A stretch of DNA of 64,000 nt from Chromobacterium violaceum ATCC 12472 (GTDB lineage Bacteria; Pseudomonadota; Gammaproteobacteria; Burkholderiales; Chromobacteriaceae), in NCBI RefSeq assembly GCF_000007705.1, contig NC_005085.1, forward strand, positions 930,001 to 994,000, read 5' to 3'. The translations under genes were made by a program, and so were the position numbers. Each line of letters begins with the position of its first letter. The stretch's first letter is position 1. The notes under the pieces are model-generated. The model ran no database searches and was not told the DNA's origin. It saw nothing but the letters and a program-made list of their open reading frames with translations. Shown piece by piece: positions 1-64,000 of this stretch.

Positions 1-1261
1 GCGAGGCCGGGGAGGCCGAAGCCATGTTGCGGCGCGCGCTGGAATCGGCGCCGGGCCATGCCGCCGCCGGCAACAACCTGGGCTTGCTGCTGATGGCCCA
101 GCGGCGCTGGGACGAGGCGGAGTCGCCGTTGCGCGCCGCCCATGCCGCGCAGCCCGGCGCCGCGCTACCCAATCTGGCCTCGCTGCTGCTGGCCACCGGG
201 CGTGCGGCGGAGGCGGAAACCCTGGCGCGGCAGGCGCTGGCGGCGGAACCCGGCCGCGCCGACTGGCTGAACCTGCTGGGACTGGCCCTGCGGGAGCAGG
301 GCCGGGACGAGGAGGCCGGGCTAGCCTGGGAGCAGGGCCTGGCGTCGGTGCCGGACCACCGCCGCCTGCGGCAGAACCTGGGCTATCTGCAACTGGCGCG
401 CGGCGACTGGGCGGCCGGCTGGGCCCATCACGAGGCCAGGCTGGAGTCGGCCGTCTATCCCGCCTTGCCGTCGCCGCGCTGGCAGGGCGAGAGCCTGGCG
501 GGACGACGGCTGCTGGTGTTGTTCGAGCAGGGCTATGGCGACGCCATCCAGTTCAGCCGCTATCTGAATCCGCTGCTTGAACAGGGCGCGGCGCGCGTCG
601 TCGCGCTATGCCGCGAGCCGCTGTCGCCGTTGTTTTCCCGGCAATGGCCGCAGGTGGCGTGGCTGGCGATGGGGAGCGGCTACCCGGCGGCGTTCCCGCC
701 GCACGACTGTCATGTTTTTTCCATGAGCCTGCCATGGGCCTTGCGCGATTTCGAGCCGCGCGCGGAAACCTATCTGCAGGCCGATCCGGCGCTGCGGCAG
801 GCCTGGCGCGCGCGTTTGCCGCCTGGACGCAACATCGGCCTGGTCTGGCGCCGGCCCGCGCCGAGCACCCGTTCGACCATTGCCGTTCCTTGCCGGGGCC
901 GGAGGCTTTGCTGCCGCTGCTGGCCGATCCCGGCGCCAACTGGATTTCGCTGCAGCCGGAGCCGACCGATGTCGAACGCCAATGGTTGCTCGAACATGGC
1001 GTGGCGGAGTGGGGTTCCCAATTGGGGGATTTCGCCGACAGCGCGGCGCTGCTGGCGGAACTGGACGGCCTGGTGGCCGTGGACACCGCGATGGCGCACC
1101 TGGCGGGCGCGCTGGGCCTGCCTTGCCGGCTGCTGTTGGCCGGCGAGCATGTGGACTGGCGCTGGGGATGGGATGGCGAAGCGACGCCGTGGTACGACTC
1201 GGTTCGTCTGCAGCGCCAAAGGCGCGGCGAGGGATGGCGCGAGACGATCGCCCGGCTGTGA
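1..1261 (+). pseudogene. TPR protein with C-terminal glycosyltransferase-9-like domain, frameshifted
   Basis: The reading frame is open from the left edge, so the start lies outside the window. The first ~130 residues are tetratricopeptide-like repeats rich in Ala/Leu with NNLG and NLLGLALREQGR signatures. A domain resembling the heptosyltransferase-like module found behind TPRs follows, with GYGDAIQFSRYL. That frame runs well to about IGLVW near 845 and then turns to Arg/Cys/Trp-rich nonsense. The frame one base back continues the family sequence (EHPFDHCRSLPGPEALLPLL, then DTAMAHLAGALGLP and DWRWGWDG) and stops at 1261. One base therefore seems to be missing around 846-862. This is either a genuine frameshift or a base-call error in a GC-rich run. 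The substrate is unknown; such proteins are usually cytoplasmic or peripheral. Confidence 0.75.
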
Positions 1262-1345
1262 GCGGCGGAACGCCCAGCGCAGCCGGTTGCCGGGCTGCAT
1301 CAGCCGGTCCCGGAGCGACGGCTGTTTGATGCTGCGCATCCGCAA

Positions 1346-1430
1346 GTAGGGCGGAAGCCCCAGGGGGGCGTTCCGCCAAGCTTAGGCCATGATAGGCGGA
1401 ACGCCCGGCGCGGCCGGGCTTCCGCCCTAC
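1346..1430. repeat. Nested REP-like palindrome between convergent genes
   Basis: Two nested inverted repeats are visible. GTAGGGCGGAAGCCC (1346-1360) is the exact reverse complement of 1416-1430, and GGGCGTTCCGCC (1366-1377) is the exact reverse complement of 1395-1406. The outer right arm contains the stop codon of the minus-strand dehydrogenase (1427-1429). The arrangement resembles repetitive extragenic palindromes and could act as a bidirectional transcript end. There is no U-tract. A related fragment, CGGAACGCCCAGCGC, lies near 1265. Confidence 0.7.
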
Positions 1431-2809
1431 AGCCACTTGCCCGGATTCATCAGCCCGTCCGGGTCCAGCGCGGCCTTGATCGTCCGCATCAGCTCCAGCG
1501 CCAGCGGGTCCTTGTAGCGGACCAGCCAGTCTTTCTTCAATTGGCCGACGCCGTGTTCCGCCGCCAGCGTGCCGCCCAGCCGGTAGACGTGGTCGTAGAC
1601 GATGGCGTTGACCGCCGGTTCGTCGTCGAACAGATCGGCGTTGCCGGGGCGGGTGAAGCTGACGTTGTAATGCAGATTGCCGTCGCCGGCATGGCCGAAG
1701 GCGACGATGCGCACGCCGGGAAAGGCCTGGTTCAGATCCGCCGCGCAATCGCGGACCAGCCGCGGCAGCGCGGAGGTGGGGACCGCGATGTCGTGCTTGA
1801 TGCTGGGGCCGTCCTTGCGCTGGCTTTCCGATATCTCCTCGCGCAGCGTCCACAGCTTGCGCCGCTCGGTCTCGTTCTGCGCGATGACGCCGTCCAGCAT
1901 GTCCTGAGTGGCGAGCCATTCGGCCAGCGCGTCGTTCAATTGCGCCGGATCGCCGCCGTCGGACAGCTCGATCAGGATCAGCCACGGCGCGCTGAACGGC
2001 ATCAGCGACGGATGGTGGCGCAGCAGCACCTGCTGGCAGCTGGCGTCCATCACCTCGAAGGCGGTCAGCCGGTCGCCGAAGCGGTGGCGCAGCCGGTTCA
2101 GCCAGTCTATCGCCGTTTCGATGTCGCCGACGCCGACCATCGCGGTGGCGTGGGCGCTGGGCAGCGGGAACAGCTTCAGCGTGGCGGCGGTGATCAGGCC
2201 CAGCTGGCCTTCGGCGCCGATGAACAGCTGCTTCAGGTCCAGGCCGGTGGTGTCCTTGCGCAGGCCCTGCAGCTGGTCCAGCACGCGGCCGTCCGGCAGC
2301 ACCGCCTCCAGCCCCAGCGTCAGTTCGCGCATGGTGCCGTAGCGCAGCACCGCGACGCCGCCGGCGTTGGTGGACAGATTGCCGCCGATCTGGCAGCTGC
2401 CCTGCGAGGCCAGCGACAGCGGAAACAGCCGGCCGGCGGCTTCGGCCGCCTGCTGCGCCTGCTGCAGGGTGACGCCGGCGCCGACGGTCAGCGCGTTGTT
2501 GTCGGCGTCCACGCCGCGGATGGCGTTCAGCCGCCGCAGCGCGACCACCAGCTGCCGGCCGCTGCCGTCCGGCGTCGCCGCGCCGCAGGTGGAAGTGTTG
2601 CCGCCTTGCGGCACGATGGCCACCCGGTGCGCGCGGCATAGCCGGACCAGCGCCGAAACTTCGGCGGTATCGCCCGGCAGCGCCACGGCCAGCGGTGCGC
2701 CCTGGTAGCGGCGGCGCCAGTCCAGCGTGAACGGCGCGGTGTCGGCGTCGGCGGTGAGGAGGTGCCGCGGGCCGACGATGGCGGCCAGCTGCGTCAGAAA
2801 ATCGTTCAT
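1427..2809 (-). CDS. FAD-linked D-2-hydroxyacid (D-lactate type) dehydrogenase
   Basis: A 460-residue GlcD/Dld-family flavoenzyme, the usual length. The N-terminal FAD-binding (PCMH) fold shows PQGG at 67-70 and GGNLSTNAGG at 142-151. The C-terminal oxidase domain has FGHAGDGNLHYNV near 370 and EHGVG near 416, and ends in the family signature LMNPGKW. Family members oxidise D-lactate, D-2-hydroxyglutarate or related acids and pass electrons to quinone or an electron-transfer flavoprotein. No signal peptide is visible, so it is probably cytoplasmic or peripheral to the inner membrane. The ATG overlaps the stop of the dipeptidase gene by 4 nt (ATGA), so translation is probably coupled. The exact substrate cannot be read from sequence; D-lactate or D-2-hydroxyglutarate is likeliest. 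Confidence 0.88.
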   Translation of the reverse strand: MNDFLTQLAAIVGPRHLLTADADTAPFTLDWRRRYQGAPLAVALPGDTAEVSALVRLCRAHRVAIVPQGGNTSTCGAATPDGSGRQLVVALRRLNAIRGVDADNNALTVGAGVTLQQAQQAAEAAGRLFPLSLASQGSCQIGGNLSTNAGGVAVLRYGTMRELTLGLEAVLPDGRVLDQLQGLRKDTTGLDLKQLFIGAEGQLGLITAATLKLFPLPSAHATAMVGVGDIETAIDWLNRLRHRFGDRLTAFEVMDASCQQVLLRHHPSLMPFSAPWLILIELSDGGDPAQLNDALAEWLATQDMLDGVIAQNETERRKLWTLREEISESQRKDGPSIKHDIAVPTSALPRLVRDCAADLNQAFPGVRIVAFGHAGDGNLHYNVSFTRPGNADLFDDEPAVNAIVYDHVYRLGGTLAAEHGVGQLKKDWLVRYKDPLALELMRTIKAALDPDGLMNPGKWL

Positions 2810-3474
2810 ATCGCTTCCAGCAGGCTTTCATCCACGGCGGCGTACAGCGCGGCCGGCGCGCCGGTCTGCGCCGCCCAGTAGCGGTCGCCGTACGACCAGT
2901 GCCACCATTCGGATGGATAATTGACGAAGCCGGCGGCCTGCATCGCCCGGATCAGCACGGCGCGGTTGGCCCGCGCCTGATCGGAGAGGCCGGGACTGTC
3001 GGTGTAGCAGGCTCCGCCGGATTCCTCGCTGTCGGCGTTGAACGGGCAACCCATGTCCAGTTCCATGCCGGCGGCGTCGATCAGCGTCAGGTCCAGCGCC
3101 GCGCCGGTGGGATGCGGGGCGACCGCCGGCGGCGCGACGTAGAGGCTGGCCTCGCGCAGCAGCTGGGCTTCATCCAGCTCCGGCCTTAGCTCGCGCAGCC
3201 GGGCCAGGTGCTCGTCGTAGGAGCGCCGTTGGCGGGCCAGCGGGCGATACGCTTCCTTGACATAAAAACGCAGGCCGTCGGGCAGATGGCGGGCGGCTTC
3301 GCGCAGCCGCTCGGCCACGGCGCGGCGGGCCTTCAGGAAGTGCGGGCTGCGGCTGGCGATCTGGCTGCGGCTCAGGTCCACCGCCCAGTCCGGATAGCCG
3401 GCCAGGTCGACGAAGGGCTCGGGGTCATCGGCGAGCGGGATGGCCGGCAGAGAAGGATCGGCTAGCGTCAGCAT
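2806..3474 (-). CDS. D-alanyl-D-alanine dipeptidase (VanX/DdpX-like, M15D)
   Basis: A 222-residue zinc dipeptidase. The metal ligands of the VanX family are all present with correct spacing: H121 and D128 in HPTGAALD, and H192 with catalytic E189 in EWWH. The transition-state arginine lies in EAYRPLA (R77). The family hydrolyses D-Ala-D-Ala. In species without vancomycin resistance it is thought to recycle cell-wall dipeptide as carbon or nitrogen source. No signal peptide is evident, so a cytoplasmic location is likely. The start at 3474 is chosen because homology begins there; the frame upstream is antisense noise. It begins 8 nt after the cupin stop and overlaps the dehydrogenase by 4 nt. 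No vanS/vanR or vanA-type ligase is nearby, so a resistance role is unlikely. Confidence 0.88.
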   Translation of the reverse strand: MLTLADPSLPAIPLADDPEPFVDLAGYPDWAVDLSRSQIASRSPHFLKARRAVAERLREAARHLPDGLRFYVKEAYRPLARQRRSYDEHLARLRELRPELDEAQLLREASLYVAPPAVAPHPTGAALDLTLIDAAGMELDMGCPFNADSEESGGACYTDSPGLSDQARANRAVLIRAMQAAGFVNYPSEWWHWSYGDRYWAAQTGAPAALYAAVDESLLEAI

Positions 3475-3482
3475 GATGGCTT

Positions 3483-3995
3483 TCAGAACGGTCCATTGTT
3501 GTCGCGCAGCTTGTCCGGCAGGCCGTCGTGGCCGCCGAGCTCGCGTTCCGGCACGTCGTCCCAGTGCAGCGCGCCCAGGAACTGGTTGCGCTCGGGATGC
3601 ACGGCGTAATGGATGCGGTTGTCCGCTCTGTCCGTGTCGCCGACGCAGAGCAGGCGGACGATCTGCTCGGTATTGTTGATGAAGGTGTGGGCCAGGCCGT
3701 CTCCGGCTTTGAAGCCGACCGAGTCGCCTGGCTGCAGCCGGTAAAGCCGGCCATCCAGCCAGACGTCGGGCGTGCCTTCCAGCACGTGGACGAATTCGTC
3801 TTCGGTTTTTTCGGCATGGGGCCAACTGGTGCGACAGCCGGGTTCCAGCAGTTCGTGGTTGATGCCGAGCCGGGCGAAACCGTAGTGCTTGCCCAGCGCG
3901 CTGCCGCGGGACAGCGGCTCCTGGCTGCCGGAGTAATAGCGCGGTCTGTCGCTTTGCAGTTCGCTCCAGTGCTTGATGCAGTCGGGACGGCTCAT
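3483..3995 (-). CDS. Cupin-domain protein
   Basis: A 170-residue single-domain cupin. Motif 1 can be read as H60...E67 followed six residues later by G74, and motif 2 as H103 with N107 (AHTFIN). These are typical metal ligands in a beta-barrel. The sequence resembles the uncharacterised COG3837-type cupins; no substrate can be assigned. The ATG at 3995 shares ATGA with the stop of the upstream Cys-rich gene, and the longer open frame upstream lacks family character. Its place between a glutathione S-transferase and a dipeptidase suggests small-molecule metabolism rather than transcriptional control, because no HTH is present. Confidence 0.82.
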   Translation of the reverse strand: MSRPDCIKHWSELQSDRPRYYSGSQEPLSRGSALGKHYGFARLGINHELLEPGCRTSWPHAEKTEDEFVHVLEGTPDVWLDGRLYRLQPGDSVGFKAGDGLAHTFINNTEQIVRLLCVGDTDRADNRIHYAVHPERNQFLGALHWDDVPERELGGHDGLPDKLRDNNGPF

Positions 3996-4327
3996 CGGTC
4001 TTCCTCTGTAGTGGCCAGGCTGTCGCAGCCGCGGCCGATGGCGAGATAGCGGCGCGTCAGCCGGCGGAACCAGGACTCGGTCCAGCCGGACAGGCGGCGC
4101 AGGTGGCGGCGCGGCGTGCGCAACAGGCCGCAGCGATAGCGCGGCGCTTGCCATTCCAGCGCCGGGCAGGAACCGGATCTGTGCCCCAGCAGCAGTCGCG
4201 ACAGGGGGCAGGGCGCGGCGGCGCAGCATACGCCGCAGCCGTTGCACGGCAGGCCAGGCGGCGGTTTGGACGGCGCCTCCGCCTTCAACCATACCACTTG
4301 CCGGTTCGCCATGGCCGCCTGATTCAT
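3992..4327 (-). CDS. Small Cys-cluster protein (YkgJ-like, putative metal/Fe-S binding)
   Basis: A 111-residue basic protein with seven cysteines at 28, 31, 34, 35, 40, 54 and 66. The leading CNGCGVCC motif resembles YkgJ-type putative zinc/iron-chelating proteins, although this one is short. The C-terminal half is rich in Arg and Trp and has no membrane segment. It overlaps both neighbours by ATGA (3992-3995 and 4324-4327), strong evidence that it is a real gene of the same transcript. Function is unknown; a metal-centre or redox role is inferred only from the cysteines. Confidence 0.75.
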   Translation of the reverse strand: MNQAAMANRQVVWLKAEAPSKPPPGLPCNGCGVCCAAAPCPLSRLLLGHRSGSCPALEWQAPRYRCGLLRTPRRHLRRLSGWTESWFRRLTRRYLAIGRGCDSLATTEEDR

Positions 4328-4947
4328 TCAGGAATGTCGGCCGCCATCAGCTCGTCCGGGTGCTGCCAGCCCGGCTGGGCGGCGATGCGGGCGAGCCAGG
4401 CCTGGATATGGGGCCAGTCGGCGATGTCGAGGCCGGTGTCGGACAGCCACCACAGATAGCCGCTGAGCGACACGTCGGCGATGCTGACCTGGTCGCCGGC
4501 CAGGTAGCGGCGCTCGGCCAGTTCCGCCTCCAGCACCGCCAGGTCGGCGCGCAAACGTTTTTCCAGCCAGGCTTCCACTTCCGCGCCGGCGGAGCGGTAG
4601 GCGCGCGACACGCGCAGATTGGGCAACGACAGGCCCAGCCGGTTGGTTTCCCAGTTCAGCCATTCGCGCACGCGCTGGCGTTCGCCCAAGGCGCCGCCCA
4701 GCGCGCCGTAGCTGTCGGCCAGCCATTGCAGGATCGCGTTGGACTGGCACAGCGGCACGCCGTCGGCCACCAGCACCGGCACCTCGCCGAAGCGGCTGGC
4801 GGCGCGGAAGTCTTCCGGGCGCTCGCCGCGCGGCAGCGAGATGTCGATGTGGACGTAGTCGTGGGAAATGTCGGCCAGCATCAGCGCCAGCCTCACCTTG
4901 TAGCTGTGGCCGGAGTAGCGGTTGCCGTACAGGATCAGCGTGCTCAT
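4324..4947 (-). CDS. Glutathione S-transferase family protein
   Basis: 207 residues, the normal GST length. The N-terminal thioredoxin-like domain begins TLILYGNRYSGHSYKVRLAL and contains the EVPVLV cis-Pro region and CQSNAILQWLAD (glutathione gamma-Glu contact). The C-terminal helical domain includes AGDQVSIADVSLSGYLWW, the usual N-capping/hydrophobic staple region. The ATG at 4947 overlaps the symporter stop by 4 nt; the longer upstream open frame is a shadow of the symporter. It probably conjugates glutathione or isomerises an electrophilic intermediate. Its place in a catabolic chain would fit a glutathione-dependent step, but that is inference. Confidence 0.88.
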   Translation of the reverse strand: MSTLILYGNRYSGHSYKVRLALMLADISHDYVHIDISLPRGERPEDFRAASRFGEVPVLVADGVPLCQSNAILQWLADSYGALGGALGERQRVREWLNWETNRLGLSLPNLRVSRAYRSAGAEVEAWLEKRLRADLAVLEAELAERRYLAGDQVSIADVSLSGYLWWLSDTGLDIADWPHIQAWLARIAAQPGWQHPDELMAADIPE

Positions 4948-6437
4948 TGCGTTTTCTTTCTTGAATGCGTTGATTGATTCGCCCGGCGCGATCCCAGCCA
5001 GGCCGCGGCGAAGGCCAGCGGCAGCGAGAACAGCGCCGGGTTGGAATAGGGGAACAGCGGCGCGGCGTGGCCCAGCGCGCCCATCCATACCGCCGGGCCG
5101 CAGACGATCAGCGCCAGCGAGGAGGCGATGCCGGCCGCGCCGCCCCACACCACGCCGCGGGCGCTCAGGCCGCGCCAGTGCAAGGCGAGCAGCAGCAACG
5201 GGAAATTGGCCGAGGCGGCGATGGCGAAGGCCAGGCCCATCATCACCGCGATGTTCAGCTGCTGGAACAGGGTGGACAGCAGCATCGCCGCCAGGCCCAG
5301 GCCCAGCGTGGCCAGCCGGGAAACCTTGAGCTCGCTGCGCGGATCGGCCCGGCCCTGTTTCAGCCAGCTGGCGTACAGGTCGTGGCTGACCGCGCTGGCG
5401 CCGGCCAGCATCAGGCCGGCCACCACCGCCAGGATGGTGGCGAAGGCCACCGCCGCCACCAGCGCGCGCGCGAAATCGCCGCCCAGCAGAGCGGCCAGGT
5501 GCAGCGCCGCCATATTGCCGCCGCCGATCAGCTTGCCGTCGACCGCATGGAACTGCGGGTCGGGGCCGACCAGGGTCATCGCGCCGTAGCCGATGACCAG
5601 GTTGAGCAGGAAGAAGGCCGCCACCAGCCAGGTGGCGATGCCGACCGAGCGGCGCGCGGCGCGGGCGTCGGCCACGGTGAAGAAACGCATCAGCACGTGC
5701 GGCAGGCCCAAGAGGCCCAGGCTCAGGCCCAGGCCCAGCGACAGCGCCTCCACCGGGTCGGCCAGCGCCTGGCTGGGCAGGAAGGCCGCCGCGCCGCGCA
5801 GCTTGGCGGCGGCGGCGAACAGCGCGGCCGGGCTGCCGCCGTAGCGGGCCAGCACGCCGGCGGCCAGCAGCAGCGCGCAGACGAACAGCAGGCTGGCCTT
5901 GCTGATCTGCACCCAGGTGGCGGCCAGCATGCCGCCCAGCGCCACGTAGGCCATCATCAGCGCGCCGACCAGGCCGACGGCGGCCAGGTAGGGCAGGCCG
6001 AACAACAGCTCGATCAACTTGCCGGCGCCCACCAGCTGGACGATCAGGTAGCACAGCGTCACCGTCAGCGAACTGGCGATGCTGACCAGCCGCACGCCGG
6101 GGTGGTCGAAACGCTGGCTGAGCACGCCGGCCACGGTGTAGCGTCCGCGCCGGCGCAGCGGTCCGGCCAGCAGCAACAGCAGCAGCGGCCAGCCGGCCAG
6201 CGTGCCCACCGCGTAGGCCAGCGAGTCGTAACCTTGGCCCAGATACATGCCGGCCGCGCCGAGGAAGGCGGCGGCGGACAGGTAGTCGCCAGCCAGCGCC
6301 AAGCCGTTCTGCCAGGGGGGGAGGCGGCCGCCGGCGGTATAGAAATCATTGAGGGAGGCGGTGCGGCGGCGGGCGGCGGCGGTCAGGCCCAGCGTCAGCA
6401 GCGTCAGCGCCAGGAACAGCAGCTGCGAGGCGCTCAT
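4944..6437 (-). CDS. Sodium:solute symporter, acetate/monocarboxylate type (ActP-like)
   Basis: A 497-residue polytopic inner-membrane protein of the SSS family with roughly 13 hydrophobic segments. Early family signatures are NDFYTAGGRLPPWQNGLALA and GDYLSAAAFLG, followed by GYDSLAYAVG, all typical of ActP/MctP-like carriers. ATG 6437 lies within an ATGA overlap with the DUF485 gene (6434-6437), the usual ActP partner arrangement. Expected activity is Na+- or H+-coupled uptake of acetate, pyruvate, lactate or a similar acid. Next to a D-hydroxyacid dehydrogenase, lactate-like substrates are attractive but not proven. Confidence 0.87.
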   Translation of the reverse strand: MSASQLLFLALTLLTLGLTAAARRRTASLNDFYTAGGRLPPWQNGLALAGDYLSAAAFLGAAGMYLGQGYDSLAYAVGTLAGWPLLLLLLAGPLRRRGRYTVAGVLSQRFDHPGVRLVSIASSLTVTLCYLIVQLVGAGKLIELLFGLPYLAAVGLVGALMMAYVALGGMLAATWVQISKASLLFVCALLLAAGVLARYGGSPAALFAAAAKLRGAAAFLPSQALADPVEALSLGLGLSLGLLGLPHVLMRFFTVADARAARRSVGIATWLVAAFFLLNLVIGYGAMTLVGPDPQFHAVDGKLIGGGNMAALHLAALLGGDFARALVAAVAFATILAVVAGLMLAGASAVSHDLYASWLKQGRADPRSELKVSRLATLGLGLAAMLLSTLFQQLNIAVMMGLAFAIAASANFPLLLLALHWRGLSARGVVWGGAAGIASSLALIVCGPAVWMGALGHAAPLFPYSNPALFSLPLAFAAAWLGSRRANQSTHSRKKTQ

Positions 6438-6643
6438 GCGTCCTCTCCGTCGCCGACGCGGCTGTACAGCGTGGACACCAAGCACAGCAGCAGGATCACC
6501 GCCAGCGCCAGCAGGATGGACAGCGGCAGGCCGGCGACGCAGCCGGACAGCCAGTCCGGGCGCAGCGCCAGGACCAGGAAATAGCCGAGACAGGCGGCCA
6601 GGGACAGGGCGGCCAGCAGGCGCTGGAGCAATGCGGACTTCAT
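6434..6643 (-). CDS. DUF485 small membrane protein, symporter partner
   Basis: 69 residues with two membrane spans (about 5-25 and 38-60), similar to YjcH-type DUF485 proteins that precede ActP symporters. It is the first gene of the 6643-to-1427 chain and ends in an ATGA overlap with the symporter. The protein is short, so the family call rests on size, topology and position more than on motifs. Confidence 0.7.
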   Translation of the reverse strand: MKSALLQRLLAALSLAACLGYFLVLALRPDWLSGCVAGLPLSILLALAVILLLCLVSTLYSRVGDGEDA

Positions 6644-6682
6644 CGGCGCTTCAATCGGGCAAAAGCGCCAGTGTAGCGCATG

Positions 6683-7123
6683 TCAGCCGGGTTGCCACTC
6701 CAGCAGCAGCCGCGCCTCGCCGGGGCCGAAGTAGTCGTCCTCGCGGGCGATCTCGGCGAATCCCAGCTTGCGGTACAGGCCGGCGGCCGGGTTGGCCGGG
6801 TCCACGGTCAGCCGGACGCTGCGCGCGCGCGGCTTCATCGCCTGCAGGACGGCCCGCATCAGCGCCTGGCCGGCGCCGCGGCCGCGGCAGGACGGCAGCA
6901 GGGCCAGCGACAGCACCCACAACCGGTCGGGCTCTTGGGACGGCGCGCCCAGCGCGTAGCCGACGGGCGCGCCGGCCTCGTCTTCGGCCAGCCAGAACCA
7001 GTCCGGCCACAGGTCCAGCGCCTGGCGGAAGAAGAAATCGGGATAGACGTGGTGGCCGAACACCGCCTGTTCGATGGCGAACACGGCGGATAGGTCTGAC
7101 CGTCGGGCCTGGCGCAGCTGCAT
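6683..7123 (-). CDS. GNAT-family N-acetyltransferase
   Basis: 146 residues. The acetyl-CoA pyrophosphate loop RGRGAGQALM lies at 80-89 and a typical C-terminal motif B, AAGLYRKLGF, near 120. ATG 7123 starts directly on the family N-terminus (MQLRQARRSDLSAVFAIEQA), with AGGA upstream; a longer open frame upstream lacks homology. The order resembles RimI-like or general GNATs, but the substrate is unknown. It ends 40 nt before the DUF485 gene on the same strand and may belong to the same transcript. Confidence 0.82.
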   Translation of the reverse strand: MQLRQARRSDLSAVFAIEQAVFGHHVYPDFFFRQALDLWPDWFWLAEDEAGAPVGYALGAPSQEPDRLWVLSLALLPSCRGRGAGQALMRAVLQAMKPRARSVRLTVDPANPAAGLYRKLGFAEIAREDDYFGPGEARLLLEWQPG

Positions 7124-7315
7124 GGGAGATCGTCCTGCTTGGGTGTGGCGGGCGGACAAGGTTAATCGATGCGCGCTGGACGGGAAAGACCGCCGGATAT
7201 GCATAGAGGTTTTTGTCGGTTTTTTTTTAATCAAGCCATCACATTGCTTGCGCACACTGCGCGTTTGGCCTCGATTGACGAGGTCATGAATCCTGAAAAT
7301 TTACGGAGCGTTGTC

Positions 7316-9286
7316 ATGAGCGAGATGTCACGTCGTGAGTTTCTCAAGTTGTCCGCCGCCGGCATGGCCGCCGGCGCGTTGCCGCCCGGCCTGGCAGCGG
7401 CGATGGCGATCCGGCCGGCTGGGCGCAGCCTGTCCGCGGTCAAGCATGTGGTGGTGTTCATGCAGGAAAACCGCTCCTTTGATCATTATTTCGGCGCGTT
7501 GGGCGGCGCGCGCGGCTTCGGCGACCGCAGCGCGCTGCAGCTGCGCAACGGCAGCAGCGTGTTCCGCCAGCCCAATCTGTCCAACGGCGAGTACCCGTTC
7601 CGCCTGGACACCACCCGCACCAACGCCCAGTACCTGACCGACCTGGACCACTCCTGGACCGGCACCCACGCCGCCTGGAACCAGGGCAAGTACGACGGCT
7701 GGATCGCGGCCAAGAGCAGCTTGACCATGGGTTACTTCACCCGCGCCGACATCCCTTACCACTACGCGCTGGCCGACGCCTTCACGCTGTGCGACCACTA
7801 TTTCTGCTCGGTGCAGGGGCCGACCAATCCCAACCGCCTCTATCTGTGGAGCGGCATGGTGGACCCGGCCGGCAAGAACGGCGGGCCGGTGACCGACAAC
7901 AGCGAGAAAGGCTACAGCTGGACCACCTATCCGGAGCGGCTGCAGGCGGCGGGCGTCAGCTGGAAGGTGTACCAGGTGCTGGGCGACAACTACGACGACA
8001 ACGCGCTGGCCTGGTTCAACCAGTACCGCAGCGCCAAGCCGGGCAATCCCTTGTGCGACCGCGGCATGAGCTCGGTGCCCAAGGTCAGCGGCAACTCGGT
8101 GCAGGACCTGGTGGCCGCCATCCGCAACGACGCGGTCAACGGCACGCTGCCGCAGGTGTCGTGGATCGTCGCGCCGGAGGCGTATTCCGAGCATCCGAGC
8201 GCGCCGCCGGCCGCCGGCGCCTACCTGCTGGACCGCGTGCTGCAGGCGCTGACCGCCAATCCGGACGTGTGGGCGTCCACGGTGCTGCTGCTCAACTACG
8301 ACGAGAACGACGGCCTGTTCGACCACATGCCGCCGCCGGTGCCGCCGGCCGGCACCGCCGCCGAGTTTATCGGCGGCAAGCCCATCGGCCTGGGGCCGCG
8401 GGTGCCGATGCTGGTGCTGTCGCCGTGGAGCCGCGGCGGGCACGTCTGCTCGCAGGTGTTCGACCATACCTCGGTGATCCGCTTCCTGGAGACCTGGACC
8501 GGGGTGCAGGAGCCGAATATCTCGGCCTGGCGCCGGCAGATCTGCGGCGACCTTTCCAGCGCGCTGGATTTCTCCAGCCGCAACGCCAGCGTGCCCGCCT
8601 TCCCGGACACCGCCGCGCTGCTGACCCAGGCGCAGCAGAGCAAGGGCTGGCCGGCGCCGACCGCGCCGCTGCCGGGCCAGATGCCGGCGCCGGAAGGCGG
8701 CCGCCGCCCGGCGCGCGCGCTGCCCTATCAATGCAACGCCTACGGCAGCACCGATTTGGCCGGCGGCATCTTCTGGGTGCACATGCAGAACAGCGGCAGC
8801 CAGGCCGTCCATTACGCCATCTACGCCAACCAGTACCGCAGCGACGGGCCGTGGCAATACGACGTGACCGGCGGCGGCGAGATCAAGGATTATTTCCACG
8901 CGCAGACTTACGGCGGCGGCCTGTATGACCTGACGGTGTACGGTCCCAACGGCTTCCTGCGCCGCTTCGCCGGCAACCTCCGCAGCGCGATGGGCGTGCT
9001 GGAGGCGGTGAGCGCGGTGTCGGTGGTGGCGGGCGTGCCGCAGCTGACGCTGCAATTGAACAACCAGGGCGCCAAGGTGGCCACCTTCCAGGTCAGCGGC
9101 AACGGCTACGGCGGCGCGGCGCCGCAACAGGTGGTGGTGACGCCGGGGGGCAGCCAGCTGCTGAGCTGGAACCTGTCCGGCGTCTACGGTTGGTACGATT
9201 TCACCGTCACCTGCACCGGCGACGGCAGTTTCGTCCGCCGCCTGGTCGGCCACGTGGAGACGGGCGCCGCCAGCGTCACCGGCTGA
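7316..9286 (+). CDS. Tat-exported phosphocholine-specific phospholipase C
   Basis: A 656-residue phosphoesterase-family protein of the bacterial non-haemolytic/haemolytic PLC group. The N-terminus carries a twin-arginine signal (SRREFLKLSAAG, Arg 6-7) followed by an Ala-rich hydrophobic stretch. The catalytic domain starts with KHVVVFMQENRSFDHYFG (44-60) and contains LYLWSG, YSEHPS and NYDENDGLFDHMPPP. Two copies of the C-terminal DUF756-type beta domain follow (from about 480 and about 575). The start at 7316 has GGAG eight bases upstream; an in-frame ATG at 7286 would put ten residues before the Tat motif. Expected role is hydrolysis of phosphatidylcholine or sphingomyelin outside the cytoplasm, for phosphate supply or host damage. 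Confidence 0.92.
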   Translation: MSEMSRREFLKLSAAGMAAGALPPGLAAAMAIRPAGRSLSAVKHVVVFMQENRSFDHYFGALGGARGFGDRSALQLRNGSSVFRQPNLSNGEYPFRLDTTRTNAQYLTDLDHSWTGTHAAWNQGKYDGWIAAKSSLTMGYFTRADIPYHYALADAFTLCDHYFCSVQGPTNPNRLYLWSGMVDPAGKNGGPVTDNSEKGYSWTTYPERLQAAGVSWKVYQVLGDNYDDNALAWFNQYRSAKPGNPLCDRGMSSVPKVSGNSVQDLVAAIRNDAVNGTLPQVSWIVAPEAYSEHPSAPPAAGAYLLDRVLQALTANPDVWASTVLLLNYDENDGLFDHMPPPVPPAGTAAEFIGGKPIGLGPRVPMLVLSPWSRGGHVCSQVFDHTSVIRFLETWTGVQEPNISAWRRQICGDLSSALDFSSRNASVPAFPDTAALLTQAQQSKGWPAPTAPLPGQMPAPEGGRRPARALPYQCNAYGSTDLAGGIFWVHMQNSGSQAVHYAIYANQYRSDGPWQYDVTGGGEIKDYFHAQTYGGGLYDLTVYGPNGFLRRFAGNLRSAMGVLEAVSAVSVVAGVPQLTLQLNNQGAKVATFQVSGNGYGGAAPQQVVVTPGGSQLLSWNLSGVYGWYDFTVTCTGDGSFVRRLVGHVETGAASVTG

Positions 9287-9326
9287 GCGTGCTCCCGTTC
9301 CGGCGGGCGGAGCGGCAGCCAGCCCG

Positions 9327-9830
9327 TCAGGACGACAGCTTGCGGCCCAGGCGCTTCTCCACCTGGCGCCGCTCCCAGTCTGGTCCCAGGACCGGCAGCA
9401 GCTCGAAGGCGTTGATCGCATGCGCCAGCAGGCCCATGCCCCAGCCCAGCGCTGGCCACATCACCCACCAGTGATGGGGCGAGGTCAGCAGGTTGATGAC
9501 GACCAGCGCGGCCATCACCAGCGCGTACTGGATCAGGTGCCGGTAGAAACGCTTGAGACGGTTCACATGTTGCAGCGCCAGCATTTCCTCCAGCTCGCGG
9601 GAGGCTGCGGGCGCGGCGATGGCGTCAGGGGTGGTCGGGTCCATCATGGCGGGCTCCTTGTTCAGTTCCGAGAAGTCGATCTCGAACACGGAGGCCAGCG
9701 ACTTCAGCGACTCGACGCTGGCGCCCTGGCCGCGCTCGATGCGCTGGATGGTGCGCACGCTCAAACCGCTGAGATCGGCCAGTTGTTGTTGCGACCAGCC
9801 GCGTTGCAGCCTCAGTTTCTGTATCAGCAT
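9327..9830 (-). CDS. XRE-family regulator fused to a 2TM membrane domain
   Basis: 167 residues. An N-terminal helix-turn-helix (1-55; WSQQQLADLSGLSVRTIQRIERG) is joined by a flexible Pro/Ala linker (58-78) to two hydrophobic helices (about 98-115 and 120-140) of the 2TM type. The gene has a strong ribosome site (GGAGG) four bases before ATG. Domain order implies a DNA-binding protein held at the inner membrane. Its targets are unknown; it faces the phospholipase gene tail to tail, so no divergent target is obvious. Autoregulation from the 9831-10030 region is possible. Confidence 0.85.
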   Translation of the reverse strand: MLIQKLRLQRGWSQQQLADLSGLSVRTIQRIERGQGASVESLKSLASVFEIDFSELNKEPAMMDPTTPDAIAAPAASRELEEMLALQHVNRLKRFYRHLIQYALVMAALVVINLLTSPHHWWVMWPALGWGMGLLAHAINAFELLPVLGPDWERRQVEKRLGRKLSS

Positions 9831-10030
9831 AAAACCTCCGTTCGATCACTGGCTGCAGTGTGGTTCGGCCCGTCGGGATGGACAAGGACAGCGGGGCGAC
9901 AGTCAGGCGACAGCGGCACGCCAATGCCCGCCTGGCCTGGGTTTCCGGCTGGCGCCGACCGCGGCGGCGGGGAGCCCGTTGGCATAATAGGGGCACGGCG
10001 AGGCGGCTGGCAAGGCGGCGCGCCGGCATG

Positions 10031-10061
10031 AAAAACGCCGCCGTTCAGGCGAACGGCGGCG
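10031..10061 (-). terminator. Rho-independent terminator of dnaE
   Basis: A perfect 10-bp GC-rich stem (10036-10045 with 10052-10061), loop CAGGCG, followed on the minus strand by five U (10035-10031). It lies 30 nt past the dnaE stop. The 200 bases between here and the HTH gene start (9831-10030) show no further gene. Confidence 0.88.
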
Positions 10062-10090
10062 CGGCGGGAGGGCGGTTCAGCGCCGCGGCG

Positions 10091-13000
10091 TCACCACAGC
10101 ACCTTGACCTTGCCTTCGCCCAGCCAGTCCGCCAGGGACAGCAGCAGGCCGTCATCCAGGCGCACGCCCCATTCCTGCGGCAGCATCAGTTCGCCCTTGG
10201 CCTTGCCGTTGTTGTAGGCCAGCCGCACCAGGCAGCCGGCGTCCTGGCTCTTGAACGGATGCAGCTCGGACTTGAGGCGGGCGATGTCGGGCTTGGCCGG
10301 CAGTTGCAGCGCCAGGCCGCGGGCGTAGCGGCTGCGCGCCTCGCCCAGGCTGTACAGCTTGTCGACGACGATGCGCAGGCCGCCGGAGAAGCTGTCCTCG
10401 CTGACCTTGCCCTCCACCACCAGCACCACGTCCTCCTTCAGCTTGTCGCGGTTCAGCTCGAAGCTCTCGGCGAACAGGCTGACTTCCAGCTTGGCGGTGC
10501 CGTCGTCCAGCTGCACGAAAGCCATCTTGCCGCGGTTGCCCACCTTGACGCGGATGCCGGTGACGAAGCCGGCCAAGAGCTGCGGCTCCTTGCGCGGCGT
10601 CAGCCGCGACAGCGTGGTTTTGATGAAGCCGCGTACTTCCTTCTCGTAGGCCGAGAACGGGTGGTCGGACAAGTAGAAGCCGATCGCCAGCTTTTCCTCG
10701 GCCAGCTTGACCGCGTCGCTCCAGGGACGGGTGGCCGCCATTTCCACCGCCGGCGCGACGTCGTCGCCGAACATGTCGAACAAGCCGCCCTGGTTGGCGT
10801 TGGCGTGCGCCTGCTCGGCGGCCTCCATCGCCAGGCCGACATTGGCGAACAACAGCGCGCGGTTGGGTTCGATGGCGTCGAAGGCGCCGGCGCGGATCAG
10901 CGCCTCGATCACCCGCTTGTTGACCAGCTTCTTGTCGGTGCGCTTGCAGAAGTCGAACAGGTCGGTGAACGGGCCGCCGGCCTCGCGCACCTCGACGATG
11001 TGATTGACCGCCGATTCGCCGGTGCCCTTGATCGCGCCCAGCGCGTAGCGGATTTCCTTGCGGCTGACCGGCACGAAGCGGTAGAAGCCATGGTTGACGT
11101 CCGGCGGCAGGAAGGTGACGCCGTTCTTGGGGTCCTGGCAGTCGTCGTAGAACACCTTCAGCTGGTCGGTGTTGTCCAATTCGGTGGACATCGTCGCCGC
11201 CATATAGGCCGCGCAGTGGTGGGCCTTCAGCCAGGCGGTGTGGTAGGCCACCAGCGCGTAGGCGGCGGCGTGCGACTTGTTGAAGCCGTAGCCGGCGAAC
11301 TTCTCCATGTAGTCGAAGATTTCGTTGGCCTTGGCTTCGGGAATGTCCTGCTTGGCGGCGCCCTGCACGAACATCGCGCGCTGAGCCACCATTTCCTCGA
11401 CCTTCTTCTTGCCCATCGCGCGGCGCAGCAGGTCGGCGCCGCCCAGCGAGTAACCGCCGATCACCTGCGCCGACTGCATCACCTGCTCTTGGTACACCAT
11501 GATGCCGTAGGTCGGCGCCAGCACCGGCTCCAGCAGCGGGTGCAGGTACTCGAACTTGGCGCCGTGCATGCGCTGGATGAAGTCGGGGATCAGGTCCATC
11601 GGGCCCGGGCGATACAAGGCCACGAAGGCGATAATTTCCTCGAACTTGCTCGGCTTGGCTTCCACCAGCATCTTTTTCATGCCGGTGGACTCGAACTGGA
11701 ACACGGCGGTGGTGTTGGCGGTGGCGAACACCTTGTAGGCCGGCTTGTCGTCCAGCGGCAGGTGGGCGACGTCGACGTCCTCGCCGGTGAGATCCTTGAT
11801 GTACTTCTGCGCCAGCTCGATGATGGTCAGGTTGCGCAGGCCCAGGAAGTCGAACTTCACCAGGCCGATCTGCTCGACGTCGTCCTTGTCGAACTGCGAG
11901 ACGGGAGAGGCGCCGTCGCCGCTGGCGATGTACAGCGGGCAGAAATCGGTCAGCCTGCCGGGCGCGATCAGCACGCCGCCGGCGTGCATGCCGATGCCGC
12001 GGGTCAGGTCTTCCAGCGTCATCGCCAGTTCGATCAGCTCCTGCGCGCCCTCGCTTTCGATGATCTCTCCGATCTGCGGCTCCACTTGCATCGCCTTTTC
12101 CAGGCTCAGCGGCTTGTTGGCCTCCAGCGGGATCAGCTTGGACAGGCGGTCGCACAGGCCGAAGGGCAGGTCCAGCACGCGGCCGACGTCGCGGATCACC
12201 GACTTGGACGACATGGTGCCGAAGGTGGCGATCTGGCTCACCGCCTCCTCGCCGTATTTGCGGCGGGTGTATTCGATCACCCGCCAGCGGTTTTCCTGGC
12301 AGAAGTCCACGTCGAAGTCGGGCATGGACACCCGCTCCGGGTTCAGGAAGCGCTCGAACAGCAGCGCGTACTTCAGCGGGTCCAGATCGGTAATCGACAG
12401 GCTGTAGGCCACCAGGGAGCCGGCGCCGGAGCCGCGGCCGGGACCTACCGGGCAGCCGTTGGCCTTGCCCCACTGGATGAAGTCGGCCACGATCAGGAAG
12501 TAGCCGGGGAAGCCCATCTGGATGATGGTGTCGCACTCGAATTTCAGCCGCGCGTCGTAGTCGGGCCGCTTTTCCTGGCGCTCGGCCTCGTCCGGGTACA
12601 GCTGCTTCAGCCGCTCCTCCAGGCCGCGCTTGGCCTCGTGGACCAGGAAGTCGTCCAGCGACATGCCGTCAGGCGTCGGGAACAGCGGCAGATAGTTTTT
12701 GCCCAGCACCACCGAGATATTGCAGCGCTTGGCGATTTCCACGGTATTCGCCAGCGCCTCGGGGATGTCGGCGAAGCGCTCGACCATCTGCTCGGCGCTG
12801 AGGAAATACTGGCACTCGCTGAAGCTGCGCGGCCGGCGCTTGTCGCCCAGCGTGTAGCCTTCGGCGATGCACACCCGCGCCTCGTGGGCCTTGAAGTCTT
12901 CCTTCTCCATGAACTGGATGGGATGGGTGGCGACCACCGGCAGCCCGGTCTCGCCGGCCAGCCATAGCGTCGCCTGCACCACGTTTTCCACCTGGGCGCT

Positions 13001-13525
13001 GTCCACGCGCTGGATTTCCAGGTAGAACGCGCCCGGGAACAGGCTTTCCCAATACTCGGCGCGGCGGCGCGCTTCGTCGCGCTGGCCCATGGACAGCGCG
13101 ATGCCGACGTCGCCCAGGTGGGCGCCGGACAGGCACAGCAGGTTGCTGTTGTCGCCGGATGCCAGCCAGGCGCGCTTGATCTCGGCGCGGCCGCGGTACT
13201 GGTTGTGGCTGAACGCCTCGGTCAGCAGCTCGCACAGCCGGCGGTAGCCCTCGCGGTTCTTCGCCGTCAGCATCAGCCGGTAAGGCTTGTCGCGGTCTTC
13301 TTCGTTTTCCAGCCAGATGTCGGCGGAGACGATGGGCTTGATGCCCTTATTGCGGCAGCTCTTGTAGAACTTGACCATGCCGAACAGATTCATCAGGTCG
13401 GACACGCCGAGCGCGGGCATCTGTTCCTTGGCGGCGCGTTTGACCGCGTCGTCGAGGCGGACGATGCCGTCGGTGATGGAAAACTCCGAGTGGAGGCGAA
13501 GATGGACAAAGCGGGGTGCGTTCAT
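10091..13525 (-). CDS. dnaE: DNA polymerase III alpha subunit
   Basis: 1144 residues, close to the usual DnaE1 size. The N-terminal PHP domain opens with FVHLRLHSEFSITDGIVRL. The polymerase active site shows PDFDVDFCQENR, carrying the two catalytic Asp, and a downstream FQFESTGMKKML region. The helix-hairpin-helix/OB part near the C-terminus includes GFVTGIRVKVGNRGKMAFVQ and a late VVEGKV. It is the catalytic subunit of the replicative polymerase in the cytoplasm. It is monocistronic, with its own terminator and a divergent gene upstream. Confidence 0.97.
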   Translation of the reverse strand: MNAPRFVHLRLHSEFSITDGIVRLDDAVKRAAKEQMPALGVSDLMNLFGMVKFYKSCRNKGIKPIVSADIWLENEEDRDKPYRLMLTAKNREGYRRLCELLTEAFSHNQYRGRAEIKRAWLASGDNSNLLCLSGAHLGDVGIALSMGQRDEARRRAEYWESLFPGAFYLEIQRVDSAQVENVVQATLWLAGETGLPVVATHPIQFMEKEDFKAHEARVCIAEGYTLGDKRRPRSFSECQYFLSAEQMVERFADIPEALANTVEIAKRCNISVVLGKNYLPLFPTPDGMSLDDFLVHEAKRGLEERLKQLYPDEAERQEKRPDYDARLKFECDTIIQMGFPGYFLIVADFIQWGKANGCPVGPGRGSGAGSLVAYSLSITDLDPLKYALLFERFLNPERVSMPDFDVDFCQENRWRVIEYTRRKYGEEAVSQIATFGTMSSKSVIRDVGRVLDLPFGLCDRLSKLIPLEANKPLSLEKAMQVEPQIGEIIESEGAQELIELAMTLEDLTRGIGMHAGGVLIAPGRLTDFCPLYIASGDGASPVSQFDKDDVEQIGLVKFDFLGLRNLTIIELAQKYIKDLTGEDVDVAHLPLDDKPAYKVFATANTTAVFQFESTGMKKMLVEAKPSKFEEIIAFVALYRPGPMDLIPDFIQRMHGAKFEYLHPLLEPVLAPTYGIMVYQEQVMQSAQVIGGYSLGGADLLRRAMGKKKVEEMVAQRAMFVQGAAKQDIPEAKANEIFDYMEKFAGYGFNKSHAAAYALVAYHTAWLKAHHCAAYMAATMSTELDNTDQLKVFYDDCQDPKNGVTFLPPDVNHGFYRFVPVSRKEIRYALGAIKGTGESAVNHIVEVREAGGPFTDLFDFCKRTDKKLVNKRVIEALIRAGAFDAIEPNRALLFANVGLAMEAAEQAHANANQGGLFDMFGDDVAPAVEMAATRPWSDAVKLAEEKLAIGFYLSDHPFSAYEKEVRGFIKTTLSRLTPRKEPQLLAGFVTGIRVKVGNRGKMAFVQLDDGTAKLEVSLFAESFELNRDKLKEDVVLVVEGKVSEDSFSGGLRIVVDKLYSLGEARSRYARGLALQLPAKPDIARLKSELHPFKSQDAGCLVRLAYNNGKAKGELMLPQEWGVRLDDGLLLSLADWLGEGKVKVLW

Positions 13526-13651
13526 CCGGGCATTTTAACGGCTGGCGCTGTGGCAAACCAGTTGAATCGCCGACAAGAAGCGGCTGGTGCGGCGGCGGTC
13601 ATGCACATTAGAATGTTGGCATCCGAAGTCTGGCGCAGGTGAAAGAACGAG

Positions 13652-14257
13652 ATGGAGTTCAATGTGCAGCAATTGGAGCGGACGAATCTGTATCAGCTGC
13701 TGGTGGGGTGCGTGTTGCCGCGCCCCATCGCCTGGGTCAGCACTCAGGATCTGAAAGGGGTGTGCAATCTGGCACCGTTTTCCTTCTTCAACGTGATGAG
13801 CGTCAACCCGCCGCTCTTGGGCATCAGCATCCTGAAGCAGGCGCCGGAGCGGGACAAGGACACGCTGGCCAACATCCGCCTGACCGGGGAGCTGGTGGTC
13901 AACATCGTCAGCCAGCCGCTGGCGGCGGCGATGAACGCCAGTTGCGGCGCCTATCCTGCCGATGTCGATGAGTTCGAGCTGGCCGGTGTGGCCAAGACCG
14001 ACAGCTCGACGGTCAAGCCGCCGGGCGTGGCCGAGGCGCCGGTGCGGCTGGAGTGCACGCTGCACCAGTGCCTGACTTTCGGCCACGGCAGCGGGGCGGG
14101 CAATCTGGTATTGGCCGAGGTGAAGTGCATCCACGTCGCCGAAGGCTTGTGGCGCGACGGCGCGATAGACGAGCAGGCGCTGCAGGCGGTGGGCAAGCTG
14201 GGCGGCAACCGCTACAGCCTGGCCGAGGAGGCGTTCACGCTGGAAAGGCCGGCCTGA
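13652..14257 (+). CDS. Flavin reductase-like, FMN-binding protein
   Basis: A 201-residue member of the flavin reductase-like split-barrel family. Recognisable segments are RPIAWVSTQDLKGVCNLAPF and SFFNVMSVNPPLLGIS, the FMN phosphate/isoalloxazine-binding strand pair, then LANIRLTGELVVNIV. Such proteins bind FMN and either supply reduced flavin to a monooxygenase or act as small oxidoreductases. No partner oxygenase is adjacent. It is transcribed away from dnaE; 126 bases separate the two starts and must hold both promoters. An AACGAG element precedes ATG. Confidence 0.85.
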   Translation: MEFNVQQLERTNLYQLLVGCVLPRPIAWVSTQDLKGVCNLAPFSFFNVMSVNPPLLGISILKQAPERDKDTLANIRLTGELVVNIVSQPLAAAMNASCGAYPADVDEFELAGVAKTDSSTVKPPGVAEAPVRLECTLHQCLTFGHGSGAGNLVLAEVKCIHVAEGLWRDGAIDEQALQAVGKLGGNRYSLAEEAFTLERPA

Positions 14258-14261
14258 ACCG

Positions 14262-14290
14262 CAGCCTGTTCAAAGACTTTGAACAGGCTG
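14262..14290. terminator. Perfect 14-bp palindrome between convergent genes
   Basis: Positions 14262-14275 are the exact reverse complement of 14277-14290 (CAGCCTGTTCAAAG / CTTTGAACAGGCTG), with one central base. It lies 5 nt after one stop and directly abuts the stop codon of the opposing gene. It can form a strong hairpin in both transcripts and probably ends both, although U-tracts are absent. It may alternatively be a member of a dispersed repeat family. Confidence 0.6.
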
Positions 14291-15196
14291 TCAGAGCGCG
14301 GCCAGGGTCTGGGCGGACAGGTCGTCCAGCAGGTTGTAGCGGCGCTGGTATTCCGAGCGCTTCTTGCTGGCGATGTCGGCCATCGCCTTGCGCGGCAGCG
14401 TCAGCGGAACGCGGTGGAAGCGGCCGTTGTCCACCGGCTCGGCTTCCAGCGTCTGCCAGAAGCTGTCGTAGTCGGCGAAGAAGCTGCGGCGATAGCGCCA
14501 GGAACTGTAGATATGCTCGCGGTTGCCGACCGCCAGGATGTCGTCGACGCCGATCTTGCGCGCCAGCGCGGTCAGCGCTTCCATCGCCAGCCGCTTCGGG
14601 AACAGGCCGTGGGCGGTCTTGGTCGCCTGCTGCACCTGTTCGGCGCCGTAGGGTTTGCGCGGGCCCTGCAGTCCGCCCACCACCATCACCATCTCTTCGC
14701 CGCGGCGGGTCAGCGTGAAGGTCAGCGTCGCCAGCGGCACTTGGCCGGCGTCGCAAACCTGCAGCGACATTTCTCCTTCCTTGTCGAAATTGTGCTGATG
14801 CGTCAGCAGCAACTGCAGCCGGCCGTCGTTCTTGCCGGCGAGGTCGGCCAGTCGCAGCGGCGCGCTGGACAGCAACTGGCTGCGGGTGTCGGCGCCGAAG
14901 CGCTGCTCGAGCAGCTCGTAGTGCGCGCACAGCGCCGCCAGCTTGCCGCGGCAGCCCAGCGAACGGAACAGGTAGGGGCGATGCAGCTTGCTGGCCAGCC
15001 GTGGATTGCGGCGCAGATAGCTCAACAGCGTCTGCGACTGGCGGAAAGTGTCCAGCCAGCGCAAGGTCCACGGCAGCGTCAGCATGCCGCGGAAGACGAA
15101 TTTGAAGCGGTTCTTGCCCTCGTCGAATCCATCGCGTCGGGAGAACTCGCCCGTCGCCAGCGACCAGAACAAATCCACGGAGTTTGTGACAGTCAT
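14291..15196 (-). CDS. VirK/YbjX-like DUF535 protein
   Basis: 301 residues resembling the DUF535/VirK family: an RRNPRLASKLHRPYLFRSLG segment, a central YELLEQRFG and LLLTHQHNFDKEGE, and a C-terminal YSSWRYRRSFFADYDSFW motif. Homologues in enteric bacteria are linked to envelope stress and peptide resistance, but the biochemical activity is unknown. ATG 15196 is preferred because GAGG sits 6 nt upstream; an in-frame ATG at 15208 is the alternative. No signal peptide is seen. The promoter region is AT-rich and carries a tandem repeat (15271-15290), suggesting two-component control. Confidence 0.82.
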   Translation of the reverse strand: MTVTNSVDLFWSLATGEFSRRDGFDEGKNRFKFVFRGMLTLPWTLRWLDTFRQSQTLLSYLRRNPRLASKLHRPYLFRSLGCRGKLAALCAHYELLEQRFGADTRSQLLSSAPLRLADLAGKNDGRLQLLLTHQHNFDKEGEMSLQVCDAGQVPLATLTFTLTRRGEEMVMVVGGLQGPRKPYGAEQVQQATKTAHGLFPKRLAMEALTALARKIGVDDILAVGNREHIYSSWRYRRSFFADYDSFWQTLEAEPVDNGRFHRVPLTLPRKAMADIASKKRSEYQRRYNLLDDLSAQTLAAL

Positions 15197-15270
15197 GCAA
15201 TACCTCATCCTTGGGAATGTCAGGATAAGATAAATTTGCACAAGAATTTGTTAATAGTTATGTGGGACAG

Positions 15271-15290
15271 TGTGACGGAATGTGACGCAA
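15271..15290 (-). promoter_or_regulatory. Tandem 10-bp direct repeat upstream of the DUF535 gene
   Basis: TGTGACGGAA and TGTGACGCAA lie head to tail with 9 of 10 matches (minus strand TTGCGTCACA TTCCGTCACA). One-turn spacing of direct repeats is what OmpR/PhoB-type response regulators bind. The site sits about 75 bases before the ATG and about 40 bases above a weak -10-like TATCTT (15232-15227). An activator site is inferred; the regulator is not identified. Confidence 0.45.
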
Positions 15291-15320
15291 GATAGCGCTG
15301 TCATGCTGAAAAATGCCAAT

Positions 15321-16889
15321 TTACCGCAGGCTATACAGCCTGAAGCGTTCCTTGTGGTCTCCTGGACGTTGAAAGGTATAAATGGGATGCAATGTATTGT
15401 AAGGCGCGGGCACCTGGTCGTGCAGCGTCTGCAACAACAGCCAGCGACAGCTCCCGGCGCCCGATGAGACCTCCAGCCGCCGCGTGCGCAGCCCGGCGTA
15501 GTATTCGAGCAGCGCGCGCTGAGGCTCGCCCAGCCCCAGGCTGGCGACGCAGTCGCCGGGGAGGATCAGGGTGTCCGGTCCGGGTCTCAGCGCGGCAAAG
15601 GCTTCGCGGTAGCGCATGCCGTGGTCCAGGGCCGGCAGCCACAAAATGGCCATGCCGCACCATAGCAGCGTCAGGCCCACGCTCCAGCGCCAGGCCAGGC
15701 GATAGCCGCCGGCCAGCGGTTGCAGCCAGCACCAGGCGAGCAGGGCGGCAGACGCGGCAAACAGCAGCCAGCGCCCGGGCTGGAATTGCGGCGTCCAGCC
15801 GCTGAATTTCCGGCCGAGCAGTTCCCGTCCCCAGTCCGCGCCCAGCGGGAAGCTGAGCGCATGGGCGACCAGCAGCAGGTAGGCGAGCAGGGCCAGCAGC
15901 AGCAGGGTCAGCGCGTGGCCAGGCCAGCGTAGCGGGCTGCGCGCGCTCTGCAAGCCGGCGGCGGCCAGCACCGCCAGCGTGCAAGCGAACAAGGCGAGAG
16001 GCGGCAACAGCGGCGGCCATGCGATCCGGCCGCGCGCGGCGCGCCATAGCGCCAGCAGCGCCAGCGGCCAGACCGGCAGCGCATACCAGGGCAGCGTCAG
16101 GCCGTAGAAGCCGTGCCCTGCCCGCGGGCCGAGATTGACGGTGCCGCGGAAACGGCCGAAGTTGTTGGCGTCCAGCCAGAGGTGGAACAAGCCCGGATCG
16201 CGTTGATAAAGGCTGGCCATCCACAACAGGGGAAGGGGCAAGGCGGTCGCCAGCGCGACGGCCAGCGTTTTCAGGTAGGCGGGCTGGCGGTAGTCGCGGC
16301 GGGCGAGCAGCGCCAGCGCGGCGGCGGCCAGGCAGCCGGGTCCGAGCAGGCCCTTGCTGAGAAAGGCGATGGCGGCGCCGGCGCCCAGCATCAGCCCGGC
16401 GCGGGCGGGATACGTCAGCGCCTGGCTCAGCCCGGCCAGCCCCCAGCAGAAGCCGGCCAGCAGTGCGGTGTCGGTAATCAGCTGGTGGGCGCGCAGCGGT
16501 AGGCCGAGCGTGCCGATCAGCAGCACCAGCGCCCAGCGGCCGTGACCGGGGCCGAACAGGGCGCGCGCGGCGGTCGCCAGGCCCAGCCAGGCGATCAGGT
16601 TCCAGAGGCCCGCAGCCAGCCGGGCGGCGTCGGGCGCGCCCAGCCAGCCTTCGAACAGGCGCATGGTCCACGCGGCGCTGATGAAGAACAGCGGCGGTTT
16701 TTCCATGAAGGGCTCGCCGGCCAGCGTGGGCACCACCCAGTCGCCGCTGGCGGCGATATGGCGCACCAGGCCGAAGGTGTAGGCTTCGTCCGGTTTCCAG
16801 GGCTCGTGGCCGACCAGGCCGGGCAGCAGCCACAGCAGGCACAGCGCCAGCAGCGGCGCCCAGCGGAGCGGGGCGGGGCGCTCAGCCAA
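15321..16889 (-). CDS. ArnT-like glycosyltransferase family 39 membrane protein
   Basis: 522 residues with about 11-12 transmembrane helices. The N-terminal luminal loop has HEPWKPDEAYTF with the acidic pair of GT39/ArnT/PMT enzymes, then GEPFMEKPPLFF and later GLPLRAHQLITDTALL. A C-terminal non-membrane part follows the last helix (from about 410). Such enzymes transfer a sugar from a polyprenyl-phosphate donor to lipid A, protein or another envelope acceptor. The start is TTG at 16889, inside the end of the PhaM-like gene (8-nt overlap), so translation may be coupled. The sequence QSARSPLRWPGH is atypical for the family at that place and could mark a small local change. Confidence 0.82.
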   Translation of the reverse strand: MAERPAPLRWAPLLALCLLWLLPGLVGHEPWKPDEAYTFGLVRHIAASGDWVVPTLAGEPFMEKPPLFFISAAWTMRLFEGWLGAPDAARLAAGLWNLIAWLGLATAARALFGPGHGRWALVLLIGTLGLPLRAHQLITDTALLAGFCWGLAGLSQALTYPARAGLMLGAGAAIAFLSKGLLGPGCLAAAALALLARRDYRQPAYLKTLAVALATALPLPLLWMASLYQRDPGLFHLWLDANNFGRFRGTVNLGPRAGHGFYGLTLPWYALPVWPLALLALWRAARGRIAWPPLLPPLALFACTLAVLAAAGLQSARSPLRWPGHALTLLLLALLAYLLLVAHALSFPLGADWGRELLGRKFSGWTPQFQPGRWLLFAASAALLAWCWLQPLAGGYRLAWRWSVGLTLLWCGMAILWLPALDHGMRYREAFAALRPGPDTLILPGDCVASLGLGEPQRALLEYYAGLRTRRLEVSSGAGSCRWLLLQTLHDQVPAPYNTLHPIYTFQRPGDHKERFRLYSLR

Positions 16890-17133
16890 CAGGCGGATCT
16901 TTCGGCCGCATCGAATGCAACGCGGTCTTCTGCATTTCCAGCGTCTTGATCTGCATGGAGAGCACGCCCAGATTCATTGTCAGCCAGCCTTCCACCACCC
17001 TGAGTTCGGCCAGCTTGCGCTCGATCTCCTCTTCCGACATCGGCGGCAGGAAGGCCTGCATGCCGGGCGGCGTGGCTTGTTGCCAGAACTGGCGGAACAG
17101 GGCGAACGGGTCGTTATGGTTGTCTTGGCTCAT
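16882..17133 (-). CDS. PhaM-like polyhydroxyalkanoate granule protein
   Basis: 83 residues. A short N-terminal part with DPFALFRQFWQQA is followed by a helical segment SEEEIERKLAELRVVEGWLT and SMQIKTLEMQKTAL. This matches the layout of betaproteobacterial PhaM proteins, which bind PHA synthase, DNA and granules; the basic Lys/Pro/Ala tail of long PhaM versions is missing, so this is a short form. ATG 17133 has AGGAAA at suitable distance. No pha genes occur in the window, so the call rests on sequence resemblance alone. Confidence 0.65.
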   Translation of the reverse strand: MSQDNHNDPFALFRQFWQQATPPGMQAFLPPMSEEEIERKLAELRVVEGWLTMNLGVLSMQIKTLEMQKTALHSMRPKDPPVG

Positions 17134-17150
17134 CGACGTTTCCTGCAATG

Positions 17151-17180
17151 AAAAAACGGGCAAGCGACGCTTGCCCGTTC
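17151..17180 (-). terminator. Rho-independent terminator of maeB
   Basis: An 11-bp stem (17156-17166 with 17168-17178) followed on the minus strand by six U. It ends 18 nt before the start of the PhaM-like gene, so it separates the two transcripts. Confidence 0.88.
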
Positions 17181-17205
17181 AGTATAAGACGCCTGAGGCG
17201 CCGGA

Positions 17206-19491
17206 TCAGCCCTGTTGCGCGGCGACCTGGGCGTCGACCGAGGCCAGCGCCACCATGTTGACGATGCGGCGCACCGACGAGATCGGGGTCAGGATGTGCG
17301 CCGGCTTGGCCATGCCCATCAGGATCGGGCCGATGGTCACGCCGTCGGACGCCGACACGCGCAGCAGGTTGTAGCTGATGTTGGCGGCTTCCACGTTCGG
17401 CATGATCAGCAGATTGGCCGAGCCCTTCAGCGTGGAGTCCGGCATCGCCTGCTGGCGGATGCTTTCCACCAGCGCGGCGTCGCCCTGCATCTCGCCGTCG
17501 ATTTCCAGTTCCGGCTGGGCGGCGCGGATCTGGTCGAAGGCGGCGCGCATCTTCTGCGCCGACGCGGTGTTAAGTGCGCCGAAGCTGGAGTTGGACAGCA
17601 GCGCGGCCTTCGGCTGGATGCCGAAGCGCTGGATGCTTTGCGCGGCCATCTTGGTGATGGCGGCCAGCTGCTCGGCGGAGGGCTCGGCGTTGACGTAGGT
17701 GTCGGTGATGAAGATGTTGCCGGTCGGCAGGATCAGCGCGTTCATCGCGCCGGCCACCTTGTCCTTGTTGGCGTAGCCCAGCACGTTCTCCAGGATGTCG
17801 AAGTGCTGGCGGTACGGGCCGTAGGTGCCGCAGATCAGCGCGTCGGCGTCGCCGCGGCGCACCATCATCGCGCCGATCAGCGTGGTGTTGCCGATCACGC
17901 GGCGGCGGGCCTGCTCCTGCGACACGCCCTTGCGCTTCATCAGCTGGTAGTAGTCCTGCCAGTAGTCGTTGAAGCGCGGGTCGGATTCATTGTTGACCAG
18001 TTCGAAGTCCACGCCCGGACGCATCTTCAGGCCCAGCTTCTCGATGCGCTTCTCGATCACGCTGGGGCGGCCCACCAGGATCGGCTTGGCCAGGCCCTGG
18101 GTGACGATCTCCTGGGTGGCGTGCAGCACGCGCTCGTCCTCGCCCTCGGTCATCACCACGCGCTTCGGATCCTTCTTGGCCTGGGCGAACACCGGCTTCA
18201 TGAACAGGTTGGTCTTGTAGACGAACTGGGCCAACTGGTCGGCGTAGGCGTCGAAGTCCTGGATCGGACGGGTGGCGACGCCGGAATCCATCGCGGCCTT
18301 GGCCACGGCGGGGGCGATCTTGACGATCAGGCGCGGGTCGAACGGTTTCGGAATCACGTATTCCGGACCGAAGGACAGCTCCTGGTCGCCGTAGGCGGAG
18401 GCGACCACGTCGTTCTGCTCGGCCATCGCCAGGTCGGCGATCGCGCGCACGGTGGCCAGCTTCATCTCTTCATTGATGGTGGTCGCGCCCACGTCCAGCG
18501 CGCCGCGGAAGATGAAGGGGAAGCACAGCACGTTGTTGACCTGGTTCGGGAAGTCCGAGCGGCCGGTGCCGATGATGGCGTCCGGGCGCACTTCCTTGAC
18601 CAGCGGCGGCAGGATTTCCGGTTCCGGGTTGGCCATGGCCAGGATCAGCGGATCGCGGGCCATGCTCTTCACCATGTCCTGGCTCACCAGGCGCGGGCCG
18701 GACAGACCCATGAAGATGTCGGCGCCGGCCATCGCGTCGGCCAGCTTGCGCCAGCCGTTGTCCTGGATGGCGTAGCGCAGCTTGGATTCGTCCAGCTTCT
18801 CGTCGCGGCCGACGAAGACCACGCCCTTGGAGTCGCAGATGGTGATGTTTTCGCGCTTCACGCCCAGGGCCACCAACAGGTCCAGGCAGGCGATGGCGGC
18901 GGCGCCGGCGCCGGAGGCCACCACGCGCACTTCGCCGATTTCCTTTTTCACCAGGCGCAGGCCGTTCAGCACAGCCGCGGCCGCCACGATGGCGGTGCCG
19001 TGCTGGTCGTCGTGGAAGACCGGAATGCCCATGCGCTCGCGGCACTTCTTCTCGATGTAGAAGCACTCCGGCGCCTTGATGTCTTCCAGGTTGATGCCGC
19101 CGAAGGTCGGCTCCAGCGAGCAGATGATGTCGACCAGCTTGTCGGGATCGAGCTCGTTGACCTCGATGTCGAACACGTCGATGCCGGCGAACTTCTTGAA
19201 CAATACGCCCTTGCCTTCCATCACCGGCTTGCTGGCCAGCGCGCCGATGTTGCCCAGGCCGAGCACAGCGGTGCCGTTGGAAATCACGGCCACCAGGTTG
19301 CCGCGGGCGGTGTATTTGTAGGCGTTGAGCGGGTCTTCGACGATGGCGTCGCACGGGGCGGTCACGCCGGGGGAGTAGGCCAGTGCCAGATCGCGCTGGG
19401 TGGTCAGCGGCTTGGTCGGGGCAACCTGAATCTTGCCCGGTGTCGGGAACTGGTGAAACTCCAGTGCGCTTTGGCGCAATTGCTCGTCCAT
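17206..19491 (-). CDS. maeB: NADP-dependent malic enzyme (malic enzyme-phosphotransacetylase fusion)
   Basis: 761 residues, the usual MaeB size. Malic enzyme domain (1 to about 430): [38 protein letters not shown] and the NADP fold [17 protein letters not shown]. The C-terminal phosphate acetyltransferase-like domain (from about 440) starts [18 protein letters not shown] and includes [20 protein letters not shown]; in MaeB proteins it is regulatory rather than a working Pta. It converts malate to pyruvate, CO2 and NADPH in the cytoplasm. AGGAG lies eight bases before ATG. Neighbouring dctPQM genes import C4-dicarboxylates, a sensible metabolic partner, though a terminator separates them. Confidence 0.96.
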
Positions 19492-19591
19492 TCGCAGGCT
19501 CCTGATTGAGAAATGTTCTTTTATGTCGGTAAGGGAGAATCAGCCTCGCATTATAAGGCTTATGCCAGGCCTGGGCTATGCCGTGTCGGAC

Positions 19592-19622
19592 AAAAGCCGC
19601 GATGGGCAAAGCCCATCGCGGC
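19592..19622 (-). terminator. Rho-independent terminator of the dctPQM operon
   Basis: A perfect 12-bp stem (19596-19607 with 19611-19622), loop AAA/UUU, followed by four U on the minus strand. It lies 25 nt beyond the dctM stop. Confidence 0.88.
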
Positions 19623-19646
19623 GGCATGTCGTTTGGGGCGGGAAAC

Positions 19647-20975
19647 TCAGTTCATCATGCCCAGCATCCGCGGCAGCCAAAGCGAGATTTCCGGGATGAA
19701 GGTCACTGCCAGCAGGAAGCCCAGCATGGTCAGCAGCCACGGCCACACCGCCACCGTCAACTCGGTGATCCCCATCTTGGTGATCCCCGACGCGACGTAA
19801 AGGTTCAATCCCACCGGCGGGTGGCACATGCCCACCTCCATGTTGACCGCGATCAGGATGCCGAAATGCACCGGGTTGACGCCCAGCTTCACCGCCACCG
19901 GGTACAGGATGGGCGCCATGATCAGCACGATGGCCGACGGGTCCATGAAGTTGCCGGCCGCCAAGAGCAGGATGTTGGTCAACAGCAGGAAGGCGACGAT
20001 GCCGAAGCCCTGGCTGGCCATCCAGGCCGCCATGGTTTGCGGGATCTGCTCGGACGCCATCAGGAAGGAGAACAGCACCGCGTTGGTGATGATGTAGAGC
20101 AGCATCGCGCTCATCGACGCGGCGTTGATCAGCACCTTGGGCACGTCTTTCAGCCCCATGTCCTTGTAGACGAACACCGCGATCACGAAGGCGTACACCG
20201 CGGCCATCGCCGCCGCTTCGGTCGGGGTGAACACGCCGGAGTAGATGCCGCCTATCACCAGCACGATCAGCAGCAGGCCCCACACGCATTCGCGGAACGC
20301 GAGCCAGCGCTCGCCCCAGCTGGCGCGAGGCAACCTAGGGTAGTCGAACTTCTTGGCGCGGAACCAGGTGGTCATGCCCAAGAGGAAGGACAGGCACAGG
20401 CCGGGCAGCACGCCGGCCATGAACAGCTGGCCGACCGAGGCGGTGGACACGCTCATGCCGCTGGGGCCGGTGACGTCCATGCCGGCGGTGGCGATGCTGT
20501 ACATCACCAGATTGATCGACGGCGGGAACAGGATGCCCAGCGCGCCGGAGGTGGTGATCACGCCGGCGCCGAAGCGCTGCGGGTAGCCTTGTTTCAGCAT
20601 CGCCGGCAGGATGATGGAGCCCACGGCGACGACGGTGGCGACCGAGGAGCCGGTGATGGCGGCGAACAGCGCGCAGGACACCACGCCGGCCAGGCCCAGG
20701 CCGCCGTACCAGTGGCCGACCAGGGTGGTGGCGAAACGTATCATCCGCCGCGCGACGCCGCCGTGCATCAGGAAGTTGCCGGCCAGGATGAAGAAGGGGA
20801 TCGCCATGATCTCGAACTTCTCGATGCCGGTGAACAGCTTGAGGGCGACCGAGGTGATCGGCACCTCGGTCATGGTGAACAGGAAGGTGAGGACGGTCAG
20901 GCCCAGCGAGATGGAAATGGGCATGCCGGTCAGCATCAGCGCCAGCAGCAGGCCGAAAATGATCAGGGCGCTCAT
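19647..20975 (-). CDS. dctM: TRAP C4-dicarboxylate transporter, large membrane subunit
   Basis: 442 residues with about 12 hydrophobic segments. It starts MSALIIFGLLLALMLTGMPI and contains PFFILAGNFLMHGGVARRMI, AAITGSSVATVVAVGSIILP and GILFPPSINLV, the standard DctM signatures. With DctQ it forms the Na+-driven membrane part of a tripartite ATP-independent transporter. The first ATG overlaps the dctQ stop (ATGA, 20972-20975). Confidence 0.96.
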   Translation of the reverse strand: MSALIIFGLLLALMLTGMPISISLGLTVLTFLFTMTEVPITSVALKLFTGIEKFEIMAIPFFILAGNFLMHGGVARRMIRFATTLVGHWYGGLGLAGVVSCALFAAITGSSVATVVAVGSIILPAMLKQGYPQRFGAGVITTSGALGILFPPSINLVMYSIATAGMDVTGPSGMSVSTASVGQLFMAGVLPGLCLSFLLGMTTWFRAKKFDYPRLPRASWGERWLAFRECVWGLLLIVLVIGGIYSGVFTPTEAAAMAAVYAFVIAVFVYKDMGLKDVPKVLINAASMSAMLLYIITNAVLFSFLMASEQIPQTMAAWMASQGFGIVAFLLLTNILLLAAGNFMDPSAIVLIMAPILYPVAVKLGVNPVHFGILIAVNMEVGMCHPPVGLNLYVASGITKMGITELTVAVWPWLLTMLGFLLAVTFIPEISLWLPRMLGMMN

Positions 20976-21562
20976 GGACGGCCTCCGTGATGCATGTCGT
21001 GCGGATGCAGGTTGTCCAGCGCCTCGTTGCCCTCGATGCCTTCCACGTGGCCGTGGTCATGCTTGGGCAGGTCGCCGGTCTTGACGAAGTTCCATGCCAC
21101 CTGCAGGAAGCGGAAGCACATCAGCGTGGAGCCGGCGGGGATGGCCAGGTAGACCAGCCACATCGGCGCCTCCAGGTCGGGCGAGGTCTGGTCGGTGTGG
21201 GCGATGTTCCAGACGAAATCGCCGCCCATCACGGCGATGGCTCCGGTGAACAGCGCGCCGGCCAACAGGCCGAACACGATGAAGCGGGCGCGGGTCCTGT
21301 CGGGCAGGCGGTTGATCAGCACGTCGACGCCGACGTGGATGCCGGTGCGCACGCCGTAGGCGGCGCCGAATTTGGCCATCCACACGAACAGGTAAACGGT
21401 GAGCTCCTGCGCCCAGGACAGATTGATGTGGGCCAGGTAGGGTTGAAGAGCGGGAATGCCCGAGCCGTAGCGGTGCAGCACCGCTACGAAAGTGATCAGG
21501 GTGGCGGCCCCCATCAGACAGGCAATCATCCACTCCTCGAGATGGTCGAGGAATTTCAGCAT
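20972..21562 (-). CDS. dctQ: TRAP C4-dicarboxylate transporter, small membrane subunit
   Basis: 196 residues, four membrane helices. The core has LSWAQELTVYLFVWMAKFGAA and GVRTGIHVGVDVL, the DctQ signature. The C-terminus carries a His/Asp-rich tail (KHDHGHVEGIEGNE..HPHDMHH). It lies between dctP and dctM and is coupled to dctM. Confidence 0.94.
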   Translation of the reverse strand: MLKFLDHLEEWMIACLMGAATLITFVAVLHRYGSGIPALQPYLAHINLSWAQELTVYLFVWMAKFGAAYGVRTGIHVGVDVLINRLPDRTRARFIVFGLLAGALFTGAIAVMGGDFVWNIAHTDQTSPDLEAPMWLVYLAIPAGSTLMCFRFLQVAWNFVKTGDLPKHDHGHVEGIEGNEALDNLHPHDMHHGGRP

Positions 21563-21585
21563 GGCGGGTTTCCTATGCGCGCAGC

Positions 21586-21615
21586 GCAGCCGCGCATCGG
21601 ACGATGCGCGGCTGC
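21586..21615 (-). other. Intercistronic hairpin between dctP and dctQ
   Basis: A perfect 14-bp stem (21586-21599 with 21602-21615) without a U-tract, 7 nt past the dctP stop and 24 nt before dctQ. Hairpins at this place in transporter operons usually protect the upstream message or partly end transcription, giving more binding protein than permease. That role is inferred. Confidence 0.7.
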
Positions 21616-21622
21616 AGGCCTG

Positions 21623-22627
21623 TTACTTGCCGGGGTTGAAGCCGGTTTCCTTATAGATCTGCTTTAGCAGATCGGGGCCGATGCGGGAAGCCATTTTCTG
21701 ATGAACGGGCAGCAGCGCCTTCTTGAAGGCCTCGCGCTCCTGCGGCGTGGGGACGTAGACCTTGGTCTTGCCGGAGGCCTTGATCGCGGCCACGGCCTTG
21801 TCGTTTTCTTCCTTGGCGATCTTGTTGGCGTAGACGGAGGCGTCCTGCACCGCGCTGTCCAGCTGGGCGCGGACGTCGGCCGGCAGGCCGTCCCAGAACT
21901 TCTTGTTGACGATCAGCGCGTAGCCGAGGAAGCCGTGCTGGGTCAGCGTCAGGTTCTTCTGCACCTCGTAGGCCTTGCTGGTGTAAAGATTGGACGCTTC
22001 CAGCTCGGTGCCGTCCACCACGCCGGTCTGCAGCGCCTGGTAGACCTCGGAGAAGGCCATCACCTGCGGCAGCGCGCCCAGGGTGCGCATTTCCTCTTCC
22101 AGCACCTTGGACGACTGGATGCGGATCTTCATGCCCTTGAGGTCGGTCGGGCTCTTGATCGGCTTGTTGGCCGAGAAGTTCTTGAAGCCGTTGTCCCAGT
22201 AGGCCAGGCCCTTGATGCCCTTGGTTTCCAGCTTGCCCAGCAATTGCTTGCCGAGCGGGCCGTGCATCACCTTGTTGACTTCGTCGTAGTTATCGAACAC
22301 ATAGGGCAGGTCGAAGACCTCGAATTCCTTCACCCCCAGCGGGCCGAATTTGGCCAGGCTGGGCGCCAGCATCTGAACCGCTCCCAGCTGCAGCGCTTCC
22401 AGTTCTTCCTTGTCCTTGTAGAGCTGGCTGTTGGGATAGACCTGCACCTTGACCTTGCCGTGGGTGCGTTGCTCGGCCAGTTTCTTGAAATATTCGGCGG
22501 CCTTGCCCTTGGGCGTCTCCGGCGCCACCACGTGGCTGAACTTGATGACGATCTCGCCGGCCGCCTGGGCGAATCCGGAAAGGGTGAGGCTGGCGCAGAC
22601 GGCCAGCGCGGCGTGCTTCAGTTTCAT
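21623..22627 (-). CDS. dctP: TRAP C4-dicarboxylate transporter, periplasmic binding protein
   Basis: 334 residues with a Sec signal peptide (about 1-22, cleavage after GFAQA). It has the DctP fold with FSHVVAPETPKGKAAEYFKK, KIRIQSSKVLEEEMRTLGA (ligand-carboxylate Arg) and AFSEVYQALQTGVVDG. It delivers succinate/malate/fumarate-type acids to DctQM. After VVDG the usual TENPPSN-like stretch is replaced by TELEASN, so specificity may differ. GGATGGAG precedes ATG. It is the first gene of the operon and divergent from the sensor kinase. Confidence 0.93.
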   Translation of the reverse strand: MKLKHAALAVCASLTLSGFAQAAGEIVIKFSHVVAPETPKGKAAEYFKKLAEQRTHGKVKVQVYPNSQLYKDKEELEALQLGAVQMLAPSLAKFGPLGVKEFEVFDLPYVFDNYDEVNKVMHGPLGKQLLGKLETKGIKGLAYWDNGFKNFSANKPIKSPTDLKGMKIRIQSSKVLEEEMRTLGALPQVMAFSEVYQALQTGVVDGTELEASNLYTSKAYEVQKNLTLTQHGFLGYALIVNKKFWDGLPADVRAQLDSAVQDASVYANKIAKEENDKAVAAIKASGKTKVYVPTPQEREAFKKALLPVHQKMASRIGPDLLKQIYKETGFNPGK

Positions 22628-22810
22628 GTAGGGATCTCCATCCGTTTGTAGCGTTGTGTTGTTTGCCCCGGCTGAAAACCGGTTATTGTTGTCGGTAAAG
22701 TAGAAGCTCTAGGCCTGTTTGGCCATTAGGGAATTCCAGAACATGGGCATGGTCCCCGCTGTTCTTTGGGCGAGGTATCATCGCAGACGTGCCATTGTCC
22801 GGTTTCAGCC

Positions 22811-25105
22811 ATGCCGCCCTCTCATTCCCGCATTCGACGCATTCCCCACCGCCTGTGGCTGGGCGCCAGCCTGGCCCTGGTCGCGCTGCTGCTGGCGCTG
22901 TGCAGCCTCAGCTACCTGGTGTACCGCGACTGGCGCGACGAGCAGCAGGACAATCTGATCCAGGAGGTGCTGTGGCTGGAACAGTCGCTGCGCATGCATT
23001 TGGAAGCCCACCAGGAATGGGGCGACACGCTGGCGCGCGACATCGCCGCCGGCAAGGTGGACAGCCGGCGCTTCGCCCAGCTGGCGGCGTTCTATCTGCG
23101 GGAGAACCCGGAGCTGGTGACGCTGGAGCGCATCGGCGCCGACCGCCGGGTGGAGTGGGATCCGCACGGGCTGAGGCGCGACGAGCGGCAGCTGGGGCCG
23201 TCGGAATACGATGCGCAGTGGCGCGCCGGCCGCCTGTCGCGGCCCAGCTACGGCGCGCCCTACCAGGGACAGGACGGCAAGTACCGTTTCGACCTGGCGA
23301 TACCCATCGTCCACGATGGGCAGCTGCTGGGCGGTTTGAGGCTGTCCTACCAGCTTGACGCGCTGCTTTACCACCAGGTGCCGTGGTGGATCGCCTCCAA
23401 GAACTACATCAGCATCGTCGATCTGGGCGGCAAGACGCTGGCGCAGAAATTCGACGCCGCCGAGCAGCCGGGCACCATCTCGCACCAGACCGGCTTCGAC
23501 CCGCCCGGCTACGGTCTCTACCTGCGCGCGGTCAGCTACCGCAGCGGCCTGGGCCTGACCCTGCCGGTGCTGACGGTGGTGATCGCGCTGCTGCTGCTGA
23601 CCCTGCTGTACGCGGTGTGGCGCATCCGCCGCCACATGCGCGAGCGGCTGCTGGCCGAGCAGCGGCTGGCCAAGGAGGTGTCGCTCAGGCAGGCGATAGA
23701 GGATTCGATGAAAAGCGGCCTGGTGGCCATCGGGCTGGAAGGCGAGATCGTCCGCGTCAACCGCGCCTTCTGCGACATGCTGGGCTTCGCGCCGGAAGAG
23801 CTGGTGGGCAGCCACCCGCCGCATCCGTTCTGGCCGGCGGACCAGCATGGCGTGCTGGCCGACGCGATGGACGCAGTGCGCGACAATCGCCAGCCGGAAC
23901 AGGGCTTCGAGCTGACCTTGATGCGCAAGCGCGGCGACACGCTGGTGGTGCGGCTGTTCGCCACCCCGCTGGTGGAGGAGGATGGCCGCCAGCGCGGCTG
24001 GATCGCGTCGCTGTTCGACATCACCGAGCGCCAGCGCCAGCGCAAGGCGCTGGATACCGCCCACCGCCGTTTCCTCACCGTGCTCAACGGCCTGGCCGCC
24101 GGGGTATGCGTGGTGGACGAGGGCAGCGGCCAGCTGCTGTACGCCAACCCCGGCTTTGCCGAACTATCGCAGGTGGGCGACGCTGACGCGCCGTGCTGCG
24201 TGCTGCTGCCCGGCCTGCGGGCCGACCAGAGCGGCGACGACTACGGCCAGGAATTCATCGCCACCGGGGAGCGTTGCCTGCTGATCCGCCGCCGCCGCAT
24301 CGAGTGGGTGAGCGGCGAAGCGGCCTGGCTGGCCATTCTCAGCGACGTCACCGCCGAGCGCCGGCGCGAGGAGCGCGAGCAGGCGCAGCAGGAGCGCTTC
24401 CAGAACACCGCGCGGCTGATCGCGATGGGCGAGATGGCATCCACGCTGGCGCACGAGCTGAACCAGCCGTTGACCGCTATCCATACTTACGCAGCCGGCG
24501 TCAGCCGCCGGCTGCCGGAAGAGCTGGCGCTGCCGGCGGGCGTGCGCGACGCCATCCACGCCATCGCCGAGCAGTCGCGGCGCGCGGCGCAGATCGTCAG
24601 CAGCATCCGCGCCTTCGTCAAGAAGCACGAGCCGCAGCTGGAGCGGGTGGAGCCGGCGCGCTCGGTGCAGCGCGCGCTGGGCCTGGCCGAGCCGCTGGCC
24701 GCCAAGAACGGCGTCAGCCTGCAGCTAGCGGCCGACCGCCGCGCCTGCCGGGTGGACATGGACCCGGTGTTGATCGAGCAGGTATTGCTCAACCTGATGA
24801 AGAACGCGATCGAGGCGCTGGTTGAGGCGGGCACGCCGCGCCCCGGCGTGGAGCTGCATACCTGCGTCGAGAACGGCCAATGGCGGGTGGAGGTGGTGGA
24901 CAACGGCCCCGGGCTGGCCGCAGGCATGCAGGACAATCTGTTCACCCCGTTCTACTCCACCAAGCCGGAGGGCATGGGCATCGGCCTCAACATCTGCCGT
25001 TCCATCGTGGAATTCCACCGCGGCGAGTTCGGCGCGGTCAGCAGCCCGGAAGGCGGCTGCGTGTTCTGGTTCAGCCTGCCGCTGGCCGGAACGGAGGAGA
25101 GGTAA
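22811..25105 (+). CDS. Membrane PAS-sensor histidine kinase (DctS-like)
   Basis: 764 residues. Two membrane helices (about 14-38 and 250-275) enclose a periplasmic sensor domain; two PAS regions follow (about 305-425 and 430-540), the first ending in FDITERQRQRKAL. The transmitter has the H-box LAHELNQPLTAIHTYAAG, N-box LLNLMKNAIEAL, G-box VVDNGPGLAAG and FYSTKPEGMGIGLNICR. This arrangement and the divergent dctPQM genes fit DctS, which senses C4-dicarboxylates. ATG 22811 is preferred over a TTG at 22766 because it precedes a clean cytoplasmic N-terminus. No response regulator follows; a tRNA gene comes next. Confidence 0.9.
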   Translation: MPPSHSRIRRIPHRLWLGASLALVALLLALCSLSYLVYRDWRDEQQDNLIQEVLWLEQSLRMHLEAHQEWGDTLARDIAAGKVDSRRFAQLAAFYLRENPELVTLERIGADRRVEWDPHGLRRDERQLGPSEYDAQWRAGRLSRPSYGAPYQGQDGKYRFDLAIPIVHDGQLLGGLRLSYQLDALLYHQVPWWIASKNYISIVDLGGKTLAQKFDAAEQPGTISHQTGFDPPGYGLYLRAVSYRSGLGLTLPVLTVVIALLLLTLLYAVWRIRRHMRERLLAEQRLAKEVSLRQAIEDSMKSGLVAIGLEGEIVRVNRAFCDMLGFAPEELVGSHPPHPFWPADQHGVLADAMDAVRDNRQPEQGFELTLMRKRGDTLVVRLFATPLVEEDGRQRGWIASLFDITERQRQRKALDTAHRRFLTVLNGLAAGVCVVDEGSGQLLYANPGFAELSQVGDADAPCCVLLPGLRADQSGDDYGQEFIATGERCLLIRRRRIEWVSGEAAWLAILSDVTAERRREEREQAQQERFQNTARLIAMGEMASTLAHELNQPLTAIHTYAAGVSRRLPEELALPAGVRDAIHAIAEQSRRAAQIVSSIRAFVKKHEPQLERVEPARSVQRALGLAEPLAAKNGVSLQLAADRRACRVDMDPVLIEQVLLNLMKNAIEALVEAGTPRPGVELHTCVENGQWRVEVVDNGPGLAAGMQDNLFTPFYSTKPEGMGIGLNICRSIVEFHRGEFGAVSSPEGGCVFWFSLPLAGTEER

Positions 25106-25154
25106 TTCAGGGGCTGGTCAAGCAAAATGCCGCTGTGTTAACATGCTGCGCCAT

Positions 25155-25230
25155 GGGCCGATAGCTCAGCTGGGAGAGCGCTGCGTTCGCAATGCAGAGG
25201 TCGGGAGTTCGATCCTCCTTCGGTCCACCA
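25155..25230 (+). tRNA. tRNA-Ala (anticodon CGC)
   Basis: A 76-nt cloverleaf with encoded CCA. Acceptor GGGCCGA pairs with TCGGTCC and contains the G3:U70 pair that identifies alanine tRNAs. The anticodon stem CTGCG/TGCAG holds loop TTCGCAA, giving anticodon CGC for GCG codons. T arm GGGAG-TTCGATC-CTCCT is intact. A short hairpin AGGCAG/CTGCCT follows at 25240-25254. Confidence 0.96.
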
Positions 25231-25559
25231 GAATTCTTCAGGCAGGTTCTGCCTTGTGTGTGACGGGAAGCATAAGTTGGCCGAAACGGCCAGCTTATAC
25301 TTCCCGTTTAGTGTTTCTAGCCACTCCAACGTCCCACATTCATTCCGTTTTTCTCCATACCCATCCCTTGAAAGCTTTGCTCAGCAAGGCTTTTTACGTT
25401 TGAAACGTCGTTCCTGCTTTTGGCCAGCTTATGGGTACAAATCGTCGATTTTGGCCAGCTGGCATTCTGCTTGGCTATAATCTTATGTAATTATTTTTGC
25501 GAAAAATGTAATAAATATTGTATTGAAAATGGTGTAATGTTCATTGCAAAGGAGATGCA
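25231..25559. other. AT-rich gene-free stretch between tRNA-Ala and chrB
   Basis: No convincing gene. An imperfect hairpin (25264-25307, arms around GGGAAG and CTTCCC) is followed by T-rich sequence. GGCCAGCT occurs three times (25288, 25422, 25452), once within that hairpin. A small palindrome ACGTTTGAAACGT lies at 25396-25408. Base composition is clearly lower in GC than either flank, as expected at the border of acquired DNA next to a tRNA 3' end. No integrase or duplicate of the tRNA end is visible. Confidence 0.55.
25451..25481 (+). promoter_or_regulatory. Candidate promoter of chrBA
   Basis: A perfect -10 hexamer TATAAT at 25476-25481 with TTGGCC at 25451-25456 (19-bp spacer, long). 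A transcript starting near 25489 would have about 70 nt of AT-rich leader, in which AATGTAATAA- and TGGTGTAATG-like elements recur and could serve as operator. Confidence 0.35.
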
Positions 25560-26537
25560 ATGAATCCGATCAACTGGCTTGTGCTGGTTGCCACTGTAGC
25601 TGGGCGGAACGGCACCTTGCGTGTGCGGCTATGGCGGCAGATGAAAGCGATCGGCGCTGCCGCGCTGCGTGACGGCGTCTACCTGTTGCCGGCCAGGCCA
25701 GAACTGCGTCAGATGCTGGCGAACTGGCGCGATGAGCTGTTGGCCGCTGATGGCATGGCGCATGTGCTGCAGGTGGTGGAAGACGACCCCGCAACCCAGG
25801 CGGGATGGCGGGCGCTGTTCGACCGCAGCGAGGCCTACCAGCAATGGGGCGAGGCGCTGGCGGCGCTGCTGGCACAGCCGCCGGGAGCGGAGAGCGATGC
25901 CAGGCGCAGTCTGCGTCAGCTGCGCAAGGAGTTGGAAGCTATCGCCGCCATCGACTTTTTTGCCGGTGAGTCGCTGAAGTCGGCCCGTCGGCAATGCAAC
26001 GACGCGGAGAAGTGGCTGACCCGCCACTACTCGCCGGATGAGCCGTTGGCGGTGGGCGGAGACATCCCCCGTCTCGAGCTGGCCGACTACCAGCAACGCT
26101 TGTGGGCCACTCGGGCGCGGCCATGGGTGGATCGGGTCGCCTCTGCCTGGCTGATCCGTCGCTTCATCGACCCCGCCGCGCGCTTTGCTTGGCTGACCGA
26201 TGTGCATGCCTGTCCGGCCGAGGCGCTGGGCTTCGATTTCGACGGGGCCGCATTCACCCATATCGGGGAACGGGTGACGTTCGAGGTGTTGCTCGCGAGT
26301 TTCGGCCTTGAGCACGACCCGGCCTTGTCCCGGCTCGGTGAGCTGGTGCATGCGCTTGACGTCGGCGGCAGCGTGGTGCCCGAAGGGACCGGCTTTGAAG
26401 CCGTACTGGGCGGCTCACGCAGCCGGATAGCGGACGATGACCTGCTGCTGGCCGACATCAGCAACGTCCTGGACTCGCTCTACGCCCATTTCCAGGAAGC
26501 GGCCAGACCGCAAGGTTCGCGGGCACCCACTCTGTAG
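25560..26537 (+). CDS. chrB: Chromate resistance protein ChrB
   Basis: 325 residues. The N-terminal part (NWLVLVATVAGRNGTLRVRLWRQMKAIGAAALRDGVYLLP) has the winged-helix-like ChrB N-domain character. The C-terminal half (WATRARPWVDRVASAWLIRRFIDP, FDFDGAAFTHIGERVTFEVLL, LVHALDVGG) is the ChrB-type domain. ChrB acts as chromate-responsive regulator and is required for full resistance in related systems. A strong AAGGAG precedes ATG. It is followed 12 nt later by chrA, so the two form an operon. GC content is lower than in neighbouring housekeeping genes, suggesting transfer. Confidence 0.9.
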   Translation: MNPINWLVLVATVAGRNGTLRVRLWRQMKAIGAAALRDGVYLLPARPELRQMLANWRDELLAADGMAHVLQVVEDDPATQAGWRALFDRSEAYQQWGEALAALLAQPPGAESDARRSLRQLRKELEAIAAIDFFAGESLKSARRQCNDAEKWLTRHYSPDEPLAVGGDIPRLELADYQQRLWATRARPWVDRVASAWLIRRFIDPAARFAWLTDVHACPAEALGFDFDGAAFTHIGERVTFEVLLASFGLEHDPALSRLGELVHALDVGGSVVPEGTGFEAVLGGSRSRIADDDLLLADISNVLDSLYAHFQEAARPQGSRAPTL

Positions 26538-26549
26538 AAGGAGATCGCC

Positions 26550-27731
26550 TTGAGCAATGCTGCCCCCATCGGTACGCATCCTGCCTACACCTTGTGGCAA
26601 CTGGTACTGTACTTCCTGCGTCTTGGCACCTTCGGTTTCGGCGGCCCGGTCGCTTTGGTCGGCTACATGCACCGGGACCTGGTCGAGCGTCATGGTTGGA
26701 TCGCCGAAGCCGACTACAAGGAAGGGATTGCACTGGCCCAGCTGGCGCCGGGGCCGATGGCCGCGCAAACGGCCATCTACCTCGGCTATGTGCATTACCG
26801 CACCCTGGGCGCCACCCTAGCCGGGCTGGCCTTCGTGCTGCCCTCGTTTTTTATGGTGGTTCTGCTGGGCTGGGCCTACCAACGGTTTGGCGGTCTGGAA
26901 TGGATGCATGCCGTGTTCTACGGGGTGGGTGCCGCTGTGATCGGCATCATTGCCATCAGCGCCTACAAGCTGACCACCAAGAGCGTTGGCAAGGACAAGC
27001 TGCTGTGGGCAATCTTTCTGGCCTTGCTCTCGGTCACGGTGATCACAGAGTCGGAAATCGCCTGGCTGTTCGTGGCCGCCGGGGTGCTGAGCTGGTTCTG
27101 GCGCGCGCCGCCCAAATGGCTGGGTAAAGGCCGCCTGAATGCTATTGCCGTTACCCAGTTGCCGAGCGTCAGCGGCTTACTGGTCGGACTGGATCAGTCG
27201 TTGTTGGGCCAGATTGGTATTTTCTTCGCCAAGGCCGGGGCCTTTGTGTTCGGCTCAGGCCTGGCCATCGTCCCGTTCCTCTACGGTGGCGTGGTAACCG
27301 AGCACCACTGGCTCAACGACAAGCAATTCGTCGATGCCGTGGCCGTCGCCATGATCACTCCGGGACCGGTGGTCATTACGGTGGGTTTCATCGGTTACCT
27401 GGTAGCCGGCTTTCCCGGCGCCTGCGTAGCGGCGCTGGGCACCTTTCTGCCGTGCTACCTGTTCACCGTGCTGCCCGCACCGTACTTCAAGAAGTACGGC
27501 AAGTTGCCGGGGGTGGCGGCGTTCGTGAACGGCATCACTGCGGCGGCAGTGGGGGCGATCACCGGTTCGGTCATCGTGATCGCCAAACGCTCGCTGGTCG
27601 ATGCGCCGACCGTGCTGCTGGCGCTTGGCACCATTCTGTTGCTGTGGCGCTTCAAGAAGCTGCAAGAGCCGATGATCGTCGTCGGTGCCGCTTTAATCGG
27701 CCTATTGTTATACCCGTTGCTGCATCGCTGA
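26550..27731 (+). CDS. chrA: Chromate efflux transporter ChrA
   Basis: A 393-residue long-chain CHR transporter with two homologous halves. The first half shows FLRLGTFGFGGPVALVGYMHRDLV and QLAPGPMAAQTAIYLGY; the second repeats the pattern with FAKAGAFVFGSGLAIVPFLYGG and MITPGPVVITVGFIGYLVAG. It exports chromate across the inner membrane. The start is TTG 26550 with AAGGAGA 6 nt upstream; family similarity begins at the first residues. It is the last gene of the cassette. Confidence 0.94.
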   Translation: MSNAAPIGTHPAYTLWQLVLYFLRLGTFGFGGPVALVGYMHRDLVERHGWIAEADYKEGIALAQLAPGPMAAQTAIYLGYVHYRTLGATLAGLAFVLPSFFMVVLLGWAYQRFGGLEWMHAVFYGVGAAVIGIIAISAYKLTTKSVGKDKLLWAIFLALLSVTVITESEIAWLFVAAGVLSWFWRAPPKWLGKGRLNAIAVTQLPSVSGLLVGLDQSLLGQIGIFFAKAGAFVFGSGLAIVPFLYGGVVTEHHWLNDKQFVDAVAVAMITPGPVVITVGFIGYLVAGFPGACVAALGTFLPCYLFTVLPAPYFKKYGKLPGVAAFVNGITAAAVGAITGSVIVIAKRSLVDAPTVLLALGTILLLWRFKKLQEPMIVVGAALIGLLLYPLLHR

Positions 27732-28235
27732 CATCAATCTGAGGAGTCAGGCGTTTAGCGTATGATCGCAACGCCTGCTGCCACGCAACCTCGCGCCACA
27801 TGGCGCGGCGCGGCGTGGGAACCCGGCCGCCGGGATTGCGGCAGTGGGGCAACCATCATCGTCAGCCCCGAGGTCCTTGACCCGGCCTCGGGACCGGCAT
27901 CGACCGGACCGTCCGATCTGGGAGCGGCGATGCGCTTGCCGGGTTGCCGCGTCATCGTGAGTCTTTGGATCACGCCGTCGTCCTTGAGTCACTTGCCTTC
28001 CCGTTCCCGGCCGGTCTGCTGAGGGGCGTGGGGCCTCCCTGAAAATTATCACGCCGGGCGCTTGACCCATACTCGCAGGGGGTAGGATAATTCTCCGTTT
28101 TTTCAACTGCTTAGAGATCGTTGCCGAGCTGGTGGCCATTTAGGGTTGCGAGACGCTTGCGACCGCTGCGATGTCTCTGGCGAGAGGCTTCCGTTGTCGC
28201 GCCATAGCGATGCAAACGGGCGAAAATCGTACGGA
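27732..28235. other. Gene-free, hairpin-rich stretch after chrA
   Basis: About 500 bases with no recognisable protein in any frame. The first 300 bases are very GC-rich and can form several hairpins, for example CCCGAGG with CCTCGGG near 27871-27896. The last 200 bases are AT-richer, with an imperfect inverted pair GAAAATTATC (28041-28050) and GATAATTCTC (28086-28095) around a promoter-like element. It may be the far border of the chromate cassette or contain a structured RNA. I do not match it to a known RNA family. Confidence 0.5.
28062..28091 (+). promoter_or_regulatory. Sigma70-like promoter with a G-tract operator-like spacer
   Basis: TTGACC (28062-28067), an 18-bp spacer and GATAAT (28086-28091). 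The spacer holds ATACTCGCAGGGGGTAGGAT (28069-28088). The layout of AT-rich ends around a run of G is reminiscent of operators of the CsoR/RcnR/FrmR metal- or formaldehyde-sensing repressors, but the match is loose. No such repressor gene is in the window. The promoter would give a 150-200 nt leader before dusA. Confidence 0.35.
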
Positions 28236-28295
28236 ATGAATAGTAAGAAGATTGCATTTAATGGTGCGGAAAGCCGCGCCGATCAAGGAAATTCA

Positions 28296-29279
28296 GTGAG
28301 ATTGCCGCCGCGCCGCCTGTCCGTCGCGCCGATGCTGGACTGGACCGACCGCCATTACCGCTACTTCGCCCGCCAGATCACGCGCCACACTTGGCTGTAC
28401 ACCGAGATGGTGACCACCGGCGCGCTGCTGAATGGCGACGTCGCCCGCCATCTGCGCTTCGACGAGGCCGAGCATCCGGTCGCGCTGCAACTGGGCGGGT
28501 CGGAGCCGGCCGAACTGGCCACCTGCGCCAAGCTGGCCCAGCAATGGGGCTATGACGAGGTGAACCTTAATGTCGGTTGCCCGTCGGAAAGAGTGCAGAA
28601 GGGCGCTTTCGGCGCCTGTTTGATGGCGGAGCCGCAACTGGTGTCCGATTGCGTGAAGGCGATGCGCGACGCGGTGGATATCGATGTGACGGTCAAGCAC
28701 CGCATCGGCATCGACCAGATCGAGCATTACGATTACCTGCGCGAATTCGTGGACACCGTGGCCGAGGCCGGCTGCCGAACCTTCATCGTCCACGCGCGCA
28801 ACGCCATCCTGAAGGGCCTGAGCCCGAAGGAAAACCGCGAAATTCCGCCGCTGAAGTACGATTACGTCTACCGGCTGAAGCGGGAGCGGCCGGATCTGGA
28901 GATCCTGATCAACGGCGGCGTGAAGACCAACGCCGAGATCGCCGAGCACCTGAAGCACGTGGACGGCGTGATGGTCGGCCGCGAGGCTTATCACAATCCC
29001 TGGCTGATGGCGGACTGGGACGCGCTGTTCTATGGCGACGAAACCGCTCGCCCGGAACGCGTGGCGGTAGTGGAGGCGATGATGCCTTACGTCACGGCGC
29101 GATTGGGCGACGGCAGCAATGTCCGCCACATCGCCCGCCACATCCTTGGCCTGTTCCAGGGCCTGCCCGGCGCGCGCAACTGGCGCCGGATGCTGTCCGA
29201 CGCCAAGCTCTTGGACGGCGCCGACGCCGGCCTGCTCCGCCAGGCTTACGAGGCGACGCTGGCCGGCCGCCGCGCCTGA
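28296..29279 (+). CDS. dusA: tRNA-dihydrouridine(20/20a) synthase
   Basis: 327 residues from GTG 28296, chosen because AAGGA lies 6-7 nt upstream and the family starts just after (LSVAPMLDWTDRHYRYF). ATG 28236 would add 20 unconserved residues. FMN-dependent Dus signatures are present: QLGGSEPAELATCAKLA, NLNVGCPSERVQKGAFGACL with the catalytic Cys, TVKHRIGID, and VDGVMVGREAYHNPW. It reduces U20/U20a in tRNA using NADPH. It is followed by its own terminator. Confidence 0.92.
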   Translation: MRLPPRRLSVAPMLDWTDRHYRYFARQITRHTWLYTEMVTTGALLNGDVARHLRFDEAEHPVALQLGGSEPAELATCAKLAQQWGYDEVNLNVGCPSERVQKGAFGACLMAEPQLVSDCVKAMRDAVDIDVTVKHRIGIDQIEHYDYLREFVDTVAEAGCRTFIVHARNAILKGLSPKENREIPPLKYDYVYRLKRERPDLEILINGGVKTNAEIAEHLKHVDGVMVGREAYHNPWLMADWDALFYGDETARPERVAVVEAMMPYVTARLGDGSNVRHIARHILGLFQGLPGARNWRRMLSDAKLLDGADAGLLRQAYEATLAGRRA

Positions 29280-29315
29280 TTATCCGATGGCCGCCGACGG
29301 GCGGCTGTCTTCGCC

Positions 29316-29336
29316 AGGCGGCTGCGGCCGCCTTTT
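29316..29336 (+). terminator. Rho-independent terminator of dusA
   Basis: A 7-bp stem AGGCGGC/GCCGCCT with loop TGCG and four T at the end (29333-29336). It is short but well placed, 36 nt after the stop. Confidence 0.7.
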
Positions 29337-29382
29337 GTCATGGTTGTCATGCCCGGCATGACCGTCTGGAGGTGAATCCCAA

Positions 29383-30456
29383 TTGAAAAAGTTGCAAAAG
29401 CTGATGCTCGCCCTGTCGCTGTCTTCCGGCCTGGCCTGGGCCGGTCCCAATGACGTGCTGCACATCTACAACTGGAGCGGCTCGCTGTCCGACAACACCA
29501 TCAGGCAGTTCGAGAAGCGCTGCGGTTGCAGGGTGGTGCAGGACTATTACGGCGACAACGAGGAAATGCTGGCCAAGCTGGCCGCCGGAGCCAAGGGCTA
29601 CGACATGGTGTTTCCATCCAGCTTCGTCGTGCAGGCCATGACCAAGCAGAAGCTTTTGCAACCGTTGGATCACCGCCAGATCCCCAATCTGAAGAACGTG
29701 GCGCCGGCCTATCTGTCGCAAGGCTACGATCCGGCCAACCGCTACACCATCCCCACCGTGCTTTCGCTCACCTCCGTCGGCTACAACGTCGAGAAGCTTA
29801 AGCAGCTGGGCGTGGATCCCTCCAGTTGGTCGGTGATTTTCGATCCGAACGTGCTGCAGAAGATCAAGGGCAAGGTGACGGTGCTGGACAGCTCGCGCGA
29901 GGTGTTCGCCGCCGCGCTGTTCTACCTGGGCAAGGACCCGAACCAGGCCTCGGACGCCGACATGCGCGCCGCGCGCGATGTGATCAAGCGCGCCAAGCCT
30001 TACTGGGCGGCCTTTTCCAACGCCAGTTACCTGAAGCAGCTGGCGGTCGGCAACATCTGGGTGGCGCTCGGCTATTCCACCGAATTCTTCCAGGCCAGCG
30101 AGGACGCGCGCCTGACCAAGAGGCCATTCCATATCGGCAACGTGCCGCAGCGCGAAGGCAACGAGCTGGGCGTCGATACCATGGCGATCACCGCCAGCGC
30201 CAAACGGCCGGACCTGGCCCACCAGTTCATCAACTTCATGCTGGACGGACAGAACGCCGCCCAGCTGACCAACCTCAACGGCGCGACCAATCCGGTGGCC
30301 ACCGCCAGCCAATATTTCCGCGCCGACCTGAAAGCCAGCCCGGTGATCCATCCGACGCCGGAGCAGGCGAAGAAATGGACGGTATTGCGCGAGCTGACGC
30401 CGAAAGAGCGCCGCGCGCTGGCGCGGATGTGGACGGAAGTGAAGGTCAGCCGCTAA
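29383..30456 (+). CDS. Polyamine-type periplasmic substrate-binding protein (PotD/PotF-like)
   Basis: 357 residues with a Sec signal peptide (MKKLQKLMLALSLSSGLAWA). The mature part starts with VLHIYNWSGSLSDNTIRQFE, typical of PotD/PotF, and contains YDMVFPSSFVVQAM, IPTVLSLTSVGYNVEKLKQL and VALGYSTEFFQAS. The start codon is TTG 29383 with GGAGGTG eight bases upstream. Expected ligands are putrescine, spermidine or a related amine. No permease or ATPase genes are adjacent, so it must serve a transporter encoded elsewhere or act as a sensor. A U-less hairpin (30468-30495) separates it from rdgB. Confidence 0.88.
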   Translation: MKKLQKLMLALSLSSGLAWAGPNDVLHIYNWSGSLSDNTIRQFEKRCGCRVVQDYYGDNEEMLAKLAAGAKGYDMVFPSSFVVQAMTKQKLLQPLDHRQIPNLKNVAPAYLSQGYDPANRYTIPTVLSLTSVGYNVEKLKQLGVDPSSWSVIFDPNVLQKIKGKVTVLDSSREVFAAALFYLGKDPNQASDADMRAARDVIKRAKPYWAAFSNASYLKQLAVGNIWVALGYSTEFFQASEDARLTKRPFHIGNVPQREGNELGVDTMAITASAKRPDLAHQFINFMLDGQNAAQLTNLNGATNPVATASQYFRADLKASPVIHPTPEQAKKWTVLRELTPKERRALARMWTEVKVSR

Positions 30457-30523
30457 GCTGGCGGCCTGGCCGGACGCCATCGTTCCGGTCCGGCCGCACC
30501 GACAAGATAGAAAGAGCGAAAAG

Positions 30524-31117
30524 ATGTTCGATCAACTGGTCCTCGCCAGCAACAACGCCGGCAAGCTGAAGGAATTCGGCGCGTTGTTCGCCGAGCTCGG
30601 CGTCACCGTGCGCCCGCAGCGCGACTTCGACGTGCCGGAATGTCCGGAGCCGCATCACACCTTCCTGGAAAACGCGCTGGAGAAAGCGCGCCATGCCAGC
30701 CGGCTGACCGGCCTGCCGGCGCTGGCCGACGATTCCGGCATCTGCGTCGAGGCGCTGGGCGGCGCGCCGGGCGTGTTCTCCGCGCGCTTCGCCGGCGAAC
30801 CCAAGTCCGACGCGCGCAACAACGCGCTGCTGGTGGAAAAGCTGCAGGGCGAGGCCAACCGCCGCGCCTGGTACTACTGCGTGCTGGTGCTGGTGCGCCA
30901 CGCCGACGACCCGCAACCGCTGGTGGCCGACGGCATCTGGCTGGGCGAGGTGCGCGACGAGGCCGCGGGCGAAGGCGGCTTCGGCTACGACCCGCATTTC
31001 CATCTGCCGGGCTACGGCGTATCGGTGGCCGAACTGGACGCCGCCGAAAAGAACCGCGTCAGCCACCGCGGCCAGGCGCTGGCCGCGCTGATGGCCAAGC
31101 TCAAGGCGCTGGCATGA
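30524..31117 (+). CDS. rdgB: XTP/dITP pyrophosphatase (non-canonical purine NTPase)
   Basis: 197 residues. Signature LASNNAGKLKEF near the N-terminus, catalytic LADDSGICVEALGGAPGVFSA and SDARNNALL; the C-terminal part has GEGGFGYDPHF and KNRVSHRGQAL. It hydrolyses dITP/XTP to monophosphates and keeps deaminated purines out of DNA. Its stop overlaps the hemW ATG (ATGA, 31114-31117). Confidence 0.95.
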   Translation: MFDQLVLASNNAGKLKEFGALFAELGVTVRPQRDFDVPECPEPHHTFLENALEKARHASRLTGLPALADDSGICVEALGGAPGVFSARFAGEPKSDARNNALLVEKLQGEANRRAWYYCVLVLVRHADDPQPLVADGIWLGEVRDEAAGEGGFGYDPHFHLPGYGVSVAELDAAEKNRVSHRGQALAALMAKLKALA

Positions 31118-32304
31118 GCGTGGTCGACCTGTCGGCGTTGACCGGCGGCCTGCGCGAGCTGCCGCCCTTGGCGCTGTATGTCCACTTCCCGTGGTGCATC
31201 CGCAAGTGCCCGTACTGCGATTTCAATTCGCACGAGCCGAAGAACGGCTTCGACGAGATGGCCTATGTCGACGCGCTGCTGCGCGATCTGGAATACAGCT
31301 TGCCGGAAGTATGGGGCCGGCCGCTGACCAGCATCTTCATGGGCGGCGGCACGCCCAGCCTGTTCAGCCCGCAGGCGATGGACGCGCTGCTTGCCGGGGT
31401 GCGGGCGCGGATGAAGCTGCATCCGGACGCCGAGATCACGATGGAGGCCAATCCCGGCACCTTCGAGATCGAGCGCTTCCGCGGCTATCGCGAGGCCGGC
31501 ATCAACCGGCTGTCGATCGGCATCCAGAGCTTTAATCCCAAGCACCTGAAGGCGCTGGGCCGCATCCATGACGGCGACGAGGCCAAGCGCGCGGTGGAGA
31601 TCGCGCTGACCCACTTCGACAACGTCAATCTGGATCTGATGTACGCGCTGCCGGGCCAGACCCTGGATGAGGCGCTGTCCGACCTGAACACCGCGCTGTC
31701 CTATGGCATCACCCATCTGTCGGCCTACCACCTGACCATCGAGCCGAATACGCTGTTCGCGGCGCAGACGCCGCAAAACCTGCCGGACGACGAGGTGTCG
31801 GCCGACATGCAGGAGGCGATAGAGTCCTGTCTGGAGGCCGCCGGTTTCGATCACTACGAAACCTCGGCCTTCGCCAAACCCGGCCGCCACAGCCGCCACA
31901 ATCTCAACTACTGGCAGTTCGGCGACTACGTCGGCATCGGCGCCGGCGCGCACGGCAAGATCAGCAGCCACGCCGGCATTGTGCGCCAGATGCGGCACAA
32001 GCAGCCGGCGGCCTATCTGAAGGCGGTGGCGGCCGGCGCGCCGCTGCAAAGCAGCCAGAAGGTCGCCCGCGCCGACCTGCCGTTCGAATTCATGATGAAC
32101 CTGCTGCGCCTGACCAGCGGCTTCGAGAGCCGCCTGTTCCAGGAGCGCACCGGGCTGCCGCTGGCGCTGATCCGCCGCCAGCTGGACGCAGCCCAGGCGC
32201 AAGGCCTGCTGGATACCGACGGCGCCATCCTGCGCCCGACGCTGAAAGGCCAGCGTTTCCTCAACGATTTGCTCACCCTGTTCCTCAAAGAAGGAGATGA
32301 ATAA
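31114..32304 (+). CDS. hemW: Radical SAM heme chaperone HemW
   Basis: 396 residues. The radical SAM cluster motif CIRKCPYC lies near residue 29 (CxxxCxxC), followed by [27 protein letters not shown] and [12 protein letters not shown]. The [20 protein letters not shown] segment distinguishes HemW from the oxygen-independent coproporphyrinogen oxidase HemN. It inserts heme into respiratory proteins. It is coupled upstream to rdgB and downstream to ridA (TAATG). Confidence 0.94.
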
Positions 32305-32684
32305 TGGCTAAGGAAATTATCCACACCGACAAGGCTCCGGCCGCCATCGGCGCCTACTCGCAAGCCGTCAAGGCTGGCAACACCGTCTACCTGTCCGGCC
32401 AGATCCCGCTGGATCCGGCCACCATGACCGTGGTGGAAGGCGGTTTCGCCGCCGAAACCCACCAGGTGTTCAAGAACATGAAGGCCGTGTGCGAAGCCGC
32501 CGGCGGCAGCCTGGACCAGATCGTCAAACTCAATGCCTACCTGACCGACCTGTCCAACTTCGCCACCTTCAACGAAATCATGGGCCAGTACTTCAGCCAG
32601 CCGTTCCCGGCCCGCGCCGCCGTCGGCGTGGCCAGCCTGCCCAAGGGCGTGCTGGTGGAAGCCGAAGCGGTGCTGGTGCTGTAA
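32304..32684 (+). CDS. ridA: 2-iminobutanoate/2-iminopropanoate deaminase RidA
   Basis: 126 residues. Family signatures are [20 protein letters not shown], a substrate-binding Arg in [15 protein letters not shown], and the C-terminal VEAEAVLVL. It deaminates reactive enamine/imine intermediates released by PLP enzymes such as threonine dehydratase. It is the last gene of rdgB-hemW-ridA, overlapping hemW by one base, and is followed by a strong terminator. Codon use near the start suggests high expression. Confidence 0.95.
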
Positions 32685-32705
32685 GCGCGCCGCGTCCGCG
32701 ATGAA

Positions 32706-32732
32706 GAAAGCCCCGGCTTGCCGGGGCTTTTT
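32706..32732 (+). terminator. Rho-independent terminator after ridA
   Basis: A 10-bp stem AAAGCCCCGG/CCGGGGCTTT around CTTG with T-run. A-rich bases on the 5' side let it serve the opposing lipoprotein gene as well (stop at 32747). Confidence 0.9.
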
Positions 32733-32746
32733 GCTGGACAACGGTT

Positions 32747-34519
32747 TCAACGCAGTTGATAGCGGGTGTAGAGGCCCCGGCCTTGCCTATCCAGGCTCCA
32801 GACCGTGACGCGCAGGAAGTCGGGCGCGGTCAGCGTGGGGCTCTTGTGAGCGTTGAGCGCTAGCGGATTGGCTAATGCGCCCGCGCTGTCTTCGAAGCGC
32901 TGTGGCTGGCCTTGTTGACGCATGTCCAGCGACAGGCTGTTGAACCAGAGTTGCGGCGGCACTTGCCAGGCCAATTTCAGATCGCTGGCGCCGTTGGCCT
33001 TGGTCAGCGTCTGCAGCGTGTCGCTGGTCAGGGTGGGAAAGGCTTGTTGGCTGATCTGATTGGCGGTGAACAGCGGCGCGCGCGGAATGACGTCCTTGCC
33101 GACCGGCTGGGCGAAGTGATCATCGGCGTAAAAGCGCAATTTCAGAACGTTCCGACTCAAGGCATCGTTGTAGACGGCCGCGAAGCCGTCGGGCGTCAGA
33201 TAATTCACCGGACAATGATAGTCAGGGTTCGCCGATGCCAGCTCCTGCGGCTCCAGCTGTTCGCACTCCGCATTTTCCTTCAGGGTCAGGATGGCTTTGC
33301 CGTCCGCCAGCAGCTGGGCGCTGCGGGCGATCACTTGCGGCGCGGGGCGGTCTGACTGGGGGTAGACCGGGTTGTCGTGCCGGGCATACTGGCTGAGCGC
33401 CAGAGTCAGCAGGCTGACCTTGACGTTGCTCTTGTCGGCGGCGCTGATGATCTGGCGGGCCCCAGGTCCGATTTCCAAGGAGACCGGGCTGTCATTTCCC
33501 GCCAGCTTCCAGCCTTCTTTCTGCAAGCGGGCCTTCATGCGGAAAGACCCGGGCGCCATGCCCGGCACGCGGACCGTCATCGAAATCTGGCAAAGCGCGG
33601 CGCTGTAGCAGGTTTCCACTTTCGGCGGCGAGAAACGTCCGCCGACATAGGTTTCCCCGTATCCGGCGTCATCCATTTCCCGCGCGAGGTATTGCGCCGC
33701 ATTGTCGCCGTCAAACTGGAAATCGTCGTTGAGCAATGTCGCCAGGCGCTTGTCCAGGCCGTCCGCGCTGAGATACGCGGCGTTCAGCTGTGCGGCCAGC
33801 TCATCCAGCCGGCTCAGGTCGGGTAGATCGTCGGCCGGTAAGGGGGTTGGCTTTTGATCGCGGCTCACCTTAATTGCCGTTTGGGCGCGCTTGCTTTGCA
33901 AACGGATGCTTCCCGCTTGGCCGTCGGCGGAGACGTCCACCATTTCCAGCAATTTATCCTGCCCGGTCTTGTCGGCGGCAAAGGCGGTCCGCAGCAGATC
34001 GGTGCGGCTATCCAGGCCGACCGCCTGCATCAGGGGGGCCAGCGCGGCTTTCAGACTGGCCTGGCTCTGCTCCAGTTTGGCAATGTCGAACTTTGCCGTG
34101 CAAGCCGCGGCGTTGAGGAAGCACTCGCTTGCCTCGGCGCCGCTGCTCATCGACAGGATGGCATCGGTCAGCGGGGTGATATTGACGGTTCCGGCTTGCG
34201 TGGCGACGGAGTGGAGCGATACCGGCATGCCGCCGATCAGGCCCGTGGCTTCCAGCAGCGCAGGCGAGGCGAACTGGCTCAAGTCCGCGCTGTAGCGTCC
34301 TTGCGCATCGGTCTGCACTGTAATCGCGCGGCCCTGTGCGTCTTTGATCGTGATCGTGCCATTGTCCAAGGGGGCGCCGGAAGCCGCGGTGCCACTGATT
34401 TGGCCGAGCGTCTGGCCGCTGGCGCCGGACGCCGCGTGGTCGTCGCTGCTTTCGCAGGCCGTCAGCGCGAGCGCGCAGGCCAAGGCGAGAATGGGTTGTT
34501 TCATCACGGTATTCATCAT
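32747..34519 (-). CDS. Large putative lipoprotein of unknown function
   Basis: 590 residues. The N-terminus is a lipoprotein signal with lipobox LTAC (lipidated Cys 22), then a Ser/Asp/Gly linker. Residues about 38-85 (GTAASGAPLDNGTITIKDAQ and GRYSADLS) form a carboxypeptidase-regulatory-like beta sandwich, as in many surface lipoproteins. The rest is not recognised: a helical segment at about 150-280, then a long mixed part with paired cysteines (CYSAALC; CEQLEPQ..YHC). Probably anchored to the outer membrane or periplasmic face. It is monocistronic and tail to tail with ridA. The ATG/ATG pair at 34519/34516 has no clear ribosome site; ATG 34504, just before the signal core, is an alternative. 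Confidence 0.8.
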   Translation of the reverse strand: MMNTVMKQPILALACALALTACESSDDHAASGASGQTLGQISGTAASGAPLDNGTITIKDAQGRAITVQTDAQGRYSADLSQFASPALLEATGLIGGMPVSLHSVATQAGTVNITPLTDAILSMSSGAEASECFLNAAACTAKFDIAKLEQSQASLKAALAPLMQAVGLDSRTDLLRTAFAADKTGQDKLLEMVDVSADGQAGSIRLQSKRAQTAIKVSRDQKPTPLPADDLPDLSRLDELAAQLNAAYLSADGLDKRLATLLNDDFQFDGDNAAQYLAREMDDAGYGETYVGGRFSPPKVETCYSAALCQISMTVRVPGMAPGSFRMKARLQKEGWKLAGNDSPVSLEIGPGARQIISAADKSNVKVSLLTLALSQYARHDNPVYPQSDRPAPQVIARSAQLLADGKAILTLKENAECEQLEPQELASANPDYHCPVNYLTPDGFAAVYNDALSRNVLKLRFYADDHFAQPVGKDVIPRAPLFTANQISQQAFPTLTSDTLQTLTKANGASDLKLAWQVPPQLWFNSLSLDMRQQGQPQRFEDSAGALANPLALNAHKSPTLTAPDFLRVTVWSLDRQGRGLYTRYQLR

Positions 34520-34670
34520 TCGAATGATTCTGGTTTTGCAGAGCGGGGAAGAAAAATTAGGACGTGATAGTACATTGACATTTCGTGTTTGTCATTTTTG
34601 TCCGGCCGGGCAGTGGCGAGGCGGAGGGAAGTGGGGCATGGTTCAGAGACCGAGACTCTGAGGCCGCGAG

Positions 34671-35135
34671 ATGAAAAAGCTTTTCCTGCTCGGCTTGCTG
34701 TTGGGCGCGGACCTGTGCCTGGCCGAAGTATTCAAGTGCCGGAACGCCGACGGCGGCGTGGTCTATGGCCAGCAGCCATGCCCAACCGGCAGCCGGCCGG
34801 TGGAGATGGCCACGCATCCGTTCAGCGTGATCGAACAGAATGATGCGGGCCAGGCGGCGCAGCGCTACCGCGAGCAATTGCGGCAGTGGTCCGACAAGCG
34901 CGACAAGAATCGTCAGGCGGATGCCAGGATGGAACAGCGCGAGCGGAGCGTCCAGCGCAGGAAATGGCTGGCCGAGCGCGAGCACTGCCGCCGGCTGGAC
35001 GCCAAGCGCGCGGCGCTGGACGCGAACCTGCGCCGCGGCCAGCCGCTGCGGGAGGCCGAACGCGCGAAGTCGCGGCTTGCCAAGGTGGAGGATCAGATGC
35101 AGGATCGGGCATGCCATCTATATAAGGAGGATTGA
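34671..35135 (+). CDS. DUF4124-type periplasmic protein with coiled-coil tail
   Basis: 154 residues. A signal peptide (about 1-18, ADLCLA) leads into EVFKCRNADGGVVYGQQPCP, the short beta motif of DUF4124 proteins with a Cys pair. From about residue 60 the chain is very rich in Arg, Glu and Gln and probably forms a long coiled coil, ending with two more Cys. Function is unknown. The stop overlaps the phzF start (TGATG), so the two are translated together. Confidence 0.78.
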   Translation: MKKLFLLGLLLGADLCLAEVFKCRNADGGVVYGQQPCPTGSRPVEMATHPFSVIEQNDAGQAAQRYREQLRQWSDKRDKNRQADARMEQRERSVQRRKWLAEREHCRRLDAKRAALDANLRRGQPLREAERAKSRLAKVEDQMQDRACHLYKED

Positions 35136-35971
35136 TGGGCGCTTACCGCTTCCAGATCGTCAACGTGTTCGCCGAGCAGCGTTTCGGCGGCAACCCGCTG
35201 GCGGTGTTCACCGATGCCTCGGGCCTGTCCGGCGAGGAAATGCAATTGATCGCGCGGCAGTTCAACCTATCGGAGACCGTGTTCCTGTTTCCCGGCGACG
35301 CCGAATGCGCGGCCAGCCTGCGCATCTTCACGCCGAGCTACGAATTGCCGTTTGCCGGCCACCCCACGCTGGGCAGCGCCGCCGCGCTGCACGCGCGCGG
35401 CGAGCTGGGCGACGATTTCACGCTGCGCACCCGCTCCGGCCTGATTCCGATCACGCATCGGGACGGCGTGTTCCGGCTGCAAGCATTGCCTGCGACCGCC
35501 AGGCCGGGCTGCGGGATCGACGAGGCCGCGGCGATGCTGGGGCTGTCCGCGCAGGATGTGCTGCATGCGCCGCAATGGGTGGATGCCGGCAGCGCGCAGC
35601 TGCTGATCGGCCTCTCCAGCCGCGAGGCGGTGCTGCGCGCCCAGCCCGATCCGGCGCTGTTCGTCCGGCATGCGACGCTGCGGCCTGGACGCAGCATCGC
35701 CTATGTCTGGCATCAGGACGATGGCGTCGCCACGGTCCGGCTGTTCTTCGAGCAGCTGGGCGCTGTGATCGAGGATCCCGGCACCGGCAGCGCCTGCGCC
35801 AATCTTGGCGGCTGGTGCGCGCTGAACGGCCTGGCGCCGCTGTCGTGGCGGGTGGAGCAGGGCGAGGCCATCAACCGGCCCAACGCGCTTTACCTGGACG
35901 TGGACGCGGCCGGCGCGGTCCGCGTGGGCGGACGGGCCCAGTTCATGGGCGAAGGCGTGTTCCGCTGCTGA
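35135..35971 (+). CDS. PhzF-family isomerase/epimerase
   Basis: 278 residues, normal for PhzF/YHI9 proteins. Signatures: IVNVFAEQRFGGNPLAVFTD near the start, FNLSETVF with the conserved catalytic Glu, ELPFAGHPTLGSAAAL, and the second half EDPGTGSACANLGGW. The family includes phenazine-pathway DHHA isomerase, but most members, including this one without phz neighbours, have unknown substrates. The strong AAGGAGG at 35124-35130 sits inside the end of the DUF4124 gene. ATG 35135 is preferred to TTG 35132. Confidence 0.9.
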   Translation: MGAYRFQIVNVFAEQRFGGNPLAVFTDASGLSGEEMQLIARQFNLSETVFLFPGDAECAASLRIFTPSYELPFAGHPTLGSAAALHARGELGDDFTLRTRSGLIPITHRDGVFRLQALPATARPGCGIDEAAAMLGLSAQDVLHAPQWVDAGSAQLLIGLSSREAVLRAQPDPALFVRHATLRPGRSIAYVWHQDDGVATVRLFFEQLGAVIEDPGTGSACANLGGWCALNGLAPLSWRVEQGEAINRPNALYLDVDAAGAVRVGGRAQFMGEGVFRC

Positions 35972-36070
35972 TTCCGTTAGCCGGCTTGACTGGCCTGCCG
36001 GCTATTGGCATCCTAGAGCCGCTACTCCAAACCGCTGTTTCATAACAAACGAGACGAGGAAAAAAACATC

Positions 36071-36502
36071 ATGATCCGAATCGCCAAAGCCGCCTGCCTC
36101 GCGACTGCGCTGGGCCTGCTCAGCCAGCTGGCGCTGGCAGGCAGCGCCGCTGGCCTGTGGAAGACCATAGACGACGAAACCAAGCAGGCCAAGGCCCTGG
36201 TGCAGATCAACGAGGGCGCCAACGGCGAGCTGACCGGCAAGGTGATCAAGCTCTACCTGCATCCCGACGCGGTGTGCGACAAATGCGACGGCGCCAACAA
36301 GGGCAAGCCGGTGAACGGCATGCAGATCCTGTGGGGCCTGAAGAAGAACGGAGAGGAATGGTCGGATGGCCAGATCCTGGATCCGAAGTCCGGCAAGATC
36401 TACACCTCCGGCGCCAAGCTGATGGACGACGGCAAAAAGCTGCGCGTGCGCGGCTACATCGGTCCCTTCTTCCGCACCCAGGTGTGGGAGCGCCAGCAGT
36501 AA
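36071..36502 (+). CDS. DUF2147 secreted small protein
   Basis: 143 residues with a signal peptide (cleavage after LALA, about residue 23). The mature domain is a small beta barrel of the DUF2147 family: GLWKTIDDETKQAKALVQI, CDKCDGANKGKPVNGMQIL and WSDGQILDPKSGKIY. It is probably periplasmic. Family members are often induced by envelope conditions, but no activity is known. Its leader follows a U-less hairpin (35978-36004) after phzF. A terminator-like hairpin closes the gene at 36527. Confidence 0.85.
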   Translation: MIRIAKAACLATALGLLSQLALAGSAAGLWKTIDDETKQAKALVQINEGANGELTGKVIKLYLHPDAVCDKCDGANKGKPVNGMQILWGLKKNGEEWSDGQILDPKSGKIYTSGAKLMDDGKKLRVRGYIGPFFRTQVWERQQ

Positions 36503-36526
36503 GCCGGCAGTTCTGACCGAATGACG

Positions 36527-36560
36527 AGGCGGAAGCCGGCGCGAGCCGCTTCCGCCTTTC
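36527..36560 (+). terminator. Putative terminator after the DUF2147 gene
   Basis: A 10-bp stem AGGCGGAAGC/GCTTCCGCCT with an 11-base loop and a short T-run (TTTC). The stem resembles the arms of the 1346-1430 repeat (GGCGGAAGC), so it may be a member of the same repeat family serving as terminator. Confidence 0.6.
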
Positions 36561-36585
36561 GCATTGTTGGGTACAATCGCTACTC

Positions 36586-38634
36586 ATGAATTCGCCGATC
36601 GATCTCGCCAACCAGCCGCCGGCGGCGCCGGCCGCGCTGGTCAAAAAGCTGGAAAAGCTGGGCATACGCCGCCGCTTCGACCTGGTGCTGCACCTGCCGC
36701 TGCGCTACGAGGACGAAACCCACATCTATCCGATCGCCGACGCGCCTTACGGCCAGCCGGCGCTGGTGGAGGGCACCGTCACCGCGCACGAGGTCAGCTA
36801 CAAGCCGCGCAAGCAGCTCAGGGTGCAGATCGAGGACGGCAGCGGCACGCTGATGCTGCGCTTCATCCATTTCTACCCCAGCCAGCTCAAGCAGTTCGCC
36901 GAGGGCAGCCGCATCCGCGCGCTGGGCGAAATCCGCCGCGGCTTCGCCGGCGACGAGATGGTCCATCCCAAGACCCGCGAGGTGCGCGAGGGCGCGCCGC
37001 TGGCCGACAGCCTGACGCCGGTGTACCCGACGGTCAACGGCCTGACCCAGCCGGTGCTGCGCAAGCTGGTGCATGCCGAGCTGAAATCGCAGCGGCTGGA
37101 CGAGTTGCTGCCGGCGCCGCTGATGGCGCCGCTGGCGCTGCAGCCGTTCGCCGACGCCATCCGCCTGCTGCACCAGCCGCCGCCGGAATGGTCGGCCCAG
37201 CAACTGGCCGATCCGCGGCTGCCGGCCTGGCAGCGGCTGAAATTCGACGAGTTGCTGGCGCAGCAGCTGTCGATGCGCCTCGCCTACCGCGCGCGCCGGC
37301 TGGGCCACGCGCCGCGCATCGCCGGCGACGGCAGCCTGAGCGGAAAACTGCTGGCCAGCCTGCCGTTCCAGCTGACCGGCGCCCAGCGCAGGGTGCTGGA
37401 CGAAATCCGCGCCGACCTGCGCCAGCCGCATCCGATGCACCGGCTGCTGCAGGGCGATGTCGGCAGCGGCAAGACCATCGTCGCCGCCCTGGCCGCGCTG
37501 TCGGCGATCGAGGCCGGCTACCAGGTGGCGCTGATGGCGCCGACCGAAATCCTGGCCGAGCAGCATTACCTGAAGCTGTCCGGCTGGCTGGCGCCGTTGG
37601 GGCTGGGCGTGTCCTGGCTGTCCGGCAGCCTGCGGAAGAAGGCGAAGCAGCAGGCGCTGGACGAGATCGCCTCCGGCCAGTGCCGGCTGGCAGTGGGCAC
37701 TCATGCCCTGTTCCAGGACGACGTCGCCTTCCAGAAGCTGGGGTTGGCCATCGTCGACGAGCAGCACCGCTTCGGCGTCGGCCAGCGGCTGGCGCTGCAG
37801 GACAAGGGCGAGGAGCCGCACCAACTGATGATGTCGGCCACGCCGATTCCGCGCACGCTGGCGATGAGCTTCTACGCCGATCTCGACGTATCGGCGATAG
37901 ACGAGCTGCCGCCGGGCCGCACGCCCATCGTCACCAAGCTGATCGGCAGCCCGCGCCGCGCCGAGGTGGTGCAGTTCGTCGAGAAGACCTGCGCCGAGGG
38001 CAACCAGGCCTACTGGGTGTGCCCGCTGATCGAGGAGTCCGAGGCGCTGCAGCTGCAGACGGCGGTGGATTGCCACCAGCAGCTGCAGCAGGATTTGCCG
38101 GGCCGCCGCATCGGCCTGGTGCACGGCCGGATGAAGGCGGCGGAGAAGGCCGAGGCGATGGCGGCGTTCGGAGCGGGCCAGCTGGACGTGCTGGTGGCGA
38201 CGACGGTGATCGAGGTCGGCGTCGACGTGCCCAACGCCAGCCTGATGGTGATCGAGCACGCCGAGCGCATGGGCCTGGCCCAGCTGCACCAGCTGCGCGG
38301 GCGGGTGGGGCGGGGCAGCGCCAGGAGCGTGTGCGTGCTGTTGTTCGAGAACCCCTTGTCCGATCTGGCCAAGGCCCGGCTGAAGGTGATCTACGAGAAT
38401 ACCGATGGTTTCGAGATCGCGCGCCAGGATCTGCAGATCCGCGGCCCGGGCGAATTCCTGGGCGCGCGGCAGAGCGGCCTGCCCATGCTGCGCTTCGCCG
38501 ACCTGGAGCAGGACCAGGCGCTGCTGGAGGCCGCGCGCGATTTGGCGCCGGTGCTGCTGGAACGTTGGCCGAGAGAGGCCGAGGCGCATCTGGAGCGCTG
38601 GCTGGCCGGGCGCGAGCAATTCCTCAAGGCATAA
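36586..38634 (+). CDS. recG: ATP-dependent DNA helicase RecG
   Basis: 682 residues. The N-terminal wedge/OB domain (about 60-160) precedes helicase motifs: GDVGSGKTIVAALAAL (I), MAPTEILAEQHY (Ia), DEQHRFGVGQR (II), MSATPIPRTLAMS (III), and in the second RecA domain TTVIEVGVDVPNAS and QLRGRVGRG. The C-terminal RecG TRG region contains DLQIRGPGEFLGARQSGLP. It remodels stalled forks and Holliday junctions. It is alone on its strand and runs tail to tail against pit. Confidence 0.96.
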   Translation: MNSPIDLANQPPAAPAALVKKLEKLGIRRRFDLVLHLPLRYEDETHIYPIADAPYGQPALVEGTVTAHEVSYKPRKQLRVQIEDGSGTLMLRFIHFYPSQLKQFAEGSRIRALGEIRRGFAGDEMVHPKTREVREGAPLADSLTPVYPTVNGLTQPVLRKLVHAELKSQRLDELLPAPLMAPLALQPFADAIRLLHQPPPEWSAQQLADPRLPAWQRLKFDELLAQQLSMRLAYRARRLGHAPRIAGDGSLSGKLLASLPFQLTGAQRRVLDEIRADLRQPHPMHRLLQGDVGSGKTIVAALAALSAIEAGYQVALMAPTEILAEQHYLKLSGWLAPLGLGVSWLSGSLRKKAKQQALDEIASGQCRLAVGTHALFQDDVAFQKLGLAIVDEQHRFGVGQRLALQDKGEEPHQLMMSATPIPRTLAMSFYADLDVSAIDELPPGRTPIVTKLIGSPRRAEVVQFVEKTCAEGNQAYWVCPLIEESEALQLQTAVDCHQQLQQDLPGRRIGLVHGRMKAAEKAEAMAAFGAGQLDVLVATTVIEVGVDVPNASLMVIEHAERMGLAQLHQLRGRVGRGSARSVCVLLFENPLSDLAKARLKVIYENTDGFEIARQDLQIRGPGEFLGARQSGLPMLRFADLEQDQALLEAARDLAPVLLERWPREAEAHLERWLAGREQFLKA

Positions 38635-38668
38635 AAAAATCCGCCGCGATTGGGGGAAATCGCGGCGG
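38633..38668 (-). terminator. Minus-strand terminator abutting recG
   Basis: A perfect 11-bp stem (38641-38651 with 38658-38668), followed only on the minus strand by a run of seven U (38639-38633) that enters the recG stop codon. On the plus strand the hairpin has no U-tract. It would stop minus-strand transcripts coming from pit before they become antisense to recG. Confidence 0.8.
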
Positions 38669-38782
38669 CGAGGGAGGATTGCTGCAAACAAAAGAAACCA
38701 TTAATGAAGCAGGCGTATATTAGCAAACAGTGAATTTTTCGTTCAAGCGCGGACAGCCGCTCCGTTGACCTGGATCAAGCAA

Positions 38783-38810
38783 GAAAAAAGCCGCTCATCG
38801 AGCGGCTTTT
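38783..38810 (-). terminator. Bidirectional terminator between pit and recG
   Basis: An 11-bp stem AAAAGCCGCTC/GAGCGGCTTTT with a 3-base loop and U-runs on both strands. It lies 20 nt beyond the pit stop and is probably the main terminator of pit. Confidence 0.88.
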
Positions 38811-38830
38811 GCGTTTGGGCGCGGTTTGGG

Positions 38831-40285
38831 TCAGAACCACTGCGCCGCCAGGTAGTACAGGCCGGCGGCCAGGGCCATCGAGGCCGGCAGCGTGAACAGC
38901 CAGGCCAGCGCGATGGAGCGCACGGTGCTCATCTGCAGGCCGGCCTTGTCGGCGATCATGGTGCCGGCCACGCCGCTGGACAGCACATGGGTGGTGGACA
39001 CCGGGAAGCCGAACCAGCTGGCCAGGCCGATGGAGACGGCGGCGGTGGTCTGCGCGGCCACGCCCTGGGCGTAGGTCATGTCCTTCTTGCCTATGCCTTC
39101 GCCCACGGTCTTCACCACGCGGCGCCAGCCTATCATGGTGCCGATGCCCAGCGCCAAGGCCACGGCGACGATCACCCAGGTGGGCGCGTATTCGGTGGTG
39201 GTGGTCAGGTCCTTGCGCAGATTGCTCAGCAGCTGCTTGTCGTCGGACGACAGCTTGGGCAGGTCGGCGGCCTTCTTGGCGGCGTCGTCCAGGCACAGGA
39301 GCTGGGTGCGCACGTCCCAGCGCTGCGAGGCGCTGAGGGTGTGGTAATCGTTGCCGTCGCCCATCAGTTTCAGCAGCTGGTCGGCGGTGGCCACGGTCTG
39401 CTGCGGGTGGCACTCGTACTGGCTGGTGCTGTTCGACTTGACGATGATCTTGGACAGGTCGGCCTCATGGCGCTGGTAGAACTGCTGCAGGTGCTGCGCC
39501 GCGTCGCGGGTGCGCTCCAGCTGGTACGGCGTGCTGTCCAGGTTCAGCACGAACTTGGCCGGCACGATGCCGATCAGCACCAGCATCACCAGGCCGACGC
39601 CCTTCTGGCCGTCGTTGGAGCCGTGGGCGAAGCTGACGCCCATCGCCGACACGATCAGCATGAAGCGGGTCCAGAACGGCGGATGCTTGCGGCCTTCGAC
39701 TTGCTGGCGCTGGTACGGCGTCTTGTGGACGTTGCTGCGCGGGCGGAAGCGCCGCAGCAGGATGACGATCAGGCCGGCCATCACCGCGCCGGCGATCGGC
39801 GACACCAACAGCGAGGCGCCGACGTCGATTGCCTTGCCCCAGTTGATGCCGTGGGACAGCGAGGTGTGGTTGATGAAGCTGTTGGCCACGCCGACGCCCA
39901 GGATGGCGCCGATCAGCGTGTGGCTGGACGAGGCGGGCAGGCCCAGATACCAGGTGCCCAGGTTCCACAGGATGGCGGCGGCGAGCAGCGCGAATACCAT
40001 GGCCATGCCGCGGCTGGTGTTCACCGAGATCAACAGATCCACCGGCAGCAGGTGGACGATGGCGTAGGCGACGGCCAAGCCGCCGCTCATCACGCCGAGG
40101 AAGTTGCAGACGCCGGAATAGAACACGGCGAGGCGCGGCTTCATCGACTGGGTGTAGATGACGGTGGCGACGGCGTTGGCGGTGTCGTGAAAACCGTTGA
40201 TGAACTCAAATGCGAGCACGAAGCCCAGCGAAAGCATCAGCGTGATGGCTACATGGGTATCGAGCCCGGAAAACAGGTCCAGCAT
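38831..40285 (-). CDS. pit: Low-affinity inorganic phosphate transporter (Pit family)
   Basis: 484 residues with about ten membrane helices. The duplicated PiT signature is visible: FEFINGFHDTANAVATVIYT near the N-terminus and SFAHGSNDGQKGVGLVML in the middle, with LPASSSHTLIGAILGVG and GFPVSTTHVLSSGVAGTM as the matching second elements. A large hydrophilic loop of about 110 residues separates the halves. It imports metal-phosphate by proton symport. It lies behind the pst operon on the same strand but has its own promoter and terminator. Confidence 0.94.
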   Translation of the reverse strand: MLDLFSGLDTHVAITLMLSLGFVLAFEFINGFHDTANAVATVIYTQSMKPRLAVFYSGVCNFLGVMSGGLAVAYAIVHLLPVDLLISVNTSRGMAMVFALLAAAILWNLGTWYLGLPASSSHTLIGAILGVGVANSFINHTSLSHGINWGKAIDVGASLLVSPIAGAVMAGLIVILLRRFRPRSNVHKTPYQRQQVEGRKHPPFWTRFMLIVSAMGVSFAHGSNDGQKGVGLVMLVLIGIVPAKFVLNLDSTPYQLERTRDAAQHLQQFYQRHEADLSKIIVKSNSTSQYECHPQQTVATADQLLKLMGDGNDYHTLSASQRWDVRTQLLCLDDAAKKAADLPKLSSDDKQLLSNLRKDLTTTTEYAPTWVIVAVALALGIGTMIGWRRVVKTVGEGIGKKDMTYAQGVAAQTTAAVSIGLASWFGFPVSTTHVLSSGVAGTMIADKAGLQMSTVRSIALAWLFTLPASMALAAGLYYLAAQWF

Positions 40286-40315
40286 GGCGAGTCAGCGTTT
40301 ATCAGTAAAGGCGGG

Positions 40316-40344
40316 ATTGTTGTGTTCCGCGCCATGGCCGTCAA
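40316..40344 (-). promoter_or_regulatory. Candidate promoter of pit
   Basis: On the minus strand TTGACG (40344-40339), a 17-bp spacer and AACAAT (40321-40316), about 30 bases before the pit ATG. The -35 is good and the -10 moderate. The stretch farther up to the pst terminator is AT-rich with an A9 run. Confidence 0.4.
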
Positions 40345-40483
40345 GTCTTTATAAAAAAAAAACAAAGCGTGTGGTTTTGCCTGCGAAAACGGCAAAATCT
40401 TCTTGACAGCCCAGGGTTGCAAGACGGCTAAGTCCATGATTTTACAAAATGGCGTCATCATTATTGCTTAGCCGGAGGGCATG

Positions 40484-40516
40484 AAAAACGGCTGGCGGCG
40501 CGGGGGCGCCAGCCGG
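40484..40516 (-). terminator. Rho-independent terminator of the pst operon
   Basis: A 9-bp stem CGGCTGGCG/CGCCAGCCG (40489-40497 with 40507-40515), GC-rich loop, then five U on the minus strand. It lies 16 nt after the pstB stop and separates pst from pit. Confidence 0.82.
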
Positions 40517-40531
40517 ATTCCACGGCGGGGG

Positions 40532-41305
40532 TCAGCCGAATTTGCCGGTGATGTAGTCCTCGGTCGCCTTCTTCTGCGGGGTGGTGAAGATGGTGTCGGT
40601 GTTGCCGAACTCCACCAGCTCGCCCAGATACATGTAGGCGGTGTAGTCGGACACCCGCGCCGCCTGCTGCATGTTATGGGTGACGATGGCGATGGTGTAA
40701 TCCTCTTTCAGTTCGTGGATCAGCTCTTCGATGTGGGCGGTGGAGATCGGGTCCAGCGCCGAGGTCGGCTCGTCCAAGAGCAGCACTTCCGGTTTGGAGG
40801 CCACCGCGCGCGCGATGCACAGCCGTTGCTGCTGGCCGCCGGACAGCGAGTTGCCCGACTGCTTGAGCTTGTCCTTCACCTCGTCCCACAGCGCGGCCTT
40901 GCGCAGCGCCCACTCGACGCGGTCCTCCATCTCGCCCTTGGACAGCTTCTCATACAGCTTCACGCCGAAAGTGATGTTGTCGTAGATCGACATCGGGAAC
41001 GGCGTCGGCTTCTGGAACACCATGCCCACCTTGGCGCGCAGCAGGTTGACGTCGATGTCGCGCCCCAGGATGTTCTGGCCGTCCAGCATGATCTCGCCCT
41101 CGGCGCGCAGGCCGGGGTAGAGCTCGTACATGCGGTTGAAGGTGCGCAGCAGCGTCGACTTGCCGCAGCCGGACGGGCCGATGAAGGCGGTCACCTTGCG
41201 CGGCGCGATCTCCAGCTGAATGCCCTTCAGCGCGTGGAAGTTGCCGTAGAAGAAGTTCAGGTCGCGGACCTCGAGCTTGGAGGCGGTGCTGGTCATGGTT
41301 GTCAT
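40532..41305 (-). CDS. pstB: Phosphate ABC transporter ATP-binding protein
   Basis: 257 residues. Walker [10 protein letters not shown], signature [14 protein letters not shown], Walker [12 protein letters not shown] and switch His in VTHNMQQA are intact. [17 protein letters not shown] is a PstB-specific stretch. It powers high-affinity phosphate import. It is the last gene of the pst operon; phoU, which often follows pstB, is not present here. The ATG is 3 nt after the pstA stop. Confidence 0.96.
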
Positions 41306-41308
41306 GCC

Positions 41309-42232
41309 TTAATTCGATTGATTCTTGCGGCCGCCCATCCAGCGGGCGACGATGTTCAGGGCGAGGACGCTGAAGGTGATCAGCAGCGAGCCGGCCCAGG
41401 CCAGCTGGTGCCAGTCCTCGTAGGGGCTCATCGCGAACTGGAAGATCACGATGGGCAGGTTGGCCATCGGCTGGTTCATATTGCTGTTGAAGAACTGGTT
41501 GTTCAGCGCGGTGAACAGCAGCGGCGCGGTTTCGCCGGAAATGCGCGCCACGGCCAGCAGGATGCCGGTGAGCACGCCGGCCTTGGCCGCGCGCAGCGTC
41601 ACGGTCAACGTCACCTTCCATTGCGGCGCGCCCAGCGCGGCGGCGGCTTCGCGCAGGCTGCCCGGCACCAGGCGCAGCATGTTCTCGGTGGTGCGCACCA
41701 CCACCGGGATCACCAGGATGGCCAGCGCGAAGGAGCCGGCCCAGCCGGAAAAGTGTCCGACCGACACCACGTACACCTCGTACACGAACAGGCCGATCAC
41801 GATGGAGGGCGCCGACAGCAGGATGTCGTTGATGAAGCGGGTGGCCGGCGCCAGCCAGCCGCGCTGGCCGAACTCGGCCAGGTAGATGCCGGCCAGGATG
41901 CCGATCGGCGTGCCGAACAGCGTGCCGAAGCCGGTCATCACCAGGCTGCCGTAGATGGCGTTGGCCAGGCCGCCGGCGGATCCCGGCGGCGGCGTGCTTT
42001 CGGTGAACACCTGCCAGTTGATGCCGGACAGACCATGCTGCAGCAGCGTGATCAGGATCCAGAACAGCCAGAACAGGCCGAAGGCCATGGTCAGGATGGA
42101 GGCGACCATGGTCAGGCGGTTGGTCAGCCGGCGCCGGCGGTAGACGGCGCTGTCCTGCTTCAGGCCGGAGGCGGGGGCGGTGCGCAAGGCGTCGTTCATT
42201 GTCGCTTGGCTCATCGTTGAGACGTCTTTCAT
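41309..42232 (-). CDS. pstA: Phosphate ABC transporter permease PstA
   Basis: 307 residues, six membrane helices after a hydrophilic N-terminus of about 35 residues. The permease EAA loop appears as [36 protein letters not shown] is typical of PstA. It pairs with PstC in the inner membrane. ATG 42232 begins one base after the pstC stop; ATG 42214 is possible. Confidence 0.95.
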
Positions 42233-42233
42233 G

Positions 42234-43196
42234 TCAGGAAGGCTTGCCTTCCTGTTTCTTCAGGCGGAGCAGCAGCAGCTTGGAGCAGGACAGCACCACG
42301 AAGGTGATGAAGAACAGGATCAGGCCCAGCTCGATCAGCGAGCCCATGTACAGGTCGCCGTTGGCCTCTGCGAACTCGTTGGCCAGCGAGGAGGCGATCG
42401 AGTTGCCCGGCTCGAACAGGCTGGTGGAAAAGCGGGTGGAGTTGCCGATCACGAAGGTGACGGCCATGGTCTCGCCCAGCGCGCGGCCCAGGCCCAGCAT
42501 GATGCCGCCGACCACGCCGGTCTTGGTGTAGGGCAGCACCACGTGGCGCACCACCTCCCAGGTGGTGGAGCCGAGGCCGTAGGCCGACTCCTTCAGCATG
42601 GTCGGCACCACTTCGAACACGTCGCGCATCACCGAGGCGATGAAGGGGATCACCATGATGGCCAGGATCAGGCCGGCGGTGAACAGGCCGATGCCCATCG
42701 GCGCGCCCTGGAACAGGAAGCCGATCAGCGGGGCCTCGCCCAGGTGGTCGATGATCCACGGCTGGATGTGGTCGGCGAAGAAGGGCGCGAACACGAACAG
42801 GCCCCACATGCCGTAGATGATGGACGGGATGCCGGCCAACAGCTCGACGGCGATGCCCAGCGGGCGCTTCAGCCAGGTTGGGCACAGCTCGGTCAGGAAC
42901 AGCGCGATGCCGAAGCTGACCGGCACGCCGATCAGCAGGGCGATGAAGGAGGTGGCCAGGGTGCCGAAGATGGGCACCACGGCGCCGAATTTGCCCTGCA
43001 CCGGATCCCAGTCGGTATTGAACAGGAAGCTCCAGCCGAAGCCCTTGATCGCGGGCATGGCGCCGGCCAGCAGCGAAAGAAGGATGCCCACCAGCAGCGC
43101 CAGCACCAGGAAGGCGAAGCAGCGGGTGGTCACGCGGAAGGTTTTGTCCAGCAGCTGCTGGCGCCCCAGCTGCTGCTCATTGCTCAGTTTATGCAT
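42234..43196 (-). CDS. pstC: Phosphate ABC transporter permease PstC
   Basis: 320 residues, six helices. PstC features are [40 protein letters not shown] and the EAA loop [20 protein letters not shown] with [16 protein letters not shown]. It is the partner of PstA. It follows pstS after a short spacer holding a hairpin. Confidence 0.95.
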
Positions 43197-43224
43197 GCGC
43201 CGATTCTTGATGGTTCAGACACAA

Positions 43225-43252
43225 GGCCGGAGGAAGCGAACTCCCCCCGGCC
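43225..43252 (-). other. Intercistronic hairpin between pstS and pstC
   Basis: GGCCGG (43225-43230) pairs with CCGGCC (43247-43252), and the stem can be extended by GG/CC beyond one mismatch. It has no U-tract. It would favour a stable pstS message over pstCAB, as needed for excess binding protein. Confidence 0.55.
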
Positions 43253-43279
43253 CGGATGCGACAGTATAAGCGCCGCCGG

Positions 43280-44317
43280 TCAGTTCCAGACAGCCTTGCC
43301 GCTGCCGTCGGTGATCTGTTTCCAGCTGGTGCGGATCACGCCCTTCACATTGTCGGGCATCGGAATGTAGTCCAGCTCCTGCGCGGTCTTGTCGCCGTTC
43401 TTGTAAGCCCAGTCGAAGTATTTCAGCACTTCGGCGGCTTGGGCCGGCTTGTCCTGCTTCTTGTGCATCAGGATGAAGGTGGCGCCGGCGATCGGCCAGC
43501 TGGCCTTGCCCGGCTGGTTGGTCAGCAGCAGGTAGAAGCCCGGGGCCTTTTTCCAGTCGGCGTTGGCCGCGGCGGCCTTGAACGAGGCCTCATCCGGCTT
43601 CACGAAAGCGCCGGCCTGGTTCTGCAGCAGGCCGTAGGCCAGCTTGTTCTGCTTGGCGTAGGCGTATTCGACGTAGCCGATGGCGCCCTTGATGCGCGAC
43701 ACGTAGTTGGCCACGCCTTCGTTGCCCTTGCCGCCGACCGAGCTGCCCTTCCAGCTGACGGCGGTGTTGGAGCCGACGTCTTTCGCCCATTCCGGCGAAA
43801 CCTTGGACAGGTAATTGGTGAAGATGAAGGTGGTGCCGGAGCCGTCGGAGCGGCGCACCACCGAGATGCGCTGGTCAGGCAGCTTGACGCCCGGGTTCAG
43901 CTTGGCGATGGCGGCGTCGTTCCATTTGGAAACCTTGCCCATGTAGATGTCGGCCAGCAGCGGGCCGGTGAACTTGATCTGGCCGGCGGCGATGCCCGGG
44001 ATGTTGTACACCGGCACCACGCCGCCCATCACGGTCGGGAACTGGGTCAGGCCGGCCTTTTCCAGCTCTTCCGGCTTCAGCGGCATGTCGGAGGCGCCGA
44101 AATCCACGGTCTTGGACTGGATCTGCTTGATGCCGCCGCCGGAGCCAATGGACTGGTAGTTCATGTTGTTGCCGGTGCTGCCCTTGTACGTCGCCGCCCA
44201 CTTGGCGTACAGCGGGTAGGGGAAGGTCGCGCCGGCGCCGGTGATGTCAGCCGCGTAGACCGAGCCTGCGATCAGCGTGGAACCCAGGATGGCGGCCAGA
44301 CGAACAGACTGTTTCAT
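43280..44317 (-). CDS. pstS: Phosphate ABC transporter periplasmic binding protein
   Basis: 345 residues with a Sec signal peptide (about 1-22, cleavage after VYA). Phosphate-binding loops are [14 protein letters not shown] at the mature N-terminus, [20 protein letters not shown] and [17 protein letters not shown]. It binds phosphate and feeds PstCAB. It is the first gene of the pst operon, divergent from tpiA. The intergenic 170 bases include an AT-rich element similar to half of a Pho box. Confidence 0.96.
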
Positions 44318-44380
44318 TGCTTAACTCCCGAACGAAAGGATGGGACTGCGTTGTGATGGTCGCCATCGTATCGGGCAAAT

Positions 44381-44398
44381 CTTTCATTAATATTACAA
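44381..44398. promoter_or_regulatory. Weak Pho-box-like element upstream of pstS
   Basis: CTTTCATTAATATTACAA. The first seven bases differ from the CTGTCAT half-site at one position and four A/T bases follow as in the consensus; the second half-site is poor. It lies about 65 bases before the pstS ATG, reading as a half-site on the plus strand. PhoB control of pst is expected from other bacteria, but this match alone is marginal. Confidence 0.3.
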
Positions 44399-44487
44399 GT
44401 CGTAAATGCTTGATCCAGCCCCGTTGGAGCGCGGCGCGGCGGCGCGCTATAATCGGCGCCAAGCAAAACATGGAAGGGGAGAGACGC

Positions 44488-45234
44488 ATGTCCGGCAAAC
44501 TGGTGATTGGCAACTGGAAGATGAACACCCGCGGCGACAGCGCCCGACAGCTGGCGGCGGCCCTGCTGGCCGACGGGCAGACCAATCGCGAGGGCGTCGG
44601 CATCGCCGCTCCCGCCGTCTATCTGGCGGCGCTGGCCGAGCAGCTGAAGGGCGGCAAAATCGCCTTGTCCTCCCAGGACGTCAGCCGTTTCGCCGCCGAC
44701 GGCGCGTTCACCGGCGAGGTGAGCGCCGCGATGCTGGCCGACGTCGGCTGCCGCTACGCGCTGGTCGGCCACTCCGAGCGCCGCCAGTATTTCCGCGAGG
44801 ACAACGCGGCGCTGCTGGCCAAGATGCGCAACGCCATCGCCGCCGGCGTGACTCCGGTGCTGTGCGTCGGCGAGACGCTGGCGCAACGGGAGGCGGGCGA
44901 TTATCTGAACGTGGTGCGGGAACAGCTTGCCATCCTGTCCGATATCGCCGATGGTGAATACGTCGTCGCCTACGAACCGGTATGGGCCATCGGCACCGGC
45001 AAGGTGGCGTCGCTTGAGCAGATCGCGGAGATCCATGCATTCATCAAAAATTGGTGCTTGCAAAACGCTGGCGGCTCCGCTAAGATTCGCGTCCTCTACG
45101 GCGGCAGTGTCAAAGCAGAGAATGCCGAAGCGATTCTGGCGACGGAAAACGTCGACGGAGCACTGGTCGGAGGAGCCTCTCTGGACGCCGATTCATTCAG
45201 AGTGATTTGCCAAGCCGCAGGAAAAATGATATAG
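44488..45234 (+). CDS. tpiA: Triosephosphate isomerase
   Basis: 248 residues. The active site can be followed: NWKMN (Lys), [10 protein letters not shown] (His) and [12 protein letters not shown] (Glu), plus the phosphate loop [12 protein letters not shown]. It interconverts DHAP and glyceraldehyde-3-phosphate. ATG 44488 is preceded by AAGGGGA; the open frame before it is noncoding. Its stop is one base before secG. Confidence 0.97.
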
Positions 45235-45235
45235 T

Positions 45236-45592
45236 ATGGAACTTCTCAAGACGCTTATTTGGATTGTTAATCTGCTGTCCGCAGCATCTATCATCGTCCT
45301 TGTTCTGATGCAGCATGGCAAGGGTGCGGATATGGGTGCGGCCTTTGGTAGCGGCTCGTCCGGCAGTCTGTTCGGGGCGTCTGGTTCTGCGAATTTCTTG
45401 AGTAGAACGACTGCGGTTGTTGCCGTGGTGTTCTTCTCGACTTCCATGGCGCTGGTGTTTCTTTCCGGGGGTGGAAAGAGCGATCTCGGCGTGATGGGCA
45501 ATGGCAGTAAGATTGAACAGGTTGCGCCGCAAATCCCGGCAGGCGCGCCTAATAAAAACGCTTCGGGAACGGCTTCCAAGATTCCGGAGTGA
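45236..45592 (+). CDS. secG: Preprotein translocase subunit SecG
   Basis: 118 residues. Two membrane helices (about 5-25 and 58-78) enclose the SecG-specific LMQHGKGADMGAAFGSG segment; the C-terminus is a soluble Ala/Ser/Lys tail. It is part of SecYEG. It starts directly after tpiA and is followed 19 nt later by tRNA-Leu, the usual order in many proteobacteria. Confidence 0.95.
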   Translation: MELLKTLIWIVNLLSAASIIVLVLMQHGKGADMGAAFGSGSSGSLFGASGSANFLSRTTAVVAVVFFSTSMALVFLSGGGKSDLGVMGNGSKIEQVAPQIPAGAPNKNASGTASKIPE

Positions 45593-45611
45593 CAATGTAA
45601 AGCTTTGCTGT

Positions 45612-45696
45612 GCCGACATGGTGAAATTGGTAGACACGCTATCTTGAGGGGGTAGTGGCGAAAGCTGTGTGAGTTCGAGTCTCACTGTCGGCACCA
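45612..45696 (+). tRNA. tRNA-Leu (anticodon GAG)
   Basis: An 85-nt class II tRNA with encoded CCA. Acceptor GCCGACA/TGTCGGC, discriminator A, and anticodon stem CTATC/GGTAG with loop TTGAGGG give anticodon GAG for CUC/CUU. The long variable arm (GGCGAAAGCT region) is present. Confidence 0.96.
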
Positions 45697-45703
45697 CCAT
45701 TCA

Positions 45704-45737
45704 AAAACAGGCCACCGGGACTCCGGTGGCCTGTTTT
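45704..45737 (+). terminator. Rho-independent terminator after tRNA-Leu
   Basis: A 15-bp perfect stem AAAACAGGCCACCGG with its reverse complement (45723-45737) around GACT, ending in TTTT. It probably ends the tpiA-secG-tRNA transcript. Confidence 0.92.
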
Positions 45738-45747
45738 ATTTGGAGCC

Positions 45748-45772
45748 AAGAGGGGGCGACCCCTCTTTTTTT
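45748..45772 (+). terminator. Second terminator-like hairpin just before nuoA (possible attenuator)
   Basis: Stem AAGAGGGG/CCCCTCTT (45748-45755 with 45760-45767), loop GCGA, and a run of seven T (45766-45772). It ends 15 bases before the nuoA ATG, leaving no room for a promoter behind it. The 3' arm (ACCCC, 45759-45763) can instead pair with GGGGT at 45774-45778, giving a mutually exclusive fold. It is either a second terminator that the nuo promoter must bypass or a leader attenuator of nuo. Confidence 0.75.
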
Positions 45773-45787
45773 GGGGGTGTACGGGAA

Positions 45788-46144
45788 ATGCTGCAAAACT
45801 ACTTTCCCATTCTGATGTTTGTCATCGTCGGACTTCTGGTCGGCGTGGGCCCAATCGTCTTGGGCAAACTGCTGGCGCCGAATCGTCCCGACGCTGAAAA
45901 ACTTTCTCCATACGAATGCGGCTTCGAGGCCTTCGAAGATGCCCGCATGAAGTTTGACGTCCGCTACTACCTGATCGCCATTCTCTTCATCCTGTTCGAC
46001 CTGGAAATCGCCTTCCTGTTTCCGTGGGCCGTGGTGTTGAAGGATCTGGGCGTCTATGGTTTGGGCGTGATGGTCGAGTTTCTGGCCGTGCTGACGCTCG
46101 GCTTCGTCTACATGTGGAAGAAGGGAGCTCTGGAATGGGAGTAG
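45788..46144 (+). CDS. nuoA: NADH-quinone oxidoreductase subunit A
   Basis: 118 residues, three helices. [23 protein letters not shown] is represented by the diagnostic [30 protein letters not shown] follows. It is a membrane-arm subunit near the quinone site. ATG 45788 has ACGGGA upstream; the longer frame passes through the hairpin and is rejected. First gene of the 14-gene operon. Confidence 0.96.
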
Positions 46145-46611
46145 AAGGGATTCTAGAGAAAGGCTTCGTCACGACGACAGCCGACAAGCTTATCAACTAT
46201 ACCCGCACGGGTTCGCTGTGGCCGATGACCTTTGGCCTGGCCTGTTGCGCGGTGGAGATGATGCACGCCGGCGCGGCGCGCTATGACCTCGACCGCTTCG
46301 GCGTCGTTTTCCGCCCCAGCCCCCGCCAGTCCGACCTGATGATCGTCGCCGGCACGCTGTGCAACAAGATGGCTCCGGCCCTGCGCAAGGTTTACGACCA
46401 GATGGCCGAGCCGCGCTGGGTGATCTCGATGGGTTCCTGTGCCAACGGCGGCGGCTACTACCATTATTCCTATTCCGTTGTTCGTGGTTGCGACCGCATC
46501 GTGCCGGTCGATGTCTACGTGCCGGGCTGTCCGCCGACCGCGGAGGCGCTGCTGTACGGCATCATCCAGCTGCAGAACAAGATCAAACGTACCAACACCA
46601 TCGCCCGCTAA
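46135..46611 (+). CDS. nuoB: NADH-quinone oxidoreductase subunit B
   Basis: 158 residues. It holds the N2 4Fe-4S ligands: tandem Cys in [20 protein letters not shown], then [12 protein letters not shown] and [14 protein letters not shown]. It passes electrons to quinone at the junction of the peripheral and membrane arms. ATG 46135 lies inside nuoA (10-nt overlap). Confidence 0.97.
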
Positions 46612-46621
46612 GGTAGAAACT

Positions 46622-47218
46622 ATGGCCTCCAAGAAAATGGAAGCGCTGGGTTCGGTCGTGGCCGAGGCGCTGGGCGACAAGCTCGTGCGCAGCACACTGG
46701 CCCTGGACGAGCTGACCATCGTGTGCAAGGCGTCCGATCTGCTGTCCGTCGCGCAGACGCTGCGCGACCACGCCGATCTCGCCTTCGAGCAGTGCATCGA
46801 CGTCTGCGGCATGGACTACAGCGCCTATCGTGACGAGCCGTGGGACGGCCCGCGCTTCGCCGCCGTGTACCACCTGCTGTCTGTCAAGCTGAACCACCGC
46901 ATCCGCCTGCGCGTCTTCGCCGAGGACGACGATTTCCCGGTCATCCCGTCGGTCAACGGCATCTGGAATGCCGCCAACTGGTTCGAGCGCGAAGCGTTCG
47001 ACCTGTACGGCATCGTGTTCGAAGGCCACCCCGACCTGCGCCGCCTGCTGACCGACTACGGTTTCGTCGGCCATCCTTTCCGCAAGGACTTCCCGTTGTC
47101 CGGCTACGTGGAAATGCGCTACGACCCGACCCAGCAGCGCGTGATCTATCAGCCTGTCACCATCGAACCGCGCGAAATCACCCCGCGCATCATCCGCGAG
47201 GAGAATTACGGTGGCTGA
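46622..47218 (+). CDS. nuoC: NADH-quinone oxidoreductase subunit C
   Basis: 198 residues, separate from NuoD as in alpha/betaproteobacteria. The 30-kDa family motif reads [20 protein letters not shown], with [15 protein letters not shown] near the end. It is a peripheral-arm scaffold subunit. AAGG is 8 nt upstream of ATG 46622, while earlier in-frame starts lie within nuoB. Confidence 0.95.
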
Positions 47219-48464
47219 GATCCGTAACTACACCCTCAACTTCGGCCCGCAGCACCCGGCCGCGCACGGCGTGCTGCGCCTGGTGCTGGAGCTGGACGGC
47301 GAAGTCGTCCAGCGCGCCGACCCGCACATCGGCCTGCTGCATCGCGGCACCGAGAAGCTGGCCGAAAGCAAGACCTTCATCCAGTCGCTGCCCTACATGG
47401 ACCGTCTCGACTACGTGTCGATGATGTGCAACGAGCACGCGTACTGCCTGGCGATCGAGAAGATGATGGGCATCGAGGTGCCCGAGCGCGCGCAATACAT
47501 CCGCGTGATGTTCGCCGAGATCACCCGCATCCTGAACCACCTGCTGTGGATCGGCGCCCACGCGCTGGACATCGGCGCGATGACCATGTTCCTGTACGCG
47601 TTCCGCGAGCGCGAGGACCTGATGGATTGCTACGAGGCGGTTTCCGGCGCGCGGATGCACGCGGCCTACTTCCGTCCGGGCGGCGTCTACCGCGACCTGC
47701 CGGACAGCATGCCGCAGTACACCGTGTCCAAGATCAAGAACGCCAAGGAGCTGGCGCGCCTGAATGAAGGCCGCAAGGGCTCGATGCTGGACTTCATCGA
47801 AGACTTCACCAAGCGCTTCCCGACCTATGTCGACGAATACGAGACCCTGCTGACCGACAACCGCATCTGGAAGCAGCGGACCGTGGGCATCGGCGTGGTG
47901 ACGCCCGAGCGCGCGCTGAACCTCGGCATGACCGGTCCGATGCTGCGCGGCTCCGGCATCGCCTGGGACCTGCGCAAGACCCAGCCTTACGACGTCTACG
48001 ACAAGATGGACTTCGACGTGCCGGTGGGCGTGGGCGGCGACTGCTACGACCGCTACCTGGTCCGCGTCGAGGAAATGCGCCAGTCCAACCGCATCATCCA
48101 GCAGTGCGTGGCCTGGCTGCGCGCCAATCCCGGCCCGGTGATCACCGACAACCATAAGGTGGCTCCGCCTTCGCGCGAAGGCATGAAGTCCAACATGGAA
48201 GACCTGATCCACCACTTCAAGCTATTCACCGAAGGCATGCACGTGCCGGAAGGCGAGGCTTACGCCGCGGTGGAGCACCCGAAGGGCGAGTTCGGCATCT
48301 ACCTGGTGTCCGACGGCGCCAACAAACCGTACCGCCTGAAAATCCGCGCGCCGGGCTATGCCCACTTGGCCGCGCTGGACGAGATGGCCACCGGCCACAT
48401 GATCGCCGACGTCGTCGCGATCATCGGTACGCAGGATATCGTGTTTGGGGAGATTGACCGCTGA
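47211..48464 (+). CDS. nuoD: NADH-quinone oxidoreductase subunit D
   Basis: 417 residues. The NiFe-hydrogenase-like 49-kDa subunit starts [15 protein letters not shown], with [25 protein letters not shown] (quinone-site Tyr) and a late [16 protein letters not shown] 47211 starts 8 nt inside nuoC. It forms the quinone-binding pocket with NuoB. Confidence 0.96.
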
Positions 48465-48964
48465 TGCTGTCCGCACAATCGCTAGCCTTGATCGACCGCG
48501 AGGTCGCCAAATATCCGGCCGACCAGAAGCGCTCCGCCGTCATGGGCGCGCTGCGCATCGCGCTGGACGAGCGGCGCGCCGCCGGTGAAACCCCGGAAGC
48601 GCGCTGCCTGAACCCGGAGCTGATCGAATTCGTCGCGAACTACCTGGGCATCGCCCCGGTGGCCGCCTACGAAGTCGCCACCTTCTACAACATGTACGAC
48701 ATGAAGCCGGTGGGCAAATTCAAGATCACCGTCTGCACCAACCTGCCCTGTGCGCTGTCCGGCGGCGTCAACGCCGCGGAGTACATCTCGAAGAAGCTGG
48801 GCATCGCCATCGGCGAAACCAGCGCCGACGGCATGTACACCCTGCTGGAAGGCGAATGCATGGGCGCCTGCGGCGACGCGCCGGTCTTGCTGGTGAACAA
48901 CCACAAGATGTGCAGCTTCATGACGCCCGAAGCAATCGATAAAAAACTGGCGGAGTTGAAATAA
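48464..48964 (+). CDS. nuoE: NADH-quinone oxidoreductase subunit E
   Basis: 166 residues of thioredoxin-like [2Fe-2S] type. N1a ligands are in CTNLPC (C-x4-C) and [11 protein letters not shown] (C-x3-C). [18 protein letters not shown] is family-typical. It is part of the NADH dehydrogenase module. One-base overlaps connect it to nuoD and nuoF. Confidence 0.96.
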
Positions 48965-50259
48965 TGGCTGTCTTCGCTAATGGCGTGATTTTCGACGGCG
49001 TCGACACCGCGCAGCCCGACTGCTGGCGTCTGGACGCCTACGTGGCCCGCGGCGGCTACCAGGCGCTGCGCCGCATCCTCGACTCCAAGATGACGCAAGA
49101 GGACGTGATCGCGGAAGTGAAGAACTCCGGCCTGCGCGGCCGCGGCGGCGCGGGCTTCCCGACCGGCCTGAAATGGAGCTTCATGCCGCGCTCGTTCCCG
49201 GGCGACAAATACGTCGTCTGCAACACCGACGAGGGCGAGCCGGGCACCTTCAAGGACCGCGACATCATCCGCTACAACCCGCACTCGCTGATCGAGGGCA
49301 TGATCATCGCCGGTTACGCGATGGGCACCAAGGCGGGTTACAACTACATCCACGGCGAAATCTTCGAAGACTACCTGCTGTTCGAGGAAGCGCTGGAAGA
49401 GGCGCGCAAGGCGGGCTTCCTGGGTCAGAACATCCTGGGCTCCGGCTTCAACTTCGAGCTCTACGCCCATCACGGCTACGGCGCCTACATCTGCGGCGAG
49501 GAAACCGCGCTGCTGGAGTCGCTGGAAGGCAAGAAGGGCCAGCCGCGCTTCAAGCCGCCGTTCCCGGCCAGCTTCGGCCTGTACGGCAAGCCGACCACCA
49601 TCAACAACACCGAATCGTTCGCCTCGGTGCCGTTCATCATCCGCGACGGCGCGCAGACCTTCCTCGAGAAGGGCAAGCCGAACAACGGCGGCACCAAGCT
49701 GTTCTCGGTTTCCGGCCACGTCAACCGTCCGGGCAACTACGAGATCGCGCTGGGCACCCCGTTCTCCGAGCTGCTGGAAATGGCCGGCGGCATGCGCGAC
49801 GGCAAGAAGCTGAAGGCGGTGATCCCGGGCGGCTCGTCCGCTCCGGTGCTGCCGGCCGACATCATGATGCAGTGCACCATGGACTACGACAGCATCGCCA
49901 AAGCCGGTTCGATGCTGGGTTCGGGCGCCGTGATCGTGATGAACGAGGACGTGTGCATGGTCAAGGCGCTGGAGCGTCTGGCCTATTTCTACCACGAAGA
50001 ATCCTGCGGCCAGTGCACGCCGTGCCGCGAAGGCACCGGCTGGCTGTACAAGGTGATCCATCGCATCGCCAGCGGCCAGGGCCGCAAGGGCGATCTGGAG
50101 CTCCTGGATTCCGTGGGCAACAACATGGCCGGCCGCACCATCTGCGCGCTGGCCGACGCCGCGGTGTTCCCGGTTCGCAGTTTCACCAAGCATTTCCGCA
50201 ACGAGTTCGAGTACGCGATCGAACACGGAAAGACCTTGGTGGATCACAAATGGTGTTGA
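48964..50259 (+). CDS. nuoF: NADH-quinone oxidoreductase subunit F
   Basis: 431 residues. NADH/FMN-binding Gly-rich loop [17 protein letters not shown] and [15 protein letters not shown]3 4Fe-4S ligands in [15 protein letters not shown] and a later Cys (GRTICALAD). It oxidises NADH and is the entry point for electrons. Confidence 0.97.
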
Positions 50260-50262
50260 GCG

Positions 50263-52584
50263 ATGCTTGAAATCGAAATCGACGGTAAGAAACTGACGGT
50301 GCCGCAAGGCAGCACCGTCATCGAGGCTGCCCACTCGGTGGGCACCTACATTCCGCACTTCTGCTACCACAAGAAGCTGTCCATCGCGGCCAACTGCCGG
50401 ATGTGCCTGGTGGAAGTGGAAAAGGCGCCGAAGCCGCTGCCGGCCTGTGCCACGCCGGTCACCGACGGCATGAAGGTCCATACCGCGTCGCCGCTGGCCA
50501 AGAAGGCCCAGCAGGGCGTGATGGAATTCCTGCTGATCAACCACCCGCTGGATTGCCCGATCTGCGACCAGGGCGGCGAATGCCAGCTGCAGGATCTGGC
50601 CGTGGGCTACGGCAACTCCACCTCGCGCTACGAGGAAGACAAGCGCGTGGTGGTGGGCAAGGACATGGGCCCGCTGGTCTCCGCCGAGGAAATGTCGCGC
50701 TGCATCCACTGCACGCGCTGCGTCCGCTTCACCGAGGAAGTGGGCGGCTTCCAGGAAATCGGCATGGCCAACCGCAGCGAGTTCTCCGAGATCCTGCCCT
50801 TCCTGGGCAAGACCGTGGACTCGGAAATCTCCGGCAACGTCATCGACCTGTGCCCGGTGGGCGCGCTGACCTCCAAGCCGTTCCGCTACACTACCCGCGC
50901 CTGGGAACTGTCCCGCCGCAAGTCGGTGAGCCCGCACGACGGCTTGGGCTCCAACCTGGTGGTGCAGGTGAAGAGCAACGAAGTGATGCGCGTGCTGCCG
51001 CTGGAAAACGAGGCCATCAACGAGTGCTGGATCGCCGACCGCGACCGTTTCTCCTACGAAGGCCTGAACAGTGCCGAGCGCCTGCAGAAGCCGATGATCA
51101 AGTTCGACGGCAAGTGGCACGAGACCGACTGGGAAACCGCGCTGAACTACGTGGTCAAGGGCCTGAGCGGCGTGTCCGCCGATCACGGCAAGGACGCCAT
51201 CGGCTTCCTGCTGAATCCGCACTCCACCACTGAAGAACTGCACCTGGCGCAGAAGCTGGCGCGCGCCTTCGGCGTCGAAGCCGTCGACTACCGCCTGGGC
51301 CGCAGCGACTTCTCCGCGGACAGCGCCAAGCAGGGCGCGGAATGGCTGGGCTCCTCCATCGTCGAACTGGCCGAGGCCAAGTCGGTGCTGGTGGTCGGCT
51401 CCACGCTGCGCAAGGAACAGCCGCTGCTGGCTTCGCGCCTGCGCCAGTCCGTCAAGAAGGGCGGCGAGCTGAACATTATCCATGTCGCCGACGACAATCT
51501 GCTGACCCAGATCAAGGGCAAGCTGATCGTGTCGCCGCTGGCGCTGGTGAACGCGCTGTCGCAAGTGCTGAAGGCCGTGGCCGAGATCAAGTCGGGCGCG
51601 AGCGAGATCGATCTGGCCGCGGTGGAAGTGTCCGCCGAAGCCCGCCGCATCGCCGAAAGCCTGACCGGCGCGGAAACCGCGTCCGTCGTGCTGGGCAACG
51701 TGGCGCAGCGCCATCCGGCCTACGGCCAGCTGCTGTCGCTGGCCCAGGAGATCTCCCGCCTGTCCGGCGCGCGTTTCGGCATCCTGGCCGAAGCCGCCAA
51801 CAGCGTGGGCGCCGAACTGGTGGGCGCGCTGCCCAAGAACGGCGACAACGCCGCCGCGATGATCGCCAAGCCGAAGAAAGCCTACTTCCTGCTGAACGCC
51901 GAAGTGGAGTTCGACAGCTACAACCCGCAGGCCGCCGTGGCCGCGATGAAGCAGGCCGCCACCGTGATCGCGCTGACCGCCTACAAGGGCCAAGGCCTGC
52001 TGGACTACGCCGACGTGCTGCTGCCGATCGCGCCGTTCTCCGAGACCGCCGGCTCCTTCGTCAACATGGAAGGCAAGCTGCAGACCTTCAACGGCGTGGT
52101 GAAGCCGCTGGGCGAAACCCGTCCGGCCTGGAAGGTGCTGCGCGTGCTGGGCAATATGCTGAACCTGTCCGGCTTCGAGCAGAACAGCGCCGAGGAAGTG
52201 CGCGCCGAGTTCGGCGACTTCGCGTCCAGGCTGAACAACGCGCTGTCCAAGGTCGCCGCCAATCCGGCCGCCGGTTCCGGCATCGTCCGCGTCGGCGAAG
52301 TGCCGATGTACCAGGCCGACGCCATCTGCCGCCGCGCGCCGTCGCTGCAAGCCACCAACGAGGCCAAGGGCGCCGCAACCGCCCACGCGCACAGCAGCCT
52401 GTTGGCCAAGCTGGGCGTGGCCGCCGGCTCCACCGCGCTGCTGAAGCAGGGCGAGGGCGAGGCTCGCGTCCGGATCGAAGCCGACGACAGCCTGCCGGCC
52501 GACGTGGTACGGGTTGCCGCAGCGCACGCTTCCACGCTGGCGCTGGGCGGCATGTTCGACGCAATCGAGATCAAGCAGGGGTAA
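50263..52584 (+). CDS. nuoG: NADH-quinone oxidoreductase subunit G
   Basis: 773 residues. The N-terminal ferredoxin domain has Cys 34, 45, 48 and 62 (N1b), then CPICDQGGEC with Cys 97, 100 and 106 (N5) and CIHCTRC (N4). A molybdopterin-like domain without cofactor ligands follows and ends in an Ala-rich region. The extra N7 cluster of some bacteria is not evident. It carries electrons from NuoEF toward NuoI. Confidence 0.96.
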   Translation: MLEIEIDGKKLTVPQGSTVIEAAHSVGTYIPHFCYHKKLSIAANCRMCLVEVEKAPKPLPACATPVTDGMKVHTASPLAKKAQQGVMEFLLINHPLDCPICDQGGECQLQDLAVGYGNSTSRYEEDKRVVVGKDMGPLVSAEEMSRCIHCTRCVRFTEEVGGFQEIGMANRSEFSEILPFLGKTVDSEISGNVIDLCPVGALTSKPFRYTTRAWELSRRKSVSPHDGLGSNLVVQVKSNEVMRVLPLENEAINECWIADRDRFSYEGLNSAERLQKPMIKFDGKWHETDWETALNYVVKGLSGVSADHGKDAIGFLLNPHSTTEELHLAQKLARAFGVEAVDYRLGRSDFSADSAKQGAEWLGSSIVELAEAKSVLVVGSTLRKEQPLLASRLRQSVKKGGELNIIHVADDNLLTQIKGKLIVSPLALVNALSQVLKAVAEIKSGASEIDLAAVEVSAEARRIAESLTGAETASVVLGNVAQRHPAYGQLLSLAQEISRLSGARFGILAEAANSVGAELVGALPKNGDNAAAMIAKPKKAYFLLNAEVEFDSYNPQAAVAAMKQAATVIALTAYKGQGLLDYADVLLPIAPFSETAGSFVNMEGKLQTFNGVVKPLGETRPAWKVLRVLGNMLNLSGFEQNSAEEVRAEFGDFASRLNNALSKVAANPAAGSGIVRVGEVPMYQADAICRRAPSLQATNEAKGAATAHAHSSLLAKLGVAAGSTALLKQGEGEARVRIEADDSLPADVVRVAAAHASTLALGGMFDAIEIKQG

Positions 52585-52587
52585 GCG

Positions 52588-53637
52588 ATGGAGTTCTTGC
52601 AAGGTATTCTTGGCACTGACGCGGGGCTCCTGGTGTGGACCCTGCTGAAGATCATCGCCATCGTGCTGCCGATGTTGGGCTGCGTGGCGTATCTGACGCT
52701 GGCCGAGCGCAAGGTGATCGGCTACATGCAGATCCGCATCGGCCCCAACCGCGTGGGTCCGTTCGGCCTGCTGCAGCCCATCGCCGACGCGGTGAAGCTG
52801 CTGATGAAGGAAATCATCCTGCCGACCAACTCCAGCAAGGGCCTGTTCCTGCTGGCGCCGGTGCTGTCCATCGGACCTGCGCTGGCGGCCTGGGCGGTGA
52901 TTCCGTTCACCGACAAGCTGGTGCTGGCCAACGTCAACGCCTCGCTGCTGTACATCCTGGCGCTGACCTCGATGGGTGTGTACGGCGTGATCATCGCCGG
53001 CTGGGCGGGCAACTCGAAGTACTCCTTCCTCGGCGCGATGCGTTCCGCCGCCCAGATCGTCTCGTACGAACTGGCGATGGGCTTCGCGCTGGTGGGCGTG
53101 CTGATGGTTTCCGGCAGCCTGAACCTGGTCGACATCGTGCATCAGCAGTCGTTCGGCAAGGGCGGCGGCTCCATCCTGTCCTGGAACTGGATTCCGCTGT
53201 TCCCGCTGTTCATCGTCTACCTGATTTCCGGCGTGGCCGAAACCAACCGCGCGCCGTTCGACGTGGCGGAAGGCGAATCCGAAATCGTCGCCGGTTTCCA
53301 CGTGGAATACTCGGGCATGGCGTTCGCGATCTTCTTCCTGGCCGAGTACGCCAACATGATCCTGGTCGCCGCGCTGACCTCGCTGCTGTTCCTGGGCGGC
53401 TGGCTGTCGCCGTTCCCGGCTTCCTGGGGCATCCTGGGCGCCGGCGGCTTCTTCTGGCTGGCGGTCAAGATGGCGCTGGTGCTGTTCTGCTTCCTGTGGT
53501 TCCGCGCCACCTTCCCGCGCTATCGCTATGACCAGATCATGCGTTTGGGCTGGAAGGTGTTCATCCCGGTGACCCTGGTGTGGATCCTGGTGGTTGGCGC
53601 GTGGATGTTTAGCCCGCTGTCCATCTGGAAGCTCTGA
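52588..53637 (+). CDS. nuoH: NADH-quinone oxidoreductase subunit H
   Basis: 349 residues, eight or nine helices. Hallmarks are [32 protein letters not shown] and [20 protein letters not shown]. It forms the quinone chamber and links it to the proton channels. It starts 3 nt after nuoG. Confidence 0.96.
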
Positions 53638-53657
53638 GACAGGGGATAGGTGAAAAA

Positions 53658-54146
53658 ATGAATTCGATCCGCAACTTTTTCAAGACCTTCCTGCTGGTGG
53701 AGCTGGTCAAGGGCCTGATGGTCACTGGCCGCTACTTCTTCGCCCGCAAGATCACCGTGCAGTTCCCGGAAGAGAAGACGCCGATTTCGCCGCGTTTCCG
53801 CGGCCTGCACGCGCAGCGCCGCTACGCCAACGGCGAAGAGCGCTGCATCGCCTGCAAGCTGTGCGAGGCGGTGTGCCCGGCGATGGCGATCAGCATCGAG
53901 TCCGAGCAGCGCGAAGACGGCACCCGCCGCACCTCGCGCTACGACATCGACCTGACCAAGTGCATCTTCTGCGGCTTCTGCGAGGAAGCCTGTCCGGTGG
54001 ACGCCATCGTGGAAACCCACATTTTCGAATACCACGGTGAAAAACGTGGCGACCTCTACTACACCAAGCCGATGCTGCTGGCGATCGGCGACAAGTACGA
54101 GGCCGAAATCGCCGCCAACAAGGCGGCCGACGCCAAGTATCGCTAA
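53658..54146 (+). CDS. nuoI: NADH-quinone oxidoreductase subunit I
   Basis: 162 residues. Two 4Fe-4S motifs, [16 protein letters not shown] and [16 protein letters not shown] (N6a/N6b), follow an N-terminal amphipathic segment and [17 protein letters not shown]. It is the electron wire between NuoG and NuoB. Confidence 0.97.
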
Positions 54147-54155
54147 GGGGAGGCC

Positions 54156-54800
54156 ATGAACCTAACTACGGTAATTTTCTACGTTCTGTCCGCCATCCTG
54201 GTCTTCGCCGGCCTGCGCGTGGTGACGGCCAAGAACCCGGTGCACGCCGCGCTGTACCTGGTGCTGGCCTTCTTCACCAGCGCCGGCCACTGGCTGCTGA
54301 TGGAGTCGGAGTTCCTGGCGATCACCCTGGTGCTGGTCTACGTCGGCGCGGTGATGGTGCTGTTCCTGTTCGTGGTGATGATGCTGGACATCAACATCGA
54401 GAAGCTGCGCGAAGGCTTCTGGAAGAACCTGCCGGTGGCCGCCACCGTCGGCGCCATCATGGTGTTCGAAATGGCGCTGATCCTGGTCAGCCCGCAAGCC
54501 AGCCTGTCCCAGTACAAGGCTGCCGCGCCGCTGGCCGCCGACTTCAGCAACGTGAAGATGCTGGGCAGCCAGCTGTACACCACCTACCTGCTGCCGTTCG
54601 AGATCGCCGCCGTGGTGCTGCTGCTGGCGATGATCGCCGCCATCGGCCTGACCATGCGCACGCGCAAGGACAGCAAGGTGATCGACCCCGCCGTCCAGGT
54701 GAAGGTACGCCGCGAAGACCGCGTCCGCATCGTCAAGATGGACGCCGTGAAAAAAGTGGAAGAAGCCGAACAGGCCGATTCCGGTGAGCAACAGGCCTGA
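54156..54800 (+). CDS. nuoJ: NADH-quinone oxidoreductase subunit J
   Basis: 214 residues, five helices followed by a charged C-terminal tail ([20 protein letters not shown]) longer than in E. coli. [20 protein letters not shown] and [19 protein letters not shown] are diagnostic. It is a membrane subunit with the pi-bulge helix used for coupling. Confidence 0.95.
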
Positions 54801-54828
54801 CGGCCAATCAACCAATAAGGGAGGAAAC

Positions 54829-55134
54829 GTGCTGACACTGACTCACTTTCTGGTGCTGGCCGCCATCCTGTTCGCCATCAGCGTGCTCGGTATTTTCCTG
54901 AACCGGAAAAACCTGATCATTCTGCTGATGGCCATCGAGCTGATGCTGCTGGCGGTGAATTTCAACTTCATCGCGTTTTCGCACTACCTGTCGGATTCGG
55001 CAGGCCAGATCTTCGTGTTCTTCATCCTGACGGTTGCCGCCGCCGAGTCCGCCATTGGTCTGGCGATCCTGGTGGTGCTGTTCCGCAACCTGCAGAGCAT
55101 CAACGTTGAAGACTTGGGCAGCCTCAAGGGCTAA
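54829..55134 (+). CDS. nuoK: NADH-quinone oxidoreductase subunit K
   Basis: 101 residues, three helices: [34 protein letters not shown] (conserved Glu) and [17 protein letters not shown] (second Glu). GTG 54829 is preceded by GGGAGGA; the upstream frame overlapping nuoJ is rejected. It forms a proton-channel element next to NuoN. Confidence 0.96.
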
Positions 55135-55167
55135 CGGCAAACCGGAACCATTACAAAGCACAAAAGC

Positions 55168-57219
55168 ATGGATATGAAGAGCTTATACCTGCTGATTGCA
55201 CTCGCCCCGCTGGCGGGTTCCATCATTGCGGGCCTGTTTGGATGGGCGATCGGACGGCGCGCTTCGCACGTCGTCACGATAGCCGGCGTGGCGGTGTCCG
55301 CCGCGCTGTCGCTCAAGGTGCTTCTGGGTTTCCTCAACGGAAGCGCGGAAGTGTTCAACGGACCGGTCTACACCTGGCTGACCGTCGGCGGCTACGAGTA
55401 CTCGGTCGGCTTCCTGGTCGACTCGCTGACCGCGATGATGCTGGTGGTGGTCACCAGCGTGTCGCTGATGGTGCATATCTACACCATCGGCTACATGCAG
55501 GATGATCCGGGCTACCAGCGTTTCTTCAGCTACATCTCGCTGTTCACCTTCTCGATGCTGATGCTGGTGATGAGCAACAACTTCGTCCAGCTGTTCTTCG
55601 GCTGGGAAGCGGTGGGCCTGGTGTCCTACCTGCTGATCGGCTTCTGGTTCAAGCGTCCGACGGCGGTGTTCGCCAACCTGAAGGCCTTCCTGGTCAACCG
55701 CGTCGGCGACTTCGGCTTCCTGCTGGGCATCGGCCTGGTGCTGGCCTACTTCGGCGGCTCGCTGAACTACAGCGACGTGTTCGCCGCGGCGCCGGTGCTG
55801 GCCCACAAGACCATCGAGATCATCCCCGGCCAGCAGTGGTCGCTGCTGACCGTCACCTGCATCCTGCTGTTCATCGGCGCGATGGGCAAGTCCGCCCAGT
55901 TCCCGCTGCACGTGTGGCTGCCGGACTCGATGGAAGGCCCGACCCCGATCTCGGCGCTGATCCACGCGGCCACCATGGTGACCGCAGGCATCTTCATGGT
56001 GTCGCGCATGAGCCCGCTGTTCGAGATGTCCGACACCGCGCTGAACGTGGTGATGGTGGCAGGCTCGATCACCGCGCTGTTCATGGGCTTCCTCGGCATC
56101 GTCCAGAACGACATCAAGCGCGTGGTGGCTTACTCCACGCTGTCGCAGCTGGGCTACATGACCGTGGCGCTGGGCGCGTCGGCGTACTCGGTGGCGATGT
56201 TCCACGTGATGACCCACGCCTTCTTCAAGGCGCTGCTGTTCCTGGCGGCCGGCTCGGTGATCATCGGCATGCACCACGATCAGGACATGCGGAACATGGG
56301 CGGCCTGCGCAAGTACATGCCCATCACTTGGCTGACCTCGCTGCTGGGCTCGCTGGCGCTGATCGGCACGCCGTTCTTCTCCGGCTTTTACTCCAAGGAC
56401 TCGATCATCGAGGCGGTCGCCGCTTCGCACCTGTCCGCGGCCGGTTTCGCCTACTTCGCCGTCGTGGCCGGCGTGTTCGTCACCGCCTTCTACTCCTTCC
56501 GCATGTACTTCCTGGTCTTCCACGGCAAGGAGCGCTGGATGGAGAACCATGGTTCGCACCACGAGCACCATGGCGACAGCGATGAGGAAGAAGTGTCCCA
56601 CGACCACCACCATGGCCTGGGCCCGAACGACAAGCCGCACGAATCGCCGTGGGTGGTGACCCTGCCGCTGGTGCTGCTGGCCATTCCGTCGGTGCTGGTG
56701 GGCTACTTCGCCATCGACAAGCTGGTCTATGGCGATTTCTTCAAGGGCGTGATCTCGGTCAACAACGAGGCGCACCCGGGCATGGAAGAGCTGGCGCACG
56801 AGTTCCACGGCGCAGCCGCCATGACCTTGCACTCGTTCACCACGCTGCCGCTGTGGCTGGCCATCGCCGGCGTCGTCGTGGCCTGGTACTTCTACATGAA
56901 GGCGCCGCACATCCCGGCCGCCATCAAGGAAAAGTGCGCCCCGATCCACAAGCTGCTGGAAAACAAGTACTACCTGGACGAGATCTACTTCGCCGTGTTC
57001 GCCAAGGGTTCCCGCGCCATCGGCACCTTCTTCTGGAAGGTGGGCGACATGCTGCTGATCGACGGCCTGGTGGTGAACGGCACCGCCAAGCTGGTGGGCT
57101 GGTTCTCCAGCGTGGTGCGCCGCGCGCAGACCGGTTTCATCTACAGCTACGCCACCGCGATGATCATCGGCGTGCTGGGTCTGATGACCTGGTGGTTCCT
57201 GCCGCTGATCCTGCGCTGA
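55168..57219 (+). CDS. nuoL: NADH-quinone oxidoreductase subunit L
   Basis: 683 residues, an antiporter-like subunit with about 16 helices and a lateral C-terminal helix. Core motifs include YMQDDPGYQRFFSYISLF, LFFGWEAVGLVSYLLIGFW and GPTPISALIHAATMVTAG (channel Lys/His). A His/Asp/Glu-rich cytoplasmic loop lies near residues 455-485, often seen in betaproteobacterial NuoL. No strong ribosome site precedes ATG 55168; ATG 55174 is an alternative. Confidence 0.96.
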   Translation: MDMKSLYLLIALAPLAGSIIAGLFGWAIGRRASHVVTIAGVAVSAALSLKVLLGFLNGSAEVFNGPVYTWLTVGGYEYSVGFLVDSLTAMMLVVVTSVSLMVHIYTIGYMQDDPGYQRFFSYISLFTFSMLMLVMSNNFVQLFFGWEAVGLVSYLLIGFWFKRPTAVFANLKAFLVNRVGDFGFLLGIGLVLAYFGGSLNYSDVFAAAPVLAHKTIEIIPGQQWSLLTVTCILLFIGAMGKSAQFPLHVWLPDSMEGPTPISALIHAATMVTAGIFMVSRMSPLFEMSDTALNVVMVAGSITALFMGFLGIVQNDIKRVVAYSTLSQLGYMTVALGASAYSVAMFHVMTHAFFKALLFLAAGSVIIGMHHDQDMRNMGGLRKYMPITWLTSLLGSLALIGTPFFSGFYSKDSIIEAVAASHLSAAGFAYFAVVAGVFVTAFYSFRMYFLVFHGKERWMENHGSHHEHHGDSDEEEVSHDHHHGLGPNDKPHESPWVVTLPLVLLAIPSVLVGYFAIDKLVYGDFFKGVISVNNEAHPGMEELAHEFHGAAAMTLHSFTTLPLWLAIAGVVVAWYFYMKAPHIPAAIKEKCAPIHKLLENKYYLDEIYFAVFAKGSRAIGTFFWKVGDMLLIDGLVVNGTAKLVGWFSSVVRRAQTGFIYSYATAMIIGVLGLMTWWFLPLILR

Positions 57220-57259
57220 GTCCGGATTCCGGGATTGAAATAACAATATAGGTTTGACT

Positions 57260-58759
57260 ATGTCCACAAATCTGTTAAGTCTGGTGATCTGGACGCCGAT
57301 ACTGGCCGGCCTGGCAGTGCTGGCCACCGGCGGCGACCAGCGCGCGCCGCTGGCGCGCTGGCTGGCGGTGGCGGGAGCCCTGGCGGGCTTCCTGCTGTCG
57401 ATCCCGCTGTTCACCGAGTTCAACAACCTGAGCGGCGGCATGCAGTTCGAAGAGATGAAGCCGTGGATCGCTTCGCTCAACATCAACTACCACCTGGGCG
57501 TGGACGGCATCTCGATGCTGTTCGTGGTGCTCAACAGCTTCACCACGCTGCTGGTGGTGATCGCCGGCTGGGAAGTGATCCAGAAGCGCGTGTCGCAGTA
57601 CATGGCCGCCTTCCTGATCATGTCCGGCCTGATCAACGGCGCCTTCGCCGCGCTGGACGCCATCCTGTTCTATGTCTTCTTCGAAGGCATGCTGATCCCG
57701 ATGTATTTGATCATCGGCGTCTGGGGCGGTCCGCGTCGCGTCTACGCGTCGATCAAGTTCTTCCTGTACACGCTGCTCGGCTCGCTGCTGATGCTGGTCG
57801 CGCTGATCTACCTGTACTTCCAGGCCGGCAAGAGCTTCGAGATCCTGGCCTTCCACGACATCGCCAAGATTACGTTGACGGCGCAGATCCTGCTGTTCGT
57901 CGCCTTCTTCCTGTCGTTCGCGGTGAAGGTGCCGATGTGGCCGGTGCATACCTGGCTGCCCGACGCGCACGTGGAGGCGCCGACCGGCGGCTCCATGGTG
58001 CTGGCCGCGATCACGCTGAAGATCGGCGCCTACGGCTTCCTGCGGTTCGCGCTGCCCATCCTGCCGGACGCGTCGCGCGAGCTGTCGCCCATCATCATCG
58101 GCCTGTCGCTGGTGGCGGTGGTCTACATCGGCCTGGTGGCGCTGGTGCAGTCCGACATGAAGAAGCTGGTGGCCTACTCGTCCATCTCCCACATGGGCTT
58201 TGTGACCCTGGGCCTGTTCCTGTTCGCCGGCAGCGAGATGAACCAATGGGCGGTCGAAGGCGCGCTGGTACAGATGGTGTCCCACGGTTTCGTCTCCGCC
58301 GCGATGTTCTTCTGCATCGGCGTGATGTACGACCGCGTGCATAGCCGCAACATCGCCGACTACGGCGGCGTGGCCAACAAGATGCCGATCTTCGCCGCTT
58401 TCATGATGCTGTTCGCGATGGCCAACTCCGGCCTGCCGGCCACGTCCGGCTTCGTCGGCGAATTCATGGTGATCATGGGTTCGGTGCAGGTGAACTTCTG
58501 GTACGCCGCGCTGGCCGCCACCACGCTGATCTTCGGCGCCGCCTACACGCTGTGGATGTACAAGCGCGTGATCTTCGGCGATGTGGCCAACCCGCACGTG
58601 GCGGAGCTGTCCGACGTCAACAAGCGCGAGTTCCTGGTGCTGGCCATCCTGGCGCTGATGGTGCTGGGCATGGGTCTGTACCCGCAGGCTTTCGTCGCCA
58701 AGATGCACCTGGCGGTCAACGACCTGATCACGCACGTCGCGCAGACCAAGCTGCCGTAA
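57260..58759 (+). CDS. nuoM: NADH-quinone oxidoreductase subunit M
   Basis: 499 residues, 14 helices. The antiporter-like core has NYHLGVDGISMLFVVLNSF, FFEGMLIPMYLIIGVWGG and HTWLPDAHVEAPTGGSMVLA. It is a proton-pumping subunit between NuoL and NuoN. ATG 57260 is preferred to TTG 57254. Confidence 0.96.
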   Translation: MSTNLLSLVIWTPILAGLAVLATGGDQRAPLARWLAVAGALAGFLLSIPLFTEFNNLSGGMQFEEMKPWIASLNINYHLGVDGISMLFVVLNSFTTLLVVIAGWEVIQKRVSQYMAAFLIMSGLINGAFAALDAILFYVFFEGMLIPMYLIIGVWGGPRRVYASIKFFLYTLLGSLLMLVALIYLYFQAGKSFEILAFHDIAKITLTAQILLFVAFFLSFAVKVPMWPVHTWLPDAHVEAPTGGSMVLAAITLKIGAYGFLRFALPILPDASRELSPIIIGLSLVAVVYIGLVALVQSDMKKLVAYSSISHMGFVTLGLFLFAGSEMNQWAVEGALVQMVSHGFVSAAMFFCIGVMYDRVHSRNIADYGGVANKMPIFAAFMMLFAMANSGLPATSGFVGEFMVIMGSVQVNFWYAALAATTLIFGAAYTLWMYKRVIFGDVANPHVAELSDVNKREFLVLAILALMVLGMGLYPQAFVAKMHLAVNDLITHVAQTKLP

Positions 58760-58780
58760 GGACGGAAGGAATACACACAA

Positions 58781-60235
58781 ATGAATTGGGCTGATCTCAA
58801 CCTGATACCCGCGATGCCGGAGCTGTTCCTGATTGGCGCGTTGCTGGTGGTGCTGATGCTGGATCTTTTCATCCCCGATGAAAAGCGCTGCGTCACCTAC
58901 GGCCTGACGCTGCTGACCCTGGTGGGCGCCGCCGCCGCGCAGGTATGCACCTTTACCCCGTACCCGGTGACCACCTTCTCCGGCATGTTCGTCGCCGATC
59001 CGCTGGCGGCGCTGGTCAAGCTGGCGATGTACGGCGTCACCGCCATCGTGCTGGTGTACAGCCGCCAGTACACCGCCGACCGTGGCCTGTTCAAGGGCGA
59101 GTACTTCTCGCTGTCGCTGTTCGCGCTGTTGGGCATGAACCTGATGGTGTCCGCGTCCCACTTCCTGACCCTGTACATGGGCCTGGAGCTGCTGTCGCTG
59201 GCGCTGTACTCGCTGATCGCGCTGCAGCGCGACTCCGTCCCGGCCACCGAGTCGGCGATGAAGTACTTCGTGCTGGGCGCGCTGGCCTCCGGCCTGCTGC
59301 TGTACGGCATCTCGATGATTTACGGCGCCACCGGCTCGCTGGAGCTGGCCGCGGTGGCCAAGTCGATCAAGTCGCATTCCGCCAACGGCGTGCTGCTGAT
59401 CTTCGGCCTGGTGTTCATCGTCGCCGGCCTGAGCTTCAAGCTGGGCGCCGTGCCGTTCCACATGTGGGTGCCTGACGTTTACCAGGGCTCGCCGACCTCC
59501 GTCACGCTGATGGTCGGCGCCGCGCCCAAGCTGGCCGCCTTCGTGTTCGTGCTGCGCATCCTGGCCCAGGGCCTGGACGCGCTGGCCGGAGAGTGGCAGG
59601 GCATGCTGGTGATCGTCGCCGTGCTGTCGATGGCGATCGGCAACATCACCGCCATCGTGCAGACCAACATCAAGCGCATGCTGGCTTACTCCACCATCTC
59701 GCACATGGGCTTCCTGCTCTTGGGCGTGCTGGCCGGCACCAAGCAGGGCTACTCCGCCGCGCTGTTCTACGCGGTGGTGTACGTGGCCATGTCCATGGTC
59801 GGCTTCGGCATCATCCTGGCGCTGTCGCGCAAGGGCTTCGAGTGCGAGAAGATCGATGACTTGAAGGGCCTGAACAGCCGCAACAGCTGGTACGCGTTCC
59901 TGATGCTGCTGGCCATGTTCTCGATGGCGGGCATCCCGCCGCTGGCAGGCTTTTACGCCAAGTTCGCGGTGGTCCAGGCGGTGGTGCAGATCGGCATGAT
60001 CAAGCTGGCCGTGTTCTCGGTGCTGATGTCGGTGATCGGCGCGTTCTACTACCTGCGCGTGGTCAAGGCCATTTACTTCGACGACGCCCAGGACAGCGCC
60101 CCGATCGCCGTGCGCGCCGACATGAAGCTGGTGCTGTCGCTGAACGCGCTGGCCCTGCTGGCGGTGGGCATCCTGCCGCAGTCGCTGCTCGAGCTGTGCG
60201 CGCAGGCGATGCGCCAGTCGCTGGGCATGATGTAA
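58781..60235 (+). CDS. nuoN: NADH-quinone oxidoreductase subunit N
   Basis: 484 residues, 14 helices. Motifs: LYMGLELLSLALYSLIAL, ESAMKYFVLGALASGLLLYG and PFHMWVPDVYQGSPTSVTL. It is the third antiporter-like pump. A ribosome site GGAAGGAA precedes ATG. It is followed 10 nt later by the DUF2818 gene on the same transcript. Confidence 0.96.
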   Translation: MNWADLNLIPAMPELFLIGALLVVLMLDLFIPDEKRCVTYGLTLLTLVGAAAAQVCTFTPYPVTTFSGMFVADPLAALVKLAMYGVTAIVLVYSRQYTADRGLFKGEYFSLSLFALLGMNLMVSASHFLTLYMGLELLSLALYSLIALQRDSVPATESAMKYFVLGALASGLLLYGISMIYGATGSLELAAVAKSIKSHSANGVLLIFGLVFIVAGLSFKLGAVPFHMWVPDVYQGSPTSVTLMVGAAPKLAAFVFVLRILAQGLDALAGEWQGMLVIVAVLSMAIGNITAIVQTNIKRMLAYSTISHMGFLLLGVLAGTKQGYSAALFYAVVYVAMSMVGFGIILALSRKGFECEKIDDLKGLNSRNSWYAFLMLLAMFSMAGIPPLAGFYAKFAVVQAVVQIGMIKLAVFSVLMSVIGAFYYLRVVKAIYFDDAQDSAPIAVRADMKLVLSLNALALLAVGILPQSLLELCAQAMRQSLGMM

Positions 60236-60245
60236 GGACCGGGCC

Positions 60246-60542
60246 ATGCAGACCGGCATCGTGATTCTGTTGTTGCTGGCCCTGGCGGCCGCCAACCTGC
60301 CGTTCGCCACCGTCCGCGTGGCGGGGGTGTTCAAGGTGGCGCGCAAGCACTTCGGCTGGCAGGCGCTCGAGCTGGCGGCGCTCTACCTGCTGGTGGGCCT
60401 GTTGGCCCGCGTGCTGGAAGCGCAGACGATGCCGGTGCATGCCCAGAACTGGCAGTTTTACGTCACCACCTTCGCGCTGTTCGTGGTGGCGGCCTTCCCA
60501 GGCTTCGTCTACCGTTATTTCTGGCGCAAGCCGGGACAATGA
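60246..60542 (+). CDS. DUF2818 membrane protein downstream of nuoN
   Basis: 98 residues with about three helices (3-22, 38-58, 70-90), matching the small DUF2818 proteins found behind nuoN in many betaproteobacteria. Its constant position suggests a complex I accessory or assembly role; nothing is proven. It is the last gene before the operon terminator. Confidence 0.85.
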   Translation: MQTGIVILLLLALAAANLPFATVRVAGVFKVARKHFGWQALELAALYLLVGLLARVLEAQTMPVHAQNWQFYVTTFALFVVAAFPGFVYRYFWRKPGQ

Positions 60543-60564
60543 GGAACACGGACGCGCAAGCAAC

Positions 60565-60591
60565 AAAGCACTGCCCAGGCAGTGCTTTTTT
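60565..60591 (+). terminator. Rho-independent terminator of the nuo operon
   Basis: A stem AAAGCACTGCC with its reverse complement (60578-60588), two central bases, and a run of six T. It lies 22 nt past the DUF2818 stop. Confidence 0.92.
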
Positions 60592-60677
60592 ATTGTCATT
60601 TGTTGCCGCTTCTTGCTTAATATCGCATTTTGATTGAAATTGACATTTTATATCCGCATGAAATGCGGAATGAACCA

Positions 60678-61424
60678 ATGGTCGACATCATGCGAAAACT
60701 ACTGTCCCTCTCCCTGTTCGCGCTGCTGGCGGGTTTAGCCCAGGCCGACGAGCTCAAGCCGGCCCGCAACGGCGACTTCGCCCACTACACCTTCGCGCTG
60801 GCCTGGCAACCGGGCTTTTGCACCGCCGGCGGCGAAGGCTGCCTGCCCAGCCAGCCCAAGGAGGAACTGATCGGCCTGCACGGCTTGTGGCCTTCGGAAC
60901 CGAAAAGCCTGGAAGACAAGGGCGTGAAGGTTCAGCAATGGTGGGCGTCGGGCTGTTCGATGCTGCCGCATGTGACGGCGGTTCCGCTGCTGTCCGAGGA
61001 GCTCCGGCAGCGCTTGAAGGAAACCATGCCGCAGCTGGCCAGCGATCTGCAGACCCATGAATACGTGAAGCATGTGCAGTGCTTCGGTTACGACGCCAAC
61101 GAATTCTTCTCCACCGCGCTGCAGATGCGCGAGGCTGTGGTGGACAGCGATTTCGGCCGCTACCTGCTGGCGCAGGCGGGCCAGACCCGCAGCGACGCGG
61201 AGGTGAAGGATGCCTTCGCCAAGGGCTACGCCACGGGAGAACGCGGCGCGCTGCAGCTGCGCTGCGCCAAGGACGGCAAGGGCCGTAACGTGCTGACCGA
61301 GCTGTGGTTCACGCTGAAGAAGGACAAGCTGGACAGCTTCCCCGAGGCGGACAGCTTCCTGGACACGCCGGTTGCCGAGCGCGAGGATACCTGCTCCCAG
61401 CCATTTGTCTTGCCAGGCTGGTAG
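60678..61424 (+). CDS. RNase T2 family ribonuclease (catalytically complete)
   Basis: 248 residues from ATG 60678 (ATG 60690 immediately before the hydrophobic signal core is nearly as good). A signal peptide ends after AQA, so the enzyme is periplasmic or secreted. Catalytic block 1 is LHGLWPS (His 68) and block 2 HEYVKHVQC (His 127, Glu 128, Lys 131, His 132). Cysteines in GFCTAGGEGC and SGCSM fit disulfides of the family. It cleaves RNA without base specificity through a 2',3'-cyclic intermediate. A second gene of the same family lies 1.5 kb downstream. Confidence 0.9.
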   Translation: MVDIMRKLLSLSLFALLAGLAQADELKPARNGDFAHYTFALAWQPGFCTAGGEGCLPSQPKEELIGLHGLWPSEPKSLEDKGVKVQQWWASGCSMLPHVTAVPLLSEELRQRLKETMPQLASDLQTHEYVKHVQCFGYDANEFFSTALQMREAVVDSDFGRYLLAQAGQTRSDAEVKDAFAKGYATGERGALQLRCAKDGKGRNVLTELWFTLKKDKLDSFPEADSFLDTPVAEREDTCSQPFVLPGW

Positions 61425-61759
61425 GCTGGGTGGATAAAACGGCTAAGTGGGCTTTATTGCATAACTTCAATGCAGGTTTGGCTCATTTTTTTACATAAAA
61501 TCAATAAATGGCTGCTGTTGGGCGACACGGAACATGGGGCGACTCAAGCCGGTGATGATGAGACGCCACTCCGCCGAAGCGTCAGGTGGTAAGTCTATCG
61601 CCTTGTGGTCCGCAGTCCTCCAGCTTGGTTTCAAGTGCGTTGGAGTGGTAGTGGCCGCTCCGCTGTTGCCATATTGTCCTGCCTGGTTGTTTGGGGAGCG
61701 GGGAATCTGGTTTCGAAGTCGCGTGCCCAGTGTGCTCTAGCATACTGGTGGGTCTGAAT
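61425..61759. other. Gene-free stretch with a possible IS end
   Basis: About 335 bases between the first RNase T2 gene and the IS remnant. GGCTTTATTGCATAA at 61450-61464 resembles terminal repeats of IS903-like elements (GGCTTTGTTGAATAA). No transposase remnant of that type follows. A 68-codon open frame at 61534-61740 shows no recognisable features. Confidence 0.4.
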
Positions 61760-62543
61760 GAGGCTATTTAGACTCGCTAACAAAACCTGTCGATAAATCG
61801 AAGACATATTAATGAGAAAGCGAGTTTGAGCAAGGCGTAATGCATATCCAGCCGCCGCTCGAAGCGGATGCGCAACTTGCCGAAGCCCGCTAGCCAAGAA
61901 TAGGTACGTTCTACCACCCAACGGTGGCGACCTAGTTTCTCGCTGCTTTCCACCCCGCGACGAGCAATTCGCACCAAGACTCCGCGCCGGCTCAGGTGTT
62001 CACGGCAACGGCGGTAGTCGTAACCTTTGTCGACATGCAGCTTGTAAGGCTTTTGTTTGGGCCTCCCTGGCAAACCAGGAATGGCAGGAATCGCATCGAC
62101 CAAAGTTTCGAAGGCCATGGAGTCGTGTCGGTTGTCGCCGGTCATGCTCAGCGCCAGTGGCAAACCTCGGCGATCCACGATGATGTGCCGTTTACTGCCG
62201 CATTTGCCTCGATCGGTGGGTTTGGGGCCGGTCTTTTGGCCCCCCCCCGGGGCTGGCAACACTCGCCCCGTCGACGCTGCGTGAGCAATGTCAGATGACG
62301 CTGATCCCAGAGACCTTTGAGCTGCCAATCTCGTAGCCGTCACCAGCAGGTCATGCCGCTGCCGAAGCCCAGTTCCTGGGGCAGATCTTCCCATGGGATA
62401 CCCGTGGTGAGGACAAATAGAATGCCGTTCAGAGCGGCCCGATCATCCAAGCGGGGGCGACCCCTGCCACGGCGACGAGGTGGCAGGGCAAGCAGCTGCT
62501 GTAAGGATTTCCACAGCTTCTGGGTGACAAGTTGATGTCTCAT
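61760..62543 (-). mobile_element. Decayed IS5-family insertion sequence
   Basis: A transposase remnant bounded on the left by GAGGCTATTTAGACTCGC (61760-61777), which resembles IS5/IS427-type terminal repeats. The expected inverse copy (ending AAATAGCCTC) is not found upstream of the transposase start, so the right end is lost or diverged and the outer limit given is that of the coding remnant. No clear target duplication is seen. Confidence 0.65.
61777..62543 (-). pseudogene. IS5-family transposase, multiply broken
   Basis: The N-terminal part reads LVTQKLWKSLQQLLALPPRR to GIPWEDLPQELGFGSGMTCW and then meets an in-frame TGA (62340). Downstream, matching sequence (RLRDWQLKGLWDQ) continues in that frame. 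About 15 codons before the first catalytic Asp (VDGASV in another frame) appear deleted. A run of nine C (62240-62248, G on the coding strand) shifts the frame again before GGGQKTGPKPTDRGKCGSKR. The C-terminal half is intact, with KLHVDKGYD (second Asp) and RRGVESSEKLGRHRWVVERT (catalytic Glu). Three lesions make activity impossible. Confidence 0.85.
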
Positions 62544-62905
62544 GCCCGTCTGACAAGGCTCGGCATCATAAGGCAGGAATGCCTACAGGAGCCGGGTCAG
62601 TCCATTCAATGATCAGTCGCGTCTGTGAAGTTGATGTTCAAGCGCTACAGTTCTTTCTACCGGTTAGCGTTAGCGCATGGCGGAGACGATATGGCTAAGC
62701 TCGAGGGACATGGCTATATATTTCAATTTCTTAAAAATTATCGTACGTGTGTGAAATGTTCTATATCTTTTTAAAGATTGATTAAATTTAGATGGATGGC
62801 ATGCCTGCCAATTTGGCTTTTCAAGTAGATTGCAGGTGACTGGATACAAAAATTCCGGCATCAGCTTACGAAGCAGTTTGGGAGCTTAATCCAAAGGGAG
62901 CGGGA
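62544..62905. other. Low-GC stretch upstream of the second RNase T2 gene
   Basis: About 360 bases with no convincing gene; a 63-codon minus-strand frame at 62670-62861 lacks family features. GC content falls sharply from about 62700 onward and the composition continues into the following gene. The promoter of that gene should lie here. Confidence 0.45.
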
Positions 62906-63640
62906 ATGTACGCGCGGATCCGTTTAGTACTCGTGGTCTTGATCACTGCATTGCCTGCAATGGCGGGGAATTTGAAAGCGGTTAGAAATGGGGATTTTTC
63001 CTATTACACACTGACACTGGCTTGGCAGCCGGGTTTTTGCAAATTGAGCCAAGCTTGTCAGGCGCCGCAGAACCCGGCCGCGGCAATCGCTCTGCTTGGG
63101 CTATGGCCTTCCTTGCCCGTCAGTCTGCAAGAGCAAGGCGTTAAGGACCAGGATTGGCGGAGCAAGGGTTGCCTATACTTCAGCCATAGCGTTGACGATC
63201 CGCAGCTGTCGGATGAGGTGCGGGTCAATTTGCTCAAGGTGATGCCCAGATTGATTGATGACGATCTGATCAGCAGCGAGTTCATAAAGCATGCGCAATG
63301 CTTTGGTTTTCAAGGTGATGAATATTTCTCTAAGGCATTGAAATTAAGACATTTTGTTGTGAGTAGCCCGTTTGGTGCCTATCTGGAAGGCAAGAAGGGA
63401 CAAGTCGTGGATCAAGAGGCAGTCCGCCAGGCTTTCATTCATGCTTTTGGCGCTGCCAGCAGCTCGGCATTAAGCTTGCGTTGCCAGCGTGATGCTCAGC
63501 AACACAGCTTATTGACTAGCTTGGAAATAAGGATATCCGCGCAAAAGATAAGTGCCTTTCCGGCTGAAGCGTCATTATGGGGGGCGGTTAAAATCGATGT
63601 CGCCGACAGCTGCGATGGGCAGATATGGATCCCGAGTTGA
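62906..63640 (+). CDS. RNase T2-family paralog lacking catalytic His (putative pseudoenzyme)
   Basis: 244 residues, clearly homologous to the RNase at 60678 over the whole length (KAVRNGDFSYYTLTLAWQPG, EFIKHAQCFGFQGDEYFSKA). A signal peptide ends after AMA (about residue 20). In block 1 the histidine is replaced by Leu 64 (LLGLWPS; codon CTT at 63095). In block 2 the first His is Ser 124 (SEFIKH), while Glu 125, Lys 128 and His 129 remain. Cysteines are mostly kept, so the fold is probably maintained. GC content is lower than in the active copy and neighbours. AAGGGAG precedes ATG. It may bind RNA, act as inhibitor or be decaying; catalysis by the standard mechanism is not expected. Confidence 0.85.
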   Translation: MYARIRLVLVVLITALPAMAGNLKAVRNGDFSYYTLTLAWQPGFCKLSQACQAPQNPAAAIALLGLWPSLPVSLQEQGVKDQDWRSKGCLYFSHSVDDPQLSDEVRVNLLKVMPRLIDDDLISSEFIKHAQCFGFQGDEYFSKALKLRHFVVSSPFGAYLEGKKGQVVDQEAVRQAFIHAFGAASSSALSLRCQRDAQQHSLLTSLEIRISAQKISAFPAEASLWGAVKIDVADSCDGQIWIPS

Positions 63641-63722
63641 ACAACCGTTCTGCATCGCTCAGCCCAGCCGAGTGAGTGCGGCCTGAGCGTGCAGAACCCT
63701 GAGCAAACGTGCGGGGTATCCG

Positions 63723-64000
63723 TTAGTACACGCGCGTTTCGCCTTGAGGGCGGTTCTTGAAGCGCTTGTGCAGCCAGAAATACTGGTCCGGTATCTCGCG
63801 GACGCGGTCTTCCAGGAAAGCGTTCATCCGGCGGGTGTCGGCCTCGATGTCCTCGCTGGGGTAGCCGTCCCACGGCGGGTAGAACTCCAGTTCGAAGCGG
63901 TCGCCGACGCGGCGGGCGATCGCCGGCACCACCTTGGCGCGCGCCAGCTTGGCGATGCGCGACATGCCGGTGATGGTGGCAGCCTTGACGCCGAAGAAGT
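63723..64000 (-). CDS. LpxL/HtrB-family lipid A acyltransferase (3' part only)
   Basis: The C-terminal 92 residues of a gene that continues past the right edge (the frame is open to 64000: FFGVKAATITGMSRIAKLAR). Family features are VVPAIARR, FELEFYPPWDGYPSEDIEAD and the end motif REIPDQYFWLHKRFKNRP of lauroyl/myristoyl-Kdo2-lipid A acyltransferases. It is an inner-membrane protein that adds secondary acyl chains to lipid A. Confidence 0.88.
   Translation of the reverse strand, partial: FFGVKAATITGMSRIAKLARAKVVPAIARRVGDRFELEFYPPWDGYPSEDIEADTRRMNAFLEDRVREIPDQYFWLHKRFKNRPQGETRVY

Follow-up and report, generated by a model that had tools for sequence, protein, structure and literature searches.

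Chromobacterium violaceum ATCC 12472 carries two genes of the RNase T2 family next to each other, here called gene a and gene b, and in the second of them the block-1 histidine of the active site has been replaced. The locus raises the question whether gene b is a copy on its way to loss or a gene kept by selection, and, if it is kept, what its product does. The window, i.e., the whole stretch of DNA analysed, comprises 64,000 nucleotides of contig NC_005085.1 (positions 930,001 to 994,000), and all coordinates below are positions within it.

Active Sites and Fold of the Two RNase T2 Genes

Gene a (60690..61424, + strand) encodes an RNase I-type RNase T2 protein of 244 amino acids with both active-site blocks, assigned by PF00445 (E 3.6e-14) and by alignment. 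An earlier start at 60678 had been proposed in the preliminary description; judged by length and by alignment with relatives, the start is likely at 60690 instead. Gene b (62906..63640, + strand) encodes a relative without the block-1 histidine, also of 244 amino acids, assigned by PF00445 (E 1.3e-11) and by its predicted fold. The two genes lie on the same strand, 1481 bp apart, and both proteins score above the curated Pfam cut-off for PF00445 (b 45.4 bits versus a cut-off of 26; b orthologues 40.6 and 47.5), which upholds the earlier statement of two RNase T2 genes on one strand, about 1.5 kb apart. The nuoN gene and a small conserved gene are found upstream of the two. The ribonuclease I model was the only NCBIfam match of a and b, and both stayed below its cut-off. 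E. coli RNase I was the best solved structure for either protein (E 3.2e-27 for a, E 2.4e-20 to 1e-20 for b), and the predicted model of b overlays the same enzyme as its best structural match, which points to a retained RNase T2 fold.

In gene a, block 1 (CAS I) reads HGLW and block 2 (CAS II) reads HEYVKHVQC. The block-1 histidine is encoded by CAC (60879..60881, + strand) and the first block-2 histidine by CAT (61056..61058, + strand), both located from the sequence and the alignment; that the first gene has both catalytic blocks was thereby confirmed. The corresponding motifs of b, again located by alignment, are LGLW and SEFIKHAQC. Leu64 (codon CTT, 63095..63097, + strand) takes the place of the block-1 histidine and Ser124 (codon AGC, 63275..63277, + strand) that of the first block-2 histidine, exactly as had been described. 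Lys128-His129 of block 2 (63287..63292, + strand) is kept in all aligned b sequences.

The alignment was made from the best 80 of 118 genome-scan loci together with database proteins, giving 111 rows with 108 distinct sequences. At the block-1 position 103 of the distinct sequences have His and five have Leu, all five being b. The first block-2 position is occupied by His in 102, Ser in five (all of them b rows) and Tyr in one. Trp67, Lys128 and His129 are invariant in 111 of 111 aligned rows, b included. Gene b retains, in addition to these, Glu125 and all six cysteines of the subfamily; the preliminary description was right about cysteine retention, and too cautious in speaking of most of them. 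Within the block-2 Glu-x-x-Lys-His of b, Lys and His are present in all rows, and Glu125 is replaced by Val in two C. amazonense-type rows and kept in the remaining b rows. Eight changes are specific to b (His64 to Leu, Trp85 to Arg, His124 to Ser, Phe140 to Tyr, Gln190 to Ser, Gln205 to Ser, Trp207 to Glu, and Phe240 to Ile), i.e., they affect positions that are at least 96% conserved in 104 relatives, and all four b rows compared carry the same replacement.

The block-1 histidine is described as essential in the RNase T2 family; its loss should abolish activity, and losing the additional block-2 histidine should reduce it (PMC4136927). E. coli RNase I, however, has Tyr at the first block-2 position, and a by-eye count found Y, G, K or S there in 7 of 29 class RNase T2 loci, with the block-1 histidine kept. 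The Ser of b is present as had been stated, but its weight as strong evidence of inactivity is weakened by these cases. The class sample came from a PF00445 search that gave 33 matches in 32 of 369 genomes, and 29 loci were left after dropping our own match and three without a locus. This search may miss pseudoenzymes, since in our own genome it listed only a, despite b being above the cut-off as a protein; the intact block-1 histidine in 29 of 29 class loci is therefore not a fair rate. Two loci of this sample, L068 and L073, keep the block-1 histidine, with Gln in place of the block-2 Glu (RYQW and SQW, respectively).

Given the known need for the block-1 histidine, we predict that the product of b does not cleave RNA. 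A signal-like hydrophobic segment was read by eye at the N-terminus of both a and b, and we infer export of b and the formation of three disulfides.

Distribution of Gene b and Selection Acting on It

Among 19 Chromobacterium genomes, a was found in 12 and b in three, namely C. violaceum ATCC 12472, C. amazonense, and C. sinusclupearum, and b adjoins a in all three. Another 42 genomes from the family gave no full match to the b profile; in six of these, from other genera, there were weak and short matches (E 8e-8 to 1e-3). Scanning genome contigs with b alone as the query returned 27 pattern matches, none of them a relative. Protein searches added the b clusters P0002 and P0003, the latter near-identical to b of C. 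amazonense. In gene a, HGLW is followed by proline in 3 of 3 genomes with b, and the nearest relatives of these genomes without b have HGLWA; the proline also occurs in 3 of 9 gene a copies from genomes without b.

No orthologue of b with an intact histidine was found, all five distinct b sequences having Leu and Ser at the two positions. The Leu64 codon is CTT in C. violaceum and CTG in C. amazonense and C. sinusclupearum, so the Leu residue has outlived a synonymous change. Between C. amazonense and C. sinusclupearum, the NG86 dN/dS of b was 0.224 (bootstrap 0.134-0.329). The longer pairs gave 0.137 (0.076-0.227) for C. violaceum and C. sinusclupearum and 0.099 (0.059-0.175) for C. violaceum and C. 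amazonense, values which come from pairs near synonymous saturation, with some bootstrap replicates lost (up to 90 of 400 for b). The three corresponding pairs of a gave 0.133, 0.192, and 0.217. YN00 estimates for b were 0.18-0.24. In a maximum likelihood codon model with 12 a and 3 b genes, omega was 0.107 for a and 0.183 for b; the stem branch between a and b was saturated in this model and is uninformative. Fixing omega of b to 1 made the model worse by LRT 130.9, and setting it equal to omega of a made it worse by LRT 8.4 (p 0.004). Constraint thus acts on b, if somewhat more weakly than on a. Its higher omega indicates that some relaxation is present, and this counts against the explanation preferred below.

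An active-site loss common to the orthologues occurs here together with purifying selection, the combination that marks a pseudoenzyme under selection. We rejected decay and sequencing error as explanations, since separate genomes have this Leu and Ser in common and the codon model rejects neutral evolution. The proposal that b is selected for a non-catalytic role rather than simply decaying has in this respect held up, with Leu and Ser in five of five distinct b sequences and dN/dS far from 1 by all three methods (0.10-0.22 by pairwise NG86, 0.18-0.24 by YN00, 0.18 by maximum likelihood).

The Intergenic Region and the Origin of Gene b

Much of the gap between a and b in C. violaceum is taken up by an insertion-sequence remnant (61777..62574, - strand), a DDE transposase with in-frame stops (PF01609 E 8.5e-18 for 61777-62394). 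The remnant is absent from C. amazonense and C. sinusclupearum, where 347 bp separate the two genes. Partial relatives of the remnant occur elsewhere in the genome, with identities of 92% over 275 bases, 72% over about 500, and 98% over 44. The last 187 bases of the gap (62719..62905, + strand) are an upstream region of b common to all three species, at 67-70% identity to C. amazonense and C. sinusclupearum according to BLASTN and alignment. Directly before the ATG of b, 13 aligned bases (62893..62905, + strand), AAAGGGAGCGGGA, are identical in the three species and likely contain the ribosome site. A sigma-70 scan upstream of b gave no promoter-like sites. With an upstream stretch common to the three species, b appears to have retained a start region of its own.

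The phylogenetic placement of b differed between models. In a midpoint-rooted LG tree, b branched outside a and every other relative included, with P0028 as the one exception, and in a site-mixture tree it was sister to Chromobacterium a, with weak support (33/67) and a stem of 1.5 changes per site. In a species tree based on nuoN and metK, C. violaceum grouped with C. vaccinii, C. piscinae, and the genome G008, all three of them without b. For the pair of C. violaceum and C. sinusclupearum, dS was 1.49 for a and 1.56 for b, both near saturation and about 4 to 6 times the values of nuoN (0.28), metK (0.28), and a nearby acyltransferase gene (0.39). Between C. amazonense and C. sinusclupearum it was 0.18 for a, 0.28 for b, 0.09 for nuoN, 0.12 for metK, and 0.16 for the acyltransferase gene. 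GC3 of b was below that of a in all three genomes, and a scan with 15-codon windows gave no signal of gene conversion between a and b.

A recent tandem duplication is not supported by the trees, in which b lies outside a (LG) or groups with it at weak support (33/67) on a long stem (site-mixture). Import gains no firm support from dS either, which for a and b is high versus nuoN, metK, and the acyltransferase gene but near saturation. An old duplication with subsequent losses, or an import, would both fit the observations on b.

Comparison with Known Inactive RNase T2 Proteins

The idea of an RNase T2 pseudoenzyme is not new, as inactive members of the family are on record from plants, flatworms, and Acinetobacter. 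Those of flatworms and grasses are, like b, lineage-specific copies without essential histidines (PMC4136927, PMC5598434); they are eukaryotic, and their losses are presumably separate from that of b. CalsepRRP, an RNase-related protein of Calystegia sepium (1jy5), is a plant class II protein with an apparent role in protein storage (PMC5598434). E. coli RNase I (rna), the closest solved structure for both a and b, shares with b the lack of a histidine at the first block-2 position, where it has the Tyr mentioned above, but unlike b it has the block-1 histidine, and it has eight cysteines (PMC10249906) compared with six in b.

The closest published case is RnaA (A1S_3026 / ACX60_RS02390) from Acinetobacter baumannii. 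This protein belongs to the RNase T2 family, has neither of the two histidines, and is reported to affect surface colonisation and motility (PMC3904860). In that paper from 2014 no RNase activity of RnaA was detectable, with data not shown and limits admitted, and no obvious secretory motif was noted. In a later study the protein is described as having a signal peptide and eight cysteines, with the catalytic histidines completely absent (PMC10249906, 2023). There, loss of rnaA activates the envelope stress system BfmRS, RnaA is proposed to sense disulfide defects or oxidative damage, and it is termed a possible pseudoenzyme whose close orthologues have the same loss. The case of RnaA is not settled, since the 2014 paper reports no secretory motif and does not show the activity data, whereas the 2023 paper reports a signal peptide.

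RnaA and b are alike in being bacterial, cysteine-bearing members of the RNase T2 family with a loss in the catalytic histidines, which in b affects the block-1 histidine and spares the second one of block 2. A signal peptide is reported for RnaA in PMC10249906, and b has the signal-like segment read by eye. They differ in that RnaA, compared here by its published description, has eight cysteines and no catalytic histidines, and b has six cysteines and keeps Lys128 and His129. In addition, b sits beside an active copy, and the passages on RnaA in PMC3904860 and PMC10249906 mention none. By cysteine number and the kept block-2 Lys and His, set against the description of RnaA, b is probably not an orthologue of RnaA, and it may not share its role.

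A single sentence in PMC3904860, citing the C. violaceum genome paper, mentions a Chromobacterium RNase T2 protein with only one of the two histidines, which is most likely gene b itself. The Discussion of that paper does not name the gene and contains nothing on its neighbour, its orthologues or a test for selection. Among the matches listed in a search of open-licence literature, no paper dealt with the pair of a and b, the orthologues of b, or selection on b.

What the Product of Gene b May Do

By analogy, the RnaA case suggests envelope signalling, a role absent from those listed in the preliminary description. The reading that we tentatively prefer, plausible though somewhat short of probable, is that b is a selected, exported pseudoenzyme with an RNase I fold, which does not cut RNA and likely acts as a binding partner in the envelope, as proposed for RnaA. 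The product of b would be exported to the periplasm, disulfide-bonded, folded like RNase I, and catalytically dead, and its level or folding would be sensed by an envelope regulatory system, as has been proposed for A. baumannii RnaA. RNA cleavage would remain the task of the active copy a, leaving b free for a non-catalytic role. The patchy presence of b, in 3 of 19 genomes of the genus, counts against this explanation.

The residues left in the active site bear on two further readings. The invariant Lys128-His129 of b hints that contact with phosphate or RNA may still matter, and b could be a non-cutting binder of RNA or nucleotides outside the cytoplasm, likely holding RNA in the old cleft (Trp67, Lys128, His129) as a carrier, decoy or protector. 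This is unlikely, yet as the main rival it deserves some weight: the three cleft residues are unchanged in all 111 rows, the fold appears to be kept in the predicted model, and mature b is less negatively charged than a of the same genome in all three cases (net charge -1.8 versus -7.7, -3.3 versus -8.6, and -3.2 versus -9.6). Still, b remains acidic, other near-invariant positions including Trp 85 and 207 are replaced, and b of C. amazonense has Val for the block-2 Glu. The kept Lys128, His129, and modelled fold would also suit a protein that still cuts RNA or a related substrate through a changed active site, with His129 and other groups taking part. We consider that very improbable, the block-1 histidine being essential in the family (PMC4136927), no substitute histidine being seen by eye in the b alignment, and Glu125 being gone as well in C. 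amazonense b.

Other readings start from the position of b beside a. The second rival is that b regulates or antagonises a, through a complex or through competition for substrate. In its favour, no genome has b without a, the two adjoin in 3 of 3, and in other enzyme families inactive copies are known to regulate their active counterparts (PMC5201418). We find this doubtful, as 9 of 12 genomes with a have no b, which means that a does not need b, the adjacency also follows from duplication or from a common insertion slot, and b has its own conserved upstream region. We would also give little credence to a and b as a dedicated pair of enzyme and dead twin, of separate origin from RnaA, in which b would bind and control a or the substrates of a outside the cytoplasm. 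That b is a weakly constrained relic heading for loss is hardly credible, even though its patchy presence (3/19), its omega above that of a, its lower GC3, and the insertion-sequence remnant upstream of it in C. violaceum would all agree with such a fate; an omega of 0.18 with neutrality rejected, intact b frames, and the 13 bases that three species have in common ahead of the ATG speak against it.

With gene b there appears to be another bacterial RNase T2 that has become a pseudoenzyme, the second after RnaA and probably independent of it. As b lies beside the active a, single gene deletions in one strain can separate what the fold does by cutting from what it does without. Should the preferred reading be true and b feed envelope signalling, the RNase I fold would have been recruited for this purpose on two occasions, which would point to a general non-catalytic use of it in Gram-negative envelopes.

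The Neighbouring Slot

The slot between a and a lipid A acyltransferase-like gene has another occupant in genomes without b, as a gene for a CsgG-family lipoprotein was found within about 2 kb of a in 8 of 9 genomes that have a and lack b. In G008 (L026:7120-8851), the only genome for which Pfam was run on this slot, the CsgG-family gene is followed by DUF4810 and GNA1162-like genes. Gene b (3/19) and the CsgG-family gene (11/19) occur together in none of the genomes. Their mutual exclusion is no more than suggestive, with p 0.018 among the 12 genomes with a and 0.058 among all 19, kinship being ignored in both values.
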